Of a stretch of DNA of 64,000 nucleotides, positions 1 to 64,000 are shown piece after piece; the stretch's first letter is position 1, and every line of letters starts with the position of its first letter. The stretch covers positions 310,001 to 374,000 of the forward strand of contig NZ_JAFFJU010000001.1 of the NCBI RefSeq assembly GCF_016924655.1, in the 5' to 3' direction. The position numbers were made by a program, and so were the translations under genes. The notes below the pieces were generated by a model. It was not told the origin of the DNA. It ran no database searches and saw nothing but the letters and a program-made list of their open reading frames with translations. The DNA is from Sphingomonas arenae. GTDB lineage: Bacteria > Pseudomonadota > Alphaproteobacteria > Sphingomonadales > Sphingomonadaceae.

Positions 1-299
1 CTGGCAGGATTGCGCAATCAAGGCAGCCGTCCGCCTACGGATGCGCTGCATCGTCCGAGGCGATGACCCCGAAAGGACCCGGAGCGATAGGGTGCGCTCA
101 TCAAGAGAGCGTCCGCTTGAACCGTCCGGTCATCGACAAGCAGCCGTTCGGCTATCCACCACCAGCAGCCCATCGATGTTAGGCCAGCCTGACCGAAAGC
201 ACGTGGCCGCTTGCGGAAGGACTGCTTACCTCAGCAGACACGCGGAAGCAGCCGCTCCTGTTAAGCTCTCGTTCGCCCATGCTCGGGCGTTATGCGGCA
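1..299. other. Non-coding leader, nothing identified
   Basis: I see no convincing gene here. One short forward frame exists, but its arginine- and serine-rich translation resembles no protein and it runs into the following lipoprotein gene. I find no clear repeat, terminator or operator. The promoter of the META lipoprotein presumably lies in the last 100 bases. Confidence 0.5.
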
Positions 300-1778
300 A
301 TGGGTAAGAATGTCGCCGCCCTGCTAATCGCCGTTGCTGCCTGCTCGGCCGCCCCCTCAAGACAACCGCAGTTCGAGCCATCGGAACAAAACCTGCTCGG
401 CCAATGGCGAGTAATCGCGGTTGACGGCCGGCCTGCGGTGATGGGACGCGATGGCAGGCCCCCAGTGCTCACCTTCGACGAGCACGGGTATGGCGGCTAC
501 GTCGGGTGCAACTCCTTCGGTGGTCTTGGGCTGGCGCACGAAAGCCGGTTCTACGGCGGCTTTGCGCTGTCCACAGCCATGGCGTGCGGAGCACCATTCG
601 ACACACAGGAGAACGGTGTTCAGAGCCTTCTCGCCAGTGCGCCAACCGTGGAGTTCGCAGGACCAGACCGCCTTGTGCTCACAGCTGCTGATCGCAAGCT
701 GGAGCTGGCTCGAACCGGACCGCTGCCCTCCGATCGGGTGCCGGTCGCGCCCATTCCCTTCATTGGCTCCGTGTGGAGCTTCGGCGCACTTGACGGGCGA
801 GCGATCGAGATGCCCGGCGCGCAATCCGGGCCGACGCTGACGGTTGAAGGAGATGATTTCACGCTCGAGACGCCGTGCTTGATAACAAAAGGCCGGTGGC
901 ATCAGTCTGGGTCGGGAGCGATCAGCCTAGCCCCTGACCGCCGAACCGAGCGCAACTGCAACGCGGCATCACGGAGCCAAAGTGAGGCCTGGGCGCAAGC
1001 CATGCGCGGTGCCCTGCGGTACAGCAACGGACCCAATGGTGAGATTCTGCTCGCCGGGGGTGGGCACTGGATGATCGGTGACCTTGTGCGGCGTGGCAGC
1101 AGAGAGGCGGCCTCACTTGCCGGTCGCTACGAGGTCGAGGGTGGCCCGACTGCAGCGCAGCGCAACGGCGCCAAGCCTGCCGAGCTGATCCTTACCCGCA
1201 ACGCTTACTATCTGTGGGACGGCTGCAATCGCACCGAAGGGCTGGCGATCCTGTTCGAACGGCAACTGTTCCTCCATGGCAGCGGTGTGACCACTCTCGC
1301 CAACTGCATGCCGCGCCGTGACGACGCCTACCTCAAGCGAGTTGTCACCTCCGAACCGCGTATCGGTCGCACTTCAACAGGGCTGCTCCTGTCTTCACCA
1401 GCAGGCACCATCCGCTTGCGCCGCACGGGCGATGCTCTGCCGGGCACCGGCAGCGTTACGACCCGCCTCCTAGCCGGCATGCGGTTCACCATCTTGGGGG
1501 CTGCGGGTGGCACCCTGGCGATCATGCCTCGTAACCGCTTCCGTCTAACCCAGCCGTGCGGCAACATTGAGGGACGCTGGCGGGAAGCTCGGGGGGAGCG
1601 GGACGGCTCAGTTCGCTTCGGGCCAGATAGTCCTGCGGAGGCCTGCAATCGAGACCCAGCCGCGAGGCTTCTGCAACACTCCTTCCTTGGCAACGTCGAC
1701 GTGGCGATCGGCCCCAACCGCGACATAGCCTTGTTCGCCGGCCGGTTCGGTGCGGTACGCGCTCGTCTGGAGCGCTGA
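300..1778 (+). CDS. Multi-repeat META/HslJ-type lipoprotein
   Basis: A predicted exported lipoprotein of about 492 residues. The start at 300 is preferred over an ATG seven codons upstream because it gives a compact signal peptide (MGKNVAALLIAVAAC) ending in a lipobox whose Cys would be lipidated. The mature part looks like four tandem copies of a META/HslJ-like unit. Each begins with a 'G-x-W/Y/F ... DG' type strand, as in LLGQWRVIAVDGRP and IGSVWSFGALDGR, and contains a Cys-centred segment such as GYVGCNSFGG, LETPCLITKGRW, LWDGCNRTEG or LTQPCGNIEGRW. META proteins are small envelope proteins linked to heat shock and antibiotic tolerance; a single domain is usual. It is followed three bases later by a second META-like lipoprotein, suggesting an operon. 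The family call is by motif and the function is unknown. Confidence 0.7.
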   Translation: MGKNVAALLIAVAACSAAPSRQPQFEPSEQNLLGQWRVIAVDGRPAVMGRDGRPPVLTFDEHGYGGYVGCNSFGGLGLAHESRFYGGFALSTAMACGAPFDTQENGVQSLLASAPTVEFAGPDRLVLTAADRKLELARTGPLPSDRVPVAPIPFIGSVWSFGALDGRAIEMPGAQSGPTLTVEGDDFTLETPCLITKGRWHQSGSGAISLAPDRRTERNCNAASRSQSEAWAQAMRGALRYSNGPNGEILLAGGGHWMIGDLVRRGSREAASLAGRYEVEGGPTAAQRNGAKPAELILTRNAYYLWDGCNRTEGLAILFERQLFLHGSGVTTLANCMPRRDDAYLKRVVTSEPRIGRTSTGLLLSSPAGTIRLRRTGDALPGTGSVTTRLLAGMRFTILGAAGGTLAIMPRNRFRLTQPCGNIEGRWREARGERDGSVRFGPDSPAEACNRDPAARLLQHSFLGNVDVAIGPNRDIALFAGRFGAVRARLER

Positions 1779-1781
1779 AGC

Positions 1782-2135
1782 ATGAGGTGGCCTTATCCGG
1801 TCGTTGGCTGCTGCTGCTTGCTCGCTGCCTGTGGACACGAGCGAACCCAGAGGTGGGAAGCAGTTACCATTGACGGTCGACCTGCATCAGGCTTCGTGCT
1901 GGTCACTCGTGCTGAGGTCGTGATCGGGGGGCATGACGGATGCAACGGCTGGGGCCTTTCGGGCCAACCCGGGATGATTGTGTCCGATGCTCAGGAATGT
2001 CCTCCTGATCCCATGCGCGACGCTTATTGGTCGCTTGCCACCGGTCACGGAGCCTCTCACACCCGTAGAGCAAACTTACTGATCGCTCGTGCGCCGAGCC
2101 ACTCTGCGGTTTTCAGGCGAGCCAAACAGCCGTGA
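1782..2135 (+). CDS. Small META-like lipoprotein
   Basis: A 117-residue predicted lipoprotein starting three bases after the preceding META gene stops, so the two are probably co-transcribed. The N-terminus MRWPYPVVGCCCLLAACG is a short signal peptide ending in a lipobox (LLAAC). The mature part has the same signature as a repeat of its neighbour: RWEAVTIDGRPA, then GGHDGCNGWGLSG, then a Cys-Pro-Pro segment, ending in HSAVFRR, which resembles the last strand of META domains. It looks like a single-domain paralogue of one repeat unit of the upstream protein. Function unknown; probably envelope-located. Confidence 0.6.
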   Translation: MRWPYPVVGCCCLLAACGHERTQRWEAVTIDGRPASGFVLVTRAEVVIGGHDGCNGWGLSGQPGMIVSDAQECPPDPMRDAYWSLATGHGASHTRRANLLIARAPSHSAVFRRAKQP

Positions 2136-2178
2136 GGGTCCACAGCGGGCTCTAAGCCGGCGTCCGCTCCGCATGAAC

Positions 2179-2233
2179 GAGCGTCGGCTATTCGCCCGCG
2201 CTCACCCGAAAGCCGCCGTGCCGCTTTCCACCA
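2179..2233 (+). repeat. Dispersed 55-bp repeat, copy A
   Basis: A 55-bp non-coding segment that recurs in the same orientation at 3712-3766 with 50 of 55 bases identical by eye. The shared core includes GCTATTCGCCC and CTCACCCGAAAGCCGCCGT. The two copies flank the NTF2-like/TMEM175-like gene pair. Extra palindromic potential follows copy A: TCCGCTTTCGGCC on the reverse strand echoes the GAAAGCGG motif. It looks like an intergenic repeat family rather than an insertion sequence, because no transposase is present. Confidence 0.75.
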
Positions 2234-2376
2234 GGAGCAGGCGTTCGGCGGAGAGCTGGCCTGAGCGGCTGGAAGTGGCCGAAAGCGGACCATCTGCAAT
2301 TCACTATGCGCCGGTCGAATGCCGCCATCCGCCGGTGTGTCACCTGCTTAACCACGCTTGTTCGTGAGGCTGGCGC

Positions 2377-2562
2377 CTATGTCGGCATATTCGACCGTAT
2401 CTTGCCGGGTGCGCGAGCAGATGGGGAAATACCTGCTGCAAGAGCGATCTGAAGCAATTCGGCGAGGCTGCTTGCGGCGAGGCGGCTCATGACCTGGGCG
2501 CGATGAAGTTCCACGGTGCGAGGGCTGATCCCCAGTGCCTTCGCGATCGTCTTGTCGCGCGA
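2377..2562 (-). pseudogene. C-terminal remnant of a FixJ/LuxR-type response regulator
   Basis: Read on the minus strand, this stretch encodes a typical FixJ/NarL-class helix-turn-helix end: SRDKTIAKALGISPRTVELH, then RAQVMSRLAASSLAELLQIA, LAAGI, and a stop at 2377-2379. These are the recognition-helix and dimerisation-helix signatures of LuxR-type output domains. The receiver domain and the start of the HTH domain are missing: upstream of about 2562 the sequence switches to the body of an NTF2-like gene on the other strand. It is therefore a truncated gene of about 61 codons with no start. It is not a shadow of the opposite frame, because the conserved HTH pattern is specific. Confidence 0.8.
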
Positions 2563-2949
2563 AGCTTCGATGCCTGGGCTGCCGGTACGGGGAGCCCGTA
2601 CGACCTGCTCGCCGAGAATGCGAGCTGGACGATTACCGGCAACTCCGCCGGGGCCAAGACCTATCCAACCCGCGCAGCGTTCATCGATGAGGTGATCCGT
2701 CCCTTTAACGCCCGGATGAGCTCGCGGCTGATCCCCAAGGTGCGCAGGCTCTATGCCGAGGACGACACCGTGATCGCCTTCTTCGACGCGGCTGGCACGG
2801 CCCGTGACGGGAAGCCGTACACCAACACCTACGCCTGGATCCTGGAGATGAGTGGCGGCAAGATCGTCCGCGCCAATGCGTTCTTCGACAGCATTGCCTT
2901 TGATGATCTGTGGAAGCGGGTGAAGCCGTTAGAGAGCATGGGACAATGA
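2503..2949 (+). CDS. NTF2-like (SnoaL/ketosteroid isomerase-fold) protein, chimeric start
   Basis: A 148-residue protein whose body (from about residue 17, LVARSFDAWAAG) fits the small NTF2-like fold used by SnoaL-type isomerases and many orphan proteins. Features are an N-terminal helix, an ASWTITG strand, a central VIAFFDAAGTARDGKPY hairpin, and a closing KIVRANAFFDS strand. Catalytic activity cannot be inferred. The first 16 codons lie in the antisense of the FixJ HTH remnant, so the present start was acquired from that sequence or the gene has lost its original one. The stop overlaps the start of the next gene (ATGA at 2946-2949), implying translational coupling with the TMEM175-like protein. 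Confidence 0.75.
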   Translation: MKFHGARADPQCLRDRLVARSFDAWAAGTGSPYDLLAENASWTITGNSAGAKTYPTRAAFIDEVIRPFNARMSSRLIPKVRRLYAEDDTVIAFFDAAGTARDGKPYTNTYAWILEMSGGKIVRANAFFDSIAFDDLWKRVKPLESMGQ

Positions 2950-3635
2950 CGGCCGAGCAAGACACCAAAGTCTCCACTCGGGACACTGTCGACCTCACCA
3001 GGCTGCTTGGCTTCAGCGACGCCTTCTTCCCGATCATCATCACCTTGCTGGTGATCGAAATTCACGTGCCCGAAGCACCTCCTGGCGCTCTGGGTCATGC
3101 CTTGCTGGAAGCTTGGCCATCATATGCCGCTTTCGCCCTGGCCTTCATCTATGTCGGCATCATCTGGCTCAATCATCATGGGCTGTTTCGACGGGTGAGC
3201 CGCACGGACACCCGGCTCAACTGGATTAACCTCGGGATCCTGGGCACTTCAGCCCTGATCCCCTTTCCAACCCGGGTACTTGCCGAAGCGTTGCAGGCCG
3301 GGAATGTTGCCGATCAGACATCAGCGGTGGTGCTGTACGGTATGCTGGCAGCCCTCATGTCTTTCGCATGGGCACCGATATTTCCGTACCTCGAACGGCA
3401 TCGAGAGCGCCTCGCGCCTGACGTCCCAGCCGGCTACTTTGCCGCACAGCGAAGCCGTCCATGGGTTGGGGTCATCTGCTATCTGACCGCAATCGCGACC
3501 AGCCTACTGTTCTCGCCATGGGCGGGGATGTCGCTCTTGCTCGTAATCCTGTTCTATCACGCCATGACCAGCGAGGGCCTGCGGAACGTTCGTGCCGACC
3601 TAAGAATGAAGGTCGGAGACGCCTCGCCGGCATAA
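2946..3635 (+). CDS. TMEM175/DUF1211-family membrane protein
   Basis: A 229-residue integral membrane protein. The start at 2946 is chosen because its ATG overlaps the preceding stop as ATGA; an in-frame ATG 12 codons upstream would overlap the NTF2-like gene further. The FSDAFFPIIITLLVIEI segment in TM1 is the hallmark of TMEM175-type proteins (consensus FSD followed by an apolar ITLLVLEI helix), which in other organisms form potassium channels. Further membrane segments lie at about residues 45-70 (ending in WLNHHGLF, also typical), 90-110, 125-145 and 185-215. Bacterial members have one such unit, as here. Ion selectivity is an inference from the family. Confidence 0.8.
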   Translation: MTAEQDTKVSTRDTVDLTRLLGFSDAFFPIIITLLVIEIHVPEAPPGALGHALLEAWPSYAAFALAFIYVGIIWLNHHGLFRRVSRTDTRLNWINLGILGTSALIPFPTRVLAEALQAGNVADQTSAVVLYGMLAALMSFAWAPIFPYLERHRERLAPDVPAGYFAAQRSRPWVGVICYLTAIATSLLFSPWAGMSLLLVILFYHAMTSEGLRNVRADLRMKVGDASPA

Positions 3636-3711
3636 GTCACCAACGGGTCAGAGGCTCCTGCAGTCCAAGGCCGAGGGACATACGCCGTTCCGATGTTCAC
3701 TCCCCAGTGCC

Positions 3712-3766
3712 GAGCGTCAGCTATTCGCCCTTGCTCACCCGAAAGCCGCCGTTCCGATTTCCACCA
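3712..3766 (+). repeat. Dispersed 55-bp repeat, copy B
   Basis: Second copy of the element at 2179-2233, same orientation, five mismatches. It lies in the otherwise gene-free stretch 3636-3971. The rest of that stretch shows no gene, only the upstream region of the histidine kinase. Confidence 0.75.
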
Positions 3767-3971
3767 TGGACAGGCATTTGGGTGAGACAGACTAAGGATC
3801 ACCAGGGGCTGGCCGCTCAATTTGCCCTAGTTGTCGCAGCGGTGAAGTTCGGTTGAAGGCGTAAACCCAGGATCTGAGCCTCGAAGCTGCCTCTCTTTCC
3901 TTCTAGCCCAATGTCGGCGATTGAGAGGCGAGCCGCCGCCAATCAAGGTTGGCGCGAAGGACACCTGGCAA

Positions 3972-5612
3972 GTGCATTCCGTAAGATCGTACCTGGTTGC
4001 GCTTGCGACCATCAGCGTCCTCTTGGCCAGCGGAGCCTTCGCTCTGATCCTCCTCAATGTCGAAGACGTGAGCCGAGGGCAGACCGAAGGTCAGGTTCTC
4101 GAAACAGCAAAAGCAATATCTCGAAGCGTCGATCGTGAATTGGAACGCGGCATCGGGGTGGTCACTGCGCTTAGCGCTTCAAAGGCTGCAAAGGACCGCG
4201 ACTGGAAGGCGCTTGATCAGCAGGCACGTTCAACACTCGTCGAAGATGGCGCCTGGATTTTGGTTCAGGATCGGTCTGGCCAGCAACTGGTCAACACGCG
4301 CCTGCCACCCGGGACCAAGCTTCCGCGAGCCCCTGCTCCGGTCGACATGTGGCGCGAACTTGAGAACGGCAAGCCCCGGGTCTGCAATCTCGCAGGTGGC
4401 CAGGTCGCTCCCTGGATCGTCTGCATCGATGCCCCGCTTGGAACGACCAAACCAGAGTTCGCAGTGTCCATGGTCTTCGAGCCGGCGCTCTTCAGGTCGC
4501 TGGTGACGCGCGACAGAGCTCAAAATGGCGACATCGCTACTCTCGTCGATCGAACGGGTACGGTGATCTGGAGGAACCGTAAGCCGGACGAGTTCATCGG
4601 TCAGAAGGCAACCGGCAGCATGCTGGCAGCGATAAGCTCAAAAACAGCCAGCGGGGTCAAGCGTACCGTGAGCCTGGAGAACGTACGCATGCTGTCCGCC
4701 TACGACCGATCCTCTTTATCGGGGTGGTCCGTGATCGTGGGCGTTCCGCTTGATCAAGTCGAGGCGGCAGCCCGCGGCGCCCTATGGCGGGGATCCATCC
4801 TTGCTCTTCTCGTTCTGGTCATAAGCGGTGCAGTTGCGGTCTTTCTTGCGGGACGACTGGTGCGGGGCGTCGCTCTCATGACGAAGGCGATGGAGGCGGC
4901 GGGACAGGGCAAGACTGCCGAACTCTCCGGAATCAGAGAATTGGATGAGGCCACGACGGCCGTTGAGCAGGCCACGATTGCCCGCCTCAAGGCCGAGATG
5001 AGAAAACAAGTCCTCATCGGCGAGCTAAACCACCGCGTGAAGAATACCTTGGCGATTGTTCAGAGCTTCGCTCACCAAACCTTCAGGAATGGGTCGTCCC
5101 CCGAGACCGCTCTCGACAAGTTCGAGGGACGCCTGGGAGCACTGGCTGGGGCACATGAAATCCTCACTCGAGAACGCTGGGTGTCCGCCTCGCTGAAGGA
5201 CGTGATTTCGACGGCTCTCAAACCGTTCTGCTCAGCGGATCGCTGCCAGATGGACGGGCCTGACGTCACCTTGGCACCCCAAACAGGCGTGAGCCTCTCG
5301 CTCGCCCTGCACGAGCTTGCGACCAACGCTGCCAAGTACGGATCACTATCAACTCCGACCGGCTTGATCTTGGTCAGTTGGCGAGTTTCGAGCGGTGGAT
5401 TCGAACTGCAATGGCAGGAAATCGGTGGGCCCACGGTATCGCCTCCGAACAGGGAAGGCTTCGGCATGCGCCTGATCAAGCGGCTGCTGACAAGCGAGTT
5501 TGAAAGCGTCGACGTCCGGTTCGAGGACCAAGGCATCGTCTGCATCATCAAGGGCGCCGTGCCGGCACCCGAGAACCTGTTCAAGGCCTATGAAAGTGAC
5601 GCGGCGAAGTAG
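3972..5612 (+). CDS. HWE-family sensor histidine kinase with periplasmic Cache-like sensor
   Basis: A membrane histidine kinase of about 546 residues. The GTG at 3972 is preferred because an AAGGA lies about 9 bases upstream and the first membrane helix (YLVALATISVLLASGAFALI) follows directly; a TTG at 3921 is an alternative. A periplasmic region of about 240 residues (AWILVQDRSGQQLVN, IVCIDAPLG) resembles double-Cache sensors. TM2 (ILALLVLVISGAVAVFLAG) and a short HAMP-like linker follow. The kinase core has the HWE/HisKA_2-type phospho-acceptor box ELNHRVKNTLAIVQS, N-box HELATNAAKYGSLS, a WQEIGGP segment and the GFGMRLI G-box. HWE kinases often feed the alphaproteobacterial general stress response, but no PhyR/NepR/EcfG is nearby. 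No cognate regulator is adjacent. Confidence 0.9.
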   Translation: MHSVRSYLVALATISVLLASGAFALILLNVEDVSRGQTEGQVLETAKAISRSVDRELERGIGVVTALSASKAAKDRDWKALDQQARSTLVEDGAWILVQDRSGQQLVNTRLPPGTKLPRAPAPVDMWRELENGKPRVCNLAGGQVAPWIVCIDAPLGTTKPEFAVSMVFEPALFRSLVTRDRAQNGDIATLVDRTGTVIWRNRKPDEFIGQKATGSMLAAISSKTASGVKRTVSLENVRMLSAYDRSSLSGWSVIVGVPLDQVEAAARGALWRGSILALLVLVISGAVAVFLAGRLVRGVALMTKAMEAAGQGKTAELSGIRELDEATTAVEQATIARLKAEMRKQVLIGELNHRVKNTLAIVQSFAHQTFRNGSSPETALDKFEGRLGALAGAHEILTRERWVSASLKDVISTALKPFCSADRCQMDGPDVTLAPQTGVSLSLALHELATNAAKYGSLSTPTGLILVSWRVSSGGFELQWQEIGGPTVSPPNREGFGMRLIKRLLTSEFESVDVRFEDQGIVCIIKGAVPAPENLFKAYESDAAK

Positions 5613-5751
5613 GTCGCCGTGCGCGTCGGCGGCTCTGTCGAGCAGAGTTTTGAAATGATCTGAACCCATGCGTTCCGAGGCTGCCTTGCTCTCCGGTTCA
5701 GAAGTTCTTTTCGCGGCCTTCGACGCAGCCTGATCCAGCCATCCAGCGGCG

Positions 5752-6393
5752 TCATGCGCCTTCGTTGGCGCTGGTCTGCTCGTATCCGCGCAGGAACAGG
5801 TCGACGGCGGACTGGACTCGGCGCTCTGCTGCGGCGGGGTCGGACTTTCCGGCGAACCTTCGCTCCATGTCGGCGAGGCCCTTGCACATCGCGGCAAGAT
5901 GCTCGGCGGCCTGCATCGGGTCGTCCATTCTGAGCTTGCCGCGGGCCTGCTCGCGCTCAAGGAGGCTGGCGAGCGCCTTGTGCATGCGCCGTGGACCAGC
6001 ATCGAGAAAGCACTGACCAAGCTCCGGCTCCAGCTCCACTTCGGCGGCGATGCGTTGCTCGAAACGGATCATCTCCGGCCGAGACAGAAAGGCGACCATG
6101 GACTGGCCGAAGGCGATCAGCCGTTCGCGGACCGAGCCCTGGTTGTCGTCAAACAGCAACTGCCCGCGGATGTTCTCGCATTCATGCTCAACGGCCGCGA
6201 TGAACAGGCCGCGCTTGTCGCCGAAGTGGTTGTAGACCGTAACCTTTGACACGCCCGCAGCCGCAGCGACGGCCTCAATGCTCGTTGCAGCGTAACCGTG
6301 ATCAAAGAAGGCGCGCTTGGCGGCGAGCACGACGCTTTCCCGCTTCTGCAGGTCGGCGGTGCGACCACGCCTGGGCTTTCGTCCAGTTGACAA
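5752..6393 (-). CDS. TetR-family repressor of the adjacent ABC exporter
   Basis: A 213-residue TetR-type regulator. The N-terminal helix-turn-helix is clear: AAKRAFFDHGYAATSIEAVA, then AAAGVSKVTVYNHFGDKRGLF. The C-terminal ligand domain is divergent, as is normal. The start is a TTG at 6391-6393, supported by a GGAG nine bases upstream; that ribosome-binding site lies inside the proximal operator palindrome, so repressor binding would cover its own translation start region. It is divergent from an ABC exporter operon whose first gene begins at 6486, and the intergenic space holds two matching palindromes. Likely an autoregulated local repressor relieved by an exported compound; the ligand is unknown. 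Confidence 0.88.
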   Translation of the reverse strand: MSTGRKPRRGRTADLQKRESVVLAAKRAFFDHGYAATSIEAVAAAAGVSKVTVYNHFGDKRGLFIAAVEHECENIRGQLLFDDNQGSVRERLIAFGQSMVAFLSRPEMIRFEQRIAAEVELEPELGQCFLDAGPRRMHKALASLLEREQARGKLRMDDPMQAAEHLAAMCKGLADMERRFAGKSDPAAAERRVQSAVDLFLRGYEQTSANEGA

Positions 6394-6395
6394 AT

Positions 6396-6429
6396 TGAAC
6401 GGCTCCGTTCACTTGAACGCCTACGTTCA
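6396..6429. promoter_or_regulatory. Tandem TetR operators
   Basis: Two perfect 16-bp palindromes of the same design: TGAACGGCTCCGTTCA at 6396-6411 and TGAACGCCTACGTTCA at 6414-6429. Both have TGAACG/CGTTCA arms and a 4-bp spacer, with centres 18 bp apart. They sit between divergent tetR and the ABC exporter operon. The proximal one covers the tetR ribosome-binding site. Paired sites spaced by under two helical turns suit binding of two TetR dimers. Confidence 0.85.
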
Positions 6430-6485
6430 GGTATGAGCGTCCGTTCTGCGTCTGGCAAGTTCAACACTCTCAAGGCCGTGGCGCC

Positions 6486-7625
6486 ATGACCTGGATCGCG
6501 ATCCGAATGCTGACGGGTGACCGCCAGAAATTCTACGGCCTGGTGTTCGGCATTGCCTTTTCGACCCTGCTCATCACGCAGCAGCTGACGATCTTCGTCA
6601 ACCTGCTCAACCGTGGCGCCACCGCGGTCCACAACATCGCCACGGTGGACGTCTGGGTGATGGACCCGGTCAGCCGGACGCAGGACGTCATCTATCCGAT
6701 GCCCTCCACCGCGCTCGACCAGGTCCGCTCCGTTCCGGGCGTCGCGTGGGCGGTGCCGCACCTGCGGGCCAATGCGGCAGTTCGAACCCCGGACGGCGAC
6801 CTGGAAGGAGTGACGGTGGTCGGGGTCGACGATTCCACGCTGATCGGACTTCCGCCGACGATGATCGCAGGGACTCGCGATCAGCTGCTTCTTCCCAACA
6901 GCGTGTTTGTCGATGGTGTGGGCCGCACCCGCCTGTTTGCCGAAGATGCGGAGCCAATCGGCGCGCGGCTTGAGCTCAACGATCAACGCGCGGTGGTGCG
7001 CGGCATCGTGGACGTGGACCCCAGCTTCACCAGCCAGGTTGTGCTCTACACCCGCTATTCCAATGCGCTGAATTATGTTCCGGGCACCCGCAACCGCCTG
7101 AGCTTCGTCCTCGCCCGGGCAGCACCCGGAGTGACGCCCGAGGAGCTCGTCCGCCGCATCGAGGCTCAGACGGGGCTGAAGGCGCGCACGCGTACAGACT
7201 TCGCGCAGGACGGCGTGAACTTCATCATCGAGAACACGGGCATCCCCATCAACTTCGGGATCACGGTCGCGCTGGGCTTCATCGTCGGGATCGCCATCGT
7301 CGGCCTGACCTTCAGCCTATTCATCCGCGACAACATCAAGCAGTTCGGCGCGCTGAAAGCCATCGGCGTTCACAACGGCAAGATCCGCATGATGGTTGCG
7401 GCGCAAGCCGGGTTGGTCGGGCTCATCGGCTATGGCCTGGGCGTGTTGATGGCGACCTTGTTCATCAGCATCGGCGGGGCGACCAGTGTCGACTTCAAGG
7501 GCTTCTACACGCCCTGGCAGATCCCGCTGCTGACCCTGCTCGGCGTGACCTTGATCATCCTTGCGACCGGCTGGCTCGCTTTGCGGCGGGTGCTGAAGAC
7601 CGAACCGGCGGCGGTGTTCCGATGA
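6486..7625 (+). CDS. ABC transporter permease, DevC/FtsX-MacB type
   Basis: A 379-residue inner-membrane permease. It has an N-terminal membrane helix (GLVFGIAFSTLLITQQLTIF), a periplasmic domain of about 220 residues, then three helices near the C-terminus (NFGITVALGFIVGIAIVGLT; AQAGLVGLIGYGLGVLMATL; IPLLTLLGVTLIILATGWLA), the FtsX/MacB arrangement. The NLLNRGATAVHNIATVDVWV region resembles DevC permeases of DevBCA exporters. It overlaps the ATPase gene by 4 bases (ATGA) and heads a four-gene operon with ATPase, HlyD-type adaptor and outer-membrane channel. The operon is probably repressed by the divergent TetR. Substrate unknown; MacB/Dev systems export lipids, peptides or macrolides. Confidence 0.87.
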   Translation: MTWIAIRMLTGDRQKFYGLVFGIAFSTLLITQQLTIFVNLLNRGATAVHNIATVDVWVMDPVSRTQDVIYPMPSTALDQVRSVPGVAWAVPHLRANAAVRTPDGDLEGVTVVGVDDSTLIGLPPTMIAGTRDQLLLPNSVFVDGVGRTRLFAEDAEPIGARLELNDQRAVVRGIVDVDPSFTSQVVLYTRYSNALNYVPGTRNRLSFVLARAAPGVTPEELVRRIEAQTGLKARTRTDFAQDGVNFIIENTGIPINFGITVALGFIVGIAIVGLTFSLFIRDNIKQFGALKAIGVHNGKIRMMVAAQAGLVGLIGYGLGVLMATLFISIGGATSVDFKGFYTPWQIPLLTLLGVTLIILATGWLALRRVLKTEPAAVFR

Positions 7626-8353
7626 GCGGTTGTGCAACGGTTCCGGACAACGGCGCCGCGATCAGCGTTACCGGCATTGCCCGCGACTTCGAAGCCGGCG
7701 GGCAGGTGCTGCGGGTGCTGCACGGGATCAACCTGGATGTGGCGGCCGGACAGCTGACCTACCTGGTCGGCGAGTCCGGGTCGGGCAAAACGACGCTGAT
7801 CTCCATCATCGCCGGAATCCTTTACCCCACAGAAGGCTGCGTGCGGGTGTTCGGGACCGACATCTATGCGCTGAGCGACCGCCAACTGGTCGAGTTCCGG
7901 CTGAACACGATCGGCTTCATCTTTCAGCAGTACAACCTCATCCCCACGATCGACGCTGCTTCGAATGCGGCCGTTCCGCTGATCGCCCAGGGCATGGACC
8001 GGCTGGAGGCGACCGAGCGCGCCCGCGTCATGCTGGAGCGGCTGAACATTGGCGATCAGGCGAGCAAGCTTCCGAGCCAGCTGTCGGGTGGCCAGATGCA
8101 ACGCGTGGCAATCGCCCGCGCGCTGGTGCACCAACCCAAGCTGGTGGTCTGCGACGAGCCGACGGCGGCGCTGGACGCCAAGTCCGGCCGGCGCGTCATG
8201 GACCTCCTTCGAGATGTGGCGGTGGCCAGCGACCGTTCGGTCATCATCGTCACGCACGACAACCGGATCTTCGATCTCGCCGACCGCATCCTCGTGATGG
8301 AGGACGGCCGGATCACCCATGACGGTACCGAAGTGCCCGCACACGAGAGATAA
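7622..8353 (+). CDS. ABC transporter ATP-binding protein (LolD/MacB/DevA type)
   Basis: A 243-residue ATPase with all canonical motifs: Walker A GESGSGKTT, Q-loop FIFQQYNLIP, signature LSGGQMQRVAIARAL, Walker B LVVCDEPTAALD and the switch His in IIVTHDNRIF. The sequence groups it with the LolD/MacB/DevA class that drives mechanotransmission rather than translocation through the membrane. Start and stop are coupled to the permease upstream (4-base overlap), and the adaptor gene begins three bases after it ends. It is the power unit of the tripartite exporter at 6486-10758. Confidence 0.93.
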   Translation: MSGCATVPDNGAAISVTGIARDFEAGGQVLRVLHGINLDVAAGQLTYLVGESGSGKTTLISIIAGILYPTEGCVRVFGTDIYALSDRQLVEFRLNTIGFIFQQYNLIPTIDAASNAAVPLIAQGMDRLEATERARVMLERLNIGDQASKLPSQLSGGQMQRVAIARALVHQPKLVVCDEPTAALDAKSGRRVMDLLRDVAVASDRSVIIVTHDNRIFDLADRILVMEDGRITHDGTEVPAHER

Positions 8354-8356
8354 CAT

Positions 8357-9364
8357 ATGGCTCTGTTCCGATCCCGCCCGAGCTTCTCCCGCAACATCCT
8401 GCCGATCGTGGCGGTGATCGGTCTTGCCGTTGCCGCCTTCCTCATCTGGCGCGGCCTGCCCGACCGGCAATTGGAAGAGCCGGACGAAACCCCGGCCCGG
8501 GCGACGGGCGCCCTGGCCAATGCGCCGCGGGTGGCGGGTGCCGGCGTGGTGGAGCCCTCGAGCGAAGTCATCGACTTGGGCACCGCACTGTCGGGCCTCG
8601 TCACCGCGGTGCTGGTGCGACCCGGCGATTATGTGAGCCGCGGCCAGCCTCTCTTCCAGGTGGACGACCGCGATGTTCGCGCCCGACTGCTGGAGGCGGA
8701 GGCGAGCATCCGGGAGGCGAGCGCGGCCATTGCCGAAGCGCGTGCCGCCGAAGCCGTCGCAGTCCGGCAGCTGTCGCTCTATCGTGACATCGCCGATCCG
8801 GCCGCCGTGTCGCGTTCGGAGGTGATCCGGGCAGAGGGTGACGCTTCCGTGTCACGTGGCCGGCGCCAGCTTGCCGAGGCCCAGCTTGCGGCCGCGCGCG
8901 CCTCGCGCAACCGAGCTCGTGTTGAGCTCAACCGGCTTGTGGTGACGGCGCCGATCTCCGGCGAGATTCTGCGGATTGACGTCCGCCCGGGCGAGTTCGT
9001 TCAGGCCGGTCAGCAGGGCAACAGCAGCACGCCCTACATCCAGATGGGTGAGACGCGTCCGCTGCACGTTCGCATCGACATTGACGAGGACGAAGCCACC
9101 CGTGTCGCGCTTGGTAGCCCCGCCATCGTCAGCCCCCGCGGCGCCGCGGATCGCCAGGTCCGAGCCCGGTTTATCCGCGCGGAGCCGCAGGTCGTCCCCA
9201 AGCGCTCGCTCACCAACAGCGCTGCGGAACGGGTGGACGTCCGCGTGCTGCAGCTGATCTACGAGCTGCCTCGGGCCGACGGCCTGTTCCGGGTGGGTCA
9301 ACAGGTCGATGCGTTCATCGCAGCGCGCCCGGCAGCCGTCCGGCGCGAGGGTAGCGCGCAATGA
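8357..9364 (+). CDS. HlyD/DevB-type periplasmic adaptor
   Basis: A 335-residue membrane-fusion protein. One N-terminal membrane anchor (NILPIVAVIGLAVAAFLIW) is followed by a biotinyl-lipoyl-like half-motif (GLVTAVLVRPGDYVSRGQPL), an alanine-rich coiled-coil hairpin (about residues 110-190: RLLEAEASIREASAAIAEAR and onward) and the second lipoyl half (LVVTAPISGEILRIDVRPGE). This order is diagnostic of HlyD/AcrA/DevB adaptors. It bridges the inner-membrane ABC unit and the outer-membrane channel encoded next, whose start overlaps this gene's end by 4 bases. Confidence 0.92.
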   Translation: MALFRSRPSFSRNILPIVAVIGLAVAAFLIWRGLPDRQLEEPDETPARATGALANAPRVAGAGVVEPSSEVIDLGTALSGLVTAVLVRPGDYVSRGQPLFQVDDRDVRARLLEAEASIREASAAIAEARAAEAVAVRQLSLYRDIADPAAVSRSEVIRAEGDASVSRGRRQLAEAQLAAARASRNRARVELNRLVVTAPISGEILRIDVRPGEFVQAGQQGNSSTPYIQMGETRPLHVRIDIDEDEATRVALGSPAIVSPRGAADRQVRARFIRAEPQVVPKRSLTNSAAERVDVRVLQLIYELPRADGLFRVGQQVDAFIAARPAAVRREGSAQ

Positions 9365-10758
9365 CCCGACGGCTTCTTCTGGGGGCCGCCACCCTGATGC
9401 TGGCGGGGTGCGCGACGGGCCCGGGGCCGCTGCCGAGTGCCACCGAGGTGGTCTTGCCGTCTGCATTCCGGTTCGCTCCGGATCAAGCGACCCAGGCCAA
9501 CGTCAAATCTTTGCTGCCCCTGTCCGATCCGGCCTATGTCGCTCTGTCCGCCGCTGCGCTGGCCGACTCGCCGACCCTTGCCGCTGCCCTTGCAAGGATC
9601 GACATCGCACGGGCCGAAGCCAGTCGGGCGCGGGCTGACCGACTGCCCGAAGTGGACGGCGCGCTCTCTGCCGAGCGCTCTCGCGCCAGCGCCGCCCAGA
9701 CCGCCGCACCTGACATTCCGGGCGTGGACATCGATCGCACTCGGACGAGCTTCGGCGCGAACCTGACCGCCGTTTGGGACGCCGACCTGTTCGGGGGCCT
9801 TAGAGCGCGCCAGCGTGCGGCACTGGCCCGGATCGATGCCGCCGATGCGGACGCCGCCGCCGTTCGGCTGGCCCTGCGCGCGGAGATCGCGGGCAGCGTC
9901 ACGGACTGGCGCACCCTGACGGCGCGTGAGGACCGGCTTAGGCAGGATCTGGCCGCTGCTGAGCGATTGATCGAGCTTGCGGGGGTTCGCGAACGGGCAG
10001 GCATCGCGCCAGGGCTGGATCGGGTGCAGGCCGTGTCCGTCGCGGCGAGCAGCCGCACCCGGGTGCAAGCGCTTGACGGTGAGCGGGCGCGCATCATCGG
10101 GCGATTGGTGACGCTGGTCGGGCGCCCTGCAACCGAGGTGGAGCAACTCCTCGCCAGCTCGCAGCCGCAAGCGACCCTGACGGCGGCGCCCCCTGCCCTG
10201 CCTTCGACCCTCCTGACCAACCGCCCTGATGTGCTGGCGGCAGGAGCCCGCCTGCGAGCGGCCAACGAGCAGGTCGCCGCGGCGGCCGCGGCCCGCTATC
10301 CACGATTGACCCTGTCCAGCGCACTGGGCTTGTTAACGTTGTCGCTCGGTGGTCTCCTGGATGGCGAGGCGCTGAGCGGTTCCGTAGGCGGAGAACTGGC
10401 CGGCCCACTGCTCCACTTCGGACGGATCGCGGCGGACATCGACATTGCCGAGGCCGAGACCCGGAGCGCGTTCGCGAGCTATCGTGACGCGGTGTTCACC
10501 GCGCTGGGGGACGCGGAAGGGAGCTATGCGCTGGTTGCAGCCGCCGACGGCGAACTTGCCGCCGCACTGGCCGAGGCGGAGGCCACCGATCGTGCCGCGC
10601 GGCTTTCCGAGACTCGCTTTCGGGCTGGCCTCAGCAACTTCCTCCTGGTGCTCGACGCCCGGCGCTTGGCGCTCGCGGCCGGTGAGCGGGCGGCTGCAGC
10701 CCGAGGGCGTGCGCTTCGGGCGCGCATCGTCCTCTGGCAAGCGCTCGGCGGGTCTTGA
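9361..10758 (+). CDS. TolC/NodT-type outer-membrane efflux lipoprotein
   Basis: A 465-residue outer-membrane factor. The signal peptide MTRRLLLGAATLMLAGC ends in a lipobox. The protein has the duplicated helical structure of OEP family members: long alanine-rich helices such as DSPTLAAALARIDIARAEAS and the internal repeat RPDVLAAGARLRAANEQVAA, the canonical NodT-family RPDV motif. It completes a tripartite exporter with the three upstream genes, coupled by overlap. The gene ends 41 bases before the convergent M48 protease gene. Confidence 0.92.
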   Translation: MTRRLLLGAATLMLAGCATGPGPLPSATEVVLPSAFRFAPDQATQANVKSLLPLSDPAYVALSAAALADSPTLAAALARIDIARAEASRARADRLPEVDGALSAERSRASAAQTAAPDIPGVDIDRTRTSFGANLTAVWDADLFGGLRARQRAALARIDAADADAAAVRLALRAEIAGSVTDWRTLTAREDRLRQDLAAAERLIELAGVRERAGIAPGLDRVQAVSVAASSRTRVQALDGERARIIGRLVTLVGRPATEVEQLLASSQPQATLTAAPPALPSTLLTNRPDVLAAGARLRAANEQVAAAAAARYPRLTLSSALGLLTLSLGGLLDGEALSGSVGGELAGPLLHFGRIAADIDIAEAETRSAFASYRDAVFTALGDAEGSYALVAAADGELAAALAEAEATDRAARLSETRFRAGLSNFLLVLDARRLALAAGERAAAARGRALRARIVLWQALGGS

Positions 10759-10799
10759 GCAGGTCGACCACGATCATCGGAAACGCACGAACACCGGCA

Positions 10800-12704
10800 T
10801 CATAGAGCTGGATCCTTGCGGAACCGTCCCTCGGCGATGCGCATGTCGCAGGGCACGGCATCCGGCATGTCCGCGAGGACGCGCAGGCTGTCCTTGTTGC
10901 TGGCCTTCTGCGCGAAGTAGCTGGAGAAACCCGAAGCGCCGAGTGCGTTTCGGAACTTGGCCACTACCGCCTCGTGGCGCGGTGTCTGGAACAGGCGGAT
11001 CACCGCCGGCTGCGCTTCCGTCCCCAGATAGTAAGCTGCGTTGTCGGCCATGATCAGCCGAAGTTCCATGTAGTCGATCAGGGCGTCCGCCGAGGTCTTG
11101 CCCGGCCCGAGCGGCGTTTCGATGCCGGCGATTGGCTGTTCCGCATAGCGGCGCATGGTATCCAGGTTCCACTTGCTCTCGTCACCGAAGCCCGCCCGCG
11201 GCGGCCTGTCCCAGTTGTGGATACTGTAGGGGAAGCAGCGGTTCGCCCGCCAAGTCCGCTGCCATGCCTGTTTCTCGATCCGCTCAGCCGCAACCGGCGA
11301 CTTGTAGGATGCGCCGACCTGCTTGGCGTATCGGCTGGCAAGGGCGTCGATCGCTTCTTCGCTGCATCCATTTGGTTCGCCCGAGAGGCCCAGAACCGAG
11401 CCATAGGCCGATACCTGGCACCGAACGGCCATGCGGACGCCTTCCGTCATGGTCAGAAGGCTCGCTGGATCCGCCGTTCGGCCGGTCGCGACGAACAGCC
11501 CGCCCCACAGCGCCAGAGCGCCGCCCGCCGAGGCCCAGACGATGGTGGCTCCGCGCGGTCTCAGGCCGAACATGTTCCGCTCCGGATCGCGAGTCAGCCG
11601 GAAGATGCCCCAGATGCCCGGGCGCTCGGCGGCGACGACCTCGGCCATGAGGTCCTCGCCCATCGCGCGTCCAAAGCCGCCGCGCTGCCGCTGCTCCGGC
11701 GGGCGGGTGTCGCGCCGGAGCGGCGCATAGGCCATGGCCGGTCCGGTGGTCTGCACCAGCGCGGCAATTCGCTGGGCGATGCTCGGATGGGTCGCGGCCG
11801 GGCCCTCGACCGCCCCCGCGATCAGCATGGCGTCATGGCTCTCGGCAAGGCCCGCAATGCGATCGCGGCCGTGCACCTTGCGCAGGGCGGAGGCGAGCGC
11901 GGCCGGGTTATGCGTCAGCCGCACGGCCTCGGCATCGGCGATGAACTCGCGCGAACTGCTGATCGCGGCGCGCGACACATAGCCGATGCGGTGGGCGAGA
12001 TTTCCGATGAACCAAAGGGCGAGCATCAGCGGCAGCGCCACAGGGAAGATGATGAAGCCGACGATCGACCGGCCATTTTCCAGCTTTTCGTCGTCGAGGA
12101 GCTGCCCACGAAGCGCGCCGAGGTTGCCGAGAAACGCGTTGGCCGCGGCCATCAGCCGGGTATCGCGATTGCGGATGTGCATCAGCTCATGCGCGAGGAC
12201 CGCCTCGAGTTCCTCGTCATCCAGGCCGTCGAGCAGACCGCGAGTGACCACGATGACCATATTGGAGTCACGCACGCCGACCGCGAACGCGTTCATCGCT
12301 CCGCTCTCGATCACGCCGGCGAAGGGCGGCTTGATCCCCGCCGCAATGATGAGCGGCTCCAGCAGCCGAACCAGCCGGGGCTCGTCCGTGCCATCGACGT
12401 AGCGAAAGCCCGTATCCTTGTGCACCGCGCTGACGTGCCACCAGTAGCGGAGCAGGAAGATCACGGCCCCGACCGCGGTCAGGGGCAAGAGGTAGCGCCG
12501 GCTGTACCCACCCCCGCCGAACACGGGGGTGTGGGCCGGGTCGAAGATCAGCAGCGGAAAGGTCAGAACCGCTGCGGCCATGAGGTGGAAAGCGACCAGG
12601 AAGCCTGCGAACAGTACCAGTGACCGCAACTGGTTGGACCGCACATGGCTGTACAGCCCGACCGGCGCCGCCATTGCGCGAACCGGACCTCGCATCAGGT
12701 TCAT
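10800..12704 (-). CDS. M48-family membrane zinc metalloprotease
   Basis: A 634-residue membrane protease. Two N-terminal membrane helices (LRSLVLFAGFLVAFHLMAAA; LLPLTAVGAVIFLLRYWW) precede the M48 catalytic motif HELMHIRNRD (HExxH) in a DEELEAVLAHE context like HtpX/Ste24. Two more helices lie around IVGFIIFPVALPLMLALWFI, with the probable third zinc ligand Glu in SSREFIADAEAVRLT. The last 250 residues, after another membrane helix (TIVWASAGGALALWGGLFVA), form an extra domain with no family I recognise. LemA is 22 bases upstream on the same strand; LemA-M48 pairing is common and suggests membrane-protein quality control. Confidence 0.88.
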   Translation of the reverse strand: MNLMRGPVRAMAAPVGLYSHVRSNQLRSLVLFAGFLVAFHLMAAAVLTFPLLIFDPAHTPVFGGGGYSRRYLLPLTAVGAVIFLLRYWWHVSAVHKDTGFRYVDGTDEPRLVRLLEPLIIAAGIKPPFAGVIESGAMNAFAVGVRDSNMVIVVTRGLLDGLDDEELEAVLAHELMHIRNRDTRLMAAANAFLGNLGALRGQLLDDEKLENGRSIVGFIIFPVALPLMLALWFIGNLAHRIGYVSRAAISSSREFIADAEAVRLTHNPAALASALRKVHGRDRIAGLAESHDAMLIAGAVEGPAATHPSIAQRIAALVQTTGPAMAYAPLRRDTRPPEQRQRGGFGRAMGEDLMAEVVAAERPGIWGIFRLTRDPERNMFGLRPRGATIVWASAGGALALWGGLFVATGRTADPASLLTMTEGVRMAVRCQVSAYGSVLGLSGEPNGCSEEAIDALASRYAKQVGASYKSPVAAERIEKQAWQRTWRANRCFPYSIHNWDRPPRAGFGDESKWNLDTMRRYAEQPIAGIETPLGPGKTSADALIDYMELRLIMADNAAYYLGTEAQPAVIRLFQTPRHEAVVAKFRNALGASGFSSYFAQKASNKDSLRVLADMPDAVPCDMRIAEGRFRKDPAL

Positions 12705-12726
12705 GGCTTGTGCCCCGCTCGCCCGA

Positions 12727-13302
12727 TCAGAACTGGATGGCGACCGGCTCGTCCATGATCAGCCGCTCCACCCCGAGTTCATAGGGTCGGCGGGTGCTCA
12801 GCCGGCGATAGCTGGCGATGCGGCTGCCGGGGAACTGGCGAATGGCGGTGTTATATTCCTCGACCGCCAGATTGTAGAAGCGGCGCGCGGCGCTGACGCG
12901 GTTCTCAATGTCCGTCAGCTGTCCGGAGAGGTCGCGGAAGTGGCCGGATGCCTTCAGGTCGGGATAGCTCTCCGCGATGCTGAGCATGGCGTTGATCGAC
13001 TGGCCAAGCTGCTGCTCGGCCTCCAGCCTCATCTGCGGGGAGGCAGCGCCGAGCGCCGCGGCACGGGCCTGTGCAACGTTCTCGATCGCCGCAGTCTCAT
13101 GCTTGGCGAAGCCGCGCACGGTCTCGACCAGGCCGGGGATCAGGCTGTGCCGGTGCTTCAGCTGGACGTCGATGTCGGCGAGCGCGGTATCGCAGCGCGC
13201 ATCCAACGCCATGATCCGGTTGTAGCCTGAATAAACAATCATCAGCGGGACAGCGACGATCGCCACCAGCAACACGATAAGCAAGATGACAACGCCGGTC
13301 AT
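12727..13302 (-). CDS. lemA: LemA family protein
   Basis: A 191-residue protein with one N-terminal membrane helix (VVILLIVLLVAIVAVPLMIV) followed by YSGYNRIMALDARCDTALAD. The next segment, IDVQLKHRHSLIPGLVETVR, is the signature of LemA proteins (consensus VQL.RR.DLIPNLV..V). The rest is helical, with the typical LTDIENRVSAARRFYNLAVEEYN segment split over two helices. It is the first gene of a LemA-M48 protease operon and is divergent from pspA, both consistent with envelope-stress function. Its precise biochemical role is not established for the family. Confidence 0.93.
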   Translation of the reverse strand: MTGVVILLIVLLVAIVAVPLMIVYSGYNRIMALDARCDTALADIDVQLKHRHSLIPGLVETVRGFAKHETAAIENVAQARAAALGAASPQMRLEAEQQLGQSINAMLSIAESYPDLKASGHFRDLSGQLTDIENRVSAARRFYNLAVEEYNTAIRQFPGSRIASYRRLSTRRPYELGVERLIMDEPVAIQF

Positions 13303-13434
13303 GTTCTTCCCCCAGGTCCAAACGACGTCCTGCTAACCGACAATTGGTTGCGAATTGCCAAACGGGGTCGATTTAACTGCTTATTAGCGGGTCCCGTCAG
13401 ACAAGTGCCCGCAAACGAGCAAGGGGAGCGTAAG

Positions 13435-14106
13435 ATGGCCGAGTCAGTTTTTCTTCGTGTCCGCAGAATTCTGTCCGGGCGGATCGAGGACACGGTCGAT
13501 CAGATGGAGCGGAACGGCGGCGACGGCGTGATGCGCGAAGCTATCCGCGAGGTCGACCGGGCCATTGATGAAATCCGCAGCCAGCAACAGAGCGCCATGG
13601 CTCGCCGGCTGCAAGCCGCCAAGCAGCAGAAGATGGTGGAAGCCAAGATCGCGGAATTGGGCGAGAAGGCGCGCTTCGCGGTGAACGAAGGCCGTGACGA
13701 TCTCGCCGAGGCGGCCCTCGTCCGCCAGGTGGATTTCGAGGCGGAGATCGGCAAGCTCGTCAAGGTTCAGGAGTCGACTGGCGAGGAACAGGCCAAGCTC
13801 GAGGACAGCCTCGCCTCGCTGCGGTCGCGCAAGACCCAGATGGAAGATGCGCTCCGCGCCTTTGGCGAAGCGCAGGCCGAGGCGAGCATGGGCGGGGACA
13901 AGGGCTTCCAGGTCCAGCGCCAGGTCGAACAGAAGGTCGAGCGCGCCGAGGCGGCCTTCGATCGGGCAATGGGCGGCGCTGGCGGGGTCAACTTCACGCG
14001 TGCCGACGCCGACACCATCAACAAGGTCACTGAGCTTGACGGCCTGCAGAAGAACGCGTCCGTGCAGCAACGACTGGCGGCACTCAAGGCCGGCAAAGCG
14101 GCGTGA
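13435..14106 (+). CDS. pspA: PspA/IM30 (ESCRT-III-like) envelope stress protein
   Basis: A 223-residue, almost wholly alpha-helical coiled-coil protein. The ATG at 13435 is chosen because AGGGGAG lies about 8 bases upstream and the protein then begins with the short amphipathic helix MAESVFLRVRRILSGRIEDT. The rest (MREAIREVDRAIDEIRSQQQ, and Glu/Ala/Lys-rich helices to about 150) matches the PspA/IM30 pattern. Such proteins bind and remodel stressed inner membranes. No pspF activator or pspBC is adjacent, so regulation differs from the enterobacterial system. Next to LemA/M48 (divergent) and a small membrane protein overlapping its stop. Confidence 0.85.
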   Translation: MAESVFLRVRRILSGRIEDTVDQMERNGGDGVMREAIREVDRAIDEIRSQQQSAMARRLQAAKQQKMVEAKIAELGEKARFAVNEGRDDLAEAALVRQVDFEAEIGKLVKVQESTGEEQAKLEDSLASLRSRKTQMEDALRAFGEAQAEASMGGDKGFQVQRQVEQKVERAEAAFDRAMGGAGGVNFTRADADTINKVTELDGLQKNASVQQRLAALKAGKAA

Positions 14107-14381
14107 GCCTGATCTGCAAGCCGACGGCGGCGGAGCAGGCCAGCCCGCTCCGCCGGGCCGCGGAAGCGGGTTTGCGCAGCGGTCGCCAGTTGCACGAGGC
14201 GGGTCGCGCGACAAGCGAAGTCGCCAAACGTGGTGCCAGCAAGGCTGCGAGCCTGTGGCTGCTGGCAATGTTCACATTCGGCGCCCTGACGGCGAGCAGC
14301 ACGGGTGCAAAACTGTTTGGCCTGCTGTTGATGTCACCCTTCTACTACCTGGCTTGGCGAAAGTGGGGCCGGCGACTTTGA
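14103..14381 (+). CDS. Small membrane protein downstream of pspA
   Basis: A 92-residue protein starting with a GTG that overlaps the pspA stop (GTGA), so it is probably translationally coupled to it. The first 48 residues are polar and helical; the rest has two apolar segments, SLWLLAMFTFGALTASS and LFGLLLMSPFYYLAW, ending in a basic tail (RKWGRRL). I recognise no family. Position suggests a membrane partner of PspA, playing the role that PspB/C play elsewhere, but that is inference from location only. Confidence 0.6.
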   Translation: MSLICKPTAAEQASPLRRAAEAGLRSGRQLHEAGRATSEVAKRGASKAASLWLLAMFTFGALTASSTGAKLFGLLLMSPFYYLAWRKWGRRL

Positions 14382-14405
14382 GCGAAGTGCTTTAGCCGTT
14401 CAGCG

Positions 14406-14798
14406 TCACGATGGCAGGCCCTTGCGTCCGAACCCGCGTGCCGCCGGGGCAGAGTCAACCGTCGAAGGGTCCGCCCGCCCAGCCATGTAGCGCTCGAAGG
14501 CGCCGTCCACGTCGAACTGCGGCTTCTCATGCGCGGCCGGTTCGGACTTGTCTTCCAGCCACCCGTCAGCCCGCTCGATTGCGGCATCGACGAGCGCTCC
14601 CGCCGGATCGGTGACGAGATCCACGAGCGCCAGGGGGTCCGCACCACCCGTGCTGCCGGCCTTCTGATAACCTTGGTACAGGACATACCCACCAGCCAGT
14701 AGGCAGGCGAGAGCGAATTGCGCCGATCCACTAACGAGTAGCCAGCCTGCTGAAAGCAGAAGCCCAGTGCCAATGAGAAATGAGGGCCAGCTGCGCAT
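14406..14798 (-). CDS. Small two-TM membrane protein, function unknown
   Basis: A 130-residue protein; the start MRSWPSFLIG at 14798 places a membrane segment at the very N-terminus (SFLIGTGLLLSAGWLLVSG), followed closely by a second (FALACLLAGGYVLYQGY). The remaining cytoplasmic or periplasmic tail is acidic, with DPAGALVDAAIERADGWLED. I recognise no family. It lies convergent to the pspA operon and may belong to the same envelope-stress neighbourhood. An upstream in-frame ATG at 14831 would add 11 residues. Confidence 0.5.
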   Translation of the reverse strand: MRSWPSFLIGTGLLLSAGWLLVSGSAQFALACLLAGGYVLYQGYQKAGSTGGADPLALVDLVTDPAGALVDAAIERADGWLEDKSEPAAHEKPQFDVDGAFERYMAGRADPSTVDSAPAARGFGRKGLPS

Positions 14799-14882
14799 GT
14801 TCGTCACCCCGGTGGCAATCACCGCGGCCACTGCTAGCGAAGGTCTCTCAAAAAAAGGTGAAACTCCGACCCGCGATGCCGC

Positions 14883-15890
14883 TCAAGGCGTGACTTCTGT
14901 GATGCGGAGGGGGCTTGTCGGAGGACAGGAAGATCCCTCGCACGCAGGCCCGATCAGGATGCGTCCGACGCTCACCGCGCTGTCGGCAGCCTCGGCCTTC
15001 CGGTTTTCGCCACGGTCGGCCAGCGATGCGCGGACCGCGGGTGTGAAGATCCGGTCGAAATCCCGCTCGAGCGCCGTGGCTGAACGATAGGTCTCGGTGG
15101 CGCCGTCTCTGTGTACGCGCAGCGGGAGGCGGGTCAGCTGAACCACTCTCCGACGGTCACCGGATCGGAGAGCGGCGCGCAGGTCAGACATGAACTCGCC
15201 GCGACGGTCGACAACGGCGAGCGGGCTGGCCTGCGCCAGCGCTCCATCCGAGAGGTTGGACCGCTGGACTCTGGACCCCGTCACGACGACGTCGCTTTCT
15301 TCGTTTGGTTCAGGTCGATCGGCACCCGACAGGTTCGATGCAGAGGGAGGCGGAGCGGGTGCCGGCGGTGCGGCCGCGACCATGGCCGGGGCCGGGGAAG
15401 TCGCCCTCGCGGCCACGCGATCGCTCCTCACGTCCGCAACTTGCGGATCGGAAGGTCCTGCAGCCGGCGGGACGGCGGCCGGAGCCACCGAATTGGGCGG
15501 CTCGAACGCCAGCCGTTCCTCCACGGCATCGGCCGTCTCGGGGGTAGCCTGCTGGCTAGCGCAGTCCGGGCCGGTGCAGGCCGGCGCAGCAGCCATGGCG
15601 TCGGGCGAGGCTGGAGCGCTGGTTGGAGCGGATTCGCGCAGCGTGCCGAGGCCAACGGGAAGGCTTACGACCAGGACCAAGGCCGCGGTCGCAAACGCGC
15701 CTGCCGCCCGTTGGTGCGTCCTGGCCCAACCCATCCAGCCCGCCCGCCGCCGCGGGACGTCGGAGCCTGTCGGTGAAGGCTCCCGGCCATCGAACTTGCG
15801 AAGCGCCGCATCGATTGCGGCCTGCCGTGCGGCAGGGCGCGGAGGCGGAGCCCGGGGCAGCGGGACCGGTTCATCGGCCTGGACCGCCAT
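14883..15890 (-). CDS. Single-pass membrane protein of the ECF sigma operon (candidate anti-sigma factor)
   Basis: A 335-residue protein. Its N-terminal 60 residues (DEPVPLPRAPPPRP, AAIDAALRKFDGREPSP) are proline-rich and presumably cytoplasmic, then comes one membrane helix (GAFATAALVLVVSLPVG, about 64-80) and a long Ala/Pro-rich periplasmic linker. At residues 201-207 is VVVTGSR, followed by VQRSNLSDGALAQASPLAVV, which resembles the plug start of TonB-dependent receptors. The C-terminal 110 residues (FMSDLRAALRSGDRRRVVQL and after) form a small unknown domain with a CEGSSC pair. It is the third gene after an ECF sigma factor and a vWA lipoprotein on the same strand. The topology suits a sigma regulator, but no classical ZAS motif is present. 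Confidence 0.6.
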   Translation of the reverse strand: MAVQADEPVPLPRAPPPRPAARQAAIDAALRKFDGREPSPTGSDVPRRRAGWMGWARTHQRAAGAFATAALVLVVSLPVGLGTLRESAPTSAPASPDAMAAAPACTGPDCASQQATPETADAVEERLAFEPPNSVAPAAVPPAAGPSDPQVADVRSDRVAARATSPAPAMVAAAPPAPAPPPSASNLSGADRPEPNEESDVVVTGSRVQRSNLSDGALAQASPLAVVDRRGEFMSDLRAALRSGDRRRVVQLTRLPLRVHRDGATETYRSATALERDFDRIFTPAVRASLADRGENRKAEAADSAVSVGRILIGPACEGSSCPPTSPLRITEVTP

Positions 15891-16001
15891 CTACCGCGTT
15901 CCTTCGAAGAGCAGCATGGTCTGACCATACTGGCAAAGTTGAGGGTGTCGAAGGCATCTTTTGGCCGCCGGAACCCTCGCGAGCGCCGGCGGCCGTGGGA
16001 C

Positions 16002-17678
16002 TTATCGTTCGAGCCCCGCCATCGTCCGTGCGCCTTTCGCCGCCCGGACCAGATCGAGGAACTCGGCCCGATAGCCGAACTCGTCCGGGCCTCGCGACGC
16101 CTGTGCCAGCCGCAGCACGTCATCGTAGGTCAGCGTGCCGGTGTACTTGCCGCCGCGCAGCAGCTCTGCAAAACCGGCGACAGCCGTGGCAAAGCGTGCA
16201 TCCCGAGGGGCCTGCGCGAAGGAGGCGAACTCCGCGCGCCGGTCGATCGGCGTAGTGATGAGCCGGCTCGTGGCAGACTTGGGCAGCTTGTAGCGGATCT
16301 TCACGAAGCCCAGCTCTCCGGCCGGTCCGGGGCCGGTGGAGACCGGCTTCGAGTAGCGCAGGTCACTCATCGTACGTCGGCCGCCCACCGGCACCACTTC
16401 GTACAGAGCAGTCACCGTCTGGCCTGAACCGACGTCGCCGGCATCCACCTTGTCATTGTCAAAGTCATCCCGGTTGAGCGCCCGGGTCTCGTAGCCGAGC
16501 AGCCGATATTCGGCCACGGCCGCCGGGTTGAACTCGACCTGGATCTTCACGTCCTTGGCAATCGGGAACAGCGTCGAGCTCGCCTCCTCGACCAGCGTCT
16601 TCCTGGCCTCACCGACCGTGTCGATGTAAGCCGCCACGCCGTTGCCGTTCTGCGCAAGCGTCTGCATTAGGGCGTCGTTGTAATTGCCGGTTCCGAAGCC
16701 GAGCACCGACAGGAACACGCCTTTCTCACGCTCCCGCTCAATATAGCCCTTCAGCTCGTTCTGGTCGGTGATGCCGACATTGAAGTCGCCATCCGTGGCC
16801 AGCAGCACGCGGTTGACGCCCTTCGGATCGAAGTTCGCCTTAGCCAGCTCATAAGCCTGCCGGATGCCCTCGGCGCCCGCAGTGCTGCCACCGGCGCCGA
16901 GCCGGTCGATGACCGCCCGGATCTTCTCTTTCTGACTCGCGGACGTCGGCTCGAGTGCTGTTCCCGCCCCACCGGCATAGGTGACGATCGAAACGGTATC
17001 GCGTTCGTCCAGCTGATCCAGCAGCAGGTTCAACGACTGCTGGACGAGCGGCAGCTTGTTCGGCGCGTTCATCGACCCCGAGGTGTCGATCAGGAAGACG
17101 AGGTTCGCGCGCGGCCGTGTCGAGCGCTGCACCGCATAGCCCTTGATGCCGATCCGCACGAGCTTGCGGCCGGCAGACCAGGGACTGGGGAACACCGCGA
17201 CATTGGTGCTGAACGGCTGCTCGGCGCTTCGTGGGGAAGGATAGTCGTACTGGAAGTAGTTCACCAGCTCTTCGGTGCGGACGGACGCGGGCTGGGGCAG
17301 CACATTCTGACTGAGCGAGGAGCGCACCCAGGAATAGGATGCCGTATCCACATCGATCGAGAAGGTCGAGACGGGCGCCTCCCGCACGATCTTGAACGCG
17401 TTCTCCGCTACGGTCGTGAACTTGTCTCGGCCGACGTCCTGATAAGGGACGTTCCACACCCCGGGAGGAGGTGCCGGCGGGGCCATGACCGACAGGGCCG
17501 AGGGTGCGCCCATTCGGGTTTCCACCCGGGATCCGGTCACCACCAGCTCGTCGGCGGCAGCTTCCTGGATGGCGGGCTCCGGCTGCGCAGTGCTCTGCGT
17601 ATTGACGCTCGATCCAGCGCACGATGCGAGCAGGACGGCGCTGATGACCAGACCTGAGTGGCGGAGTTGATGCTCCAT
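16002..17678 (-). CDS. vWA-domain lipoprotein (YfbK-like)
   Basis: A 558-residue exported protein. The signal peptide ends in a lipobox (LLASC, Cys20). At residues 46-51 lies VVTGSR, a TonB-receptor-like plug motif also found in the neighbouring gene. The YfbK-type N-terminal domain follows (STFSIDVDTASYSWVRSSL, then EELVNYFQYDYPSP). Next is the von Willebrand A domain with MIDAS motif VFLIDTSGSMN (DxSxS), the conserved LLATDGDFNVG, and a C-terminal beta domain of the DUF3520 type (VALSDLRYSKPV-like region near GRRTMSDLRY, then RLITTPIDRRAEFASFAQAP). Located between an ECF sigma gene and a membrane protein on the same strand. Function of such clusters is not established. Confidence 0.88.
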   Translation of the reverse strand: MEHQLRHSGLVISAVLLASCAGSSVNTQSTAQPEPAIQEAAADELVVTGSRVETRMGAPSALSVMAPPAPPPGVWNVPYQDVGRDKFTTVAENAFKIVREAPVSTFSIDVDTASYSWVRSSLSQNVLPQPASVRTEELVNYFQYDYPSPRSAEQPFSTNVAVFPSPWSAGRKLVRIGIKGYAVQRSTRPRANLVFLIDTSGSMNAPNKLPLVQQSLNLLLDQLDERDTVSIVTYAGGAGTALEPTSASQKEKIRAVIDRLGAGGSTAGAEGIRQAYELAKANFDPKGVNRVLLATDGDFNVGITDQNELKGYIEREREKGVFLSVLGFGTGNYNDALMQTLAQNGNGVAAYIDTVGEARKTLVEEASSTLFPIAKDVKIQVEFNPAAVAEYRLLGYETRALNRDDFDNDKVDAGDVGSGQTVTALYEVVPVGGRRTMSDLRYSKPVSTGPGPAGELGFVKIRYKLPKSATSRLITTPIDRRAEFASFAQAPRDARFATAVAGFAELLRGGKYTGTLTYDDVLRLAQASRGPDEFGYRAEFLDLVRAAKGARTMAGLER

Positions 17679-17775
17679 GAAGACCTCCCTTAGAACCGGC
17701 GCGCATCATCGCTCGCCTGTTCCTGTGACGTGGGAGCGGGAGACTTCCTTTGAGCTGGAGCGAAATCATCTGGCT

Positions 17776-18318
17776 TTAGGCGGAGCCGCCGTCCGCCGAG
17801 AGAAGCCGCCGCACCTCGTGCATCCGCCAGCCGACGGTGGCTTCCGCGACCCCAAGGATCTCCGCTGCTTCCGCGTGGGTGAGTTGTTGCCCGGCCACCA
17901 GCACGACCGTGTCCCGGAGAGCAGGCTTCAGCCGCGCAATGGCGCTCTTTAGCCATATGGCATCATGGAGGTCGCGGCCATCCGGAGCCGGTGCCAGGCC
18001 GGCTAGTACCGTCAGCCGTTCGCCAAGCGACCAGATCGACCGCCGCCGGCGCATCAGGTCGCGGCAGGCGTTGTACGTGATGCCGCAGAGCCAGGTGCCG
18101 AACTTCGCCTCGCCGCGGAAGGTGCCGATCTTTTCCACCAGCGTGCAGCAAACGTCCTGCGCGATATCGTCGGCATCGGCGCGCGTGCCGGTCAGCTGCC
18201 AGGCGAGAGCGTGGATCCGGTCGTAGTGGCGCTCGAGCAAGCTGGCGAACGCATCCCGGTCGCCGGCGCAGGCCGCGGCAACGAGACTGTGATCTGGATC
18301 GTTGCCGATCTGTAGCAT
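17776..18318 (-). CDS. ECF-type RNA polymerase sigma factor
   Basis: A 180-residue ECF sigma factor taken from the ATG at 18318 ([20 protein letters not shown]); further upstream codons lack sigma character. Region 2 is clear: [40 protein letters not shown], then [20 protein letters not shown]. Region 4 is [20 protein letters not shown] followed by [20 protein letters not shown]. It is the first gene of a minus-strand group with the vWA lipoprotein and a single-pass membrane protein, which suggests envelope signalling. The group of the ECF classification cannot be assigned by eye. Confidence 0.9.
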
Positions 18319-18521
18319 CCGTTGTCCTGCGACGCGCCCTTGCTCCTTGCCGGTTATGAACAAAGGGAGCGGCACTCGCCAGCAGGGTTGATGCTCACGA
18401 TCGTGACCACCGTGAGGGAGCGAGAACTGGTGAAGAAGGTAGCTGACATTGACGCTTGCGGCCAAGGTGCTTGGCACCGGGTGCGCGTGCTCGTGCCGGT
18501 TGGGAGCGGGACGACCGGCAA

Positions 18522-19274
18522 GTGGACGTGAGTGTTGGCAGTGTCATCGTCCTGGCGACGATCGCGACGTTTGTGCTCGTGCATGTCTTCGGCAACCGGC
18601 TTCGTTTTCTTGCAACCACTCCGAGAAGCGTCTGGCTCTCCGCCGCTGGCGGGGTCTCTGTCGCTTATGTGTTTGTTCATCTGCTCCCCGAGCTCGCAGA
18701 GCATCAGGAAACGCTTGGCGAGCGAGCCCGGGATGCCGGCTTCTTCGCTTCAGTGGAGAGTCACGCCTATCTCATCGCGCTGCTCGGCCTCGTTCTGTTC
18801 TACGGAGTAGAGCGGTTTGCGCGGACTGCAGGCGGCGCAAGGCTCGGATCTGGGCGCGCGGAGACGCCGCTGCCCGTGTTCTGGATTCATCTCGGCGCCT
18901 TTGCGATCTACAACGTGCTGATCGGCTACCTGCTTGTGCATCGCGAGGAGGCGGACCTCCGAGGGCTGATCATCTATGCCGTTGCCATGTCGCTTCATTT
19001 CGTCGTGAACGACCAGGGCCTGCGCGAGCAGCACGGGTCAACATACCACCGATATGGCCGGTGGGTCCTGGCCGTTGCTCCGGTGGCCGGCCTGGTCATC
19101 GGTGTCGCAACGCAGGTCTCCCCGCTCCTGCTCAGCACCCTGTTCGCGATCCTGGCGGGCGGCGTGATCCTCAACGTGCTGAAGGAGGAGCTGCCCGAGG
19201 AACGGGAAAGCCGCTTTGCAGCCTTCGCATTTGGCACGGCTCTCTACGCCGCGCTGCTATTGCTGACCGCCTGA
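18522..19274 (+). CDS. Polytopic membrane protein, ZIP-like
   Basis: A protein of about 250 residues with roughly seven membrane helices. The GTG at 18522 is used because GGGAGCGGG lies just upstream and the first helix ([20 protein letters not shown]) follows at once; the exact start is uncertain. The segment [15 protein letters not shown] and the C-terminal helix [20 protein letters not shown] recall ZIP-family metal transporters, where similar His/Glu motifs bind metal, but the classical HNxxD motif was not found; LHFVVNDQG is the nearest equivalent. A distant ZIP relative is my best guess. The gene ends 9 bases before the convergent ABC-F gene. Confidence 0.55.
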
Positions 19275-19283
19275 GCCAGCGAG

Positions 19284-21152
19284 TCAGGCCGCCTGCGCCT
19301 CGATCTGCTCGCTTGCCTCCAGCCAGCGCTGTTCAGCCCGCTCGAGGTCCGCGGCCAGCTTCGCCCGCCGCCTCGAAAGCTCGCTCATCGGCAGTGATGC
19401 CAGACTGGGGTCGGCCGATCCCGGATCGAACATGGCCCGGTCAATGGCGGAGCATTGAGCCGCGAGTCGCGCGCTTTCCGCCTCCGCAGCCTCGGCCGCC
19501 TTCCGCAACGCACGGGCCTCTTCGCGGGCCTTCGCCTCCGCCTTGCGATCAGTCTTTGCGGCGTTCGGCTTGCCTGCGACCTTGGATGGGTTCCGCCCGA
19601 GAACGAAGTCGATGTAATCGTCGATGCTGCCGGGGTAGTCGATGGCCGCTCCATTCTCGACCAGCACCAGCCGGTCCGCAGTCAATTCCACCATGTGGCG
19701 ATCGTGACTGATGAGAATGACCGCGCCCTCATAATCGTTGAGCGCCTGGACCAGCGCCTCGCGAGCATCGACATCGAGGTGGTTGGTCGGCTCGTCGAGG
19801 ATCAGCAGGTGCGGAGCATTCCTGGTGATCAGAGCCAGTGCGAGCCTGGCGCGCTCACCTCCGGACAGCTTGCTGGCGGCAGTCGTCGCCTTGTCACCCG
19901 AGAAGCCAAAGCGGCCAAGCTGGGCGCGAATGGCGCCCGGCGTCTGCCCTTGCATGGCGCGGCTCATGTACTGCAGTGGCGTATCGTCGCCCTTTAGTTC
20001 CTCCACCTGGTACTGCGTGAAATAGCCGACACGCATCTTGCCCGACGCATTGATGGCGCCCTCCATGGGCGCGAGCTGCGCAGCAAGGAGGCGGGCAAGC
20101 GTGGTCTTGCCGTTGCCGTTGCGTCCCAGCAGTGCAATGCGGTCGTCGGGATCGATCCGGAGGTTGAGCGAGCGGAGCACGGGCGCTGCGTCAGCATAGC
20201 CAACGGCGGCCATGTCCAATGTGATCAGCGGCGGCTTCAGTTCCGTCGGGCTGGGAAACGAGAAGCTGAGGCTGGGATCCTCGGCCACGGCTGCAATTGG
20301 CTGCATCTTGGCCAGCATCTTTGCGCGGGACTGGGCCTGTTTGGCGGTCGATGCGCGCGCGCTGTTGCGTGCGATATAGTCCTGGAGCCGCGCGCGCTGA
20401 GCGTCCTGCGCCGCCTTGGCCGCCGCCAGCTGCGATGCGCGCTCAGCACGCTGCCTCTCGAAATCGTCATAGCCCCCGGCGTACAGCGTGATCTTGCCCC
20501 GCTCGAGGTGCAGGATCGTGTCGACCACGTTGTTGAGCAGGTCGCGTTCGTGGCTGATCACCACGAGCGTGCCCCCGTAGCTCTTCAGGAAGTTCTCGAG
20601 CCAGAGGGTGGCTTCAAGGTCAAGGTGATTCGACGGCTCGTCGAGCAGGAGGACGTCGGGCTCGGAGAACAGCAGCGCAGCCAGCGCCACGCGCATCTTC
20701 CAGCCTCCGGAATAGCTGTCCAGCGGCCGTGCCTGCATCTCCTCGTCGAAGCCGAGACCCAGCAGGATCCGCGATGCCCGCGACGGCGCGCCATAGGCGT
20801 CGATCGCCAGGAGCCGCTCGTGCACGTCGCCCAGGCGATCGGTGTCAGCGCAGGTATCCGCCTCCGCCATCAGCTCGGCCCGTTCCCGATCCGCCGCGAG
20901 CACGGTCTCGAACGGCGTCGCGGTTCCGCTCGGCGCCTCTTGCGCGATGTAGCCGAGCCGCGTCCGGCGCGGCATCTCGATTTCGCCTTCATCCGCCTCG
21001 AGCTGGCCGATCATCACCTTCATCAGGGTCGATTTGCCCGCACCGTTGCGGCCAATCAGCCCGACCCGGCTGCGCGGTCGAATCGAAGCCGTAGCGCGGT
21101 CGAGGATCGTGCGCCCGCCAAGGCGCACCGTGATTCCGTTGATGGTCAGCAT
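19284..21152 (-). CDS. ABC-F family ribosome-associated ATPase (Uup/YheS type)
   Basis: A 622-residue soluble protein with two ABC domains and no membrane part. The start at 21152 gives the canonical opening MLTINGITVRLGGRTILDRA. Domain 1 has Walker A GRNGAGKST and Walker B VLLLDEPSNHLDL; domain 2 has Walker A GRNGNGKTT, signature KLSGGERARLALAL and LLILDEPTNHLDV. The inter-domain linker (YDDFERQRAERASQLAAAKA and on) is the charged P-site tRNA-interaction arm. The C-terminus is a coiled coil (ALRKAAEAAEAESARLAAQC). The Uup/YheS-like layout suggests housekeeping translation or ribosome assembly rather than antibiotic resistance. Confidence 0.93.
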   Translation of the reverse strand: MLTINGITVRLGGRTILDRATASIRPRSRVGLIGRNGAGKSTLMKVMIGQLEADEGEIEMPRRTRLGYIAQEAPSGTATPFETVLAADRERAELMAEADTCADTDRLGDVHERLLAIDAYGAPSRASRILLGLGFDEEMQARPLDSYSGGWKMRVALAALLFSEPDVLLLDEPSNHLDLEATLWLENFLKSYGGTLVVISHERDLLNNVVDTILHLERGKITLYAGGYDDFERQRAERASQLAAAKAAQDAQRARLQDYIARNSARASTAKQAQSRAKMLAKMQPIAAVAEDPSLSFSFPSPTELKPPLITLDMAAVGYADAAPVLRSLNLRIDPDDRIALLGRNGNGKTTLARLLAAQLAPMEGAINASGKMRVGYFTQYQVEELKGDDTPLQYMSRAMQGQTPGAIRAQLGRFGFSGDKATTAASKLSGGERARLALALITRNAPHLLILDEPTNHLDVDAREALVQALNDYEGAVILISHDRHMVELTADRLVLVENGAAIDYPGSIDDYIDFVLGRNPSKVAGKPNAAKTDRKAEAKAREEARALRKAAEAAEAESARLAAQCSAIDRAMFDPGSADPSLASLPMSELSRRRAKLAADLERAEQRWLEASEQIEAQAA

Positions 21153-21403
21153 GGCGGGCCGCTTACCAGCCAAACGTGGCGAACCCAAGACAGGGCGGCG
21201 CGACAGGAACGCTGCCGGAGATGCTCCCCAGATGTGGGCAGATCTGAGGCAAGGCAAGCTGTTGCGATCGGCTCAAAAGGTGCGCTGCAGTGCACCGAGG
21301 CCGACGCTTCCCCTTCCGCTATTCGTACCTTAAGGATGCGGCAGGGTGGTGCCTGCGGTGCCGGACCGGTGTCCGGCGGCCACTCGAAAGTTGTTGTACG
21401 CGT

Positions 21404-23893
21404 ATGTCTTTGAGCATCGGTGAAAAGGCGGCGGATGCACCGGACTTCCTGACAAGCGGCGGTGCCATGGGTGCGCTGATGCGCAGCTGGGACTGGTCGA
21501 ATTCGCCACTCGGCGCGCCCGAAGCGTGGCCTCAGTCTCTGCGCTCCGTTGTCGGACTGCTGCTAGGCTCCAAGTTCCCGATGTTCGTGGCTTGGGGCGA
21601 TGAACTCGGCTTCCTCTACAACGATTCTTATGCCGAGATCCTCGGCATCAAGCATCCGCAGGCGCTTGGGCGACCGTTTCGGGAGATCTGGGGGGAGATC
21701 TGGGAGGACATCTCGCCGCTGGTGGACGCGGCGATGGCGGGAGAGGCGACTTATCGCGAAAATCTGCCGTTGCTGATGAACCGGAAGGGCTTCGACGAGC
21801 CCACTTGGTTCACGTTCAGTTACTCACCGGTGCGCGATGAGAGCGGAAAAGTCGCCGGAATGTTCTGCGCTTGCACGGAAACGACGCAGGCCGTGCTCGC
21901 CGAACGTCGAAAAGCCGAGGAGCGCGAACGCCTGGCGCGGATGTTCGAACAGGCCCCCGGCTTCATCACGATCCTGACCGGCCCGGAGCATGTATTCGAG
22001 TTCGCGAATGCGACCTACCGCCGCCTGTTCGGGGATCGGAATTATGTCGGCCGGTCCGTGCGCGAGACCTTCCCCGACCTCGCGGACCAGGAGTTCTTCG
22101 GCATCCTCGACCGGGTCTACCAAACGGGAGAGCGCTTCGTCGCGTCCCGTATCCCCGTCAGGCTCGCCCGGCAGTCCGGCAGGGGATGGGACGAGCGTCA
22201 CGTCGACCTGATCTACGAGCCGATTACCGACGAGACGGGCAAGGTGACTGGGATCTTCGTCGAAGGATATGACGTCACCGAGCAGTATCGTGCAGAAGCG
22301 GAACTGCGAGAGAGCGAGGCCCGGCTCCGCGCATTGACGGATAATCTGCCTGCCGGAATGGTTTACCAGATTGCGACGGGACCGGATGGGACCGACCGCC
22401 GCTTCCTGTATGTTTCCCAGAGTCACGAGAAGCTGACCGGGGTCCCGGCCTCGGCCGTGATCGAGAACCCGTCGATCCCGTACGAGCTGATCCTGCCGGA
22501 GGATCGCGAGGAGCTCGTCCTCGCAGAGGCGGAGGCGATCCGGGAGGGAAGCCAGTTCGATGTCTCCGTCCGGTTCCGGCGGACCGATGGAGAAACGCGC
22601 TGGTGCCGCATCCTGTCGGCTCCTCGCAAGCAGCCGAACGGTTCGCTGATCTGGGACGGAATCCAGATCGATACGACGGAGCAGAAGACCACCGAAGCCG
22701 CGTTCCGGGATCTCAACCAGACCCTGGAGAAGAGAGTGGCCGAGCGCACCCAGGAGCTCGAGAAGGCGCACGAGCAGCTTCGGCAAAGCCAGAAACTTGA
22801 AGCCATGGGCGCCCTGACCGGCGGCGTTGCCCATGACTTCAACAACCTGCTCAGCCCGATCGTCGGCTCACTGGACCTGTTGCAGAGGCGGAATGTTGGA
22901 GGCGAGCGGGAACGCCGGCTGATCAATGGCGCGCTGCAGTCGGCCGAGCGCGCACGCGTGCTCGTTCAGCGATTGCTGGCATTTGCGCGCCGGCAGCCGC
23001 TGCAGCCGAGGTCGGTCGACGTGGGTGCCTTGGTTTCCGGCATGGCCGACCTCATCGCCAGCACCACGGGACCCCAGATCCGGGTCGTGGTCGAGGTTGC
23101 CGATAGCCTGCCGGCGGCCTTCGCCGATCCCAACCAACTGGAAATGGCGATCCTCAACCTCAGCGTGAACGCCCGGGATGCCATGCCGGAGGGGGGCTCG
23201 CTCCGAATCTCCGCTCACACTGAAACGGTGGCCGAGGGCAATCGGGAGCGAATCCAGCCCGGGCAGTATATCCGCCTCTCGGTCGCGGACACCGGCATTG
23301 GGATGGACGAGGCGACCTGCAAACGGGCGGTGGAGCCGTTTTTCTCGACCAAGGGCATCGGGCGTGGGACCGGGCTGGGGCTCTCCATGGTCCACGGCTT
23401 GGCGTCGCAGCTGGGCGGTGCACTGACGATCGAGAGCCAGCCAGGCCTGGGCACCAACGTGGAGATGTTCCTGCCGGCCACCACGGCGGATGCTGAGCAA
23501 ACCCCCGATCCCAACCTCGCGGCCAGTGTCGTCACCGCAAACGGGACCGCGCTGCTGGTGGACGACGAAGACTTGGTCCGGGCAAGCACGGCCGACATGC
23601 TCACTGACCTTGGCTACGAGGTCGTCGAAGCCGCTTCCGCCGAGGAGGCGCTAAGGCTCGTCGAGAATGGGCAGTCGGCGGACCTGCTGGTCACGGACCA
23701 CCTGATGCCGGGAATGACCGGAACGGCCCTGGCCCGGGAGCTTCGGACCCGGTGGGAGGACCTCCGGGTGCTCCTCGTGTCCGGCTATGCGGAAGCGGAG
23801 GGAATCGCGCCGGACCTCGTGCGGCTGGTGAAGCCCTTCCGTCAGGCCGACCTTGCTGCCAAGCTGGTCGAGTTGGAGGAGCTCGAAGGCTGA
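21404..23893 (+). CDS. Hybrid sensor histidine kinase with PAS domains and C-terminal receiver
   Basis: A soluble 829-residue hybrid kinase; the start MSLSIGEKAADAPDF at 21404 is the nearest to the first domain. There are three PAS-type units: about 30-165 (WDWSNSPLGAPEAWPQSLRS, typical of sphingomonad and rhizobial sensors), about 185-310 (FEQAPGFITILTGPEHVF), and about 320-440 (LRALTDNLPAGMVYQIATG). A coiled coil (LEKRVAERTQELEKAHEQLR), HisKA box (GALTGGVAHDFNNLLSPIV), ATPase domain (N-box NLSVNARDAMPEGG; GIGRGTGLGLSMV) and a receiver follow (LLVDDED, phospho-Asp in DLLVTDHLMPGMTG, Lys in RLVKPF). No membrane segments, so a cytoplasmic signal such as light or redox is likely. No separate regulator gene adjoins it. 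Confidence 0.93.
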   Translation: MSLSIGEKAADAPDFLTSGGAMGALMRSWDWSNSPLGAPEAWPQSLRSVVGLLLGSKFPMFVAWGDELGFLYNDSYAEILGIKHPQALGRPFREIWGEIWEDISPLVDAAMAGEATYRENLPLLMNRKGFDEPTWFTFSYSPVRDESGKVAGMFCACTETTQAVLAERRKAEERERLARMFEQAPGFITILTGPEHVFEFANATYRRLFGDRNYVGRSVRETFPDLADQEFFGILDRVYQTGERFVASRIPVRLARQSGRGWDERHVDLIYEPITDETGKVTGIFVEGYDVTEQYRAEAELRESEARLRALTDNLPAGMVYQIATGPDGTDRRFLYVSQSHEKLTGVPASAVIENPSIPYELILPEDREELVLAEAEAIREGSQFDVSVRFRRTDGETRWCRILSAPRKQPNGSLIWDGIQIDTTEQKTTEAAFRDLNQTLEKRVAERTQELEKAHEQLRQSQKLEAMGALTGGVAHDFNNLLSPIVGSLDLLQRRNVGGERERRLINGALQSAERARVLVQRLLAFARRQPLQPRSVDVGALVSGMADLIASTTGPQIRVVVEVADSLPAAFADPNQLEMAILNLSVNARDAMPEGGSLRISAHTETVAEGNRERIQPGQYIRLSVADTGIGMDEATCKRAVEPFFSTKGIGRGTGLGLSMVHGLASQLGGALTIESQPGLGTNVEMFLPATTADAEQTPDPNLAASVVTANGTALLVDDEDLVRASTADMLTDLGYEVVEAASAEEALRLVENGQSADLLVTDHLMPGMTGTALARELRTRWEDLRVLLVSGYAEAEGIAPDLVRLVKPFRQADLAAKLVELEELEG

Positions 23894-23948
23894 GGCACCC
23901 TCTCGTTCAAGCGCCCGGTACTGCCCAGAACCTCGACTACCTCTCCGA

Positions 23949-26174
23949 TCAGCCGCACTTGGAGTAACCGCACTCCAGGCAGTTGTTGCAGCCTTCGACC
24001 TTGACGATCGCTCCGGCACCGCACTGCGGGCAGGCCGGGCGCGGCGTAGCGGCGGCGACCTCGGGCTCCGGCTGCGGCTTGCTCTCGGACATCGCGGCTC
24101 CGCCAAGCTGCGAGAGATGCCGCTCGATGATGTCGCCGATGGCCGCGAGCAGCGAGGGCACGTACTTGCCCCCCATCCATGCGCCGCCACGCGGGTCGAA
24201 CACGGCCTTGAGCTCCTCCGCGACGAAGCCGACGTCGGGGGAGCGGCGGAACACGGCGGAGATCATCCGCGTGAGGCCGAGCGTCCAGGCATAATGCTCC
24301 ATGTTCTTGGAGTTGATGAAGATCTCGAACGGCCGCCGGTCGGCGCCTTCCCCGATGTCGTTGATGGTGACGTAGACCGCATGCGCGCTGTCGGGCCACT
24401 TGAGCTTGTAGGTCGTGCCGTGCAGCGCCTCCGCCCGCGGCTCCAGCGGCGGAACGACCGGAGCGGCAGGCTTCTCCTCCTTGGTCGTGGACAGCACCGA
24501 CCCGGTGATCGCATTGGGCCGGTAGGTGGTCAGGCCCTTGCAGCCGAGGTGATAGCCCTCGACGTAGATGTCGGCGAAGTCCTCGAAGCTGATGTCCTCC
24601 GGGCAGTTCACCGTCTTGGAGATGGAACTGTCGACCAGCTGCTGCGCCGCCGCCTGCATCGCCAGGTGATCGGCGGGCTTCAGCGTCTGGGCGCTGACGA
24701 ACAGGTCGGCGGGGGGCACTTCGTTGCCCTTGAGCTTGCGCCAGACGTGCATGGCATAGTCTTCGACGGGCTCAATCCGGTGGGAGCCGTCCTTCTGGAG
24801 AATCCGGCGCTCGTAGCTGTAGGCGAAGACGGGCTCGATGCCCGACGAGACGTTGCCCGCCAGCAGCGAGGTCGTGCCGGTCGGGGCAATGGAGGTCAGG
24901 CAGCCGTTGCGCAGCCCATGTTCACGGATGAGAGCGCGCGTCTCCTCGTCGAGGCTCCGGAGGCTGGGAGCGTCGAGCATGGCCGGATCGTAGCAGGGGA
25001 ACGCCCCCTTCTCCGCCGCCAGCAGCGCCGAGGCGCGATAGGCCTCGCGTTTGATGACGCCAAGCCAGCGCTTGGTCAGCTCCACGGCTTGCGGGCTGCC
25101 GTAGGTGGCACCGCAGAACAGCAGGGCGTCGGCAAGGCCGGTGATGCCCAGACCGATGCGGCGCTTGGCCTTGGCCTCGGCCTCCTGCTGCGGGAGCGGG
25201 TAGCGCGAGATGTCGATGACGTTGTCGAGAAGGCGCACGGCGGTGCGGGTCAACTTCCCGAGATGATCCTCGTCGAGCAGGGCCTCGCGCTCGAACGGGC
25301 GGTCGACCAGCCGTGCCAGGTTGATGGAGCCGAGCAGGCAGGCACCGTAGGGCGGCAGCATCTGCTCACCGCAGGGATTGCTGGCGCTGATGGTCTCGCA
25401 ATGTGCCAGGTTGTTCTGCTGGTTGACCCGATCGACGAAGATGACTCCGGGCTCCGCGGCATCATAGGTCGCGCGCATCAGGCGTTCCCACAACTCGCGG
25501 GCGCGAACGGTGCGGTAGGTCTTGCCACCGAACACCAACGGCCAGTCGGCATCGGCACCGAGCGCTGTCATGAACGCGTCCGTCACGAGCACCGAGATGT
25601 TGAAGTTCCGGAAGCGCTTCGCGTCACGCTTCGAATCGATGAATGCCTCGATGTCCGGGTGGTCGATGCGCAGGCAGCCCATCATCGCGCCGCGCCGCTG
25701 GCCGGCCGAGATGACGGTACGGCACATGGAGTCCCAGCAATCCATGAAGGTCAGCGGGCCGGATGCCTCCGCGCCCACGCCGAGCACGGGCGACCCGCTC
25801 GGCCGAACGGTCGAGAAGTCCATGCCAACGCCGCCGCCCTGCTGCATGGTGACGGCCGCCTCCTTGAGGTGCTCGAAGATGCCGGACAGGCTGTCGGGGA
25901 CGGTGCCCATGACGAAGCAGTTGAACAGGGTGACGGTGCGGGAGGTCCCCGCCCCCGCCAACACGCGGCCTGCCGGGATGAACTGGAAATCGCGGATGGA
26001 TTCTTCGAAGCGGGCGCGCCACTCGTCGCGGTGTTCCGGCGCTTCGGCCTCCGCAACCGCCTTGGCGACCCGCGCGGCGGTCGCATCGAAGCTCTCGTCG
26101 CCGCCGCCGTCAGCGGGCTTGAACCGGTACTTGGCGGTCCAGATTTCCTCGGCGATGGCGATGTCAAAACCCAT
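23949..26174 (-). CDS. nrdJ: Adenosylcobalamin-dependent (class II) ribonucleoside-diphosphate reductase
   Basis: A 741-residue class II ribonucleotide reductase, which makes deoxyribonucleotides with a B12-generated radical and needs no oxygen. Recognisable segments: FQFIPAGRVLAGAGT, the first active-site Cys in TVTLFNCFVM, MQQGGGVGMDFSTVRP, the radical Cys in SNPCGEQMLPPYGACLLGS and the closing NGCLTSIAPTGTTSLLAGN. The C-terminus carries a zinc-ribbon type end (CPQCGAG, then CNNCLECGYSKCG) with the redox cysteines that re-reduce the active site. Length is normal. It follows nnrS and the cytochrome bd genes on the same strand, fitting growth at low oxygen. No B12 riboswitch fits in the 106-base upstream gap. 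Confidence 0.95.
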   Translation of the reverse strand: MGFDIAIAEEIWTAKYRFKPADGGGDESFDATAARVAKAVAEAEAPEHRDEWRARFEESIRDFQFIPAGRVLAGAGTSRTVTLFNCFVMGTVPDSLSGIFEHLKEAAVTMQQGGGVGMDFSTVRPSGSPVLGVGAEASGPLTFMDCWDSMCRTVISAGQRRGAMMGCLRIDHPDIEAFIDSKRDAKRFRNFNISVLVTDAFMTALGADADWPLVFGGKTYRTVRARELWERLMRATYDAAEPGVIFVDRVNQQNNLAHCETISASNPCGEQMLPPYGACLLGSINLARLVDRPFEREALLDEDHLGKLTRTAVRLLDNVIDISRYPLPQQEAEAKAKRRIGLGITGLADALLFCGATYGSPQAVELTKRWLGVIKREAYRASALLAAEKGAFPCYDPAMLDAPSLRSLDEETRALIREHGLRNGCLTSIAPTGTTSLLAGNVSSGIEPVFAYSYERRILQKDGSHRIEPVEDYAMHVWRKLKGNEVPPADLFVSAQTLKPADHLAMQAAAQQLVDSSISKTVNCPEDISFEDFADIYVEGYHLGCKGLTTYRPNAITGSVLSTTKEEKPAAPVVPPLEPRAEALHGTTYKLKWPDSAHAVYVTINDIGEGADRRPFEIFINSKNMEHYAWTLGLTRMISAVFRRSPDVGFVAEELKAVFDPRGGAWMGGKYVPSLLAAIGDIIERHLSQLGGAAMSESKPQPEPEVAAATPRPACPQCGAGAIVKVEGCNNCLECGYSKCG

Positions 26175-26214
26175 GGCGTCCTCCCAAGATGATGTAGGTA
26201 GGGAGGCTACTGAC

Positions 26215-26228
26215 TACAAGCTGTTGTA
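26215..26228. promoter_or_regulatory. Inverted repeat upstream of nrdJ
   Basis: TACAAGCTGTTGTA: perfect 5-bp arms with a 4-bp spacer, about 40 bases upstream of the nrdJ start. It does not match the NrdR box consensus closely. It may be a regulator site in the nrdJ promoter or chance. Confidence 0.3.
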
Positions 26229-26280
26229 AGTTGATCCTGATCATCGCGCCGCTGGAAAGCATCGATTCGCCCACAGCTAA

Positions 26281-27495
26281 TCAGCGTGTCTCCCCGGCGC
26301 GCGGGCCGAACAGAATGGGGCCGTAGCTGAGCAGGAACAGGCCGAACGCCGCGATCCACAAGAGGGCGCTGCCGCGCATCAATTCCGTGTAGCGCTCGAT
26401 CAGCAGCGGGGCCGCGACGCGTGTCACAGCGCCCAGCGTGATCAGCACATAGATCGCCTGCGTCGCCCCGTTCGCCTTCAACTCCCGTCCCGTGTGGCCG
26501 AGCGTTGCGCGGGTCATCACGGCCAGGATCATGCCCGCCATGGCTCCGGCAGTCAGGGCGTGGACGGCGGCAGACTGCACGATGGCGGGGTCGAGGATGC
26601 TGGCACCGAGCATCCCCAGTCCGATGGGAACCCACAGGAAGGCGACGTGAAGCATCAGCACCAGCGGGTCGGCCGTGGTGCGATGGCCTTTCCAGCGCAG
26701 CAACCGAACGAGCTGCAGCGCACCCGCGGCGAGAAGCATGGTCGCGGTCAGGGGATGGCTGGGGAAGAGCACCCAGGCGAGCGCCGCAGCGAAGGTGATC
26801 CCGACGCAGGCCAGGTCAAACGGGCCGGGCTGCGTGGGCAGACTGTCCTTCACGCCCCGCTTCGCGAGCCAGTTGCGCGTGAAGCTTGGCACGATCCGGC
26901 CCCCGATGAGGCTGATGAGCACGGTGATCATGCCCACGGCCAGCCTGACCCCGGCCGTGGTGTCCTGAACCAGGCCGGCCATGCCCGCATGATCGAGCGC
27001 GCTAGCGAGGGCGAGGAGGAGGACGATGCCGACCACCGGAATGTTGCGGTTCCGAGCGGCGATGACCTCCTGTCCGGCAATGAAGGCGAGCGCCAGGAGG
27101 AAGCCGACGTCGAGCACCGCGGCGAAGGCCAGTCCGACCTCGCCCGAGAAGAAGACCGCCAGGCGCGCCGCAAGCCACAGTCCGGCGAAGGCTGCGAGCG
27201 GCGGGCCGGCGATGGGCAGGCGGCCGGTCCAGTTCGGGATGGCGGTGAGCAGGAAGCCCGCGATCACCGCTCCGACGAAGCCGAACAGCATCTCGTGCCG
27301 GTGCCACGCGAGCGGGTCCATGGCGGTCGGCAGTTGCACCGTCCCCGAGAGGCTGAGCAACCATGCGACGAGCGCCAGCAGCGCCCAGGCGGGGCCTGCG
27401 AAGAAGAAGGGGCGGAAACCGCCACGCAGGAAGGGCGGCGCATTTGCCATCCGCCTCCGGCGCAGGTCGAGCATCTGTTCACCACGGGTCAGCAT
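26281..27495 (-). CDS. nnrS: NnrS family haem-copper membrane protein
   Basis: A 404-residue protein with about twelve membrane helices. The family hallmarks are present near the N-terminus: LRGGFRPFFFAGPAWALLAL, then DPLAWHRHEMLFGFVGAVIA and GFLLTAIPNWTGRLP, including the conserved His pair. Further conserved His residues sit at ALDHAGMAG and VHALTAGAMAGMILAVMTRA. NnrS proteins protect cells from nitric oxide stress, apparently by limiting iron-nitrosyl complexes. It lies 52 bases downstream of the cytochrome bd/DUF2474 genes on the same strand, so co-expression with a NO-tolerant oxidase is likely. The start may instead be at 27450 (MANAPPFLRGG), preceded by GGAGG. Confidence 0.92.
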   Translation of the reverse strand: MLTRGEQMLDLRRRRMANAPPFLRGGFRPFFFAGPAWALLALVAWLLSLSGTVQLPTAMDPLAWHRHEMLFGFVGAVIAGFLLTAIPNWTGRLPIAGPPLAAFAGLWLAARLAVFFSGEVGLAFAAVLDVGFLLALAFIAGQEVIAARNRNIPVVGIVLLLALASALDHAGMAGLVQDTTAGVRLAVGMITVLISLIGGRIVPSFTRNWLAKRGVKDSLPTQPGPFDLACVGITFAAALAWVLFPSHPLTATMLLAAGALQLVRLLRWKGHRTTADPLVLMLHVAFLWVPIGLGMLGASILDPAIVQSAAVHALTAGAMAGMILAVMTRATLGHTGRELKANGATQAIYVLITLGAVTRVAAPLLIERYTELMRGSALLWIAAFGLFLLSYGPILFGPRAGETR

Positions 27496-27547
27496 GGCCC
27501 GCGAATGCGCTCGGCACAGAGGCGCAGCTATGCGGAATAGTGCGTAG

Positions 27548-27667
27548 TCAGGTGAGCCAGGAGCGGATCACGAACGCAACCGCGCCGAGCACGGCGACGC
27601 TGGCGGCCCAGATGAGCACCAGCCAGCCGAGCTTCTTCCACCATGGGCCGGGACCATCGCCGTCCAT
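27548..27667 (-). CDS. DUF2474-type small cytochrome bd accessory protein
   Basis: A 39-residue protein, too short for usual gene callers: MDGDGPGPWWKKLGWLVLIW followed by AASVAVLGAVAFVIRSWLT. It has one membrane helix preceded by the WKKLGWLVLIWAAS motif typical of DUF2474 proteins, which accompany CIO-type cytochrome bd operons much as CydX accompanies CydAB in enterobacteria. Its ATG shares one base with the cydB stop (TGATG), indicating coupling. Expected role: third subunit that stabilises the oxidase in the inner membrane. Confidence 0.88.
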   Translation of the reverse strand: MDGDGPGPWWKKLGWLVLIWAASVAVLGAVAFVIRSWLT

Positions 27668-28674
27668 CAATGGTAGCCCTCGGAACCGACCTTCCCGCGG
27701 AACACCCAGTAGGCCCAGGCGGTGTAGGCGAGGATCACCGGCATGATGATTGCGACGCCGACCAGCATGAAGACCTGGCTGCGCTCCGGAGCGGCGGCGT
27801 CCCAGATGGTGATGCTGTCCGGAATCACGAACGGCCACATGCTGATGCCGAGACCGATCATGCCGAGCACGAATAGGCCGAGCGAAAGCAGGAATGGCCG
27901 GTAGCGCCGGCGCTTCGCGATGCTGCGGAAGAGCGCGAAGAACAGGATGCCGGTCAGCAGCGGGACCTGGCTGGTGAACAGGATGTTGGGCCAGTCGAAC
28001 CAGCGCTCCCAATATTGCCGGGCGAGCAGCGGGGTGGCCAGGCTCACCGCGAGCATGAGGACCGCCGTGCCGATCCCCGCCTTCACGGCAAGGCGATAGG
28101 CATGCTCCTCTGCCCGGCCGGTTACCTTCATCGCCAGGAACGCAGCGCCCAGGAGGGCGTACCCGACGACCACGCCGACGCCGGTCAGCAGCGAATAGGG
28201 AGACAGCCAGTCGAGCCAGCCGCCGGCATAGTTGCGGCCCTCGATCGCGATGCCCTGCAGCAGCGCGCCAAGGATCATGCCCTGCGACAGGGCCGCGACC
28301 AGCGAGCCGACGAAGAAGGCGAAGTCCCAGAAGCGCTCGTGCCGCGGGTCACGCCAGCGGAACTCAAAGGCGACGCCGCGGAAGACGAGGCCCAGCAGCA
28401 TGGCGATGATCAGCGGGTAGGTCGCCGGGAGGATGATCGCGTAGGCCAGCGGAAAGGCCGCGAAGAGGCCCCCTCCTCCGAGCACCAGCCAGGTCTCGTT
28501 GCCGTCCCAGACCGGAGCCACCGCGTTCATCGCCTGGCTTCGCTCCTCCCCTGGCTGGAAGGTCGGGAAGAGGATCCCGATGCCAAGGTCGAACCCGTCC
28601 ATGACGACGTACATCAGCACCGCGAAGGCGATGATGAACGCCCAGATGGTGGTCAGATCGAAGTTCACCGCCAT
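27667..28674 (-). CDS. cydB: Cytochrome d ubiquinol oxidase subunit II
   Basis: A 335-residue polytopic membrane protein, the haem-free partner of CydA. It opens with MAVNFDLTTIWAFIIAFAVL and the near-invariant VMDGFDLGIGILFP, followed by WDGNETWLVLGGGGLFAAFP, all CydB signatures. Length fits the CioB class. It starts 4 bases after the cydA stop and its own stop overlaps the DUF2474 start, so the three genes form a tight operon. Confidence 0.96.
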   Translation of the reverse strand: MAVNFDLTTIWAFIIAFAVLMYVVMDGFDLGIGILFPTFQPGEERSQAMNAVAPVWDGNETWLVLGGGGLFAAFPLAYAIILPATYPLIIAMLLGLVFRGVAFEFRWRDPRHERFWDFAFFVGSLVAALSQGMILGALLQGIAIEGRNYAGGWLDWLSPYSLLTGVGVVVGYALLGAAFLAMKVTGRAEEHAYRLAVKAGIGTAVLMLAVSLATPLLARQYWERWFDWPNILFTSQVPLLTGILFFALFRSIAKRRRYRPFLLSLGLFVLGMIGLGISMWPFVIPDSITIWDAAAPERSQVFMLVGVAIIMPVILAYTAWAYWVFRGKVGSEGYH

Positions 28675-28678
28675 GAAG

Positions 28679-30124
28679 TTACTCCGCCGGGCTCGGGAAG
28701 GCTTCCCGGCCGCCTTGGGGATGCGGGTTCTGCGTCGGACCCGGCGTGATCCCGGCCGTGCGGATGGGCGCGGTCTCGTCCTCGCCGGGCTGCGTCTCGC
28801 CCGTGTGCGGCGGCTTGTGCATGAGCTTGAGGATGTACCAGGTGCCGATGCCGAAGACTGCGAAGTAGACGACGACGAACGCGGCCAATGAGGTGGCGAC
28901 AGCGGGAGCGGCCAGCGGGCTGACGCTGTCCACGGTGCGGAGCAGGCCGTAGACGGTGTAGGGCTGGCGGCCGACCTCGGTCGTGACCCAGCCGGCGATC
29001 ACCGCGACGAAGCCGGACGGCCCCATCAGCAGCGCCGCCCGGTGCAGCGCACGCCAGTCGTAGAGCCGCTTGCGCCACCGTGCGATGAGGCTCCACAGCC
29101 CGATACCGAGCATCAGGAAGCCGATGCCGACCATGATGCGGAAGGACCAGAACACGATCGGCACCGGCGGCTGCTGGTCGTCCGGCACGGTGTCGAGGCC
29201 GCGAACGGGTGCGTTCAGGTCGTGGTGGAGGATCAGGCTGGAGGCCTTGGGGATGCCGAACGCATAGTCGAGCCGCTGCTCCTTCTCGTTCGGAATGCCG
29301 AACAGGTAGAGCGGCGCGCCGTCCGGATAGCTGCGGTAATGGCCTTCCATCGCCATCACCTTGGCTGGCTGATGCTCCAGCGTGTTGAGGCCGTGCAGGT
29401 CGCCGACGAAGATCTGCACCGGGGCGACAAGGGCCGCCATCCACATTGCCATGGAGAACATCTTGCGGGCGTGGGGATTGGCCTTGTCCCGGAGCAGGTG
29501 CCAGGCGCCGACCGCTCCGACGACGAACGCCGTGGTCAGGTAAGCGGCGGTCACCGTGTGCACGAGCCGGTAGGGGAAGCTGGGATTGAAGATAATGTCG
29601 AGCCAGCTCGGGCCCGGCAGGAAGCGGCCGTCCGGCGACATGACGTGACCTGTCGGGGTCTGCATCCAGCTATTCACCGACAGGATCCAGAAGGCGCTGA
29701 TGAACGTGCCGAGCGCCACCATCAGCGTGGCGGCGAAGTGGAGCTTCTTGCCGACCTTGTTCATGCCGAACAGCATGACGCCCAGGAAGCCGGCCTCCAG
29801 GAAGAAGGCAGTCAGCACCTCGTAGGCCATCAATGGGCCGATCACCCCGCCGGCCTTGTCGGAGAAGACGGACCAGTTGGTGCCGAACTGGTAGGACATG
29901 ACGATGCCGCTGACGACGCCCATGGCAAAGGCAATCGCGAAGATCTTCAGCCAGTATTTGAACAGGTCGAGGTAGAGCGGCTTGCCCGTCTTCAGCCACA
30001 AGCCTTCGAGCACGGCGAGGTAGCTCGCCAAGCCGATCGAGAAGGCCGGGAAGATGAAGTGGAAACTGACGGTAAACGCAAACTGGATGCGCGCCAGCAC
30101 AATGGCCGTGGGATCCAGGTCCAT
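28679..30124 (-). CDS. cydA: Cytochrome bd ubiquinol oxidase subunit I, cyanide-insensitive (CIO) type
   Basis: A 481-residue quinol oxidase subunit carrying the haems. The ATG at 30124 (MDLDPTAIVLARIQFAFTVS) is chosen because conservation begins there; an upstream ATG would add ten unrelated residues. The conserved His of FHFIFPAFSIGLASYLAVLE, GVVSGIVMSYQFGTNWSVFS and the LTAFFLEAGFLGVMLFG helix are all present. The quinol-binding loop is of the short type (GDLHGLNTLEHQPAKVMAME), the pattern of CioA proteins rather than the long-loop enterobacterial form. CIO oxidases resist cyanide and NO. The promoter region is shared with a divergent Crp-type protein gene. Confidence 0.95.
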   Translation of the reverse strand: MDLDPTAIVLARIQFAFTVSFHFIFPAFSIGLASYLAVLEGLWLKTGKPLYLDLFKYWLKIFAIAFAMGVVSGIVMSYQFGTNWSVFSDKAGGVIGPLMAYEVLTAFFLEAGFLGVMLFGMNKVGKKLHFAATLMVALGTFISAFWILSVNSWMQTPTGHVMSPDGRFLPGPSWLDIIFNPSFPYRLVHTVTAAYLTTAFVVGAVGAWHLLRDKANPHARKMFSMAMWMAALVAPVQIFVGDLHGLNTLEHQPAKVMAMEGHYRSYPDGAPLYLFGIPNEKEQRLDYAFGIPKASSLILHHDLNAPVRGLDTVPDDQQPPVPIVFWSFRIMVGIGFLMLGIGLWSLIARWRKRLYDWRALHRAALLMGPSGFVAVIAGWVTTEVGRQPYTVYGLLRTVDSVSPLAAPAVATSLAAFVVVYFAVFGIGTWYILKLMHKPPHTGETQPGEDETAPIRTAGITPGPTQNPHPQGGREAFPSPAE

Positions 30125-30364
30125 GGTCGAGTTCTCCGCGTGTTTACAGTGCACCCGCGCTGTCCCCCAGAATGTAGGGTTTCGTGGAGCGGATCAAAGG
30201 CTCGGGGAGCGCGAAAATCTCACATTTATGTCGCCGGAGAGCGTCTGAGACGAACAATCGCGTTAACACTTGTAAGCGCAAGGAACGAAGCTTTTCTCCG
30301 GTCATTGGAGTGACGTGCTTAACCGTTCCTTTTCCGCAGGTTGCCAGTGACTTCTCGAGTGGAA

Positions 30365-30859
30365 ATGCCGGAGCTTCCGCCCTGGCTTGCGGCATTGCCG
30401 CTTCTGTTCGCCGCCCGGTCCGCCAACGACGATGATTACCACGTCAATGCCGCACTTGCCGCCGCGTCGGCGGCGCTGGAGGCGGACGTCGAGCGACGGG
30501 ACAGCCGGTCGCGCATCTCGTTCCTGCTCGCCGAGCTTGCGGCACAGCACGGGCGACGCACGGGCGAGAAGTCCGCGCCGATCCCGGTCAGTCTCACCCA
30601 GCTGGCGCGCGCCGCGGCGATCAACCTGACGCGAGTGAAGCGCATCCTGGGCTTTCTCACCTTGTCGCAGGTGGTCGAGGTGAAGCCCCGGGCCATCCGC
30701 GTGCTCGACTGGGAACGGCTGTGCAAGCTGGGCCAGTATGACCGGCGGTGGGCCGGTCTGGCAGAGGAGGCAGAGGAAGGCGCCGAGCCCCTACCCGCAC
30801 CCACTCCCCTGCCCGCTTCGCCAATCACTCTCGCCGGGGAGCCGGCAAGCTTCGTCTAG
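30365..30859 (+). CDS. Crp/Fnr-type DNA-binding protein lacking the sensor domain
   Basis: A protein of about 164 residues with the C-helix and winged helix-turn-helix of the Crp/Fnr family: ADVERRDSRSRISFLLAELA, then VSLTQLARAAAINLTRVKRI and VEVKPRAIRVLDWERLCKLG. The cyclic-nucleotide or FeS-binding N-terminal domain is missing; only about 25 residues precede the C-helix, and no Cys cluster is present. It is divergent from cydAB-DUF2474-nnrS and probably regulates that operon. Starts at ATG 30365 or TTG 30341. Its 3' end overlaps the convergent M42 peptidase gene by 4 bases. The tail is Pro/Glu-rich. Confidence 0.75.
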   Translation: MPELPPWLAALPLLFAARSANDDDYHVNAALAAASAALEADVERRDSRSRISFLLAELAAQHGRRTGEKSAPIPVSLTQLARAAAINLTRVKRILGFLTLSQVVEVKPRAIRVLDWERLCKLGQYDRRWAGLAEEAEEGAEPLPAPTPLPASPITLAGEPASFV

Positions 30860-32001
30860 GACAGGAACGGGTCGTCCGTGCTCTGCGGCGCGCGTTCCAT
30901 CGGCTGGTCGGTGAAGCCCTCCAGCGTCGCCAGCTCTTCGACGTCGCGCTCGATCTCGACCGGACTGGTCGCATAGGCGCAGATCAGTTCGGCAACCGAT
31001 TTCAGCGCGTGGATATGGATGCGCTCGTAGCTGTGGCTCGCATCCACGCCGAAGGTGATCAGCGCGGTGCGAACGTCGGCCCCACCCTCCAGCGCCGAGG
31101 CGCTGTCCGAGCGGTAATAGCGGAACACGTCCCGCTGGAAGGGAATGCCTTCCGATTCGCACATGCGGATGAGCTTGCGGGTGAGGTGATATTCGAACGG
31201 TCCGACCTGGTCGGCCATCGCGATGGTGACGCCGGTCTCCCGGCTGTTCTGGCCCGGAGCCGTGGTGCCGTTGTCCACCGAGACCATGGAGACGACATGC
31301 TCCAGCAGCACGGCGGACGCGCCGGAGCCGACCTCCTCCGTGATCGTGAAGATGAAGTGGATATCGACCGGCGTGACCGCCTGCCCGGCGATCATCGCCT
31401 GCATGGCGGCGAGCATGGCGGCGCAGCCCGCCTTGTCGTCGAGGTGGCGTGAAACGATGTAGCCGTTGTCGAGGAACTCGGTGCCGGGATCGATCGCCAC
31501 ATGGTCGCCGATGTGGATGCCGAGCGCCTCGGTGCTTTCGCGGTCGTGGCAGTCGGCGTCGATCCGCACCTCGACATTGGCCCAGCTGACCGGCTGGGTG
31601 TCGATCTCCTCGTTGAAGGTGTGACCGGACGCCTTGAGCGGCAGGATGGTGCCGCGGAACGAGCCCGATTCCGTGAAGATGGTGCAGCGCGTGGTTTCCG
31701 CGGAGCGCGACGACCAAGTGCCGATGGGGACAAGCTCCAGCCGCCCGTTGTCCTTGATCATCTTGACGGTCGCACCGAGCGTATCGAGGTGTCCCACGAC
31801 CGCGCGCGCCCCGTCGACTTCGCGCCCCCGGTACAAGGCCAGGATCGCACCGCGCCGGGTCACCGAATAGCGGATGCCGAGCCGCTGCAACTCCTCGCAG
31901 ACGTAGCGGACGACGGAGTCGGTGTACCCCGTGGGACTGGGGATCGCGAGCATCCGCTCGAGCACGTTCGAGAGGTAGTGGAGATCAATCGTCGCGGGCA
32001 T
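30856..32001 (-). CDS. M42-family peptidase of the NAGGN osmolyte system
   Basis: A 381-residue M42 (glutamyl aminopeptidase/endoglucanase-like) metallopeptidase. Metal ligands are visible at VVGHLDTLGA (His/Asp), the SRHLDDKAG bridging Asp, ITEEVGSGAS (catalytic Glu pair), SVDNGT and the late His in SYERIHIHAL. It is the third gene of the asnO-ngg operon; its start overlaps the ngg end by 17 bases. A peptidase of this class regularly accompanies NAGGN synthesis genes, presumably trimming or recycling the dipeptide, although its exact substrate is not established. Confidence 0.9.
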   Translation of the reverse strand: MPATIDLHYLSNVLERMLAIPSPTGYTDSVVRYVCEELQRLGIRYSVTRRGAILALYRGREVDGARAVVGHLDTLGATVKMIKDNGRLELVPIGTWSSRSAETTRCTIFTESGSFRGTILPLKASGHTFNEEIDTQPVSWANVEVRIDADCHDRESTEALGIHIGDHVAIDPGTEFLDNGYIVSRHLDDKAGCAAMLAAMQAMIAGQAVTPVDIHFIFTITEEVGSGASAVLLEHVVSMVSVDNGTTAPGQNSRETGVTIAMADQVGPFEYHLTRKLIRMCESEGIPFQRDVFRYYRSDSASALEGGADVRTALITFGVDASHSYERIHIHALKSVAELICAYATSPVEIERDVEELATLEGFTDQPMERAPQSTDDPFLS

Positions 32002-33754
32002 TGGCTCTCCGGCGTCGCCCTGCTGGAGCGGGCATGCTCAAGGGGAAGAGCAGGTCGATAAAGCGCTCCGCCGTGGGCTGAGGCTCATGGTTGGCGAGGC
32101 CGGGGCGTTCGTTGGCCTCGATGAAGACATAATCCGGCTCGGCGGGATTGCGGACCACGAAGTCCACCCCGACCACGGGAATGTCGATGGCGCGAGCAAC
32201 GGCGATTGCGCCCTCCACCAATCGCGGGTGCACGAGCGAGGTCACGTCGTGGATCGTGCCGCCCGTATGGAGATTGGCGGCCTTGCGGACCGGGAAGGCG
32301 TGCCCCTTGGGCGGCACCTCTTCCAGCGTGTAGCCGGCCTGCCGCACGCAACGCTCCGTCTCCTGATCCAGGGGGATCCGCGACTCTCCGCCGGTGGCGG
32401 CGGCACGGCGGCGGGACTGGCGCTCGATGAGTTGCCGGACCGTGTGGCGCCCGTCGCCAACGATGGTTGCCGGCCGGCGCACGGCCGCTGCTACCAGCTT
32501 GAAGCCGATGACGATCAGCCGCAGGTCCTCACCCTGGTGGAAGCTCTCGACCAGGACCCGGTCGCTGTGCTGCCGCGCGACGCCGATGGCGCGCTCCACA
32601 TCCTCGAAGGTATCGAGATCGACGGCAACGCCCCTGCCCTGCTCACCGCGTGCGGGCTTCACGACCAGCGAGCCATGCTTCTCCAGCATGGCACGGACGG
32701 CGTCCATGTCCTCGGCCTCGACCTCCTCCGGCACTTGCACGCCGGCGGCCTGCACGAGGCGCCGGGTCACGGCCTTGTCGTCGCAGATGGACAGGGCAAC
32801 GGCCGTGGTCAGGTCGGACAGTGATTCCCTGCACCGGATGCGGCGCCCGCCGAAGGTCAGCTCGAACAGCCCGCCGGCGGCGTCGATCACATCCACGCCT
32901 ATGCCGCGCCGCCTCGCCTCGTTGATGATGATGCGCGCATAGGGATTCATGCCCTGCGCGGGGTCGGGACCGGAGAAGAGCCGCTCGTTGATCATGTTGC
33001 GGCGCTTCACGGCGAACACCGGAAGGCGCTGGAAGCCGAGCTTCTCGTAGAGTGCGATCGCGCCTTCGTTGTTGTGGAGAACGGACAGGTCCATGTAGCC
33101 GGCCCCGCGCGTCTGGTAATGCTCGGCCAGCCAGCGGATCAGCGCCTCGCCGACGCCGGCATGCGGCGTCTGCGGGTCCACCGCAAGGGTCCACAGCGAT
33201 GACCCTTGTTCGGGATCGTCGAACGCCTCGCCGTGGTCTATTCCCGTCACAGTGCCGATGACCGCGCCGGTCTCTTCATCCTCGGCGACATAGTAAGTGA
33301 TGAGCCGATTGTCGGGGCTGAGCTGCTGGCTGAAGAACTCCGGCCGGACCTCGATCATGCGGTGGAGCGCGTAGAGGCGGTTGACCGCGTCGGAGTCCGT
33401 ATCGGGAACCATGCGGCGGACCAGGAAGCCGGTTGGACGACGGTCCGAGGGACGGTAGGTCGCGAGCTGCAGCCGATAGGTATGCGAGGGGTCCAGGAAC
33501 AGCTCGGCCGGAGCAGCGGCGAGGACCACGTGCGGGTCCGTCACGTACATGGCGATGTCGCGCTGCTCCGCGCCTTCCGCGCGAAGCTCGTTCAGCAGAT
33601 CGCCGGCATTGGTGAAGGTCTGCGCAAAGAGGACGCGACCCCAGCCGACGTCGACGACCGCATTGGGGGAAGGCTGAGGAGCGGTCGGGTTCAGGAGAAA
33701 GGGGAAGAGCCCCGGGGCCCGGCTCGCCCGTCCCCGCAGTCGGCTGAGCGGCAT
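31985..33754 (-). CDS. ngg: N-acetylglutaminylglutamine synthetase (GNAT + ATP-grasp)
   Basis: A 589-residue bifunctional enzyme of osmolyte synthesis. The start at 33754 overlaps the asnO stop (TGATG). About residues 85-270 form a GNAT acetyltransferase (YVAEDEETGAVIGTVTGIDH; SLWTLAVDPQTPHAGVGEAL; YEKLGFQRL). About 290-570 form an ATP-grasp ligase (DDKAVTRRLVQAAGVQVPEE; LVVKPARGEQGRGV; VDFVVRNPAEPDYVFIEANE with metal-binding Glu/Asn). Together they would acetylate glutamine and ligate a second residue, giving N-acetylglutaminylglutamine, which asnO then amidates to NAGGN, a compatible solute. Confidence 0.93.
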   Translation of the reverse strand: MPLSRLRGRASRAPGLFPFLLNPTAPQPSPNAVVDVGWGRVLFAQTFTNAGDLLNELRAEGAEQRDIAMYVTDPHVVLAAAPAELFLDPSHTYRLQLATYRPSDRRPTGFLVRRMVPDTDSDAVNRLYALHRMIEVRPEFFSQQLSPDNRLITYYVAEDEETGAVIGTVTGIDHGEAFDDPEQGSSLWTLAVDPQTPHAGVGEALIRWLAEHYQTRGAGYMDLSVLHNNEGAIALYEKLGFQRLPVFAVKRRNMINERLFSGPDPAQGMNPYARIIINEARRRGIGVDVIDAAGGLFELTFGGRRIRCRESLSDLTTAVALSICDDKAVTRRLVQAAGVQVPEEVEAEDMDAVRAMLEKHGSLVVKPARGEQGRGVAVDLDTFEDVERAIGVARQHSDRVLVESFHQGEDLRLIVIGFKLVAAAVRRPATIVGDGRHTVRQLIERQSRRRAAATGGESRIPLDQETERCVRQAGYTLEEVPPKGHAFPVRKAANLHTGGTIHDVTSLVHPRLVEGAIAVARAIDIPVVGVDFVVRNPAEPDYVFIEANERPGLANHEPQPTAERFIDLLFPLSMPAPAGRRRRANARDD

Positions 33755-35529
33755 CAGCCGACACCGTGCTGCTGAAGCCAAAGCTCCAGCAGGCCCACCT
33801 GCCACAATTCCGATCCTCGCAGCGGAGTGATGTGCCCCTTGGGGTCCGAGAACAGCATGGAAAGGTAATCGCCCTCGAACAGCGCGCGTTCCCTCGCCGC
33901 CTGGCTGGACAGCGCATCGCGGACGAGGTCGAGGTACGGACCATCGATGTACTTGAGCGCGGGCACCGGGAAATAGCCCTTCGGCCGGTCGATGACCTCG
34001 GCCGGGATGACCTTGCGAGCCACCTCCTTGAGGATGCCCTTGCCGCCGTGAGCGAGCTTCATACCGGAGGGGATGCGCGCCGCGAGTTCGGCCAGATCGT
34101 GGTCGAGGAATGGTACCCGTGCCTCCAGCCCCCAGGCCATGGTCATGTTGTCGACCCGCTTCACGGGATCGTCGACGAGCATGACCGTGCTGTCGATGCG
34201 CAGCGCCTTGTCGACGGGATCGTCGGCACCCGGGCGGGCGAAATGTTCGCGGACGAAGTCAAGCGGCGCGCCGCCGTTGCGCCAGTCAGGCCCGAGCTGC
34301 CGGTTCAGGGTCTCGGCGTCGCGGTCGAAGAAGGCGCGGCTGTAGCTTGCGACGGGATCGTTGGCGGAGGCCATGGGCGGGTACCAGTGGTAGCCTCCGA
34401 AGACCTCGTCGGCGCCCTGCCCCGACTGGACCACCTTGATGTGCTTCGCGACCTCGCGGGAGAGAAGATAGAAGCCGATGTTGTCGTAGGAGACCATCGG
34501 CTCGGCCATGGCCTCGATCGCGCCCGGCAGTTCCTTGAGCAGGTCGTCGGAGGGGACGAACAGCTTGTGGTGGTCGGTGCCATAGTGGCGGGCGATGAGA
34601 TCGGAATAGACGAACTCGTCCCCCTTCTCGCCATGCGCTTCCTCGAAGCCGATGGAGAAGGTCGAAAGGCAGCTCTGGCCGAGGTCCGCGAGCAGCCCGA
34701 CGATGAGGCTCGAGTCCACGCCGCCGGAGAGGAGAACGCCCACGGGCACGTCGGCCACCATGCGTCGCTCGACCGCGGTGCGCAGGGCGTCCAGCAGCAG
34801 CTCCTGCCACTCCCCTTCGCTGCGACCGGCGTTTCCGTCGGCGAGGCCGAACGGCGGGTTCCAGTAGGACCAGTCGGCGAAGGTCCCGTCCTCTTCGTAC
34901 ACTCGCACGGTGGCTGGGGGCAGCTTGCGGACGCCCTTGAGGATGGTGAGCGGTGGCGGAACAACCGCATGCCAGCTCATGTAGAAGTGCAGCGCGGTGC
35001 GATCGATGGACGTGTCGACCTCTCCCGCCGCGACGATCCCCGGCAGCGTGGAGGCAAAGCGGAGGCGGCCCGGCGCCTGGCTGTAGTAGAGCGGCTTGAT
35101 GCCGAAGCGGTCGCGGGCGAGCACGATCCGGCCGCTCTCCCGCTCGTGGATGGCAAAGGCGAACATGCCCTTGAACCGCTGGACGCATTCCCGGCCCCAG
35201 GCGTGATAGGCCTTGAGGATGACTTCCGTGTCACCGCCGGAGAAGAAGCTGTAGCCCAGCTCCTGGAGTTCGGTCCGGAGTTCCTGATAATTGTAGATGC
35301 AGCCGTTGAAGACGAGGTCGAGGCCGAGCTCCGGGTCCACCATTGGCTGGGCCGAGCGGCTGGACAGGTCGATGATCCGGAGCCGCTGGTGACCAAGGCC
35401 GATCCGGCCGCGCATCAGCTGGCCGCAGGCGTCAGGCCCGCGCCGGACCTGGCTCTTCATCATGACGGCCACGGCCGCGGCATCTGCGGTCTGGCCGTCG
35501 AAGCGGATTTCGCCGGCTATCCCGCACAT
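33754..35529 (-). CDS. asnO: N-acetylglutaminylglutamine amidotransferase (AsnB-like)
   Basis: A 591-residue glutamine-dependent amidotransferase related to asparagine synthase. Starting at MCGIAGEIRFDG (35529) exposes Cys2, the glutaminase nucleophile, after Met removal. The N-terminal Ntn domain has RRGPDACGQ, GHQRLRIIDLS and VFNGCIYNYQELR; the synthetase domain has the PP-loop VLLSGGVDSSLIVGLLADLG and VVQSGQGADEVFGGYHWYPP. It is the first gene of the NAGGN operon, followed by ngg and an M42 peptidase. It is divergent from an M28 peptidase gene; osmotic induction is expected but no operator is evident. Confidence 0.93.
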   Translation of the reverse strand: MCGIAGEIRFDGQTADAAAVAVMMKSQVRRGPDACGQLMRGRIGLGHQRLRIIDLSSRSAQPMVDPELGLDLVFNGCIYNYQELRTELQELGYSFFSGGDTEVILKAYHAWGRECVQRFKGMFAFAIHERESGRIVLARDRFGIKPLYYSQAPGRLRFASTLPGIVAAGEVDTSIDRTALHFYMSWHAVVPPPLTILKGVRKLPPATVRVYEEDGTFADWSYWNPPFGLADGNAGRSEGEWQELLLDALRTAVERRMVADVPVGVLLSGGVDSSLIVGLLADLGQSCLSTFSIGFEEAHGEKGDEFVYSDLIARHYGTDHHKLFVPSDDLLKELPGAIEAMAEPMVSYDNIGFYLLSREVAKHIKVVQSGQGADEVFGGYHWYPPMASANDPVASYSRAFFDRDAETLNRQLGPDWRNGGAPLDFVREHFARPGADDPVDKALRIDSTVMLVDDPVKRVDNMTMAWGLEARVPFLDHDLAELAARIPSGMKLAHGGKGILKEVARKVIPAEVIDRPKGYFPVPALKYIDGPYLDLVRDALSSQAARERALFEGDYLSMLFSDPKGHITPLRGSELWQVGLLELWLQQHGVG

Positions 35530-35705
35530 GGGCAACCGCGGTGAGAACAGGGAGGATTGTGACCCATTTTCCGATCAGCGATGGTGGTGGACGCCGGAAC
35601 AACCGATGCGTCCCCGAAAGGGTCCGAGCGGCTGCGATCGAAGTGGATCCTGCGCTGGCTCCGTCCGGGTGCCGGAGCGTTATGCGTTTCTCGGGAGTGC
35701 TGCGA

Positions 35706-37427
35706 ATGAAGTCCACACATGTCCTCGCCGGCCTTGCGGCCGCCCTTGCGCTTGCCGGTTGCCAGAGCATGGCGCCTGCTCCTCTGGTTGCCGGTGAGTC
35801 CGTTGCCGAAGCGCCGGCACCGCCGCCCGCGCAGCCGCGGGTCAGCACCGAGCGCATGTCGGAGATCACCCGCGTCCTTGCTTCCGACCCGTTCCAGGGC
35901 CGGTCGATGGGCACCCCGGGAGAGGAGCGCACGGTCCAGTACCTGATCGAGCAGTTCCGCGAGGCTGGGCTGGAACCGGGCGGCGAGAACGGGGGCTGGA
36001 CGCAGACCGTCCCGATGATCCGGACCCAGCTCAAGAACCCGGTCGCCTTGTCGGTGCGGCAAGGCGGGTCCAGCCGCACGCTGCGCTTTCCGGAAGACAT
36101 CTACCTCAGCACCGTGCGTGCGGTGGACCGCGCGAGGATCGCGAACGCGCCAATGGTGTTCGTCGGCTTCGGCGTGAACGCGCCCGAGCGGCAGTGGGAC
36201 GACTTCAAGGGCGTGGACCTGAAGGGCAAGGTCGCCGTGTTACTGGTCAACGATCCCGATTTCGAAGCGGGCGAGGACGAACCCGTCAGGGGCAAGTTCG
36301 GCGGCAAGACCATGACCTATTACGGCCGCTGGTCCTACAAGTTCGAGGAGGCGGCGCGGCGCGGCGCCATCGGGGCGCTAGTTGTCCATGAAACGGAGGG
36401 CGCCGGCTATGGCTGGAACGTCGTGCAGAGTTCGGCCGGCGAGAATTTCAACATCGTCCTGGGCGAAGGGCAGCGGCAGCCGGTCCTGCTTCAGGGCTGG
36501 ATCCAGGGACAGGTGGCGGCCGATCTGCTGAAGAAGGCGGGGCATGACTTTGCTGAGGTCAAGCGGGCCGCCCGCCGCGCCGACTTCCGGCCGATCGACC
36601 TCAAGGCGAGCTTCTCCGCGGATGCTCCGGTCGATTTGTCTCGCATCACCAGCCGCAACGTGATCGGCAAGCTGACCGGCAGCCGCCATCCAGGCGAGAC
36701 CGTCTCCTATGGCGGGCACTGGGACGCCTATGGGATCGGCCCGGCGGATGGGCAGGGCCGCACGATCCGCCCCGGCGCGGCCGACGACGCGCTGGGTCTC
36801 GCCGCCATGGTCGAGATCGCGCGCCTGTTCGCCTCCGGACCGCGACCGGAGCGCAGCCTGGTCTTCGCCGCCTGGACCGGGGAAGAGCGCGGGCTGCTCG
36901 GGTCGGAATATTACAGCGCCAACCCGCTTTATCCGCACGAAACCATGGTGGCTAACCTGACGCTGGACACGCTCCAGACTGCGGGTGCGGCGCGGGATGT
37001 CGTGCTGATCGGCAAGGGCCAGAGCGAACTCGAGGACTACCTTGCCGCAGCGGCGGCGCAGCAGGGACGAACCGTCACTCCGGAGAGCCATCCCGAGCGC
37101 GGCCTGTTCTACCGCGCCGACCACTTTGCGCTGGCCAAGCGGGGCGTTCCGGTCCTGCTGATCATGGCGCTGGCGGGCGGCAACGACCTGGTCGAAGGCG
37201 GGCGGGCTGCGGGCGAGAAGTGGGTCTCGGACTATACGAGCAACTGCTATCACCAGACCTGCGATGCCTGGAGCCCGGACTGGGACCTCCGCGGCGCGGC
37301 GCAGGAAGCCGAGCTGATGTATTCGATCGGCGCGCGCCTCGCCAACAGCCGGGAGTGGCCGGGCTGGCAGAGCGGTTCGGAGTTCGGGCAGGTGCGGGAG
37401 AAGAGCGCGGCCGCGCGCCGGCCGTGA
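35706..37427 (+). CDS. M28-family zinc peptidase lipoprotein
   Basis: A 573-residue exported peptidase. Start at 35706 has GGGAG about 9 bases upstream and gives the signal peptide MKSTHVLAGLAAALALAGC with a lipobox. A PA-type insert lies at about 90-280 (VFVGFGVNAPERQWDDFKGV). The M28 catalytic domain shows metal and catalytic residues in order: YGGHWDAYG (His/Asp), GAADDALGLAAM (bridging Asp), AWTGEERGLLGSEYY (Glu-Glu), TLDTLQT (Asp) and SNCYHQTCDAWSP (His). Such proteins are periplasmic aminopeptidases or glutaminyl-cyclase-like enzymes. Expressed divergently from the NAGGN operon; no functional link is proven. Confidence 0.92.
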   Translation: MKSTHVLAGLAAALALAGCQSMAPAPLVAGESVAEAPAPPPAQPRVSTERMSEITRVLASDPFQGRSMGTPGEERTVQYLIEQFREAGLEPGGENGGWTQTVPMIRTQLKNPVALSVRQGGSSRTLRFPEDIYLSTVRAVDRARIANAPMVFVGFGVNAPERQWDDFKGVDLKGKVAVLLVNDPDFEAGEDEPVRGKFGGKTMTYYGRWSYKFEEAARRGAIGALVVHETEGAGYGWNVVQSSAGENFNIVLGEGQRQPVLLQGWIQGQVAADLLKKAGHDFAEVKRAARRADFRPIDLKASFSADAPVDLSRITSRNVIGKLTGSRHPGETVSYGGHWDAYGIGPADGQGRTIRPGAADDALGLAAMVEIARLFASGPRPERSLVFAAWTGEERGLLGSEYYSANPLYPHETMVANLTLDTLQTAGAARDVVLIGKGQSELEDYLAAAAAQQGRTVTPESHPERGLFYRADHFALAKRGVPVLLIMALAGGNDLVEGGRAAGEKWVSDYTSNCYHQTCDAWSPDWDLRGAAQEAELMYSIGARLANSREWPGWQSGSEFGQVREKSAAARRP

Positions 37428-37440
37428 GCGGGCGAGCGCT

Positions 37441-38994
37441 CTAGCTGCGTTCGAGTTCGCGCAGGCTGCGACCGCAGGTTTCGCGGCCTGCCCAGCCGAT
37501 CAGGCCGGCGGAGGCGGCCATGGGGGCGAGCAGGCCGAGCGCCGCGCCGCTGAGCGTGGGAATCAGCCCGGCGAGCGCGAACAGCTGCACCGCGACGCCG
37601 CCAAACTTGCTGCTGCCTGCCACCAGGCCCGTCGCGCGGGCGCGGATGCCGAGCGGATAGCTTTCGGCCGTGTAGGGCAGCAACACGGCGATCATCCCGT
37701 TGGTGCCGACGATCAGGCAGGCGATGACGGCGATTAGCAGCGGTGGCCAGGTCAGGACCTGGGCGGGGAGGACGGCCCCGACCAGCCCGACGAAGGTCAG
37801 GAGCGCGGTGCCGACCAGGGTCCACTTGCTGCTCCACCGGCTGTAGAAAAAGGCGGCCAGCATGACCGTGGGCAGGGCGAGCACGGCCGAGCTGGCGATG
37901 ATGCCGCTGGCCAGTTCCGCGCTGTAGCCGCGCGCCTGGAGGTCGCTCGGCAGCCACAGCAACAGGCCGAAATTCACGAAGCTCCACGACAGGGCGGCGA
38001 CGGTGAGGGCCACGGTCAGCCGACGGTGCCGGAGGTCGCCGGAGCCCGTGCTCTCCACGCCGGGAGCGCCGCGGGGAACGATGCCGAAGCGATGCTCCAT
38101 CTGCTTGAGCTCGACCATTCGGCCCTGCTCCGCCAGGAACCGCGGGGATTCGGGGATGAGGCGGGCCAGAGCCAGCAGGAGGAGACCGCTTGGGAAGCCC
38201 TGCAGCCAGAGCGAGCGCCAGCCGTAAATGGGCTCGAACGTATGGGCCGCGGCGCTTGCCGCCAGGTAGCCGCCGACGAGCCCGGTGCCGCCGACGAACA
38301 CGAGGATCCACGAGCGGTGGCGGGGCGGCATGACCTCCGCGAGGAGGGTGTAGACCACCGGAAGCATCCCGCCGGCCGACGAACCCATCAGGAAGCACAT
38401 CAGGAGGTTCCACTCGAACGCCGGCATGGCGCCGCAGATCGAAGTGGAGACGAACAGGATGGTCGACAGCAGGATCGAGACCCGGCGGCCGTAGACGTCC
38501 GCAAGCCAGCCCCACAGGAGTGAGCCCACCGTCGTTCCGATCAGCGCCACCAGCGGCAGGAGCGCCGCGGTGGAGCGTTCGATGCCATATTCGCGGGCGA
38601 GCCCCGGCAGTACGAAGCCGAGAGTTGCTGGCTTCATGACGTCGATCACCAGCCCCAGCGTCAGCACCAGCAGGACCCCGGCATGCCAGCGGTTGAGCGG
38701 TGTGTCGTCCCGCGCCTCGTAGCCGGTCGCCGCGGCGGAATCGTGTGGGGCGCGGTGCCTGGGCAAGGCTCCCCAGCAGGCGAGCGGGACACCGATGAAG
38801 ATCAGCGCCATGCCAAGCATCATCCAGCCGTCCATGGGCATGTGCGACATGCTGTTGTGACCCATGGCATGGGCATGGGCGAGCATGGGCAGGTGCAGCA
38901 GGACGCCGACACTGATCGCCACGCACCCGGCCCAGAACCAGGGTGCGCGCTCTCCGACGATCGACGGCCGATCCACTGAAACACTCGCTGTCAT
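37441..38994 (-). CDS. MFS transporter with His/Met-rich N-terminal extension
   Basis: A 517-residue transporter. The start MTASVSVDRPSIVGER at 38994 is used because upstream codons read as non-coding. The MFS core begins near residue 95 (WHAGVLLVLTLGLVIDVMKP) and shows motif A at GWLADVYGRRVSI plus a sugar/aromatic-acid-transporter-like second half. Ahead of the core are two extra membrane segments joined by a loop rich in His and Met (LAHAHAMGHNSMSHMPMDGW), suggestive of metal binding. A typical MFS protein has 400-450 residues, so this extension is unusual. Substrate unknown. It is followed by no obvious partner on its strand. Confidence 0.82.
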   Translation of the reverse strand: MTASVSVDRPSIVGERAPWFWAGCVAISVGVLLHLPMLAHAHAMGHNSMSHMPMDGWMMLGMALIFIGVPLACWGALPRHRAPHDSAAATGYEARDDTPLNRWHAGVLLVLTLGLVIDVMKPATLGFVLPGLAREYGIERSTAALLPLVALIGTTVGSLLWGWLADVYGRRVSILLSTILFVSTSICGAMPAFEWNLLMCFLMGSSAGGMLPVVYTLLAEVMPPRHRSWILVFVGGTGLVGGYLAASAAAHTFEPIYGWRSLWLQGFPSGLLLLALARLIPESPRFLAEQGRMVELKQMEHRFGIVPRGAPGVESTGSGDLRHRRLTVALTVAALSWSFVNFGLLLWLPSDLQARGYSAELASGIIASSAVLALPTVMLAAFFYSRWSSKWTLVGTALLTFVGLVGAVLPAQVLTWPPLLIAVIACLIVGTNGMIAVLLPYTAESYPLGIRARATGLVAGSSKFGGVAVQLFALAGLIPTLSGAALGLLAPMAASAGLIGWAGRETCGRSLRELERS

Positions 38995-39058
38995 GAGGAA
39001 AGCTCTAGATGATGATGGGAAGGCGGCAAGTGCGGGGATGCAAGATGCGGTACGGTGG

Positions 39059-40732
39059 TCAGGCGTCGATGTTGCGGGTGCGGGTTTCAGGAAGGAACAG
39101 CAGCCCGACGACGACGGTGACCACGCAAACCGCGATCGGATACCAGAGCCCGTAGTAGATATCGCCGGTGGCAGCGACCATGGCGAAGGCGGTGGTGGGC
39201 AGGAAGCCTCCGAACCAGCCATTGCCGATATGGTAGGGCAGCGACATGCTGGTGTAGCGGATCCTGGCGGGAAACAGCTCAACCAGCAGCGCGGCGATCG
39301 GGCCGTAGACCATGGTGACGTAGAGCACGAGGATGAACAGGATCGCGATCACCAGCGGCTTGTTGATCGCGTTTGGGTCGGCCTTGTCGGGGTAGCCGAC
39401 AGCCTTCAGCGCGGCGGTACCCGAGGCTTGGAAAGCCTTGATTGCTTCTGCCCGTTGGGGTCCGGCGATGGCGTTCGGATCGACCCACGGGATCAGGGTG
39501 TCGCCGATCTTCAATTGCGCAAGCGAGCCGGGCGGAGCGTCCACGTTTGCGTAGCTGATCCCCGCCTTGGCCAGGTAGGATTTCACGATGTCGCAGCTGC
39601 GCGCATCGAACTTGTTCCGGCCTACCGGATCGAACTGGACCGAGCAGTCTGCCGGGTCGGCAATGACGCTGACCGGCGCGCTCGCCTGGGCGGCATAGAG
39701 GGCGGGGTTGGCGGCCCGCGACAAGGCATGGAATAGCGGGAAATACGTGAGCGCCGCGAGCACGCAGCCCGTCAGGATGATGGGCTTGCGCCCGATCCGG
39801 TCGGACAGCCAGCCGAAGAAGATGAAGAAGGGCGTGCCCAGTGCCAGCGCGACGGCGATCAGAATGTTGGTGGTCGCGCCATCGACCTTCATCATCTTCT
39901 CGAGAAAGAAGAGCGCGTAGAACTGGCCGGTGTACCAGACCACCGCCTGACCGGCGACGGCTCCAAGCAGGGCGATGATAACGAGCTTCAGGTTCGGCCA
40001 CTTGCCGAACGCTTCGGTCAGCGGCGCCTTGGACGTGGTGCCCTCCTCCTTCATGCGCTTGAACACTGGGCTCTCGTTCAGCTGCATCCGGATCCACATG
40101 GAAACGGCAAGGAGCACGATCGAAATCAGGAAGGGAACGCGCCAGCCCCACGAGGCGAAGGCTTCCTCCCCCAGGGCATAGCGGACGCCGATCACCACCA
40201 GCAGGGCAGCGAATAGGCCGAGCGTGGCCGTGGTCTGGATGAAGCTGGTGTAGAGGCCGCGCTTGTGATTGGGCGCATGCTCCGCGACGTAGGTGGCCGC
40301 GCCGCCATATTCGCCGCCCAGCGCCAGGCCCTGGAGGAGGCGCAGGAGCACCAGGATGACGGGAGCTGCGACTCCGATGCTCGCATAGCTGGGCAGCAGG
40401 CCGACCAGGAATGTCGACAGGCCCATGAGGCCCATGGTGACGAGGAAGGTGTTCTTGCGCCCGACGAGGTCGCCGATGCGGCCGAAGACGATGGCGCCAA
40501 AGGGCCGGACCGCGAAGCCGGCCGCGAACGCCGCAAGCGCGAAGATGAAGCCGGTGGTCTCGTTCACGCCCGAGAAGAATTGGGCCGAGATGATCGTCGC
40601 CAGCAAGCCGTAGAGGTAGAAGTCGTACCACTCAAACACGGTGCCGAGCGAAGAGGCGGCGATGACGAGCTTCTCGCTCTGCGTCGCCTCATGATGCTTG
40701 GGCGTGTCTCCCGCTTGTTGGGCGGTGGCCAT
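39059..40732 (-). CDS. MFS transporter, metabolite:H+ symporter (MHS) type
   Basis: A 557-residue member of the ProP/KgtP-like MHS family. Signatures: SSLGTVFEWYDFYLYGLLAT, RPFGAIVFGRIGDLVGRKNT (motif A) and ALGGEYGGAATYVAEHAPNH. Twelve helices are expected, with a large soluble insert between helices 8 and 9 or so (PVSVIADPADCSVQFDPVGR through YPDKADPNAI), containing two Cys that could pair. This loop of about 110 residues makes the protein longer than ProP-like porters. Probably imports an organic acid or osmolyte with protons. It is 64 bases upstream of the other MFS gene on the same strand; co-transcription is possible. Confidence 0.88.
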   Translation of the reverse strand: MATAQQAGDTPKHHEATQSEKLVIAASSLGTVFEWYDFYLYGLLATIISAQFFSGVNETTGFIFALAAFAAGFAVRPFGAIVFGRIGDLVGRKNTFLVTMGLMGLSTFLVGLLPSYASIGVAAPVILVLLRLLQGLALGGEYGGAATYVAEHAPNHKRGLYTSFIQTTATLGLFAALLVVIGVRYALGEEAFASWGWRVPFLISIVLLAVSMWIRMQLNESPVFKRMKEEGTTSKAPLTEAFGKWPNLKLVIIALLGAVAGQAVVWYTGQFYALFFLEKMMKVDGATTNILIAVALALGTPFFIFFGWLSDRIGRKPIILTGCVLAALTYFPLFHALSRAANPALYAAQASAPVSVIADPADCSVQFDPVGRNKFDARSCDIVKSYLAKAGISYANVDAPPGSLAQLKIGDTLIPWVDPNAIAGPQRAEAIKAFQASGTAALKAVGYPDKADPNAINKPLVIAILFILVLYVTMVYGPIAALLVELFPARIRYTSMSLPYHIGNGWFGGFLPTTAFAMVAATGDIYYGLWYPIAVCVVTVVVGLLFLPETRTRNIDA

Positions 40733-40802
40733 TCACGTCTTCTCCCCCTGACTTGGGCATGGTTGCGCGTTTCTGCGCCGAAGGGAACAGCCGTCGAAGA
40801 GA

Positions 40803-43800
40803 TCAGTGGAAATCGTGGGTGCGGATGGGAATGACTTCCTCCGGGTCGCAGCCAGTGCGGAAGGGCGGATGGTAGAGGTTGCGGGGGTTCGGGCGCCAGC
40901 CGGTCTCGCCACGGTCGGGCGAGCCGCCGTTGGTGGCGCCGTCGCCGGGACTGGTCAATCGCGGCAGGTCGATGTCGCCGACTTGGCGGAGTAGAGGCGT
41001 TTGGTCGTGGATGCGGCTGGCGATGACGTGGATGACCTCCGCCTCGCGCTGGACCACGCCGGTGACGCTGATCATCGCCGAGGACATGACCACCGTGCGC
41101 TGCGCTTCGAACCGGTCGGGCCACAGGATGATGTTGGCGACGCCGGTCTCGTCCTCGATGGTGATGAACAGGACGCCCTTGGCGCTGCCCGGCTTCTGCC
41201 GGACGAGGATGATGCCGGCGACCTCCACCCGGCGGCCGTCCTTGACGTTGGCGAGGTCGGCGCAGCGGGTGATGCGCTGGCGGCTGAGTTCGTCGCGCAG
41301 GAAGAAGAGCGGATGCTGGCGCAGACTGAGCTGGGTGGCGCGATAATCCTCCACCACTTCGCGACCTGCGGTGAGCGGTACCAAGCTGACAGGCTCCTCC
41401 CTCCGTTCGGCCGCTTCCAGCAGCGGCAGCGGGGACTCTCCGAGCCCGCGGATCGCCCACAGCGCCTGCCGCCGGTTGAGGCCCAGCGACTGGAATGCGT
41501 CGGCCTTGGCCAGCTTCTCCAGCGTGGCGAGCGGTACGCCGGAGCGGCGCCACAGGTCCTCGACTGAGGCGAACGGCCGCTGGTCGCGCGCCGCGAGGAT
41601 GCGGGCGGCGTGGATCTCGGGCAGACCGTGGACGACCTTCATGCCGAGGCGCAGGGGGAGGTAGTTGGCTGCGTCATTCCCGCGGGGGCGGGGATCCATC
41701 TCGTGCCCTCCTCTCCCGTGACCGGGTTGGGAGATGGATTCCCGCCTTCGCGGGAATGACGAGTTACTGGCGGAAGCTATCCCAACCAGCCGCGTGTCCC
41801 ATTGGCTGTCATTCACGCACACCGGGCGGATCTCCACCCCGTGGTCGCGGGCGTCGCGGACGATCTGGGCGGGGGCGTAGAAGCCCATCGGCTGGGCGTT
41901 GAGCAGCGCCGCGCAGAAGACTTCGGGATGGTGGCACTTCATCCATGACGAGGCGTAGGCGATCTTGGCGAAGCTCGCCGCGTGGCTCTCGGGAAAGCCG
42001 TAGGAGCCGAAGCCCTCGATCTGCTTGACCAGCCGCTCGGCGAATTCGGGGTTGATGCCGTTCTTCGCCATGCCGGCCATCAGCTCTTCTTTGAACTGGC
42101 CGACGCCCTGCGTGTACTTGAACGTCGCCATCGCCTTGCGCAGCTCGTCGGCGCGCGCAGGCGAGAAGCCGGCGCCCTCGATCGCGACTTTCATCGCCTG
42201 TTCCTGGAAGAGCGGCACGCCAAGCGTCTTTTCCAGCACCGCCTTCAGCTTCGCGCTGGGATATTCGAACTCAATATGGGGGTTCTCGCGCTTCTGCTGG
42301 CGGCGCTTCAGATAGGGGTGGACCATGTCGCCCTGGATTGGGCCCGGGCGGACGATCGCGACCTGAATGGCGATGTCGTAGAAGTTCACCGGCTTCATCC
42401 GCGGCAGCATCGCCATCTGCGCGCGAGATTCGATCTGGAAGGTGCCGAGCGTGTCCGCCTTCTGGATCATGGCGAAAGTGGCCGGATCGTCCGTCTGCAG
42501 CTCGGGCGACGAGAGCGTCAGGTCGAGCCCCTTGTGCTCGCGCAGCAGGTCGAAGGCGCGCCGCATGCAGCCGAGCATGCCGAGGCCGAGGATGTCGACC
42601 TTCATCAGGCCGAGCTCCTCGATATCCTCCTTCTCCCATTCGACGACCCAACGATCTTCCATGGCGGCGGGTTGGATCGGCACGAGGTCGTGCAGCGGAT
42701 CGCGGGTCAGCACGAACCCGCCCGGATGCTGCGACAAGTGCCTGGGTGTGCCGATCAGCTCCCGCGCCAGTTCCAGCGTCAGCGCGAGCCGCGGGTCGCC
42801 GCGGTCGAGATTGAGCGCGTCGACATGCTTGTCCGCGACCCCCTCCTCCGACCAGCCCCAAACCTGCCCGGCCAGCGCCGCGGTCATGTCCTCGGGCAGG
42901 CCGAGCGCCTTGCCCACCTCCCGCACCGCGCCACGGGCCCGAAAGCGGCTAACTACGGCGGTCAGCGCCGCATGGTCGTGGCCGTAGGTGCGGTAAATCC
43001 ACTGGATGACTTCCTCGCGGCGCTCGTGCTCGAAGTCGATGTCGATGTCGGGCGGCTCGCGCCGGTCGGGCGAGATGAAGCGCTCGAACAGCAGCTGGTG
43101 CTCGATCGGGTCGATCGAGGTGATGCCCAGGACGAAGCAGATCATGGAGTTCGCCGCCGACCCGCGACCCTGGCAGAGGATGCCTTGGCTCCGCGCATAG
43201 CTGACGATGGAGTTCACGGTCAGGAAGTAAGGCGCATAGGCCATCTGCTTGACCAGCCGCAGCTCATGCTCGAGCAGGTCGAGGTAGCGCTGGTCGGGAA
43301 CGCCGTTGAAGGGCGGCTTCTGAAACAGGCGATCGAGGGCGTCGCGGGCGAGTTTCTCCAATGCATCCTGCGGCGACCTGCCGCTGATCACGATTTCTTC
43401 CGGATACTGGTAGCGGATTTCGCGCAGAGAGAAGGTGCAGCGCTCCACGATCGCCTGCACTGCCGACAGCGCTTCCGGGTATCGGGTGAAGCGCCGCTCC
43501 ATCTCTCCGGGCGGTTGCAGGCAGCGGTCGGCTGAACGCTCGCGGCGGAGGCCGAGGTCATCGATCGTGCACTTCTCGCGGATGGCCGTGACTACATCCT
43601 GCAGCGTGCGCCGGTCAGGCTCGTGGTAGAGCGCATCCCCGGTCGCGAGTGGGGTCAGGCCGAAGCGGCGAGCTTCCGCAGCGATCCTGTGCAGTCGCCG
43701 GCTGTCGTTCGGCCGGCGCAGGTGGGTCAGGCAGACATGGCCACGATCGGCCCCAAAGATGTCCGCCATCCAGCGCAGTTCCGCCTGGTCCGCACCGTCG

Positions 43801-44210
43801 GGTCCGGGCACGAGCGAGGCGAGCAGCCCGTCCGAATAGGCGGCCACGTCATCCCAGTGGAGGAAGCATTTGCCTTTCTCCCCGGCCCTTGGGTCGGCCC
43901 GCTTGTTGCCCAGGCTGAGCAGCCGGGTCAGCCGAGACCAGGCGGCGAGGTCTTCGGGCCAGACCAGCACGGACGCGCCGCTGACCAGGTCGAGGCGGCA
44001 GCCGGCGACCAGGCGGATGTCGAGATGCCTGTCCTTCTTGATCTGCTCGGTCGCATAGAGGGAGCGGACAAGCCCAGTGACCGAATTGCGGTCCGTGACG
44101 CCCAGCGCAGGCATGCCCATCAGCGCGGCGGTGGTGAACAGCTCCTCTGGCGAGGACGCGCCGCGCAGGAAGGAGAAGTGGGTAGTGGCCTGAAGTTCGG
44201 AGTAGGTCAT
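40803..44210 (-). CDS. dnaE2: Error-prone DNA polymerase DnaE2 (ImuC)
   Basis: A 1135-residue C-family polymerase acting in damage-induced translesion synthesis. It starts with the PHP domain ([32 protein letters not shown]), followed by the catalytic core with the acidic motif [20 protein letters not shown], the [20 protein letters not shown] block, a thumb/fingers region ([40 protein letters not shown]) and an OB-fold ([20 protein letters not shown]). Residues of about 818-846 (FPRRRESIS ... DPRPRGND) are foreign: they are the translation of a palindromic repeat at 41673-41760, lying in a loop before [14 protein letters not shown]. The reading frame remains open. It starts 9 bases after imuB stops and belongs to the SOS-controlled imuA-imuB-dnaE2 operon. 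Confidence 0.95.
   Translation of the reverse strand: [1135 protein letters not shown]
41673..41760. repeat. Palindromic mobile repeat inserted in dnaE2
   Basis: An 88-bp element bounded by perfect 12-bp inverted ends (GTCATTCCCGCG / CGCGGGAATGAC). The two 30-bp arms pair at 27 of 30 positions around a 28-bp loop, so it can fold into a long hairpin. Its translation, with FPRRRES and DPRPRGND, is the well-known reading of REP/MITE-like repeats of the ATTCCCGC-GGGAAT type found dispersed in many proteobacteria. It carries no transposase and interrupts dnaE2 without breaking its frame. Confidence 0.9.
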
Positions 44211-44219
44211 GGGACGAGG

Positions 44220-46694
44220 TCAATCGACCCTGCCGTGGAGGAACCAGCTGAGGTCTCCCGTTTCGCTGCGCACGCCGTCGCCCCGACGGTAGAGCCAGAA
44301 GCGCTGACCGCTTTCCACTTCCACCTGGAAATAGTCGCGCACTGCCTGGCGCTCCGCCGGGCGGCGCCACCATTCGCCAGCGATGCGCTCCGGCCCGTCG
44401 GCGCGGACAACGCGATAGGCCTTGCCGCGCCAGGTGAAGCGGCGGGGCGGCTGATCCGGCAATTCGGCCATAACATGGTGCACCATCTCGGGCCGGCGCA
44501 GCAGCCGGACCGGACGGGGCCAGCGCGGATGCCACGGGTGGTCGGGGGCGCGGCTATCCAGCAGGCGGACGTCGTCGCGCTTGGCCTTGGCGAGACGCTT
44601 GGGTCCAGGGTCGAGCGGCGGCGCGAGCGCAACCGACCGTTCGGGCACATCACTCTCCACCGGCGACGCGCGCCACAACCGGTCGGCGCCGATCCGGTTG
44701 GCCAGCGTGTCGACGAGCGGCGCCAGGTCCGGCACTTGCGGGTCCGCGAGGGCGGGCGCCAGCGACTCCGGGCCGAGCGGGTCGGCGCGGTGGACGTGAA
44801 GGGCGATCGCATCGATGCCGAAGCCAGGCTCGATCTCCTCGATGCGGCGCAGGGCCAGGCGCAGCATGTGCGCGGGGTCGCGGGTCGGCCGGGCAAAGCC
44901 CAGCCGGAGCCGTTGGGGGACACCGTCGACTCGGGCTGCGATCAGCTCGACCGAGCGGGCGCCCTGCCCTGCTTCGGCGAGCGCGCGGGCGAGGCGCGGC
45001 ATGAGCTGCCGAAGCCAGTGCTCGATCGCTTCCGCCGTCGCGATCGGCTCGGCGAAACGCTGCTCCACGGTGACCGTGGTCGGCGGCACGACCGGGTCGA
45101 ACGGCTCCGGCACCCGGCCGGTCGCCTGGTCGAGGCGCAGGACAATGGCCTTGCCGAACCGGCGCACCAGCGGCGCGCGCGGCATCGCCAGCAGCTGCCC
45201 GGCCGTGTCCACCCCCAGGCGCGCGAGCAGCTCGAGCGAAGCGGGTTCCAGGCGCAGCGCGGTGACTGGCAGCGGGGCGATGGCGGCGTCGTGCTCCCCC
45301 GGCTTGACGATCAGCGCTGCCCCTCCGCCGCCATGCCGCGCCAGCGCCCAGGCCGCGCCCGCCGTGTCCGCGATCGCCAGGCGCGCGGTGACCCCGTGCC
45401 GGGCAAGCAGGCGCAGCAGTCGGCGGGCAAAGCGCGCCTCGCCCCCATGCAGGTGGGCAACGCCGGTCAGGTCGATGAACAGGCCGTCCGCATCGGAGAC
45501 CGCGACCACCGGCGACCAGCGCCGGGCCAGCAATTCGGCCAGTGAGCGGAGGTCGGCGGCATCGCCTTCCGGGTCGGCGACGCGGACCTCCAGGCCCGGG
45601 ACCTGCGCGCGGGCCATGGTCAGCGCCATGCCGGGGGTGAGACCAAGCGACCGCGCGGCGGGGTTGGCGGCGGCGATCTCCACCCGCGGGCCGACCTTGT
45701 GCGTGGTGACCAGCGGCGGCTCGTCAGGCGGAAGGTAGCCGATATCGGTGAGAGCTCCCTCCTCCCGGCACACCCGGGCGACCACGCTGCCGAGCGTCCG
45801 GCCAGTCTGGAAGAAGCGGCCTTGGCCATAGGTCGGCGCGATCGGTTCGCTCTTGCCGTGATTGTCGGGGTGCGGCCCCTCGCCCGGGAACTGCACGGCG
45901 GGCATGGCGGCAAGCTGAGCCAGACTGGGCGGCGCGATGTAGCCGGCCTCCCCGCCATGCCCGTCGCGGGCGCTGCGCCTGGGTGAGCGCTGGGCCCGGC
46001 GCGTGGCGACATCCTCACCGGGGAACTGGACGGACGGCAAAGCGGCGACACGATGGATCGAGAGCGGCCCATGCCCTACGACGCCGCTCAGGACAGGCGG
46101 AGCCTCGTTGCGGTAACGGTCGCGCTTCGCCTCGGCCCGCAGCGCGGCGCCACGGTTGGCCTTGGCGGGCGCGTCCTCTCCCGGAAACTGGAGGGAAGGC
46201 ATGGGCACGCGATCCGCGATGCGCCGGCCGACCTCGTCCGAGGGCATGGAGCGGAACGGATGCTCGGCCGCCTCCGTCCGGCGCGACAGCTCGCGCAGCA
46301 GCGGCGGTGGCGCGACGCGCTCCTCGGGCGGGCGGGAAAGGCCCTTCTTCGGCTCAGAACCCCGGAAGGGATTGTCGGCCGCGACGCTGACCCGTCCGAG
46401 CTCGCGCTGCGGGGGGCGGCGGTGCTGGGGCAGCGCCTCGATCGCGGCCTCCACCTCCTCGCGGGTGTCGGCCAGCCCGCTTCCCGGATCGGACTTGGCC
46501 CAGCGTGCACCCGGACGCCAGCCGCCCTCCTTGGGCACGGAGCAATGCTGCAACCGCTCGGCCGCCGCCTCCGCCCCTAGCGCATGATATGCCGCCTGGG
46601 CGTCGGCTTCAGGCGACGGCGCGGAGCGGCGCTCGGCCCGCCGCAGCCGGTCGATCGGCCAATAGGGCAGGTAGAGCGAGGCGACCCGTTTCAT
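44220..46694 (-). CDS. imuB: ImuB (inactive Y-family polymerase) with large N-terminal insertion
   Basis: An 824-residue adaptor of the ImuABC mutasome; typical ImuB is about 500 residues. It starts normally (MKRVASLYLPYWPIDRLRRA), then has an inserted region of roughly 300 residues (about 24-325), rich in Arg, Pro and Glu and probably disordered, before the usual sequence resumes (VTTHKVGPRVEIAAANPAAR). The insert has three copies of (M/L)P(S/A)(L/V)QFPGE at about 165, 219 and 264. The Y-family body has VVAVSDADGLFIDLTG in place of the catalytic acidic motif, consistent with an inactive polymerase. The C-terminus (RQAVRDYFQVEVESGQRFWL) is a DUF6504-like tail. It overlaps imuA by 86 bases and precedes dnaE2 by 9. 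Confidence 0.93.
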   Translation of the reverse strand: MKRVASLYLPYWPIDRLRRAERRSAPSPEADAQAAYHALGAEAAAERLQHCSVPKEGGWRPGARWAKSDPGSGLADTREEVEAAIEALPQHRRPPQRELGRVSVAADNPFRGSEPKKGLSRPPEERVAPPPLLRELSRRTEAAEHPFRSMPSDEVGRRIADRVPMPSLQFPGEDAPAKANRGAALRAEAKRDRYRNEAPPVLSGVVGHGPLSIHRVAALPSVQFPGEDVATRRAQRSPRRSARDGHGGEAGYIAPPSLAQLAAMPAVQFPGEGPHPDNHGKSEPIAPTYGQGRFFQTGRTLGSVVARVCREEGALTDIGYLPPDEPPLVTTHKVGPRVEIAAANPAARSLGLTPGMALTMARAQVPGLEVRVADPEGDAADLRSLAELLARRWSPVVAVSDADGLFIDLTGVAHLHGGEARFARRLLRLLARHGVTARLAIADTAGAAWALARHGGGGAALIVKPGEHDAAIAPLPVTALRLEPASLELLARLGVDTAGQLLAMPRAPLVRRFGKAIVLRLDQATGRVPEPFDPVVPPTTVTVEQRFAEPIATAEAIEHWLRQLMPRLARALAEAGQGARSVELIAARVDGVPQRLRLGFARPTRDPAHMLRLALRRIEEIEPGFGIDAIALHVHRADPLGPESLAPALADPQVPDLAPLVDTLANRIGADRLWRASPVESDVPERSVALAPPLDPGPKRLAKAKRDDVRLLDSRAPDHPWHPRWPRPVRLLRRPEMVHHVMAELPDQPPRRFTWRGKAYRVVRADGPERIAGEWWRRPAERQAVRDYFQVEVESGQRFWLYRRGDGVRSETGDLSWFLHGRVD

Positions 46695-47361
46695 CTGGAG
46701 CCTCCACAATCATGTCGAAAGGTCCCCCCCCACGCTGGCGGACGCAGGACAGGCGCCAGCAGGCGCGGCCAAGCCCCTCCCACGGGACCGGCACCGATGG
46801 CGCGCTTGCCACCTGCCAGCGGGTCACGGCAGCCGACGGCATGGCCAGCGGATCGCCGCCGTCCCGCGCGGCTCGCTTCAGCAGCAGGGCCGGCGTGCTC
46901 CCTCCTTCGGCAGCCAGCTGGAGCCGGCGGGTCGAGGCCATGGCAACGCGCTTCACCTCGCCGATCACCGCACCAAGCCCGCGGTGCCGCAGCCCATCTT
47001 CCATCAGCGCGAGCAGCTCCGCATCGTCGCGGGCCTCCGCATATATCACGCGGCTCGGGTCCAGCCCGGCCTGGTAGAGCCCGGGCGCGAACAGGTCGCG
47101 GGCCCGCACGACCCACAGGATCGGCCCCTCCGTCCGGGCCGCGATGCCGGCCATGAACAACACCGCCGCGGCATCGTCGCCCCAGCCGGCACCCTCGCCC
47201 GCCACCTCGTGCAGGGCATCGAGCCGCAGCCCCTCGCCCGCCAGCCGCTCGTCGATCGCAGGAACCCCGAACGGCAGCACTGGCCGGTGGCGATCGCCAT
47301 CGCCTTCCAGCGCACGCACGGTTTCGCGCAATTCGGCAAGGGTTGATGGTAAAGCAGGCAC
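46609..47361 (-). CDS. imuA: ImuA (RecA-like SOS mutasome component)
   Basis: A 250-residue RecA-fold protein that works with ImuB and DnaE2 in SOS mutagenesis. It begins MPALPSTLAELRETVRALEG; the segment PFGVPAIDERLAGEGLRLDA followed by LHEVAGEGAGWGDDAAAVLF is the ImuA version of the RecA nucleotide region, with a degenerate Walker A. GPILWVVRARDLFAPGLYQA and HRGLGAVIGEVKRVAMASTR are further family blocks. First gene of the operon; a LexA box lies 22 bases before its start. Its 3' end overlaps imuB by 86 bases in another frame. Confidence 0.92.
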   Translation of the reverse strand: MPALPSTLAELRETVRALEGDGDRHRPVLPFGVPAIDERLAGEGLRLDALHEVAGEGAGWGDDAAAVLFMAGIAARTEGPILWVVRARDLFAPGLYQAGLDPSRVIYAEARDDAELLALMEDGLRHRGLGAVIGEVKRVAMASTRRLQLAAEGGSTPALLLKRAARDGGDPLAMPSAAVTRWQVASAPSVPVPWEGLGRACWRLSCVRQRGGGPFDMIVEAPDETGRLALPALLADRPAAAGRAPLRAVA

Positions 47362-47382
47362 AGCGCGACTCGTAAGGCAGTT

Positions 47383-47397
47383 GTTCTCGTTTTGTTC
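47383..47397. promoter_or_regulatory. LexA (SOS) box upstream of imuA
   Basis: GTTCTCGTTTTGTTC matches the alphaproteobacterial LexA operator GTTC-N7-GTTC exactly. It ends the promoter region 22-36 bases upstream of the imuA start. LexA binding here would repress imuA-imuB-dnaE2 until DNA damage. Confidence 0.9.
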
Positions 47398-47530
47398 CTG
47401 CCGTCCCGCGGAGTCAATGCGCTCGCACAGACACCTGAAAAAGCTTCAGGCGGGGCCCAAGCGAATCCGCTCGAACCCCGCCTTCCGCCGTTGGGCACCG
47501 TGTGACCGACGCTCACCCCCTTGGGTCATC

Positions 47531-47890
47531 TCATCTCGCCGCCGTGATCACCCGGGTGCGATCCTCGGACCTGACGACTTCCGCCGCCTCCGACTTGCCG
47601 AAGCACGTCCGCTTGAGGCGCGCGGTCGGGGACTTGTGAACCACCCTGACGCGGCAGGTCCTGCGGTTCCCTTCCACGGAGTCCGTCTTGCCGGACCAGC
47701 CCGCCTGTCCATCCGAGCGCGGCGCTGCGGATGCCGGCGGCGTGGCGCCTGCCGCGACCAGAGTCGCCACCACGCCGCCGAGCAGGATTGCCGAGACCTT
47801 ATTGCGGTCCAGGCTCCCCTTCTTCCCTGCCGCCTCCCGGCGAGAGGTGCCGGGCTGCAGCCAGGAAGGCTTTGCTTCGAATGCGATCAT
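47531..47890 (-). CDS. Small exported protein with two conserved cysteines
   Basis: A 119-residue predicted secreted protein. The first 28 residues are polar, then comes a signal-like apolar segment (NKVSAILLGGVVATLVAAGA) ending in TPPASA, a plausible signal peptidase site. An internal start nearer the segment is possible. The mature part is short and basic, with a CRVRVVHKSPTARLKRTCFG pattern: two Cys about 17 residues apart around a basic loop, reminiscent of small sphingomonad exported proteins with a C...GSR...C motif. Function unknown. It follows the methyltransferase gene by 51 bases on the same strand. Confidence 0.55.
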   Translation of the reverse strand: MIAFEAKPSWLQPGTSRREAAGKKGSLDRNKVSAILLGGVVATLVAAGATPPASAAPRSDGQAGWSGKTDSVEGNRRTCRVRVVHKSPTARLKRTCFGKSEAAEVVRSEDRTRVITAAR

Positions 47891-47941
47891 TGTCCTGTTC
47901 CCTTGAGTTCGTGTCGATGAAACCGTGAAAGCCGTCCTGCT

Positions 47942-49021
47942 TCAGGGGCGCACTTCGAGCACCATGTTGAACGGTGTTTCGGTGGCCCGCCGGACCTGGG
48001 TGAAGCCCGCGGATTCCAGCACCTCGCGGAGCCTGCGCTCGCCGGCCTGTGCCCCGAGCCCCAGCCCGACCTCCTGCGCCAGCGACGCCGGCGTGCAGAT
48101 CATCGTGGAGGAGGCATAATAGAGCCGCCCCACCGGGTTGAGGTTGTCCTCCAGCCGGTCACCGGCCAGCGGCTCGACGATCATCAGGGTACCGTCGGGC
48201 TTGAGCGCCTGGCGGATCTGCCGGGCGGCGCCTGCCGGATCCCCCATGTCGTGCAAGGCATCGAAGATGGTCACGAGGTCGAAGCCTTCGCCCGGGAAGT
48301 GCTGCGCGCTCGCCACTTCGAACCGCACGCGATCGGCCACTCCGGCCTTCTCAGCGGCCGCCCGGGCATGTTCGATCGACTCCGCATGGTAATCGAACCC
48401 GATGAAGGTCGAGTTGGGGAAAGCCTCGGCCATGATGATGGTCGACGCCCCATGCCCGCAGCCGACGTCGGCGACGCTGGCCCCCTGCTCCATCCGCTCG
48501 ACCATGCCGTCCAGTGCCGGAAGCCAGTCGGCGACCAGATGAGCAACATAGCCTGAGCGGAAGAAGCGCTCGCATCCGCAGAAGAGCATCTGGTCGTGCT
48601 CGTGCCAGCCGACCCCTGCGCCGGTCCGGAACGCCTGCTCGATCTTCGGACTGTCGATGACGTTGGAGCACAGGATCTCGAACGATCCGACGAAAAAGAC
48701 GGGACTGTCCTCGTCGGCGAAGGCGAGGGCCTGTTCGGGAGTGAGGCCGTAGCGCTCCTCCGCCGCATCATAGGTGATGTACCCGGCGGCCGCCTGGGCG
48801 GCGAGCCATTCCCGCACGTAGCGCTCGTGCGTGCCCGTCGCATCGGCGAGCTGGTCGGAGGTCAGGCCCTCGCTCGCAGCCAGGGCCTTGTAGAGGCCCA
48901 GGCGATCGCCGAGCACCACCAGCGGCGCCGTCGCGGCCGCACCGGCGTCACCGACTAGCTTGCCCATGAATTCCTGCAACTTCGCTTCGTCGAAGGCTGG
49001 TGTTGATGTCTTGTCGAGCAT
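47942..49021 (-). CDS. Class I SAM-dependent methyltransferase
   Basis: A 359-residue methyltransferase from the ATG at 49021 (MLDKTSTPAFDEAKLQEFMG). The N-terminal 110 residues are a winged-helix dimerisation region (LVVLGDRLGLYKALAASEGL; ATGTHERYVREWLAAQAAAG). The SAM domain has motif I VADVGCGHGASTIIMAEAFP, the acidic FIGFDYH and FDLVTIFDALHDMGDP. The acceptor is unknown; proteins of this shape methylate small molecules. An in-frame TTG at 49183 with AAAGGAG eight bases upstream would add 54 residues (FGVEEQLAECRKRFAELFDR and a CCSS motif) with coding-like codon use; the true start is open. Confidence 0.85.
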   Translation of the reverse strand: MLDKTSTPAFDEAKLQEFMGKLVGDAGAAATAPLVVLGDRLGLYKALAASEGLTSDQLADATGTHERYVREWLAAQAAAGYITYDAAEERYGLTPEQALAFADEDSPVFFVGSFEILCSNVIDSPKIEQAFRTGAGVGWHEHDQMLFCGCERFFRSGYVAHLVADWLPALDGMVERMEQGASVADVGCGHGASTIIMAEAFPNSTFIGFDYHAESIEHARAAAEKAGVADRVRFEVASAQHFPGEGFDLVTIFDALHDMGDPAGAARQIRQALKPDGTLMIVEPLAGDRLEDNLNPVGRLYYASSTMICTPASLAQEVGLGLGAQAGERRLREVLESAGFTQVRRATETPFNMVLEVRP

Positions 49022-49341
49022 GATCTTCCCCGCATGTTCAGGATTGGACGAACAACAGCCCTCATCGGGCTTCTCGGGAGACAGGCGCGGAAGGTCGTCG
49101 AGCCAGTAGCGATCGAACAGCTCGGCGAAGCGCTTCCTGCACTCCGCCAGCTGCTCCTCGACACCGAACCCAGATTTCCCCAACGCGACTGCTCCTTTCG
49201 CCGGCTTATCTGCCGGGGAAGCGTCACGACCCGACGTCGGCGCAGCCGGAAAATGGTCACGATTGTAACAGGCTCTGCCGGCCGCATTGGCGATGCGAGT
49301 TAATGCGGTACATTGTGCGCCAGCAGTCAGGGGCCTGCCGG
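49022..49341. other. Spacer between methyltransferase and hybrid kinase
   Basis: No separate gene was accepted here. On the minus strand the first 160 bases stay open in frame with the methyltransferase and look coding (see that entry). The remaining bases before the hybrid kinase start should hold two divergent promoters; none matches a known operator by eye. Confidence 0.45.
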
Positions 49342-52300
49342 ATGCAACGTGTTGACCTGGTGGACGAACCATCCTCGATCGACGGCGACCTGCCGTTCCG
49401 GCTCCTTGCCGACCATCTTCCGGCGCTCTGCTTCATGGCGGACGGCGGCGGACGAGTGCGGTGGTGCAATCGCAGATGGTACGATTACACCGGCGCGCTC
49501 CCTGGAGCCGATCCCCACGAGATCTGGCCTTCGCTTCATGACCCGACTTTGCTGGATGAAATTCAGGCGCGTTGGGATGCCAGCATCCGCAGCGGCGAGG
49601 CCGGCGAGATGGTGGTCCTGCTTCGAGGGGCGGACGCGCGCTTTCGGCCGTTCCTGACCCGCGCCGAACCGGTCAAGGCGCCGGACGGCTCGGTGCGATG
49701 CTGGCTCGGCACGATGACCGAGATCGGCGAGCAGCGCGAGGCGGAGCAGAACCAGCGATTTCTCGTGCAACTGGGTGATGCGCTGCGCGACAAGAGCGAT
49801 CCCGCGGAGATCCTCTTTGTCACGGGCCGCCAGCTTGGCACCCACCTTGGCTTGAGACGAGTCGGCTACGGCGAAGTCGAAGAGGACGGCAATACGGTCA
49901 TTGCAGGCGGCCGGGGTTGGCAGCCGACGGATGAGCCCGCCGTCACCGAAATGCTCTCCCTCGACAGCTTCGGGCGCGGAATGGCCGACCAGCTACGCCG
50001 TGGCGAAGTCTCCGTCATTGCCGACACGCTGATCGATCCGATGACGCACGGTGCAGCGGAGGTGCAGTCGGCCTACGACATTCGCGCCAGCGTCACGGTT
50101 CCGCTGATCAAGAACGGCCGGTTGGCGGCGGTGCTCTATGCTCAGGATTCCTCGCCGCGGGCCTGGCGCGATGCCGAGGTGCAGCTGATCCGGGAAGTGG
50201 CCGAGCGAACCTGGGCGACGCTCGAGCGGGCGAGCGCGGAGACCGCCCGCAGCGAGAGCGAGCAGAGGCTGCGCGAGAGCGAAGCGCGGCTGCGCGCGAT
50301 CGTCGACGCCACCCCAGAGTGCGTGAAGCTGGTCGCACCGGACGGGTCACTGGATCACATGAATGCCGCCGGGCTCCGGATGCTCGAAGCAGATACGGAC
50401 GCGGATGCACTCGGTCGTGACATCGTGAAGGTCATCGCGCCCGAGCACCGCGCCCGCTGGCGCGAGAACCACAAGCGCGTCTGCGCGGGCGAGAGCCTCG
50501 TATGGGAGTTCGATGTCATCGGCCTCAAGGGCACCCGGCGACATATGGAGACGCACGCCGTGCCCCTGGCCGACGCGCATGGCCGCATGCAGCAGCTGGC
50601 CGTCACCCGGGACATCAGCACGCGGAAGGCGACCGAAGCAGCGCTGGCGGAGAGTGAGGCCCGCTTCCGCGGAGTCATCGAGACCGCGCACGAGGGCATC
50701 TGGCTGGTCGACCGGGAAGCGCGAACGCTCTTCGCCAACCAGCGGATGGCGGACCTTCTGGGGACCACACGGGAGGAGATGCAGCAGCGCAGCGTTCCGG
50801 ACTACAGCTTTGCCGAAGACCTGGAGGACACGCGCCAGCGGATCGGCAACAACCTGTCAGGGAACCCCGAGCAGTTCGAGTTCCGGTTTCGCCGGACCGA
50901 CGGCACGCCCCTGCCGGTGCTCGCGGCTACGGCACCGCTTCGAGATGGCGAGGGGAACATCGTCGGCGCCGTCGGAATGTTCAGCGATCTGACGGAACGC
51001 AAGCAAGCCGAAGAGAAACTGCGCGAAAGCGAAGCGCTGCTAGCCGCGTTCATGAAGCACGCCCCGATCGGCATGTACCTGAAAGATGCCGACGGGCGAT
51101 ATCTGATGCTCAATCCGGAAATGGCAAAGGTGTTCGACCGACCGCTCGAGGAGGTCGTCGGCGAGAGCGCTGCAGAGCTGTTCGGTCCGGAAGAAGCGGC
51201 AATGATCGCCGAGTTCGACCGCGAGATCCTGGCCTCCGGCCGGTCGAGGCGGGTGGAAGAGCATCTTCCCGGTCGCGACGATTACGAGTGGTCCCTGGTG
51301 GTTCGGTTCCCGCTCGCCTTGGACGAGGAGAAGTCCACCCGCATCGGCGGTTTCGACATCGACATCAGCGACCGCAAACGGGCCGAGGCCGAACTGCAAC
51401 GATCGCGCGAGGCCTTATACCAATCCGAAAAGCTGACCGCCCTGGGCAGTCTGCTGGCAGGGGTCAGCCATGAACTGAACAATCCCTTGTCCGTGGTGCT
51501 GACCTTGTCCGAACTGCTGGAGCAGAAGGCCTCCGGAACCCCATTCTCCGAACGTGCCGCCAAGATCCATGCCGCGGCCGCACGATGCGGCAAGATCGTC
51601 CAGACGTTCCTCGCCATGGCTCGCCAGAGAGCTCCGGTGCGTCAATCGGTCAGCGTCAACGCGCTGGTCAGCGGAGCGCTGGAACTGACCGCCTACAGCC
51701 TGCGCACGGGCGGCGTCCAAATCGTCCAGGAACTGGCCGAGAGTCTTCCGTTGATCGAAGCGGATGCGGACCAGCTTGGTCAGGTGCTTGTGAATCTCCT
51801 GGTCAACGCGCAGCATGCGCTTCTGGAGCGGGATACCCAGCGGGTGCTGACGATCCGCACATCTGCGGACGAGCGCAGCCGAAGGGTCCGGGTAGAGGTG
51901 GAGGACAATGGCCCCGGAGTAGCACCGGAGATTCGCCGAAGGATCTTCGACCCTTTCTTTACCAGCAAGCCGCAAGGCCAGGGCACCGGCATCGGCTTGA
52001 CCTTCAGCCTGGGTATCGTGGAAGCCCACGGCGGCACCCTGCGGCTCGACGATCCGCCGGATGGAGGCGCGCGGTTTACCATCGAACTTCCGGCTCGTGG
52101 GGAGGCAATGCCTGCACCCGGAAATGGCAACGAGCGGACTGCGGAAAGTGCATCCGGCCGAGCGCTGGTAATTGATGACGAGCCGGATCTTGGCGATGCT
52201 CTCGCGGAGATGCTAGCTGACGAGGGGTACCGGGTCGACGTCGTGCGGTCCGGCGAAGACGCCAAGAAAATGATCGCGCTGCATGACTATGACGCAGTGC

Positions 52301-52527
52301 TGTCCGATCTGCGCATGCCTGGGGTGGATGGCCCCTCGCTGCTCGACTGGCTGGAAGACGAGCACCCCTATCTGGTACGCAGGCTCGCGTTCGTAACCGG
52401 CGACACGCTCGGCCCAACGGCCGCCCGTTTCCTGGATCGCGCACGCCGGCCGTTCCTGGAGAAGCCATTTGATCTCTCAGGACTGCGACGCATTCTGGCA
52501 GAGCTTGGCGAGGGTCGTCATGGCTGA
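49342..52527 (+). CDS. Large soluble hybrid histidine kinase (PAS/GAF sensors, HisKA, receiver)
   Basis: A hybrid kinase of about 1061 residues; start at 49342 (MQRVDLVDEPSSIDGDLPFR) or 39 bases upstream. Order of domains: PAS (FMADGGGRVRWCNRRWYDYT), GAF (FLVQLGDALRDKSDPAEILF ... VTVPLIKNGRLAAVLYAQDS), PAS (IVDATPECVKLVAPDGSLDH), PAS (VIETAHEGIWLVDREARTLF), PAS (FMKHAPIGMYLKDADGRYLM), HisKA (GSLLAGVSHELNNPLSVVLT), ATPase (NLLVNAQHALLE; VEDNGPGVAPEIRRRIFDPF; GTGIGLTFSLGIVEAHGG) and a receiver (VIDDEPDLGDALAEML; Asp in YDAVLSDLRMPGVDG). No membrane segment. The OmpR-type regulator gene overlaps its end by 8 bases, so the pair is co-translated and likely cognate. Confidence 0.93.
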   Translation: MQRVDLVDEPSSIDGDLPFRLLADHLPALCFMADGGGRVRWCNRRWYDYTGALPGADPHEIWPSLHDPTLLDEIQARWDASIRSGEAGEMVVLLRGADARFRPFLTRAEPVKAPDGSVRCWLGTMTEIGEQREAEQNQRFLVQLGDALRDKSDPAEILFVTGRQLGTHLGLRRVGYGEVEEDGNTVIAGGRGWQPTDEPAVTEMLSLDSFGRGMADQLRRGEVSVIADTLIDPMTHGAAEVQSAYDIRASVTVPLIKNGRLAAVLYAQDSSPRAWRDAEVQLIREVAERTWATLERASAETARSESEQRLRESEARLRAIVDATPECVKLVAPDGSLDHMNAAGLRMLEADTDADALGRDIVKVIAPEHRARWRENHKRVCAGESLVWEFDVIGLKGTRRHMETHAVPLADAHGRMQQLAVTRDISTRKATEAALAESEARFRGVIETAHEGIWLVDREARTLFANQRMADLLGTTREEMQQRSVPDYSFAEDLEDTRQRIGNNLSGNPEQFEFRFRRTDGTPLPVLAATAPLRDGEGNIVGAVGMFSDLTERKQAEEKLRESEALLAAFMKHAPIGMYLKDADGRYLMLNPEMAKVFDRPLEEVVGESAAELFGPEEAAMIAEFDREILASGRSRRVEEHLPGRDDYEWSLVVRFPLALDEEKSTRIGGFDIDISDRKRAEAELQRSREALYQSEKLTALGSLLAGVSHELNNPLSVVLTLSELLEQKASGTPFSERAAKIHAAAARCGKIVQTFLAMARQRAPVRQSVSVNALVSGALELTAYSLRTGGVQIVQELAESLPLIEADADQLGQVLVNLLVNAQHALLERDTQRVLTIRTSADERSRRVRVEVEDNGPGVAPEIRRRIFDPFFTSKPQGQGTGIGLTFSLGIVEAHGGTLRLDDPPDGGARFTIELPARGEAMPAPGNGNERTAESASGRALVIDDEPDLGDALAEMLADEGYRVDVVRSGEDAKKMIALHDYDAVLSDLRMPGVDGPSLLDWLEDEHPYLVRRLAFVTGDTLGPTAARFLDRARRPFLEKPFDLSGLRRILAELGEGRHG

Positions 52528-53245
52528 GGAGGTCGGTGCCGCCCACATCGTGGTCGTGGATGACGAGCCGGACCTGCGCGAGGCCGTGCAGGAGTATCTG
52601 CTCGACCATGGCTTTGCCGTCAGCGGCGCGGATGGCGGCCGGTCGCTTCGTTCCCTGATGAGTGAGCGGGCCGTGGACCTGGTCATCCTCGACATCAACA
52701 TGCCCGAGGAGGACGGCCTGTCCATCGCCCGCTACCTGCGCGGGCTTGGACCCATCGGGATCATCATGTTGACCGCCAACCGGGATACAGTGGACCGGGT
52801 CGTGGGACTGGAGATCGGCGCCGACGACTATCTGCCCAAGCCGTTCGAGCTTCGAGAGCTGCTCGCACGGGTTCGAGCGGTCTTGCGACGGGTGGCAAAG
52901 CCACACGCGCCCGCGGCGACCATGGCCCATGAGGTTCGGGTCGGTCGGTGCATGCTTAACCTAGAGTCTCGCCGGTTGTTCGACCTGGAGGGCGGCGAAG
53001 TCCCGATTACCGCGATGGAGTTCGACCTGCTCCGGACCTTTGTCGAGCACCCCAATCGCGTCCTCACACGGGACCAGCTGCTGGATCTCGCCCACAACAT
53101 GGAAATGACACCATTCGATCGCTCAATCGACATGCGAATCGGTCGCCTGCGCCGGAAGGTCGAGCCGGACCCGAAGCTTCCCAGGACCCTCAAGACCGTG
53201 CGCGGCGCGGGCTACATCTTCGTCCCGGCCGCTATTTCGGGCTGA
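52520..53245 (+). CDS. OmpR-family response regulator
   Basis: A 241-residue regulator starting at 52520, where its ATG overlaps the kinase stop. The receiver has the acidic pair VVVDDEPDLREAVQEYLLDH, phospho-acceptor Asp in DLVILDINMPEEDGLSIARY and Lys in DYLPKPFELRELLARVRAVL. The C-terminal winged helix has TAMEFDLLRTFVEHPNRVLT, RDQLLDLAHN and RLRRKVEPDPKLPRTLKTVR followed by GAGYIFVP. It presumably receives phosphate from the upstream kinase. A 8-bp inverted repeat lies 20 bases downstream of its stop and could be a target site for the genes that follow. Confidence 0.95.
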   Translation: MAEEVGAAHIVVVDDEPDLREAVQEYLLDHGFAVSGADGGRSLRSLMSERAVDLVILDINMPEEDGLSIARYLRGLGPIGIIMLTANRDTVDRVVGLEIGADDYLPKPFELRELLARVRAVLRRVAKPHAPAATMAHEVRVGRCMLNLESRRLFDLEGGEVPITAMEFDLLRTFVEHPNRVLTRDQLLDLAHNMEMTPFDRSIDMRIGRLRRKVEPDPKLPRTLKTVRGAGYIFVPAAISG

Positions 53246-53265
53246 CCTGTTGTTACGTTTGTGAC

Positions 53266-53295
53266 ACAAGATGCATCGGCCTGACGTCATCTTGT
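53266..53295. promoter_or_regulatory. Inverted repeat downstream of the response regulator
   Basis: ACAAGATG ... CATCTTGT: perfect 8-bp arms separated by 14 bases, with TGAC outside both arms. No T-run follows, so a factor-independent terminator is unlikely. It lies 49 bases upstream of the alanine-rich small ORF, where an activator site would be expected. Confidence 0.4.
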
Positions 53296-53343
53296 GAGTC
53301 AGCACGCGTAGATCGCCCTCCGACAAGAAAGTTGGAGGGTGAC

Positions 53344-53499
53344 ATGAGGTACAAAAGTAGACTGGTTCGACGACCTTGGGCGCGCCTGCAGTCGGCGCTG
53401 AGGTCGGGAGAGACGCGAGCCGCGGCGGCAGCGGCCGCCTCAGCCGCAGCTGCGGCGAGTTGCGCTTTCGTTCTGTCCGTTCTTCCGCCCGTTGCTTGA
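53344..53499 (+). CDS. 51-residue alanine-rich small protein
   Basis: A short frame with an excellent ribosome-binding site (GGAGGGTGAC directly before the ATG). The product starts basic (MRYKSRLVRRPWARLQSALR), then has a stretch of fourteen residues nearly all Ala, then SCAFVLSVLPPVA at the end. It could be a small membrane-active or leader peptide. It lies between the OmpR-type regulator and the TPR protein, in the same direction. No homologue is recognised; GC-rich repeats can also produce such runs, so expression is unproven. Confidence 0.45.
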   Translation: MRYKSRLVRRPWARLQSALRSGETRAAAAAAASAAAAASCAFVLSVLPPVA

Positions 53500-53530
53500 G
53501 CCAAGCGGGCTCACACCCAGGAGACGTCCA

Positions 53531-55303
53531 ATGATCCGCTTCCTGATGCTCGGTGTTGCCGCACTCGCGCTGACCAGCGCCGCGCCCCTACCGGTTTCGA
53601 TTTCCGCCGACGCCATGTCGGTCCTGGATCCGCTGAAGCAAATCCGCTTCCGCTGCGGCGGGGGCCGGGAACGCGGTGCGCTGATCCGGGCGCGGCTCCA
53701 ATTGGCGCTCGCGTCCGGTGCGCTGCCAGCAGACGGGGCGGCGGCCGCACCCCTGATCGAGGGCCTGAGCGCCGTCCGGTATCCGATCACCGCTGCCAAC
53801 GAACAGGCGCAGGCGTACTTCGATCAGGGGCTGGCGCTCGCCTACGGATTCAATCACGACGCGGCCGTGCGGGCCTTTCGGACGGCGCAGAACCTCGATC
53901 CGAGCTGCGCCATGTGCTTCTGGGGTGAGGCCTATGCGCGTGGTCCGAACATCAACGCGCCCATGGATCCGCAGGCGGTCGAGCGCACGATGACCGTGCT
54001 GCAGCGCGCGTTGGCGTTGCGCGACCGAGCCTCCGAGAAGGAACGGGCGCTGATCGATGCGCTGTCCACCCGGTACACGGCAGACCCGAACGCCGACCGT
54101 TCAGCGCTCGACAAAGCTTATGCCGACGCAATGGACCAGGTCGCCGCCCGGTTCCCCCAAGACGACGATATCGCCATCTTGGCCGCCGAGGCGGCGATGG
54201 ACACGCAGCCCTGGGATTATTGGGAGAGCGACCGGCGGACCCCCAAAGGGCGGATCGGCGCCACGATTGCGCGGGTGGAGCAGGTCCTTGCCCGCAACCC
54301 CAACCACCCGCAGGCCATTCACCTGTATATCCACCTGCTGGAAGCATCGGCGATGCCGGAGAAAGCGGAGGCCGCGGCAGATCGTCTCGCCAGCCCGCTT
54401 GTTCCTGCCGCGGGGCACCTCGTCCACATGCCCGGCCATCTCTACTACCGGCTCGGGCGGTTCAAGGACGCCGTCAAGGTGAACGTCGCGGCCGCACTGG
54501 CTGACGAAGCCTACCTCCGCACGGCCGACGACAAGGGAATCTACCGCTACGGATATTACCCGCATAACGTGCATTTCATTGTCACTTCCGCGCAGATGGG
54601 CGGCGACAAGGCGACGGCGATCGAGCAGTCTCGCCGCTTGCAGCAGGTGCTTGGCGTGGATGTGGCGCTCGCCATGCCATGGGTGCAGGCGATCTGGGCA
54701 GCCCCTTACTTCGCCCATGCGCAGTTCAGCGGTCCCGCGGAGATTCTGGCGCAGCCCGCGCCCGACGCACGCATGCCCTATGTCACCGGCATGTGGCACT
54801 ACTCTCGCGCGGTCGCCCACGCGCTCCGCCGGGATAGCAAGCGTGTCGAGCGCGAGCTTTCGAAGTTAAAGCAGCTGCGCGAGAAGTCGGACTTCACGTC
54901 GATGACCGCGGGAGGAGTCCCCGCACCGGACTTGCTCGAACTCGCGGAGCATGTCGCGCGAGGACGCCTTGCGTTTGCCCTTCGCCGGCCGACGGAAGCA
55001 ATCCGCCATTATCGTGCTGCGATCGCGATCGAAGACCGCATCCCGTACATGGAACCGCCTTACTGGTATTACCCAGTGCGGCAGTCCCTAGGCGCGACGC
55101 AGCTCGTCAGCGGTGATGCAGCGGGCGCGAGGCAGACGTTCCTCGAGACGCTCGCGCGCTCGCCCAATAACGGATGGGCCCTCTACGGCTTGGCAGAGGC
55201 GCAGCGGAGACTTGGCGAGAGGGTCGCACGCCGTTCCACCTTGAGCGCTCTCCAGCAAGCGTGGCTCGGCAAGCGGAGCGATCTCACGCTGGCACGCCTC
55301 TGA
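53531..55303 (+). CDS. Exported TPR-repeat protein
   Basis: A 590-residue protein with a signal peptide (MIRFLMLGVAALALTSAAPL) after a GGAG eight bases before the ATG at 53531. The mature part is helical and contains TPR-like units: AYFDQGLALAYGFNHDAAVR (with AFRTAQNLDPSCAMCFWGEA), MTVLQRALALRDRASEKERA, and near the end AARQTFLETLARSPNNGWAL then YGLAEAQRRLGE. The CAMC pair and WGEAYARGPNINAPMD recall a family of periplasmic TPR proteins of unknown role. The middle (HLVHMPGHLYYRLGRFKDAV, YYPHNVHF) is His-rich and could bind metal. Function is not known. Confidence 0.8.
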   Translation: MIRFLMLGVAALALTSAAPLPVSISADAMSVLDPLKQIRFRCGGGRERGALIRARLQLALASGALPADGAAAAPLIEGLSAVRYPITAANEQAQAYFDQGLALAYGFNHDAAVRAFRTAQNLDPSCAMCFWGEAYARGPNINAPMDPQAVERTMTVLQRALALRDRASEKERALIDALSTRYTADPNADRSALDKAYADAMDQVAARFPQDDDIAILAAEAAMDTQPWDYWESDRRTPKGRIGATIARVEQVLARNPNHPQAIHLYIHLLEASAMPEKAEAAADRLASPLVPAAGHLVHMPGHLYYRLGRFKDAVKVNVAAALADEAYLRTADDKGIYRYGYYPHNVHFIVTSAQMGGDKATAIEQSRRLQQVLGVDVALAMPWVQAIWAAPYFAHAQFSGPAEILAQPAPDARMPYVTGMWHYSRAVAHALRRDSKRVERELSKLKQLREKSDFTSMTAGGVPAPDLLELAEHVARGRLAFALRRPTEAIRHYRAAIAIEDRIPYMEPPYWYYPVRQSLGATQLVSGDAAGARQTFLETLARSPNNGWALYGLAEAQRRLGERVARRSTLSALQQAWLGKRSDLTLARL

Positions 55304-55386
55304 CGAAGCTCCGCAGCCTGCGCATCCGAGGGACCACTTGACTCCCCGGCCGCTCCAGCGCCCACTGGAGCGGCTGGAGGTTGTGC

Positions 55387-56454
55387 ATGCTGCGAAGCGT
55401 CGCTGGCCTGATCGTTCTCGCACTGGCCGGGTTGGTCCTCTCGCCCTCGCCTGCGCAGGCGGAGAGCCGCCGCATCGTGGCGGTGGGTGATCTCCACGGC
55501 GATTGGGACGCATGGCAGGCGATTGCGCGGGCGGCGGGCCTGATTGACGGCCGGGATCGCTGGCAAGGCGGACGGACGATCCTCGTCCAGATGGGCGACG
55601 TGGTCGATCGTGGGCCGGACAGCCTCCGGATCGTCCGGCATCTGCAGCAGCTCCAGCGCGAGGCGCCGCGCGCCGGCGGCCAGGTCATCGCCCTCATCGG
55701 TAACCATGAAGCCATGATGATGACCGGCGATCTGCGCTACGTTCATCCCGGCGAATATGCGGCGTTCGTGACACGCTCGTCGGGCGAGCTGCGCGACAGG
55801 ACCTTTGCCGAGAACCGGGTGGCGATCGAAGCCGCGTACCGGCGCGATCGTCCCGCAATGACCAGCGAAGCCATCAAGGACGCCTGGATCAAGGCGACGC
55901 CGCTCGGGCAAATCGAGCACCAAGCCGCCTGGAGCCCGACCGGGAGGCTCGGCCGCTGGACCCTGTCCAACCCCGCCGCAGTGATCCTGGGCGGCACCCT
56001 GTTCGTGCATGGGGGCCTCAGCGCCGAACTGGCCCCGCTCGGGATCGAGCAGATCAACCAGCGGGTCCATTCCGACCTGCGGATGCAGCGAACGGAGCCG
56101 ACGGCCATCATCAACGATCCCCTGGGGCCGCTCTGGTACCGGGGACATATCAGCCGGGAGCCCGAGGGTCCGCAGGTCGCGCCTTCGCCTGCTTTGTCCG
56201 CCACCGCGCAGCCTGGCCCTCCGCCGCGGCCCGGCATCGACGAGGAGCTGGACGTGGTGCTGCGGCTGACCGGCACGCGGCGGATCGTGGTCGGCCACAC
56301 GCCAAGCCTGCGAGGCATCATCGTCGATCGCGGGGGCAAGCTGGTGCGCATCGATAGCGCGATCAGCCGCGCCTACGGCGGCACCCTCTCCTGGCTCGAA
56401 ATCGAAGGAGACCGGGTGACCACGCGCAGCACCGCGCGCCCAGGTGGAGGTTGA
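55387..56454 (+). CDS. Exported calcineurin-like metallophosphatase
   Basis: A 355-residue periplasmic phosphoesterase. It has a signal peptide (MLRSVAGLIVLALAGLVLSP, ending SPAQA) and the full metallophosphatase motif series: VAVGDLHGDWDAW, VQMGDVVDRGPDSLR, ALIGNHEAMMM, the His in TLFVHGGLSAE and VVGHTPS. This class cleaves phosphodiester or phosphomonoester bonds, often in phosphoproteins, nucleotides or phospho-sugars. It is followed 3 bases after its stop by an unidentified exported protein gene, so the two are probably an operon. Confidence 0.92.
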   Translation: MLRSVAGLIVLALAGLVLSPSPAQAESRRIVAVGDLHGDWDAWQAIARAAGLIDGRDRWQGGRTILVQMGDVVDRGPDSLRIVRHLQQLQREAPRAGGQVIALIGNHEAMMMTGDLRYVHPGEYAAFVTRSSGELRDRTFAENRVAIEAAYRRDRPAMTSEAIKDAWIKATPLGQIEHQAAWSPTGRLGRWTLSNPAAVILGGTLFVHGGLSAELAPLGIEQINQRVHSDLRMQRTEPTAIINDPLGPLWYRGHISREPEGPQVAPSPALSATAQPGPPPRPGIDEELDVVLRLTGTRRIVVGHTPSLRGIIVDRGGKLVRIDSAISRAYGGTLSWLEIEGDRVTTRSTARPGGG

Positions 56455-56457
56455 CCC

Positions 56458-57474
56458 ATGCGAACCTTCGTCACATTTCTCATTCTTCTTGGAACGGCGG
56501 CCGCCGCCGCCGCACAGGAGGCCTCCCCGCTTTTCGCCGGGCAGGAGCCGATCCGCATCGTGCTCACCGGGCCGATCTCCTCCTTGCAGGGGGACCGGAG
56601 CGAGACGCCGCGCCCGGCGACGCTGACCCTCGGGGCCGAGGCCCATTCCGTGACGCTGGCGCCGCGCGGGATCACCCGGCGGATGAAGGACATCTGCCAC
56701 TTCCCGCCGCTTCGGGTCAGGTTCGTGCCGCCGCCTGCTCAAGGCCTGTTTGCGGGGCAGCAGCAGCTGAAGCTGGTCACCCATTGCCGCGCGCCTGAGC
56801 GGTTCCAGGATCATGTCCTGCTCGAATATGCCGCTTACCGGATGCTCAACAGGCTGACTCCGCAGTCGCTGAACGTCAGGCTTGCCCAAATCGCCTATCG
56901 CAACCCGGACGGGAGACCGCTGGTCACGCGAGCGGCATTCTTCATCGAGGATTGGGACGGCGCAGCAAGACGGTTGGGCATGTCGCGCCCGCGCGTCGGC
57001 GATGCGGTCGCCCGGACGCAGCTAAGCCCAGCGGAAGCCGCCAGAGCGGCGCTGTTCGCCTACATGATCGGGAATCTCGACTGGTCCATGCGCGTCGGGC
57101 CGAAAGGCGAAGGCTGCTGCCACAACTTCCGCCTGCTTAGCCCGCCAGGATCCGCTCGCGTCGTTCCGATCCCTTACGACTTCGACTTTTCCGGGTTGGT
57201 GGATGCTCCTTATGCGCAGGTTCCTGAGGGGCTGCGGCTGAACAGCGTGCGCGAACGGCAGTATCGCGGCTATTGCATGCACAACGCCGAGGCGGTCGCG
57301 GCCGCAGCGGATTTCCGGGGGCGGCAGGCGGAGCTGATGACGGTGGTCTCGACGGTCCCCGGCCTGAGCGACGGCAGCAAACGGCGGGCCAGCGCCTACA
57401 TCGGTGAGTTCTTTCGGGACATCGCAACCGAGGAGAAGCTTCGCAGCAAAGTGCTGCGGACCTGCATCCGTTAG
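56458..57474 (+). CDS. Exported protein of unknown function, kinase-like (CotH) hints
   Basis: A 338-residue protein with a signal peptide (MRTFVTFLILLGTAAAAAAQ). In the middle are MIGNLDWSMRVGP and VVPIPYDFDFSGLVDAPYAQ, a pair reminiscent of the N...D and DFD metal-binding motifs of CotH-type secretory kinases. Cys residues occur in KDICHFPP, VTHCRAPER, GCCHN, YCMHN and near the end (LRTCIR). It follows the metallophosphatase by 3 bases and converges with DUF4956, overlapping it by 4 bases at the 3' ends. In other bacteria CotH-like, DUF4956 and polyphosphate-polymerase (VTC) genes occur together, which favours the hint, but the family assignment is weak. Confidence 0.5.
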   Translation: MRTFVTFLILLGTAAAAAAQEASPLFAGQEPIRIVLTGPISSLQGDRSETPRPATLTLGAEAHSVTLAPRGITRRMKDICHFPPLRVRFVPPPAQGLFAGQQQLKLVTHCRAPERFQDHVLLEYAAYRMLNRLTPQSLNVRLAQIAYRNPDGRPLVTRAAFFIEDWDGAARRLGMSRPRVGDAVARTQLSPAEAARAALFAYMIGNLDWSMRVGPKGEGCCHNFRLLSPPGSARVVPIPYDFDFSGLVDAPYAQVPEGLRLNSVRERQYRGYCMHNAEAVAAAADFRGRQAELMTVVSTVPGLSDGSKRRASAYIGEFFRDIATEEKLRSKVLRTCIR

Positions 57475-58193
57475 GCCGGCTTCGCCGGCTCGGACGGAGG
57501 CTGCGGAACGATTGCGGCCGATGCCGCGGCGGCAGCGGCCGCCTTGCTCTCAGGATCGTGCGGGTCGAAGTCGCTCATGTAGCGCTTCATGCCCTGCCGT
57601 TCGCCATATTCGGTGAGCCACAGCACGACAAAGCTGATGGAGAAGGCGAGGCTCATCACGTAGGCAAGCTCCGCAGCGCCGGTGCCCGCAGCCAGGCCAA
57701 TGCCGACCGACAGCAGGATGTAGAGCGCGTCGCCGGAACTCTTCAGGCTGTTCTTGAACCGCACCGCGCCGGCGATGCCCCCGAGGGCAAAGGCTAGGCT
57801 GAGCGAGTTCTGCACGATGATCACGATGGAGGTCACGGTGATCGGCAGGATCAGGATCGTGCTGATCAGCGACTGGTCATATTCCTCCTCGCTGCGGGTA
57901 TTCATGTAGACCCAGCTGACTGGCAGCGCGGCGAGGAAAGCGGCCAGCACGGCCGCGAGCATCCAACCGATGCTGCCCCCGATGGTGGCGACCTGATCCA
58001 GGCTTCCCTTCGAGACCTCCCGCAGGGCATTGGCGCCTTCCTGGCTGCCTGCGGGTTGTTGGATCAGGTGCTGGGCGCTGCCGATCGGCAGGTGACTCTT
58101 CAGTTCGGGCGACTGCGTCAGCAGCAGTGCCGCAAGGCCCGCCAGCACCCCATAGTAGACGACCAGCAACGCAAGCAGCCGAACCGCGCGCAT
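57471..58193 (-). CDS. DUF4956-family membrane protein
   Basis: A 240-residue membrane protein with helices at about 7-27 (LLALLVVYYGVLAGLAALLL), 75-95 (IGWMLAAVLAAFLAALPVSW), 112-132 (LISTILILPITVTSIVIIVQ) and 160-190. The block LSLAFALGGIAGAVRFKNSL followed by KSSGDALYILLSVGIGLAAG is the DUF4956 signature. The cytoplasmic tail is Ala/Pro-rich. Members often sit next to CotH-like and VTC polyphosphate-polymerase genes. Here it is upstream of, and convergent with, the CotH-like candidate, and 64 bases downstream of a PPK2 gene on the same strand. A link with polyphosphate is suggested by this context only. Confidence 0.8.
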   Translation of the reverse strand: MRAVRLLALLVVYYGVLAGLAALLLTQSPELKSHLPIGSAQHLIQQPAGSQEGANALREVSKGSLDQVATIGGSIGWMLAAVLAAFLAALPVSWVYMNTRSEEEYDQSLISTILILPITVTSIVIIVQNSLSLAFALGGIAGAVRFKNSLKSSGDALYILLSVGIGLAAGTGAAELAYVMSLAFSISFVVLWLTEYGERQGMKRYMSDFDPHDPESKAAAAAAASAAIVPQPPSEPAKPA

Positions 58194-58257
58194 CCTGACA
58201 ACCCCCTGCAGCGATGCTTTGTTGTAAGGCTATGCCGAAAGCGTGATTCCGCAAAGC

Positions 58258-59046
58258 TCAATCGTCGAGCACAACCGTCGCCGGCGGAATGGGCTGGAGC
58301 ACGCTGTAGGTTTCCGGCAGAGGTTCATGCTCGAGGGGCGGCCACTCCATCTCCGGGACCGGCAGGTGCGTGTCGGGCAATCGATCCAGCAGATCGCGGA
58401 TGAGCGTCAGCCGGCCTAGCCCCTGGTTGTTGAAGTCGACCAGCGTCCAGGGTGCGTAGTCGGTGTGGGTCGCACGCAACATGCGTTCCCGCGCTTCCGT
58501 ATAGTCCGCGTAGTGCTTGCGCGCCTCACGATCGATCGACGAAAGTTTCCAGCGCTTCATGGGGTTTTCCACCCGCTCCCGAAAACGTTTCTCCTGCTTC
58601 GCCTGATCGCAGCACAGCCAGTATTTGAAGAGCAGGATGCCGTCGTCCACCAACTGTCGCTCGAACCGGGGCGCAGCCTCGAGAAAGGCGTCGACCTGAT
58701 CGGGCGTGGCGAACCCCATGACCGCCTCGACCCCGGCGCGGTTGTACCAGCTGCGGTCAAACAGCACGATCTCTCCTGCGCCCGGCAGGTGCGGCACGTA
58801 GCGCTGGAAATACCATTGGGTCTTCTCGTGATCGCTGGGGCTCGGCAGCGCCGCGACACGGCACTGACGCGGGTTGATGCCGCGACGGATGGCGTCGATC
58901 GCGCCGCCCTTGCCGGCCGTATCGCGCCCCTCGAAGATGACCACGATCCGTTGCCGGGTCTCGCAGACCCAGCGCGCCATGTCGCTGAGTTCCTGGCGCA
59001 AGGGCTTCAGGTTCTTCTCGTACTCCTCGCTGGTCAGCTTGCGCAT
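58258..59046 (-). CDS. ppk2: Polyphosphate kinase 2 (PPK2)
   Basis: A 262-residue PPK2. Start MRKLTSEEYEKNLKPLRQEL at 59046 matches the usual N-terminus. Walker A is VIFEGRDTAGKGGAIDAIRR, Walker B is IVLFDRSWYNRAGVE and the lid has KRFRERVENPMKRWKLSSID. The following YADYTEARERMLRATHTDYA and PWTLVDFNN are conserved. PPK2 enzymes interconvert polyphosphate and nucleoside di-/triphosphates; the single domain and motif pattern suit the class that phosphorylates NDPs. Neighbouring FAD oxidoreductase is upstream on the same strand by 53 bases. Confidence 0.94.
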   Translation of the reverse strand: MRKLTSEEYEKNLKPLRQELSDMARWVCETRQRIVVIFEGRDTAGKGGAIDAIRRGINPRQCRVAALPSPSDHEKTQWYFQRYVPHLPGAGEIVLFDRSWYNRAGVEAVMGFATPDQVDAFLEAAPRFERQLVDDGILLFKYWLCCDQAKQEKRFRERVENPMKRWKLSSIDREARKHYADYTEARERMLRATHTDYAPWTLVDFNNQGLGRLTLIRDLLDRLPDTHLPVPEMEWPPLEHEPLPETYSVLQPIPPATVVLDD

Positions 59047-59098
59047 GCATCCTCCCGGAATCCGGCCAGGATGGCACGACGGCAGCCGATGGCGCAAA

Positions 59099-61769
<2,671 letters not shown>

Positions 61770-61804
61770 GCCGACATCCTGTCACCAGACGACCCAGGAG
61801 GCAA

Positions 61805-62473
61805 TCAGAGCCGGACGGCCCTAGCTGGGAGTCCGTCCAGGATCGCATCGATCTGGCGCGCGACCTCTTCGACACTTGCCATTCCGTCGACACGCCTTAC
61901 GAGACCCCGCTCCTCATAATAGGGCAGGATCGGCGCGGTCTTCGCCCGATACTCGGCCATGCGGGTGCGCACCGTCTGTTCATTGTCGTCAGGCCGGCGC
62001 TTGAACTCGTGGGCTCCGCAGACGTCGCAGGTCTTCTCGACCTTCGGAAGCTTGAAACGGTCGTGATAGCCCACACCGCAGTTGGCACAGGAGAAACGGC
62101 CGGTGATGCGCTCGACCAGTGCCTCCTCGTCGACCTCCAGCTCGATCACATGATCCAGCGTGCGACCCTTCTCTCCGAGCAACATCTCCAGGGCAGCCGC
62201 TTGGTGCTTGGTGCGCGGGAAACCGTCGAAGATCGCGCCCCGGTCCTGCGAGGCATCGAGGTGCTCACCGATCAGCGCGGACACGATGGCATCGCTGACC
62301 AGCTCGCCCGCTTCCATCACGGCCTTGGCCTTGAGGCCCACAGGCGTTCCCGCCTTCACCGCCGCCCGGAGCATGTCACCGGTGGACAGCTGGACCATGC
62401 CGCGGGTATCGACCAGACGCTGGGCCTGGGTTCCCTTGCCCGCTCCTGGCGGCCCAAGAAGGATGATGTTCAC
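61805..62473 (-). CDS. adk: Adenylate kinase
   Basis: A 222-residue adenylate kinase (ATP + AMP to 2 ADP). Walker A MNIILLGPPGAGKGTQAQRL, AMP-binding MVQLSTGDMLRAAVKAGTPV, IFDGFPRTKHQAAALEMLLG and the LID with four Cys: CANCGVGYHDRF and CDVCGAHEFKRRPDDN, a zinc-binding long-LID form. Its place directly after secY is the standard end of the spc operon in many alphaproteobacteria. Confidence 0.97.
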   Translation of the reverse strand: MNIILLGPPGAGKGTQAQRLVDTRGMVQLSTGDMLRAAVKAGTPVGLKAKAVMEAGELVSDAIVSALIGEHLDASQDRGAIFDGFPRTKHQAAALEMLLGEKGRTLDHVIELEVDEEALVERITGRFSCANCGVGYHDRFKLPKVEKTCDVCGAHEFKRRPDDNEQTVRTRMAEYRAKTAPILPYYEERGLVRRVDGMASVEEVARQIDAILDGLPARAVRL

Positions 62474-62502
62474 GCGCGTTCCCCTCCTGCGTGGACGTGC
62501 GC

Positions 62503-63867
62503 CTAGCGGCGCCGCGCGCCCTTGAGCTTCGCCTTCTTGATCAGGTCGCCATATTGATGAGCGATCAGATGGCTCTGAATCTGGCTGACCGTGTCCATCG
62601 TGACGTTCACCACGATTAGCAGGCTGGTGCCACCGAGGTAGAACGGGATGCCCGCCTGGGTGAAGAGGATCTCCGGCAACAGACAGATGAGCGTCAGATA
62701 GGCGGCGCCGATCACGGTGATGCGGGTCAGCAGATAGTCGAAGTACCCCTCGGTCGCCTTGCCGGGCCGAACGCCTGGGATGAAGCCGCCATGCCGCTTC
62801 AGGTTCTCGGCCGTTTCCTCGCTGTTGAACTGCACCGAGGTATAGAAGAAGCAGAAAAAGATGATGCCCAGCCCGTAAAGGGTCATGAACACCGGTGAGC
62901 CGTGCTGGAGGTACGTGCTGAGCGTGATCAGCCAGTCGCTGCCGCCGTCCGCGCTCGGCTGCGCGCCAGCCATCTGAATGACAGTCAGCGGCATCAGCAG
63001 CAGTGAGGACGCGAAGATCGGCGGGATCACGCCTGCCGTGTTGATCTTGATCGGCAGGTGGCTGCGCTCCTGCTGCATCATGCCGCGCGCCGTCTGGCGC
63101 TTCGGATACTGGATCAGCACCCGGCGCTGCGCCCGCTCCATGAAGCAGATGAACAGGATCAGGCCGACTGCCATTACCACCACAAGCGCGATGACGAGCG
63201 GATCCATTGTTCCGGTCCGACCACCTTCGAACAACTGGGCCAGACCGCGTGGGAGGCTGGCGACGATGCCGGCCATGATGATCAGGGACACGCCATTGCC
63301 GATCCCGCGGCTAGTGATCTGCTCGCCGATCCACATCAGGAACAGCGTGCCGCCCACGAGGCTGATAGTCGCAGCGATCCGGAAGGTCATTCCCGGCTCG
63401 ACAACGGCCGCGATGCTCTGGCTGGCGCCCAAGCCCTCGAGCCCGACGGCGATGAAGTAACCCTGCACGGTGGTCAGCAGCACCGTAAGATACCGGGTGT
63501 ACTGGTTGAGCTTCTTGCGTCCGGTCTCACCCTCCTTCTTGAGGGCCTGCCAGGGACCATACATGGTCGCCCCGAGCTGCACGACGATGGACGCGGTGAT
63601 GTACGGCATGACGCCGAGCGCGATGATGCTCATGCGCTCCAGGCTGCCGCCCGAGAAGGTGTTGAAGAAGTCGAGGACACCGCCACGCTGCGTATTGAAC
63701 AGCTGCGCCATGGCGCGGGGGTCGATGCCGGGCATCGGCACGTGGGAGAGCAGCCGGAAGAGCACCAGTGCACCCAGCGTGAACCAGATGCGCTTCTTGA
63801 GCTCCGTCGCCTTGCCGAAGTTCGCAAGGCTGATGTTGGAGGCCAGTTGTTCGGCTGCGGATGCCAT
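62503..63867 (-). CDS. secY: Preprotein translocase subunit SecY
   Basis: A 454-residue protein with ten membrane helices forming the Sec channel. Signatures: LVLFRLLSHVPMPGIDPRAM, MSIIALGVMPYITASIVVQL, QYTRYLTVLLTTVQGYFIAV, GNGVSLIIMAGIVASLPRGL and VLIQYPKRQTARG (cytosolic loop that contacts the ribosome and SecA), then LPIKINTAGVIPPIFASSLL. It lies between the presumed rplO and adk, the expected spc-operon order. Confidence 0.97.
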   Translation of the reverse strand: MASAAEQLASNISLANFGKATELKKRIWFTLGALVLFRLLSHVPMPGIDPRAMAQLFNTQRGGVLDFFNTFSGGSLERMSIIALGVMPYITASIVVQLGATMYGPWQALKKEGETGRKKLNQYTRYLTVLLTTVQGYFIAVGLEGLGASQSIAAVVEPGMTFRIAATISLVGGTLFLMWIGEQITSRGIGNGVSLIIMAGIVASLPRGLAQLFEGGRTGTMDPLVIALVVVMAVGLILFICFMERAQRRVLIQYPKRQTARGMMQQERSHLPIKINTAGVIPPIFASSLLLMPLTVIQMAGAQPSADGGSDWLITLSTYLQHGSPVFMTLYGLGIIFFCFFYTSVQFNSEETAENLKRHGGFIPGVRPGKATEGYFDYLLTRITVIGAAYLTLICLLPEILFTQAGIPFYLGGTSLLIVVNVTMDTVSQIQSHLIAHQYGDLIKKAKLKGARRR

Positions 63868-63972
63868 TCGTGGTCCTTAATCAACTAAAAGGCGGCGAAA
63901 GGCATCGCGCCCCCCGCCGCCCCATATAGTCCGCCGCGCCCGCTTGAGAAGCGAGGACGGCGTCAGCGGCGC

Positions 63973-64000
63973 TTACTTGCCCGACTTGGCTGCCTTGTCG
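63973..64000 (-). CDS. rplO: End of a gene, probably rplO (ribosomal protein L15)
   Basis: Only the last eight codons and stop are inside the window: DKAAKSGK followed by TAA (63973-63975). The lysine/alanine-rich tail and its place directly upstream of secY suggest L15, as in the spc operon; the residues themselves do not prove it. Confidence 0.5.

Follow-up and report, generated by a model that had tools for sequence, protein, structure and literature searches.

The window analysed here, the whole 64,000-nucleotide stretch from Sphingomonas arenae, encodes an ImuB that opens with MKRVASLYLPYWPIDRLRR and whose conserved sequence resumes only near aa 326, which raises the question of what the intervening residues are, how they came to be there and what they might do. 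The gene lies within an imuA-imuB-dnaE2 cassette (Table 1), with ImuA itself scoring below the NCBIfam cut-off and its product matching no Pfam family in a Pfam search. Pfam analysis of the window ImuB identified IMS (41.6 bits, cut-off 23.2), IMS_C (40.2 bits, cut-off 20.7) and DUF6504 (36.8 bits, cut-off 24.2), the last of which we read as ImuB-C from its position. The protein shares with proteobacterial ImuB1 a Y-family-like core, a putative RecA-NT region in the same position, ImuB-C/DUF6504 and the cassette with imuA and dnaE2, and differs from it in carrying a 300-residue disordered arm in the palm.

Table 1 Features of the mutasome cassette in the window (positions of the window; aa, residues of ImuB).
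Feature	Position	Strand	Evidence and remarks
imuB, 824 aa	44220..46694	minus	ATG at 46694; Y-family-like core and ImuB-C (DUF6504); Pfam and Foldseek
imuA	46609..47361	minus	86-nt overlap with imuB; NCBIfam ImuA_translesion 62 bits, under the cut-off of 150
dnaE2, error-prone polymerase	40803..44210	minus	NCBIfam PRK05672 1275.7 bits, cut-off 939
Possible SOS box, GTTC-N7-GTTC	47383..47397	plus	Just upstream of imuA; sole match in the window, 1.27 expected by chance per 64 kb
Disordered insert, aa 24–325	45720..46625	minus	AlphaFold model, Pol IV alignment, sister-clade comparison
Family-wide module, full copy, aa 49–112 (QHCSVPKEGGWRPGARWA ... LPQHRRPPQRELGRVSVAADNPFRG)	46359..46550	minus	Profile match 46338–46550, E 7e-29
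WRPGARWA, most conserved element, aa 59–66	46497..46520	minus	25/29 exact and 26/29 with variants in core-fetched loci
Second, half module copy (LRELSRRTEAAEHPFRSMPSDE)	46224..46304	minus	Second profile match, E 5.5e-6; alignment
QFPGE copy 1, MPSLQFPGE, aa 165–173	46176..46202	minus	Alignment; segment aa 166–200 pN/pS 0.08–0.23
QFPGE copy 2, LPSVQFPGE, aa 219–227	46014..46040	minus	Decaying in most close relatives; segment aa 201–237 pN/pS 0.28–0.59
QFPGE copy 3, MPAVQFPGE, aa 264–272	45879..45905	minus	In the window and all 7 aligned close relatives (QYPGE in L148)
Most constrained insert block, aa 238–309 (SARDGHGGEAGY ... QFPGEGPHPDNHG ... RFFQTGRTLGSVVARVC)	45768..45983	minus	pN/pS 0.00–0.14, 6 pairs
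Resumed ImuB core, aa 326–824	44223..45719	minus	Sequence and Pfam

The size of the insert was estimated by alignment with DNA polymerase IV. Pol IV is an active polymerase; REV1 has insertions in its own core and acts as a scaffold. Foldseek analysis of the window ImuB model returned Pol IV, Dpo4 and Rev1 at probability 1.00, with TM-scores by target of 0.38–0.52 among the rows shown. Residues 40–342 of DNA polymerase IV (PDB 4irc and others) align with ImuB aa 338–639, so that the window ImuB has 338 residues where Pol IV has about 40, and therefore some 300 extra residues; in the Foldseek comparison the TM-score by target for Pol IV was about 0.5. Human REV1 (PDB 3gqc), a Y-family hub, matched both in fold and in sequence (aa 332–594, E 1.8e-4), leaving the insert uncovered. 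By eye, in comparison with the Pol IV letters, the Asp of the first motif and the Glu of the second seem to be missing from the window ImuB (ASLYLPYW; SDADGLFIDLTG).

The insert, which the initial annotation had placed at 45700–46620, enters the palm after its first helix and before its second strand, these elements being taken from the model of Sphingobium sp. SYK-6 ImuB (L088). In the AlphaFold model of the window ImuB, made from 51 aligned ImuBs, the ten-residue mean pLDDT was 31–58 over aa 21–320, except for 66–78 at aa 81–100, and a helix was predicted at aa 78–86. The core was mostly at 83–97 (one block at 71) over aa 331–640 and at 40–95 beyond, and residues 1–20 were also low, at 42–47. 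In the SYK-6 model the start of the protein was at 88–90, and the module described below at about 33–64. The disorder suspected from the letters alone is therefore what both models predict, with the qualification that the QFPGE part has little alignment depth, so that low confidence is expected there regardless of the state of the chain. Disordered and close to the N-terminus, the arm could be imagined as a tag for ClpXP or Lon that limits ImuB, and scarcity of a mutator could be selected; no observation here speaks directly for such a turnover signal, which we regard as most improbable.

Three copies of (M/L)P(S/A)(L/V)QFPGE were found in the insert, with the Q-to-Q spacings of 54 and 45 that had been reported for them. 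When the insert was shuffled 200 times with its composition preserved, no shuffle contained a 9-mer with two further non-overlapping 9-mers at six or more of nine identities, whereas the real insert has three, and the copies thus exceed chance expectation. The likeness noticed between DNPFRGSEP (aa 107–115) and EHPFRSMPS (aa 144–152) reflects another duplication, the former closing a full copy of a module and the latter a half copy, made of the module's second half. An extra copy, RGW...LPxHQRPxxxELSRRSE, lies between these two in seven close relatives (L002, L003, L004, L031, L145, L147 and L148) and is absent from the window; because the gap is flanked by similar ends (EAAE-HPF and, in L002, LVD-HPF), it was probably lost by a repeat-mediated deletion.

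The module, CSVPRGGGWRPGARWA...LPxHQRPxxRELGRRSE..HPF, makes up the first part of the insert and is a trait of one Sphingomonadaceae ImuB clade. Alignment of 24 inserts (A2) gave the consensus CSVPRGGGWRPGARWA – variable linker – I.ALPAHQRPPMRELGRRSEAA.HPF, and the window ImuB, with WRPGARWA and LPxHQRP/RELGRRSE in its palm loop, fits the module-bearing clade (A2 profile, E 7e-29). The W and R residues are invariant in the 24 aligned modules, and this invariance, together with the basic and aromatic composition, would suit an arm that binds not protein but nucleic acid, its Arg/Trp-rich stretches (GGWRPGARWAR, RRSARDGHGG) keeping template or ssDNA close to the mutasome. By inspection, however, the parts that contain QFPGE and DEG have an acidic or neutral character, and the strict P-G-A spacing resembles a specific peptide, not a charge patch, so that we consider nucleic-acid binding an unlikely role for the arm.

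To survey the distribution of the module, a genome collection with one genome per species (84,980 species) was scanned, yielding at least 262 relatives, of which the best 80 were analysed. These best 80 came from Sphingobium, Sphingomonas, Novosphingobium, Sphingopyxis, Croceibacterium, some records that lack a genus name, and a MAG named Salinicola. An ImuB core was present in 80/80 of them, in the same frame as the module in 78 (77 by script, L083 by eye); in L073 and L124 the two lie in different frames, and some other loci are truncated, either at a contig end or by a premature stop. Within the stretches fetched for the same 80 loci, imuA was found in 78 and dnaE2 in 74. Among Sphingomonadaceae the module profile matched 61/397 genomes (58 of the 360 of good quality, and 29 of 96 genera), superseding an earlier insert query that had found 53/397; one of the 61 (G368) has a weak match in an 85-codon frame only, possibly by chance. 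A search with the ImuB core matched 370/397 genomes of the family, with some weak matches that are probably Pol IV, and the module type is therefore a minority. In a sample of 385 genomes of the class, the only match was the window's own genome, and at least four family genomes of that sample are without the module. The module also occurs in 10 of 72,556 plasmid records (seven Sphingobium, three Sphingomonas), and one genome (G297) has two cassettes, one with it and one without.

Searches of reference databases gave no credible relative of the module among PDB sequences (best E 2, judged chance), a best Pfam E of 0.18 for one module, and no NCBIfam match; the window stretch with the third QFPGE matched neither Pfam nor NCBIfam. 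The idea that the insert is foreign to typical ImuB stands outside one clade, but within that clade its first part belongs to a module conserved across the family.

A tree built from the core alone (166 rows, insert excluded, quick build with SH-aLRT support only) places 129 rows in one clade (support 99), of which 119 have the full module, five have WRPGARW only (L154, L159, L166, L171 and L208) and five have neither (L008, L156, L161, L163 and L209). Most rows were fetched via the module itself, which inflates the proportion that carries it, and L083, L097 and L109 were labelled full module after their sequences were read. The tree left out same-gene duplicates, rows with a core shorter than 400 aa or a match starting more than 65 residues into the core, and the truncated rows L035, L053, L055, L059 and L108; complete re-fetches (L148, L155 and L157) replace the first three, and L059 and L108 are without replacement. 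Twenty-nine loci (L145–L173) were fetched by the core alone, as the best matches to the window's core and not as a random sample; the W motif is frequent among them (Table 1), and the second half of the module is present in 22.

The sister clade of 18 rows (support 86) has a short loop with no insert and no W motif. Its distance from the start Met to the core is 29–40 residues in 17/18 rows by a script pattern, and similarly short by eye in L212; in the 119 module rows the distance is 71–469 aa, with a median of 130. The simplest reading of this tree would be one gain of the arm, followed by cutbacks to WRPGARW in five rows and losses in five. The site of the gain may itself be telling, as the insert begins about where the stretch that also codes for ImuA stops (imuB aa 28–29), which would be the first place free to grow. 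The imuA/imuB overlap, 86 nt in the window, is 80–101 nt in all 85 module loci where both genes could be placed (92 examined). For 36 further cassettes, most of them sister or module-free ones, it is 62–92 nt, with one value of 155 nt, and these lengths depend on start-codon guesses.

Selection on the insert was estimated as pN/pS for six pairs from six of eight aligned close relatives, using raw proportions without saturation correction and segment limits drawn after the alignment had been seen. The whole insert gave 0.20–0.33, against 0.21–0.33 for the core, and the block at aa 238–309, which holds the third QFPGE and RFFQTGRTLGSVV, gave the values in Table 1. As judged from these alignments, the insert is under purifying selection at the level of the core, and aa 238–309 is far more constrained. 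Random variation in close relatives, for which the initial annotation had proposed to look, is not what we find, and the motifs are kept.

These values bear on whether the palm loop is simply a tolerant site that collects duplications and repeats without function. Its wide length range would agree with such neutral growth, as would G128, where the stretch after the module took up interspersed repeats in frame, the loss of the module in five rows, and the constraint on the module segment (aa 46–111), which at 0.13–0.34 over the six pairs is no tighter than that on the core. It is opposed by the core-level purifying selection on the whole insert, by the much stronger selection at aa 238–309, and by WRPGARW, which outlasts truncation in five separate rows. 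We judge neutral growth to be distinctly unlikely as a general account, and probably true for the linkers. The middle stretch (aa 112–165) gave 0.26–0.55 and the last linker 0.43–0.82 over the six pairs, and inter-motif linkers vary freely, at identities of 0.33, 0.32 and 0.19 in 50 ImuBs fetched by motifs.

In the same 50 ImuBs, a set biased by the way its rows were fetched, mean pairwise identity was 0.99 for WRPGARWA, 0.79 for LP...RRSEAA, 0.52 for the HPFKAM part and 0.66 for the core. Conservation across homologues, also suggested at the outset as a check, is thus seen for the module, but the best-conserved element is WRPGARWA with LPxHQRP/RELGRRSE, to which the initial annotation had drawn no attention, and not QFPGE. 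QFPGE-like peptides were detected in only 13/124 module ImuBs (seven of them with three copies, variants included, one with two and five with a single copy), and three exact copies only in the window and L003. In the seven close relatives the second copy is intact in L003, reads VQYPGED in L148, and VHGPGED, VQGPGED or VRGTCED in the other five. A TGRxL block was found in 10/124 module ImuBs, including the distant L157. The QFPGE peptide is, from its distribution in these sequences, a lineage-limited elaboration, whereas the module is family-wide. Multivalent binding by the repeats, as first proposed, is made plausible by the duplicated motifs, but with QFPGE so restricted and its middle copy decaying, multivalency of this motif is not strictly kept.

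Where a hub protein has an arm that is disordered and variable in length, conservation of short peptides within it is the usual mark of docking peptides. The reading to which we lean, with rather more confidence than doubt, is that the insert is a disordered docking arm, gained once and lengthened by duplication, whose short peptides fold onto a partner, likely a mutasome subunit. The arm would grow from the loop that links helix 1 to strand 2 in the ImuB palm, and its conserved elements (WRPGARWA; LPxHQRP-RELGRRSE-HPF; in the window lineage also LAAMPAVQFPGEGPHPDNHG and RFFQTGRTLGSVV) would be the peptides that fold on binding. The partner would most probably belong to the same mutasome, either ImuA or DnaE2, between which we have no preference. 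The gain would date to an ancestor of a single sphingomonad ImuB clade. Later, in the window lineage, the arm would have grown longer as half-modules and the QFPGE peptide were duplicated, and selection would have retained the duplicated arm, the second QFPGE copy excepted.

Our confidence in a docking arm is slightly lowered by the module segment, which taken by itself is constrained no more than the core. The reading is also countered by the five clade rows that lost the module, by the sister clade and most other ImuB, which manage without one, and by the HPFKAM part, whose conservation is below that of the core; the searches of PDB sequences, Pfam and NCBIfam, moreover, gave no analogue that could support it. 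Clade-specific residues were also sought, and pointed to no partner among the proteins covered (ImuA, 7/246 columns; ImuB core, 6/476; DnaE2, 22/1074). Phe-215 of ImuA is kept in 97% of 90 module rows, is His in three and Phe in two of the five loss rows, and is Gly in the module-bearing L120; we draw nothing from this weak lead, because 35 sites were looked at and there are five loss rows only.

A clamp motif, RecA-NT and ImuB-C have been described for ImuB (Timinskas and Venclovas, PMC6511836; Santos et al., PMC11791113; a 2026 survey of bacterial polymerases, PMC12926913). The main text of the survey mentions deletions of structural elements in ImuB, and the words 'insertion' and 'disordered' have no occurrences in it. 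In the open-licence literature, searched by titles and the starts of abstracts, including ImuB with Sphingomonas or Sphingobium and WRPGARWA/GWRPGARW, we found no description of this ImuB arm.

The described clamp site offers a further reading of the insert. A QxxLF-type clamp motif is usual in ImuB, and was not used here as a family definition. The corresponding site of the window ImuB reads PLGPESLAPAL and has no such motif, so that the protein differs from proteobacterial ImuB1 in being without the canonical clamp pentapeptide, a lack common to the insert-free sister clade. The spacing Q..[LIMFV] before RecA-NT was found in 4/124 module ImuBs, 0/18 sister rows and 0/5 loss rows, compared to 16/19 outgroup rows. 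Its scarcity in the module clade might suggest that sliding-clamp docking had shifted from the C-terminal motif into the insert. However, the loss of the clamp motif predates the insert, because the insert-free sister clade has lost the spacing too, and a simple relocation is rejected for this reason. A Q still lies near the site in 12/18 sister and 48/124 module rows, and a degenerate clamp site may, on this sequence pattern, still be in place near RecA-NT. The canonical beta-clamp peptide Q-x-x-[LMI]-[FLW] (proline excluded at x) was found in 0/124 module ImuB inserts, which does not support the clamp, one of the partners originally offered for the repeats; a shift of clamp docking into the arm is very unlikely.

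The RecA-NT motif of ImuB and UmuC (PMC6511836, PMC11791113) resembles the peptides proposed for the arm in being short, in belonging to a Y-family protein and in docking a partner. RecA-NT is C-terminal and widespread, whereas the arm is N-terminal, occurs here only in sphingomonads and one MAG named Salinicola (among the matches listed), and has no detectable likeness to it. The module could nonetheless be a second RecA-NT-like motif that binds RecA, or ImuA in the manner of RecA-RecA contacts, and by inspection a helix (predicted at aa 78–86) followed by an extended segment gives it a superficial likeness. Analysis by hhalign gave the second half of the module only 0.1% and 0.7% against ImuB RecA-NT profiles, within the 0.0–6.6% of control windows, and 0.2% against the N-terminus of the genome's own RecA. 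The test is insensitive: genuine ImuB RecA-NT reached only 1.5% and 0.6% against a single RecA. The putative RecA-NT region of the window ImuB, at about aa 657–681, matches the same region of outgroup ImuB at 98.4%. With no likeness detected by this method, we hold a second RecA-NT to be highly improbable.

A more far-reaching version of the docking arm is a sphingomonad-specific mutasome, in which an added surface exists besides the clamp site, RecA-NT and ImuB-C. The near-invariant WRPGARWA would recruit a partner not known in the mutasome and functionally replace the decayed clamp contact, in a multivalent manner in the window lineage; we offer this tentatively, as a possibility that we doubt.

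The window ImuB is a known hub carrying an additional element, a family-wide module that selection has maintained; it does not amount to a new kind of system. In many bacteria damage-induced mutations are made by the DnaE2 mutasome, which has ImuB as its hub and whose assembly from subunits is only partly understood. The conservation of the arm suggests an undescribed docking site in this stress-mutagenesis machinery. A peptide that hardly varies although its arm is disordered provides a small, mutable handle, with two tryptophans, for such a new contact, and the clade offers natural controls in its full, truncated and arm-free ImuBs, with a module-bearing and a module-free cassette in the single genome G297.

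The imuA and imuB reading frames overlap by 80–101 nt in all 85 measured loci of module type, i.e. those whose ImuB insert carries the conserved module, and overlaps also occur beyond the module clade. A GTTC-N7-GTTC sequence upstream of imuA in the window, which has the alphaproteobacterial form of the SOS box, is a candidate SOS box for the cassette.

Analysis of the flanking genes revealed an SOS response associated peptidase (SRAP) gene upstream of imuA in 46 of the 92 module-type loci and in none of the 16 cassettes from the window's genus that lack the module, with some loci truncated at contig ends. The SRAP identity was checked against Pfam for two proteins. No SRAP match was found across window 38001–52000. 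Relatives of the DUF1810 ORF of L129, a module-type locus, were present in 36/92 module-type loci.

Among the best 80 of at least 262 relatives, some genomes are represented by two or three cassettes of the module type. The module-type imuB is apparently broken in some genomes, with sequencing error possible: at loci L073 and L124 the core and the module lie in separate frames, while the core is shortened or gapped at L076, L095 and L108.

In the module clade, as in its insert-free sister clade, the QxxL clamp motif usual for ImuB has lost its regular form.

The palindromic repeat within the window's dnaE2 is translated as SSFPRRRESI...MDPRPRGND, and its element has 70 matches in the same genome, many of which are the two strands of one site. 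The repeat stretch was present in none of 18 aligned DnaE2s of relatives, some of which (L120, L178 and L222) carry different inserts at this site.

Table. Positions of features in the window and in related cassette loci
Feature	Position	Remark
Genomes with several module-type cassettes	L062/L063, L072/L076/L083, L126/L129/L131	Sphingobium naphthae, S. fuliginis, Sphingopyxis sp. H053
imuA/imuB overlap	window 46609-46694	86 nt
Candidate SOS box	window 47383-47397	~20 bases upstream of imuA
SRAP gene	L129:3319-3933; L088:4450-5097	upstream of imuA
DUF1810 gene	L129:3933-4367	adjoins SRAP gene
Region of usual QxxL clamp motif	window 44703-44789; loci L193-L212	imuB aa 636-664
Palindromic repeat, ~90 bp	window 41673-41765	in frame within dnaE2, aa about 816-846
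Interspersed repeats of L157 ImuB insert	L157:712-906 and 1117-1347	genome G128, in frame

L157, a distantly related locus, likewise has interspersed repeats read in frame in its ImuB insert. For the first of the two stretches, 60 matches were counted in its genome, and one of them is the second stretch of this insert. In the L157 ImuB insert, the protein arm has recruited repeats.
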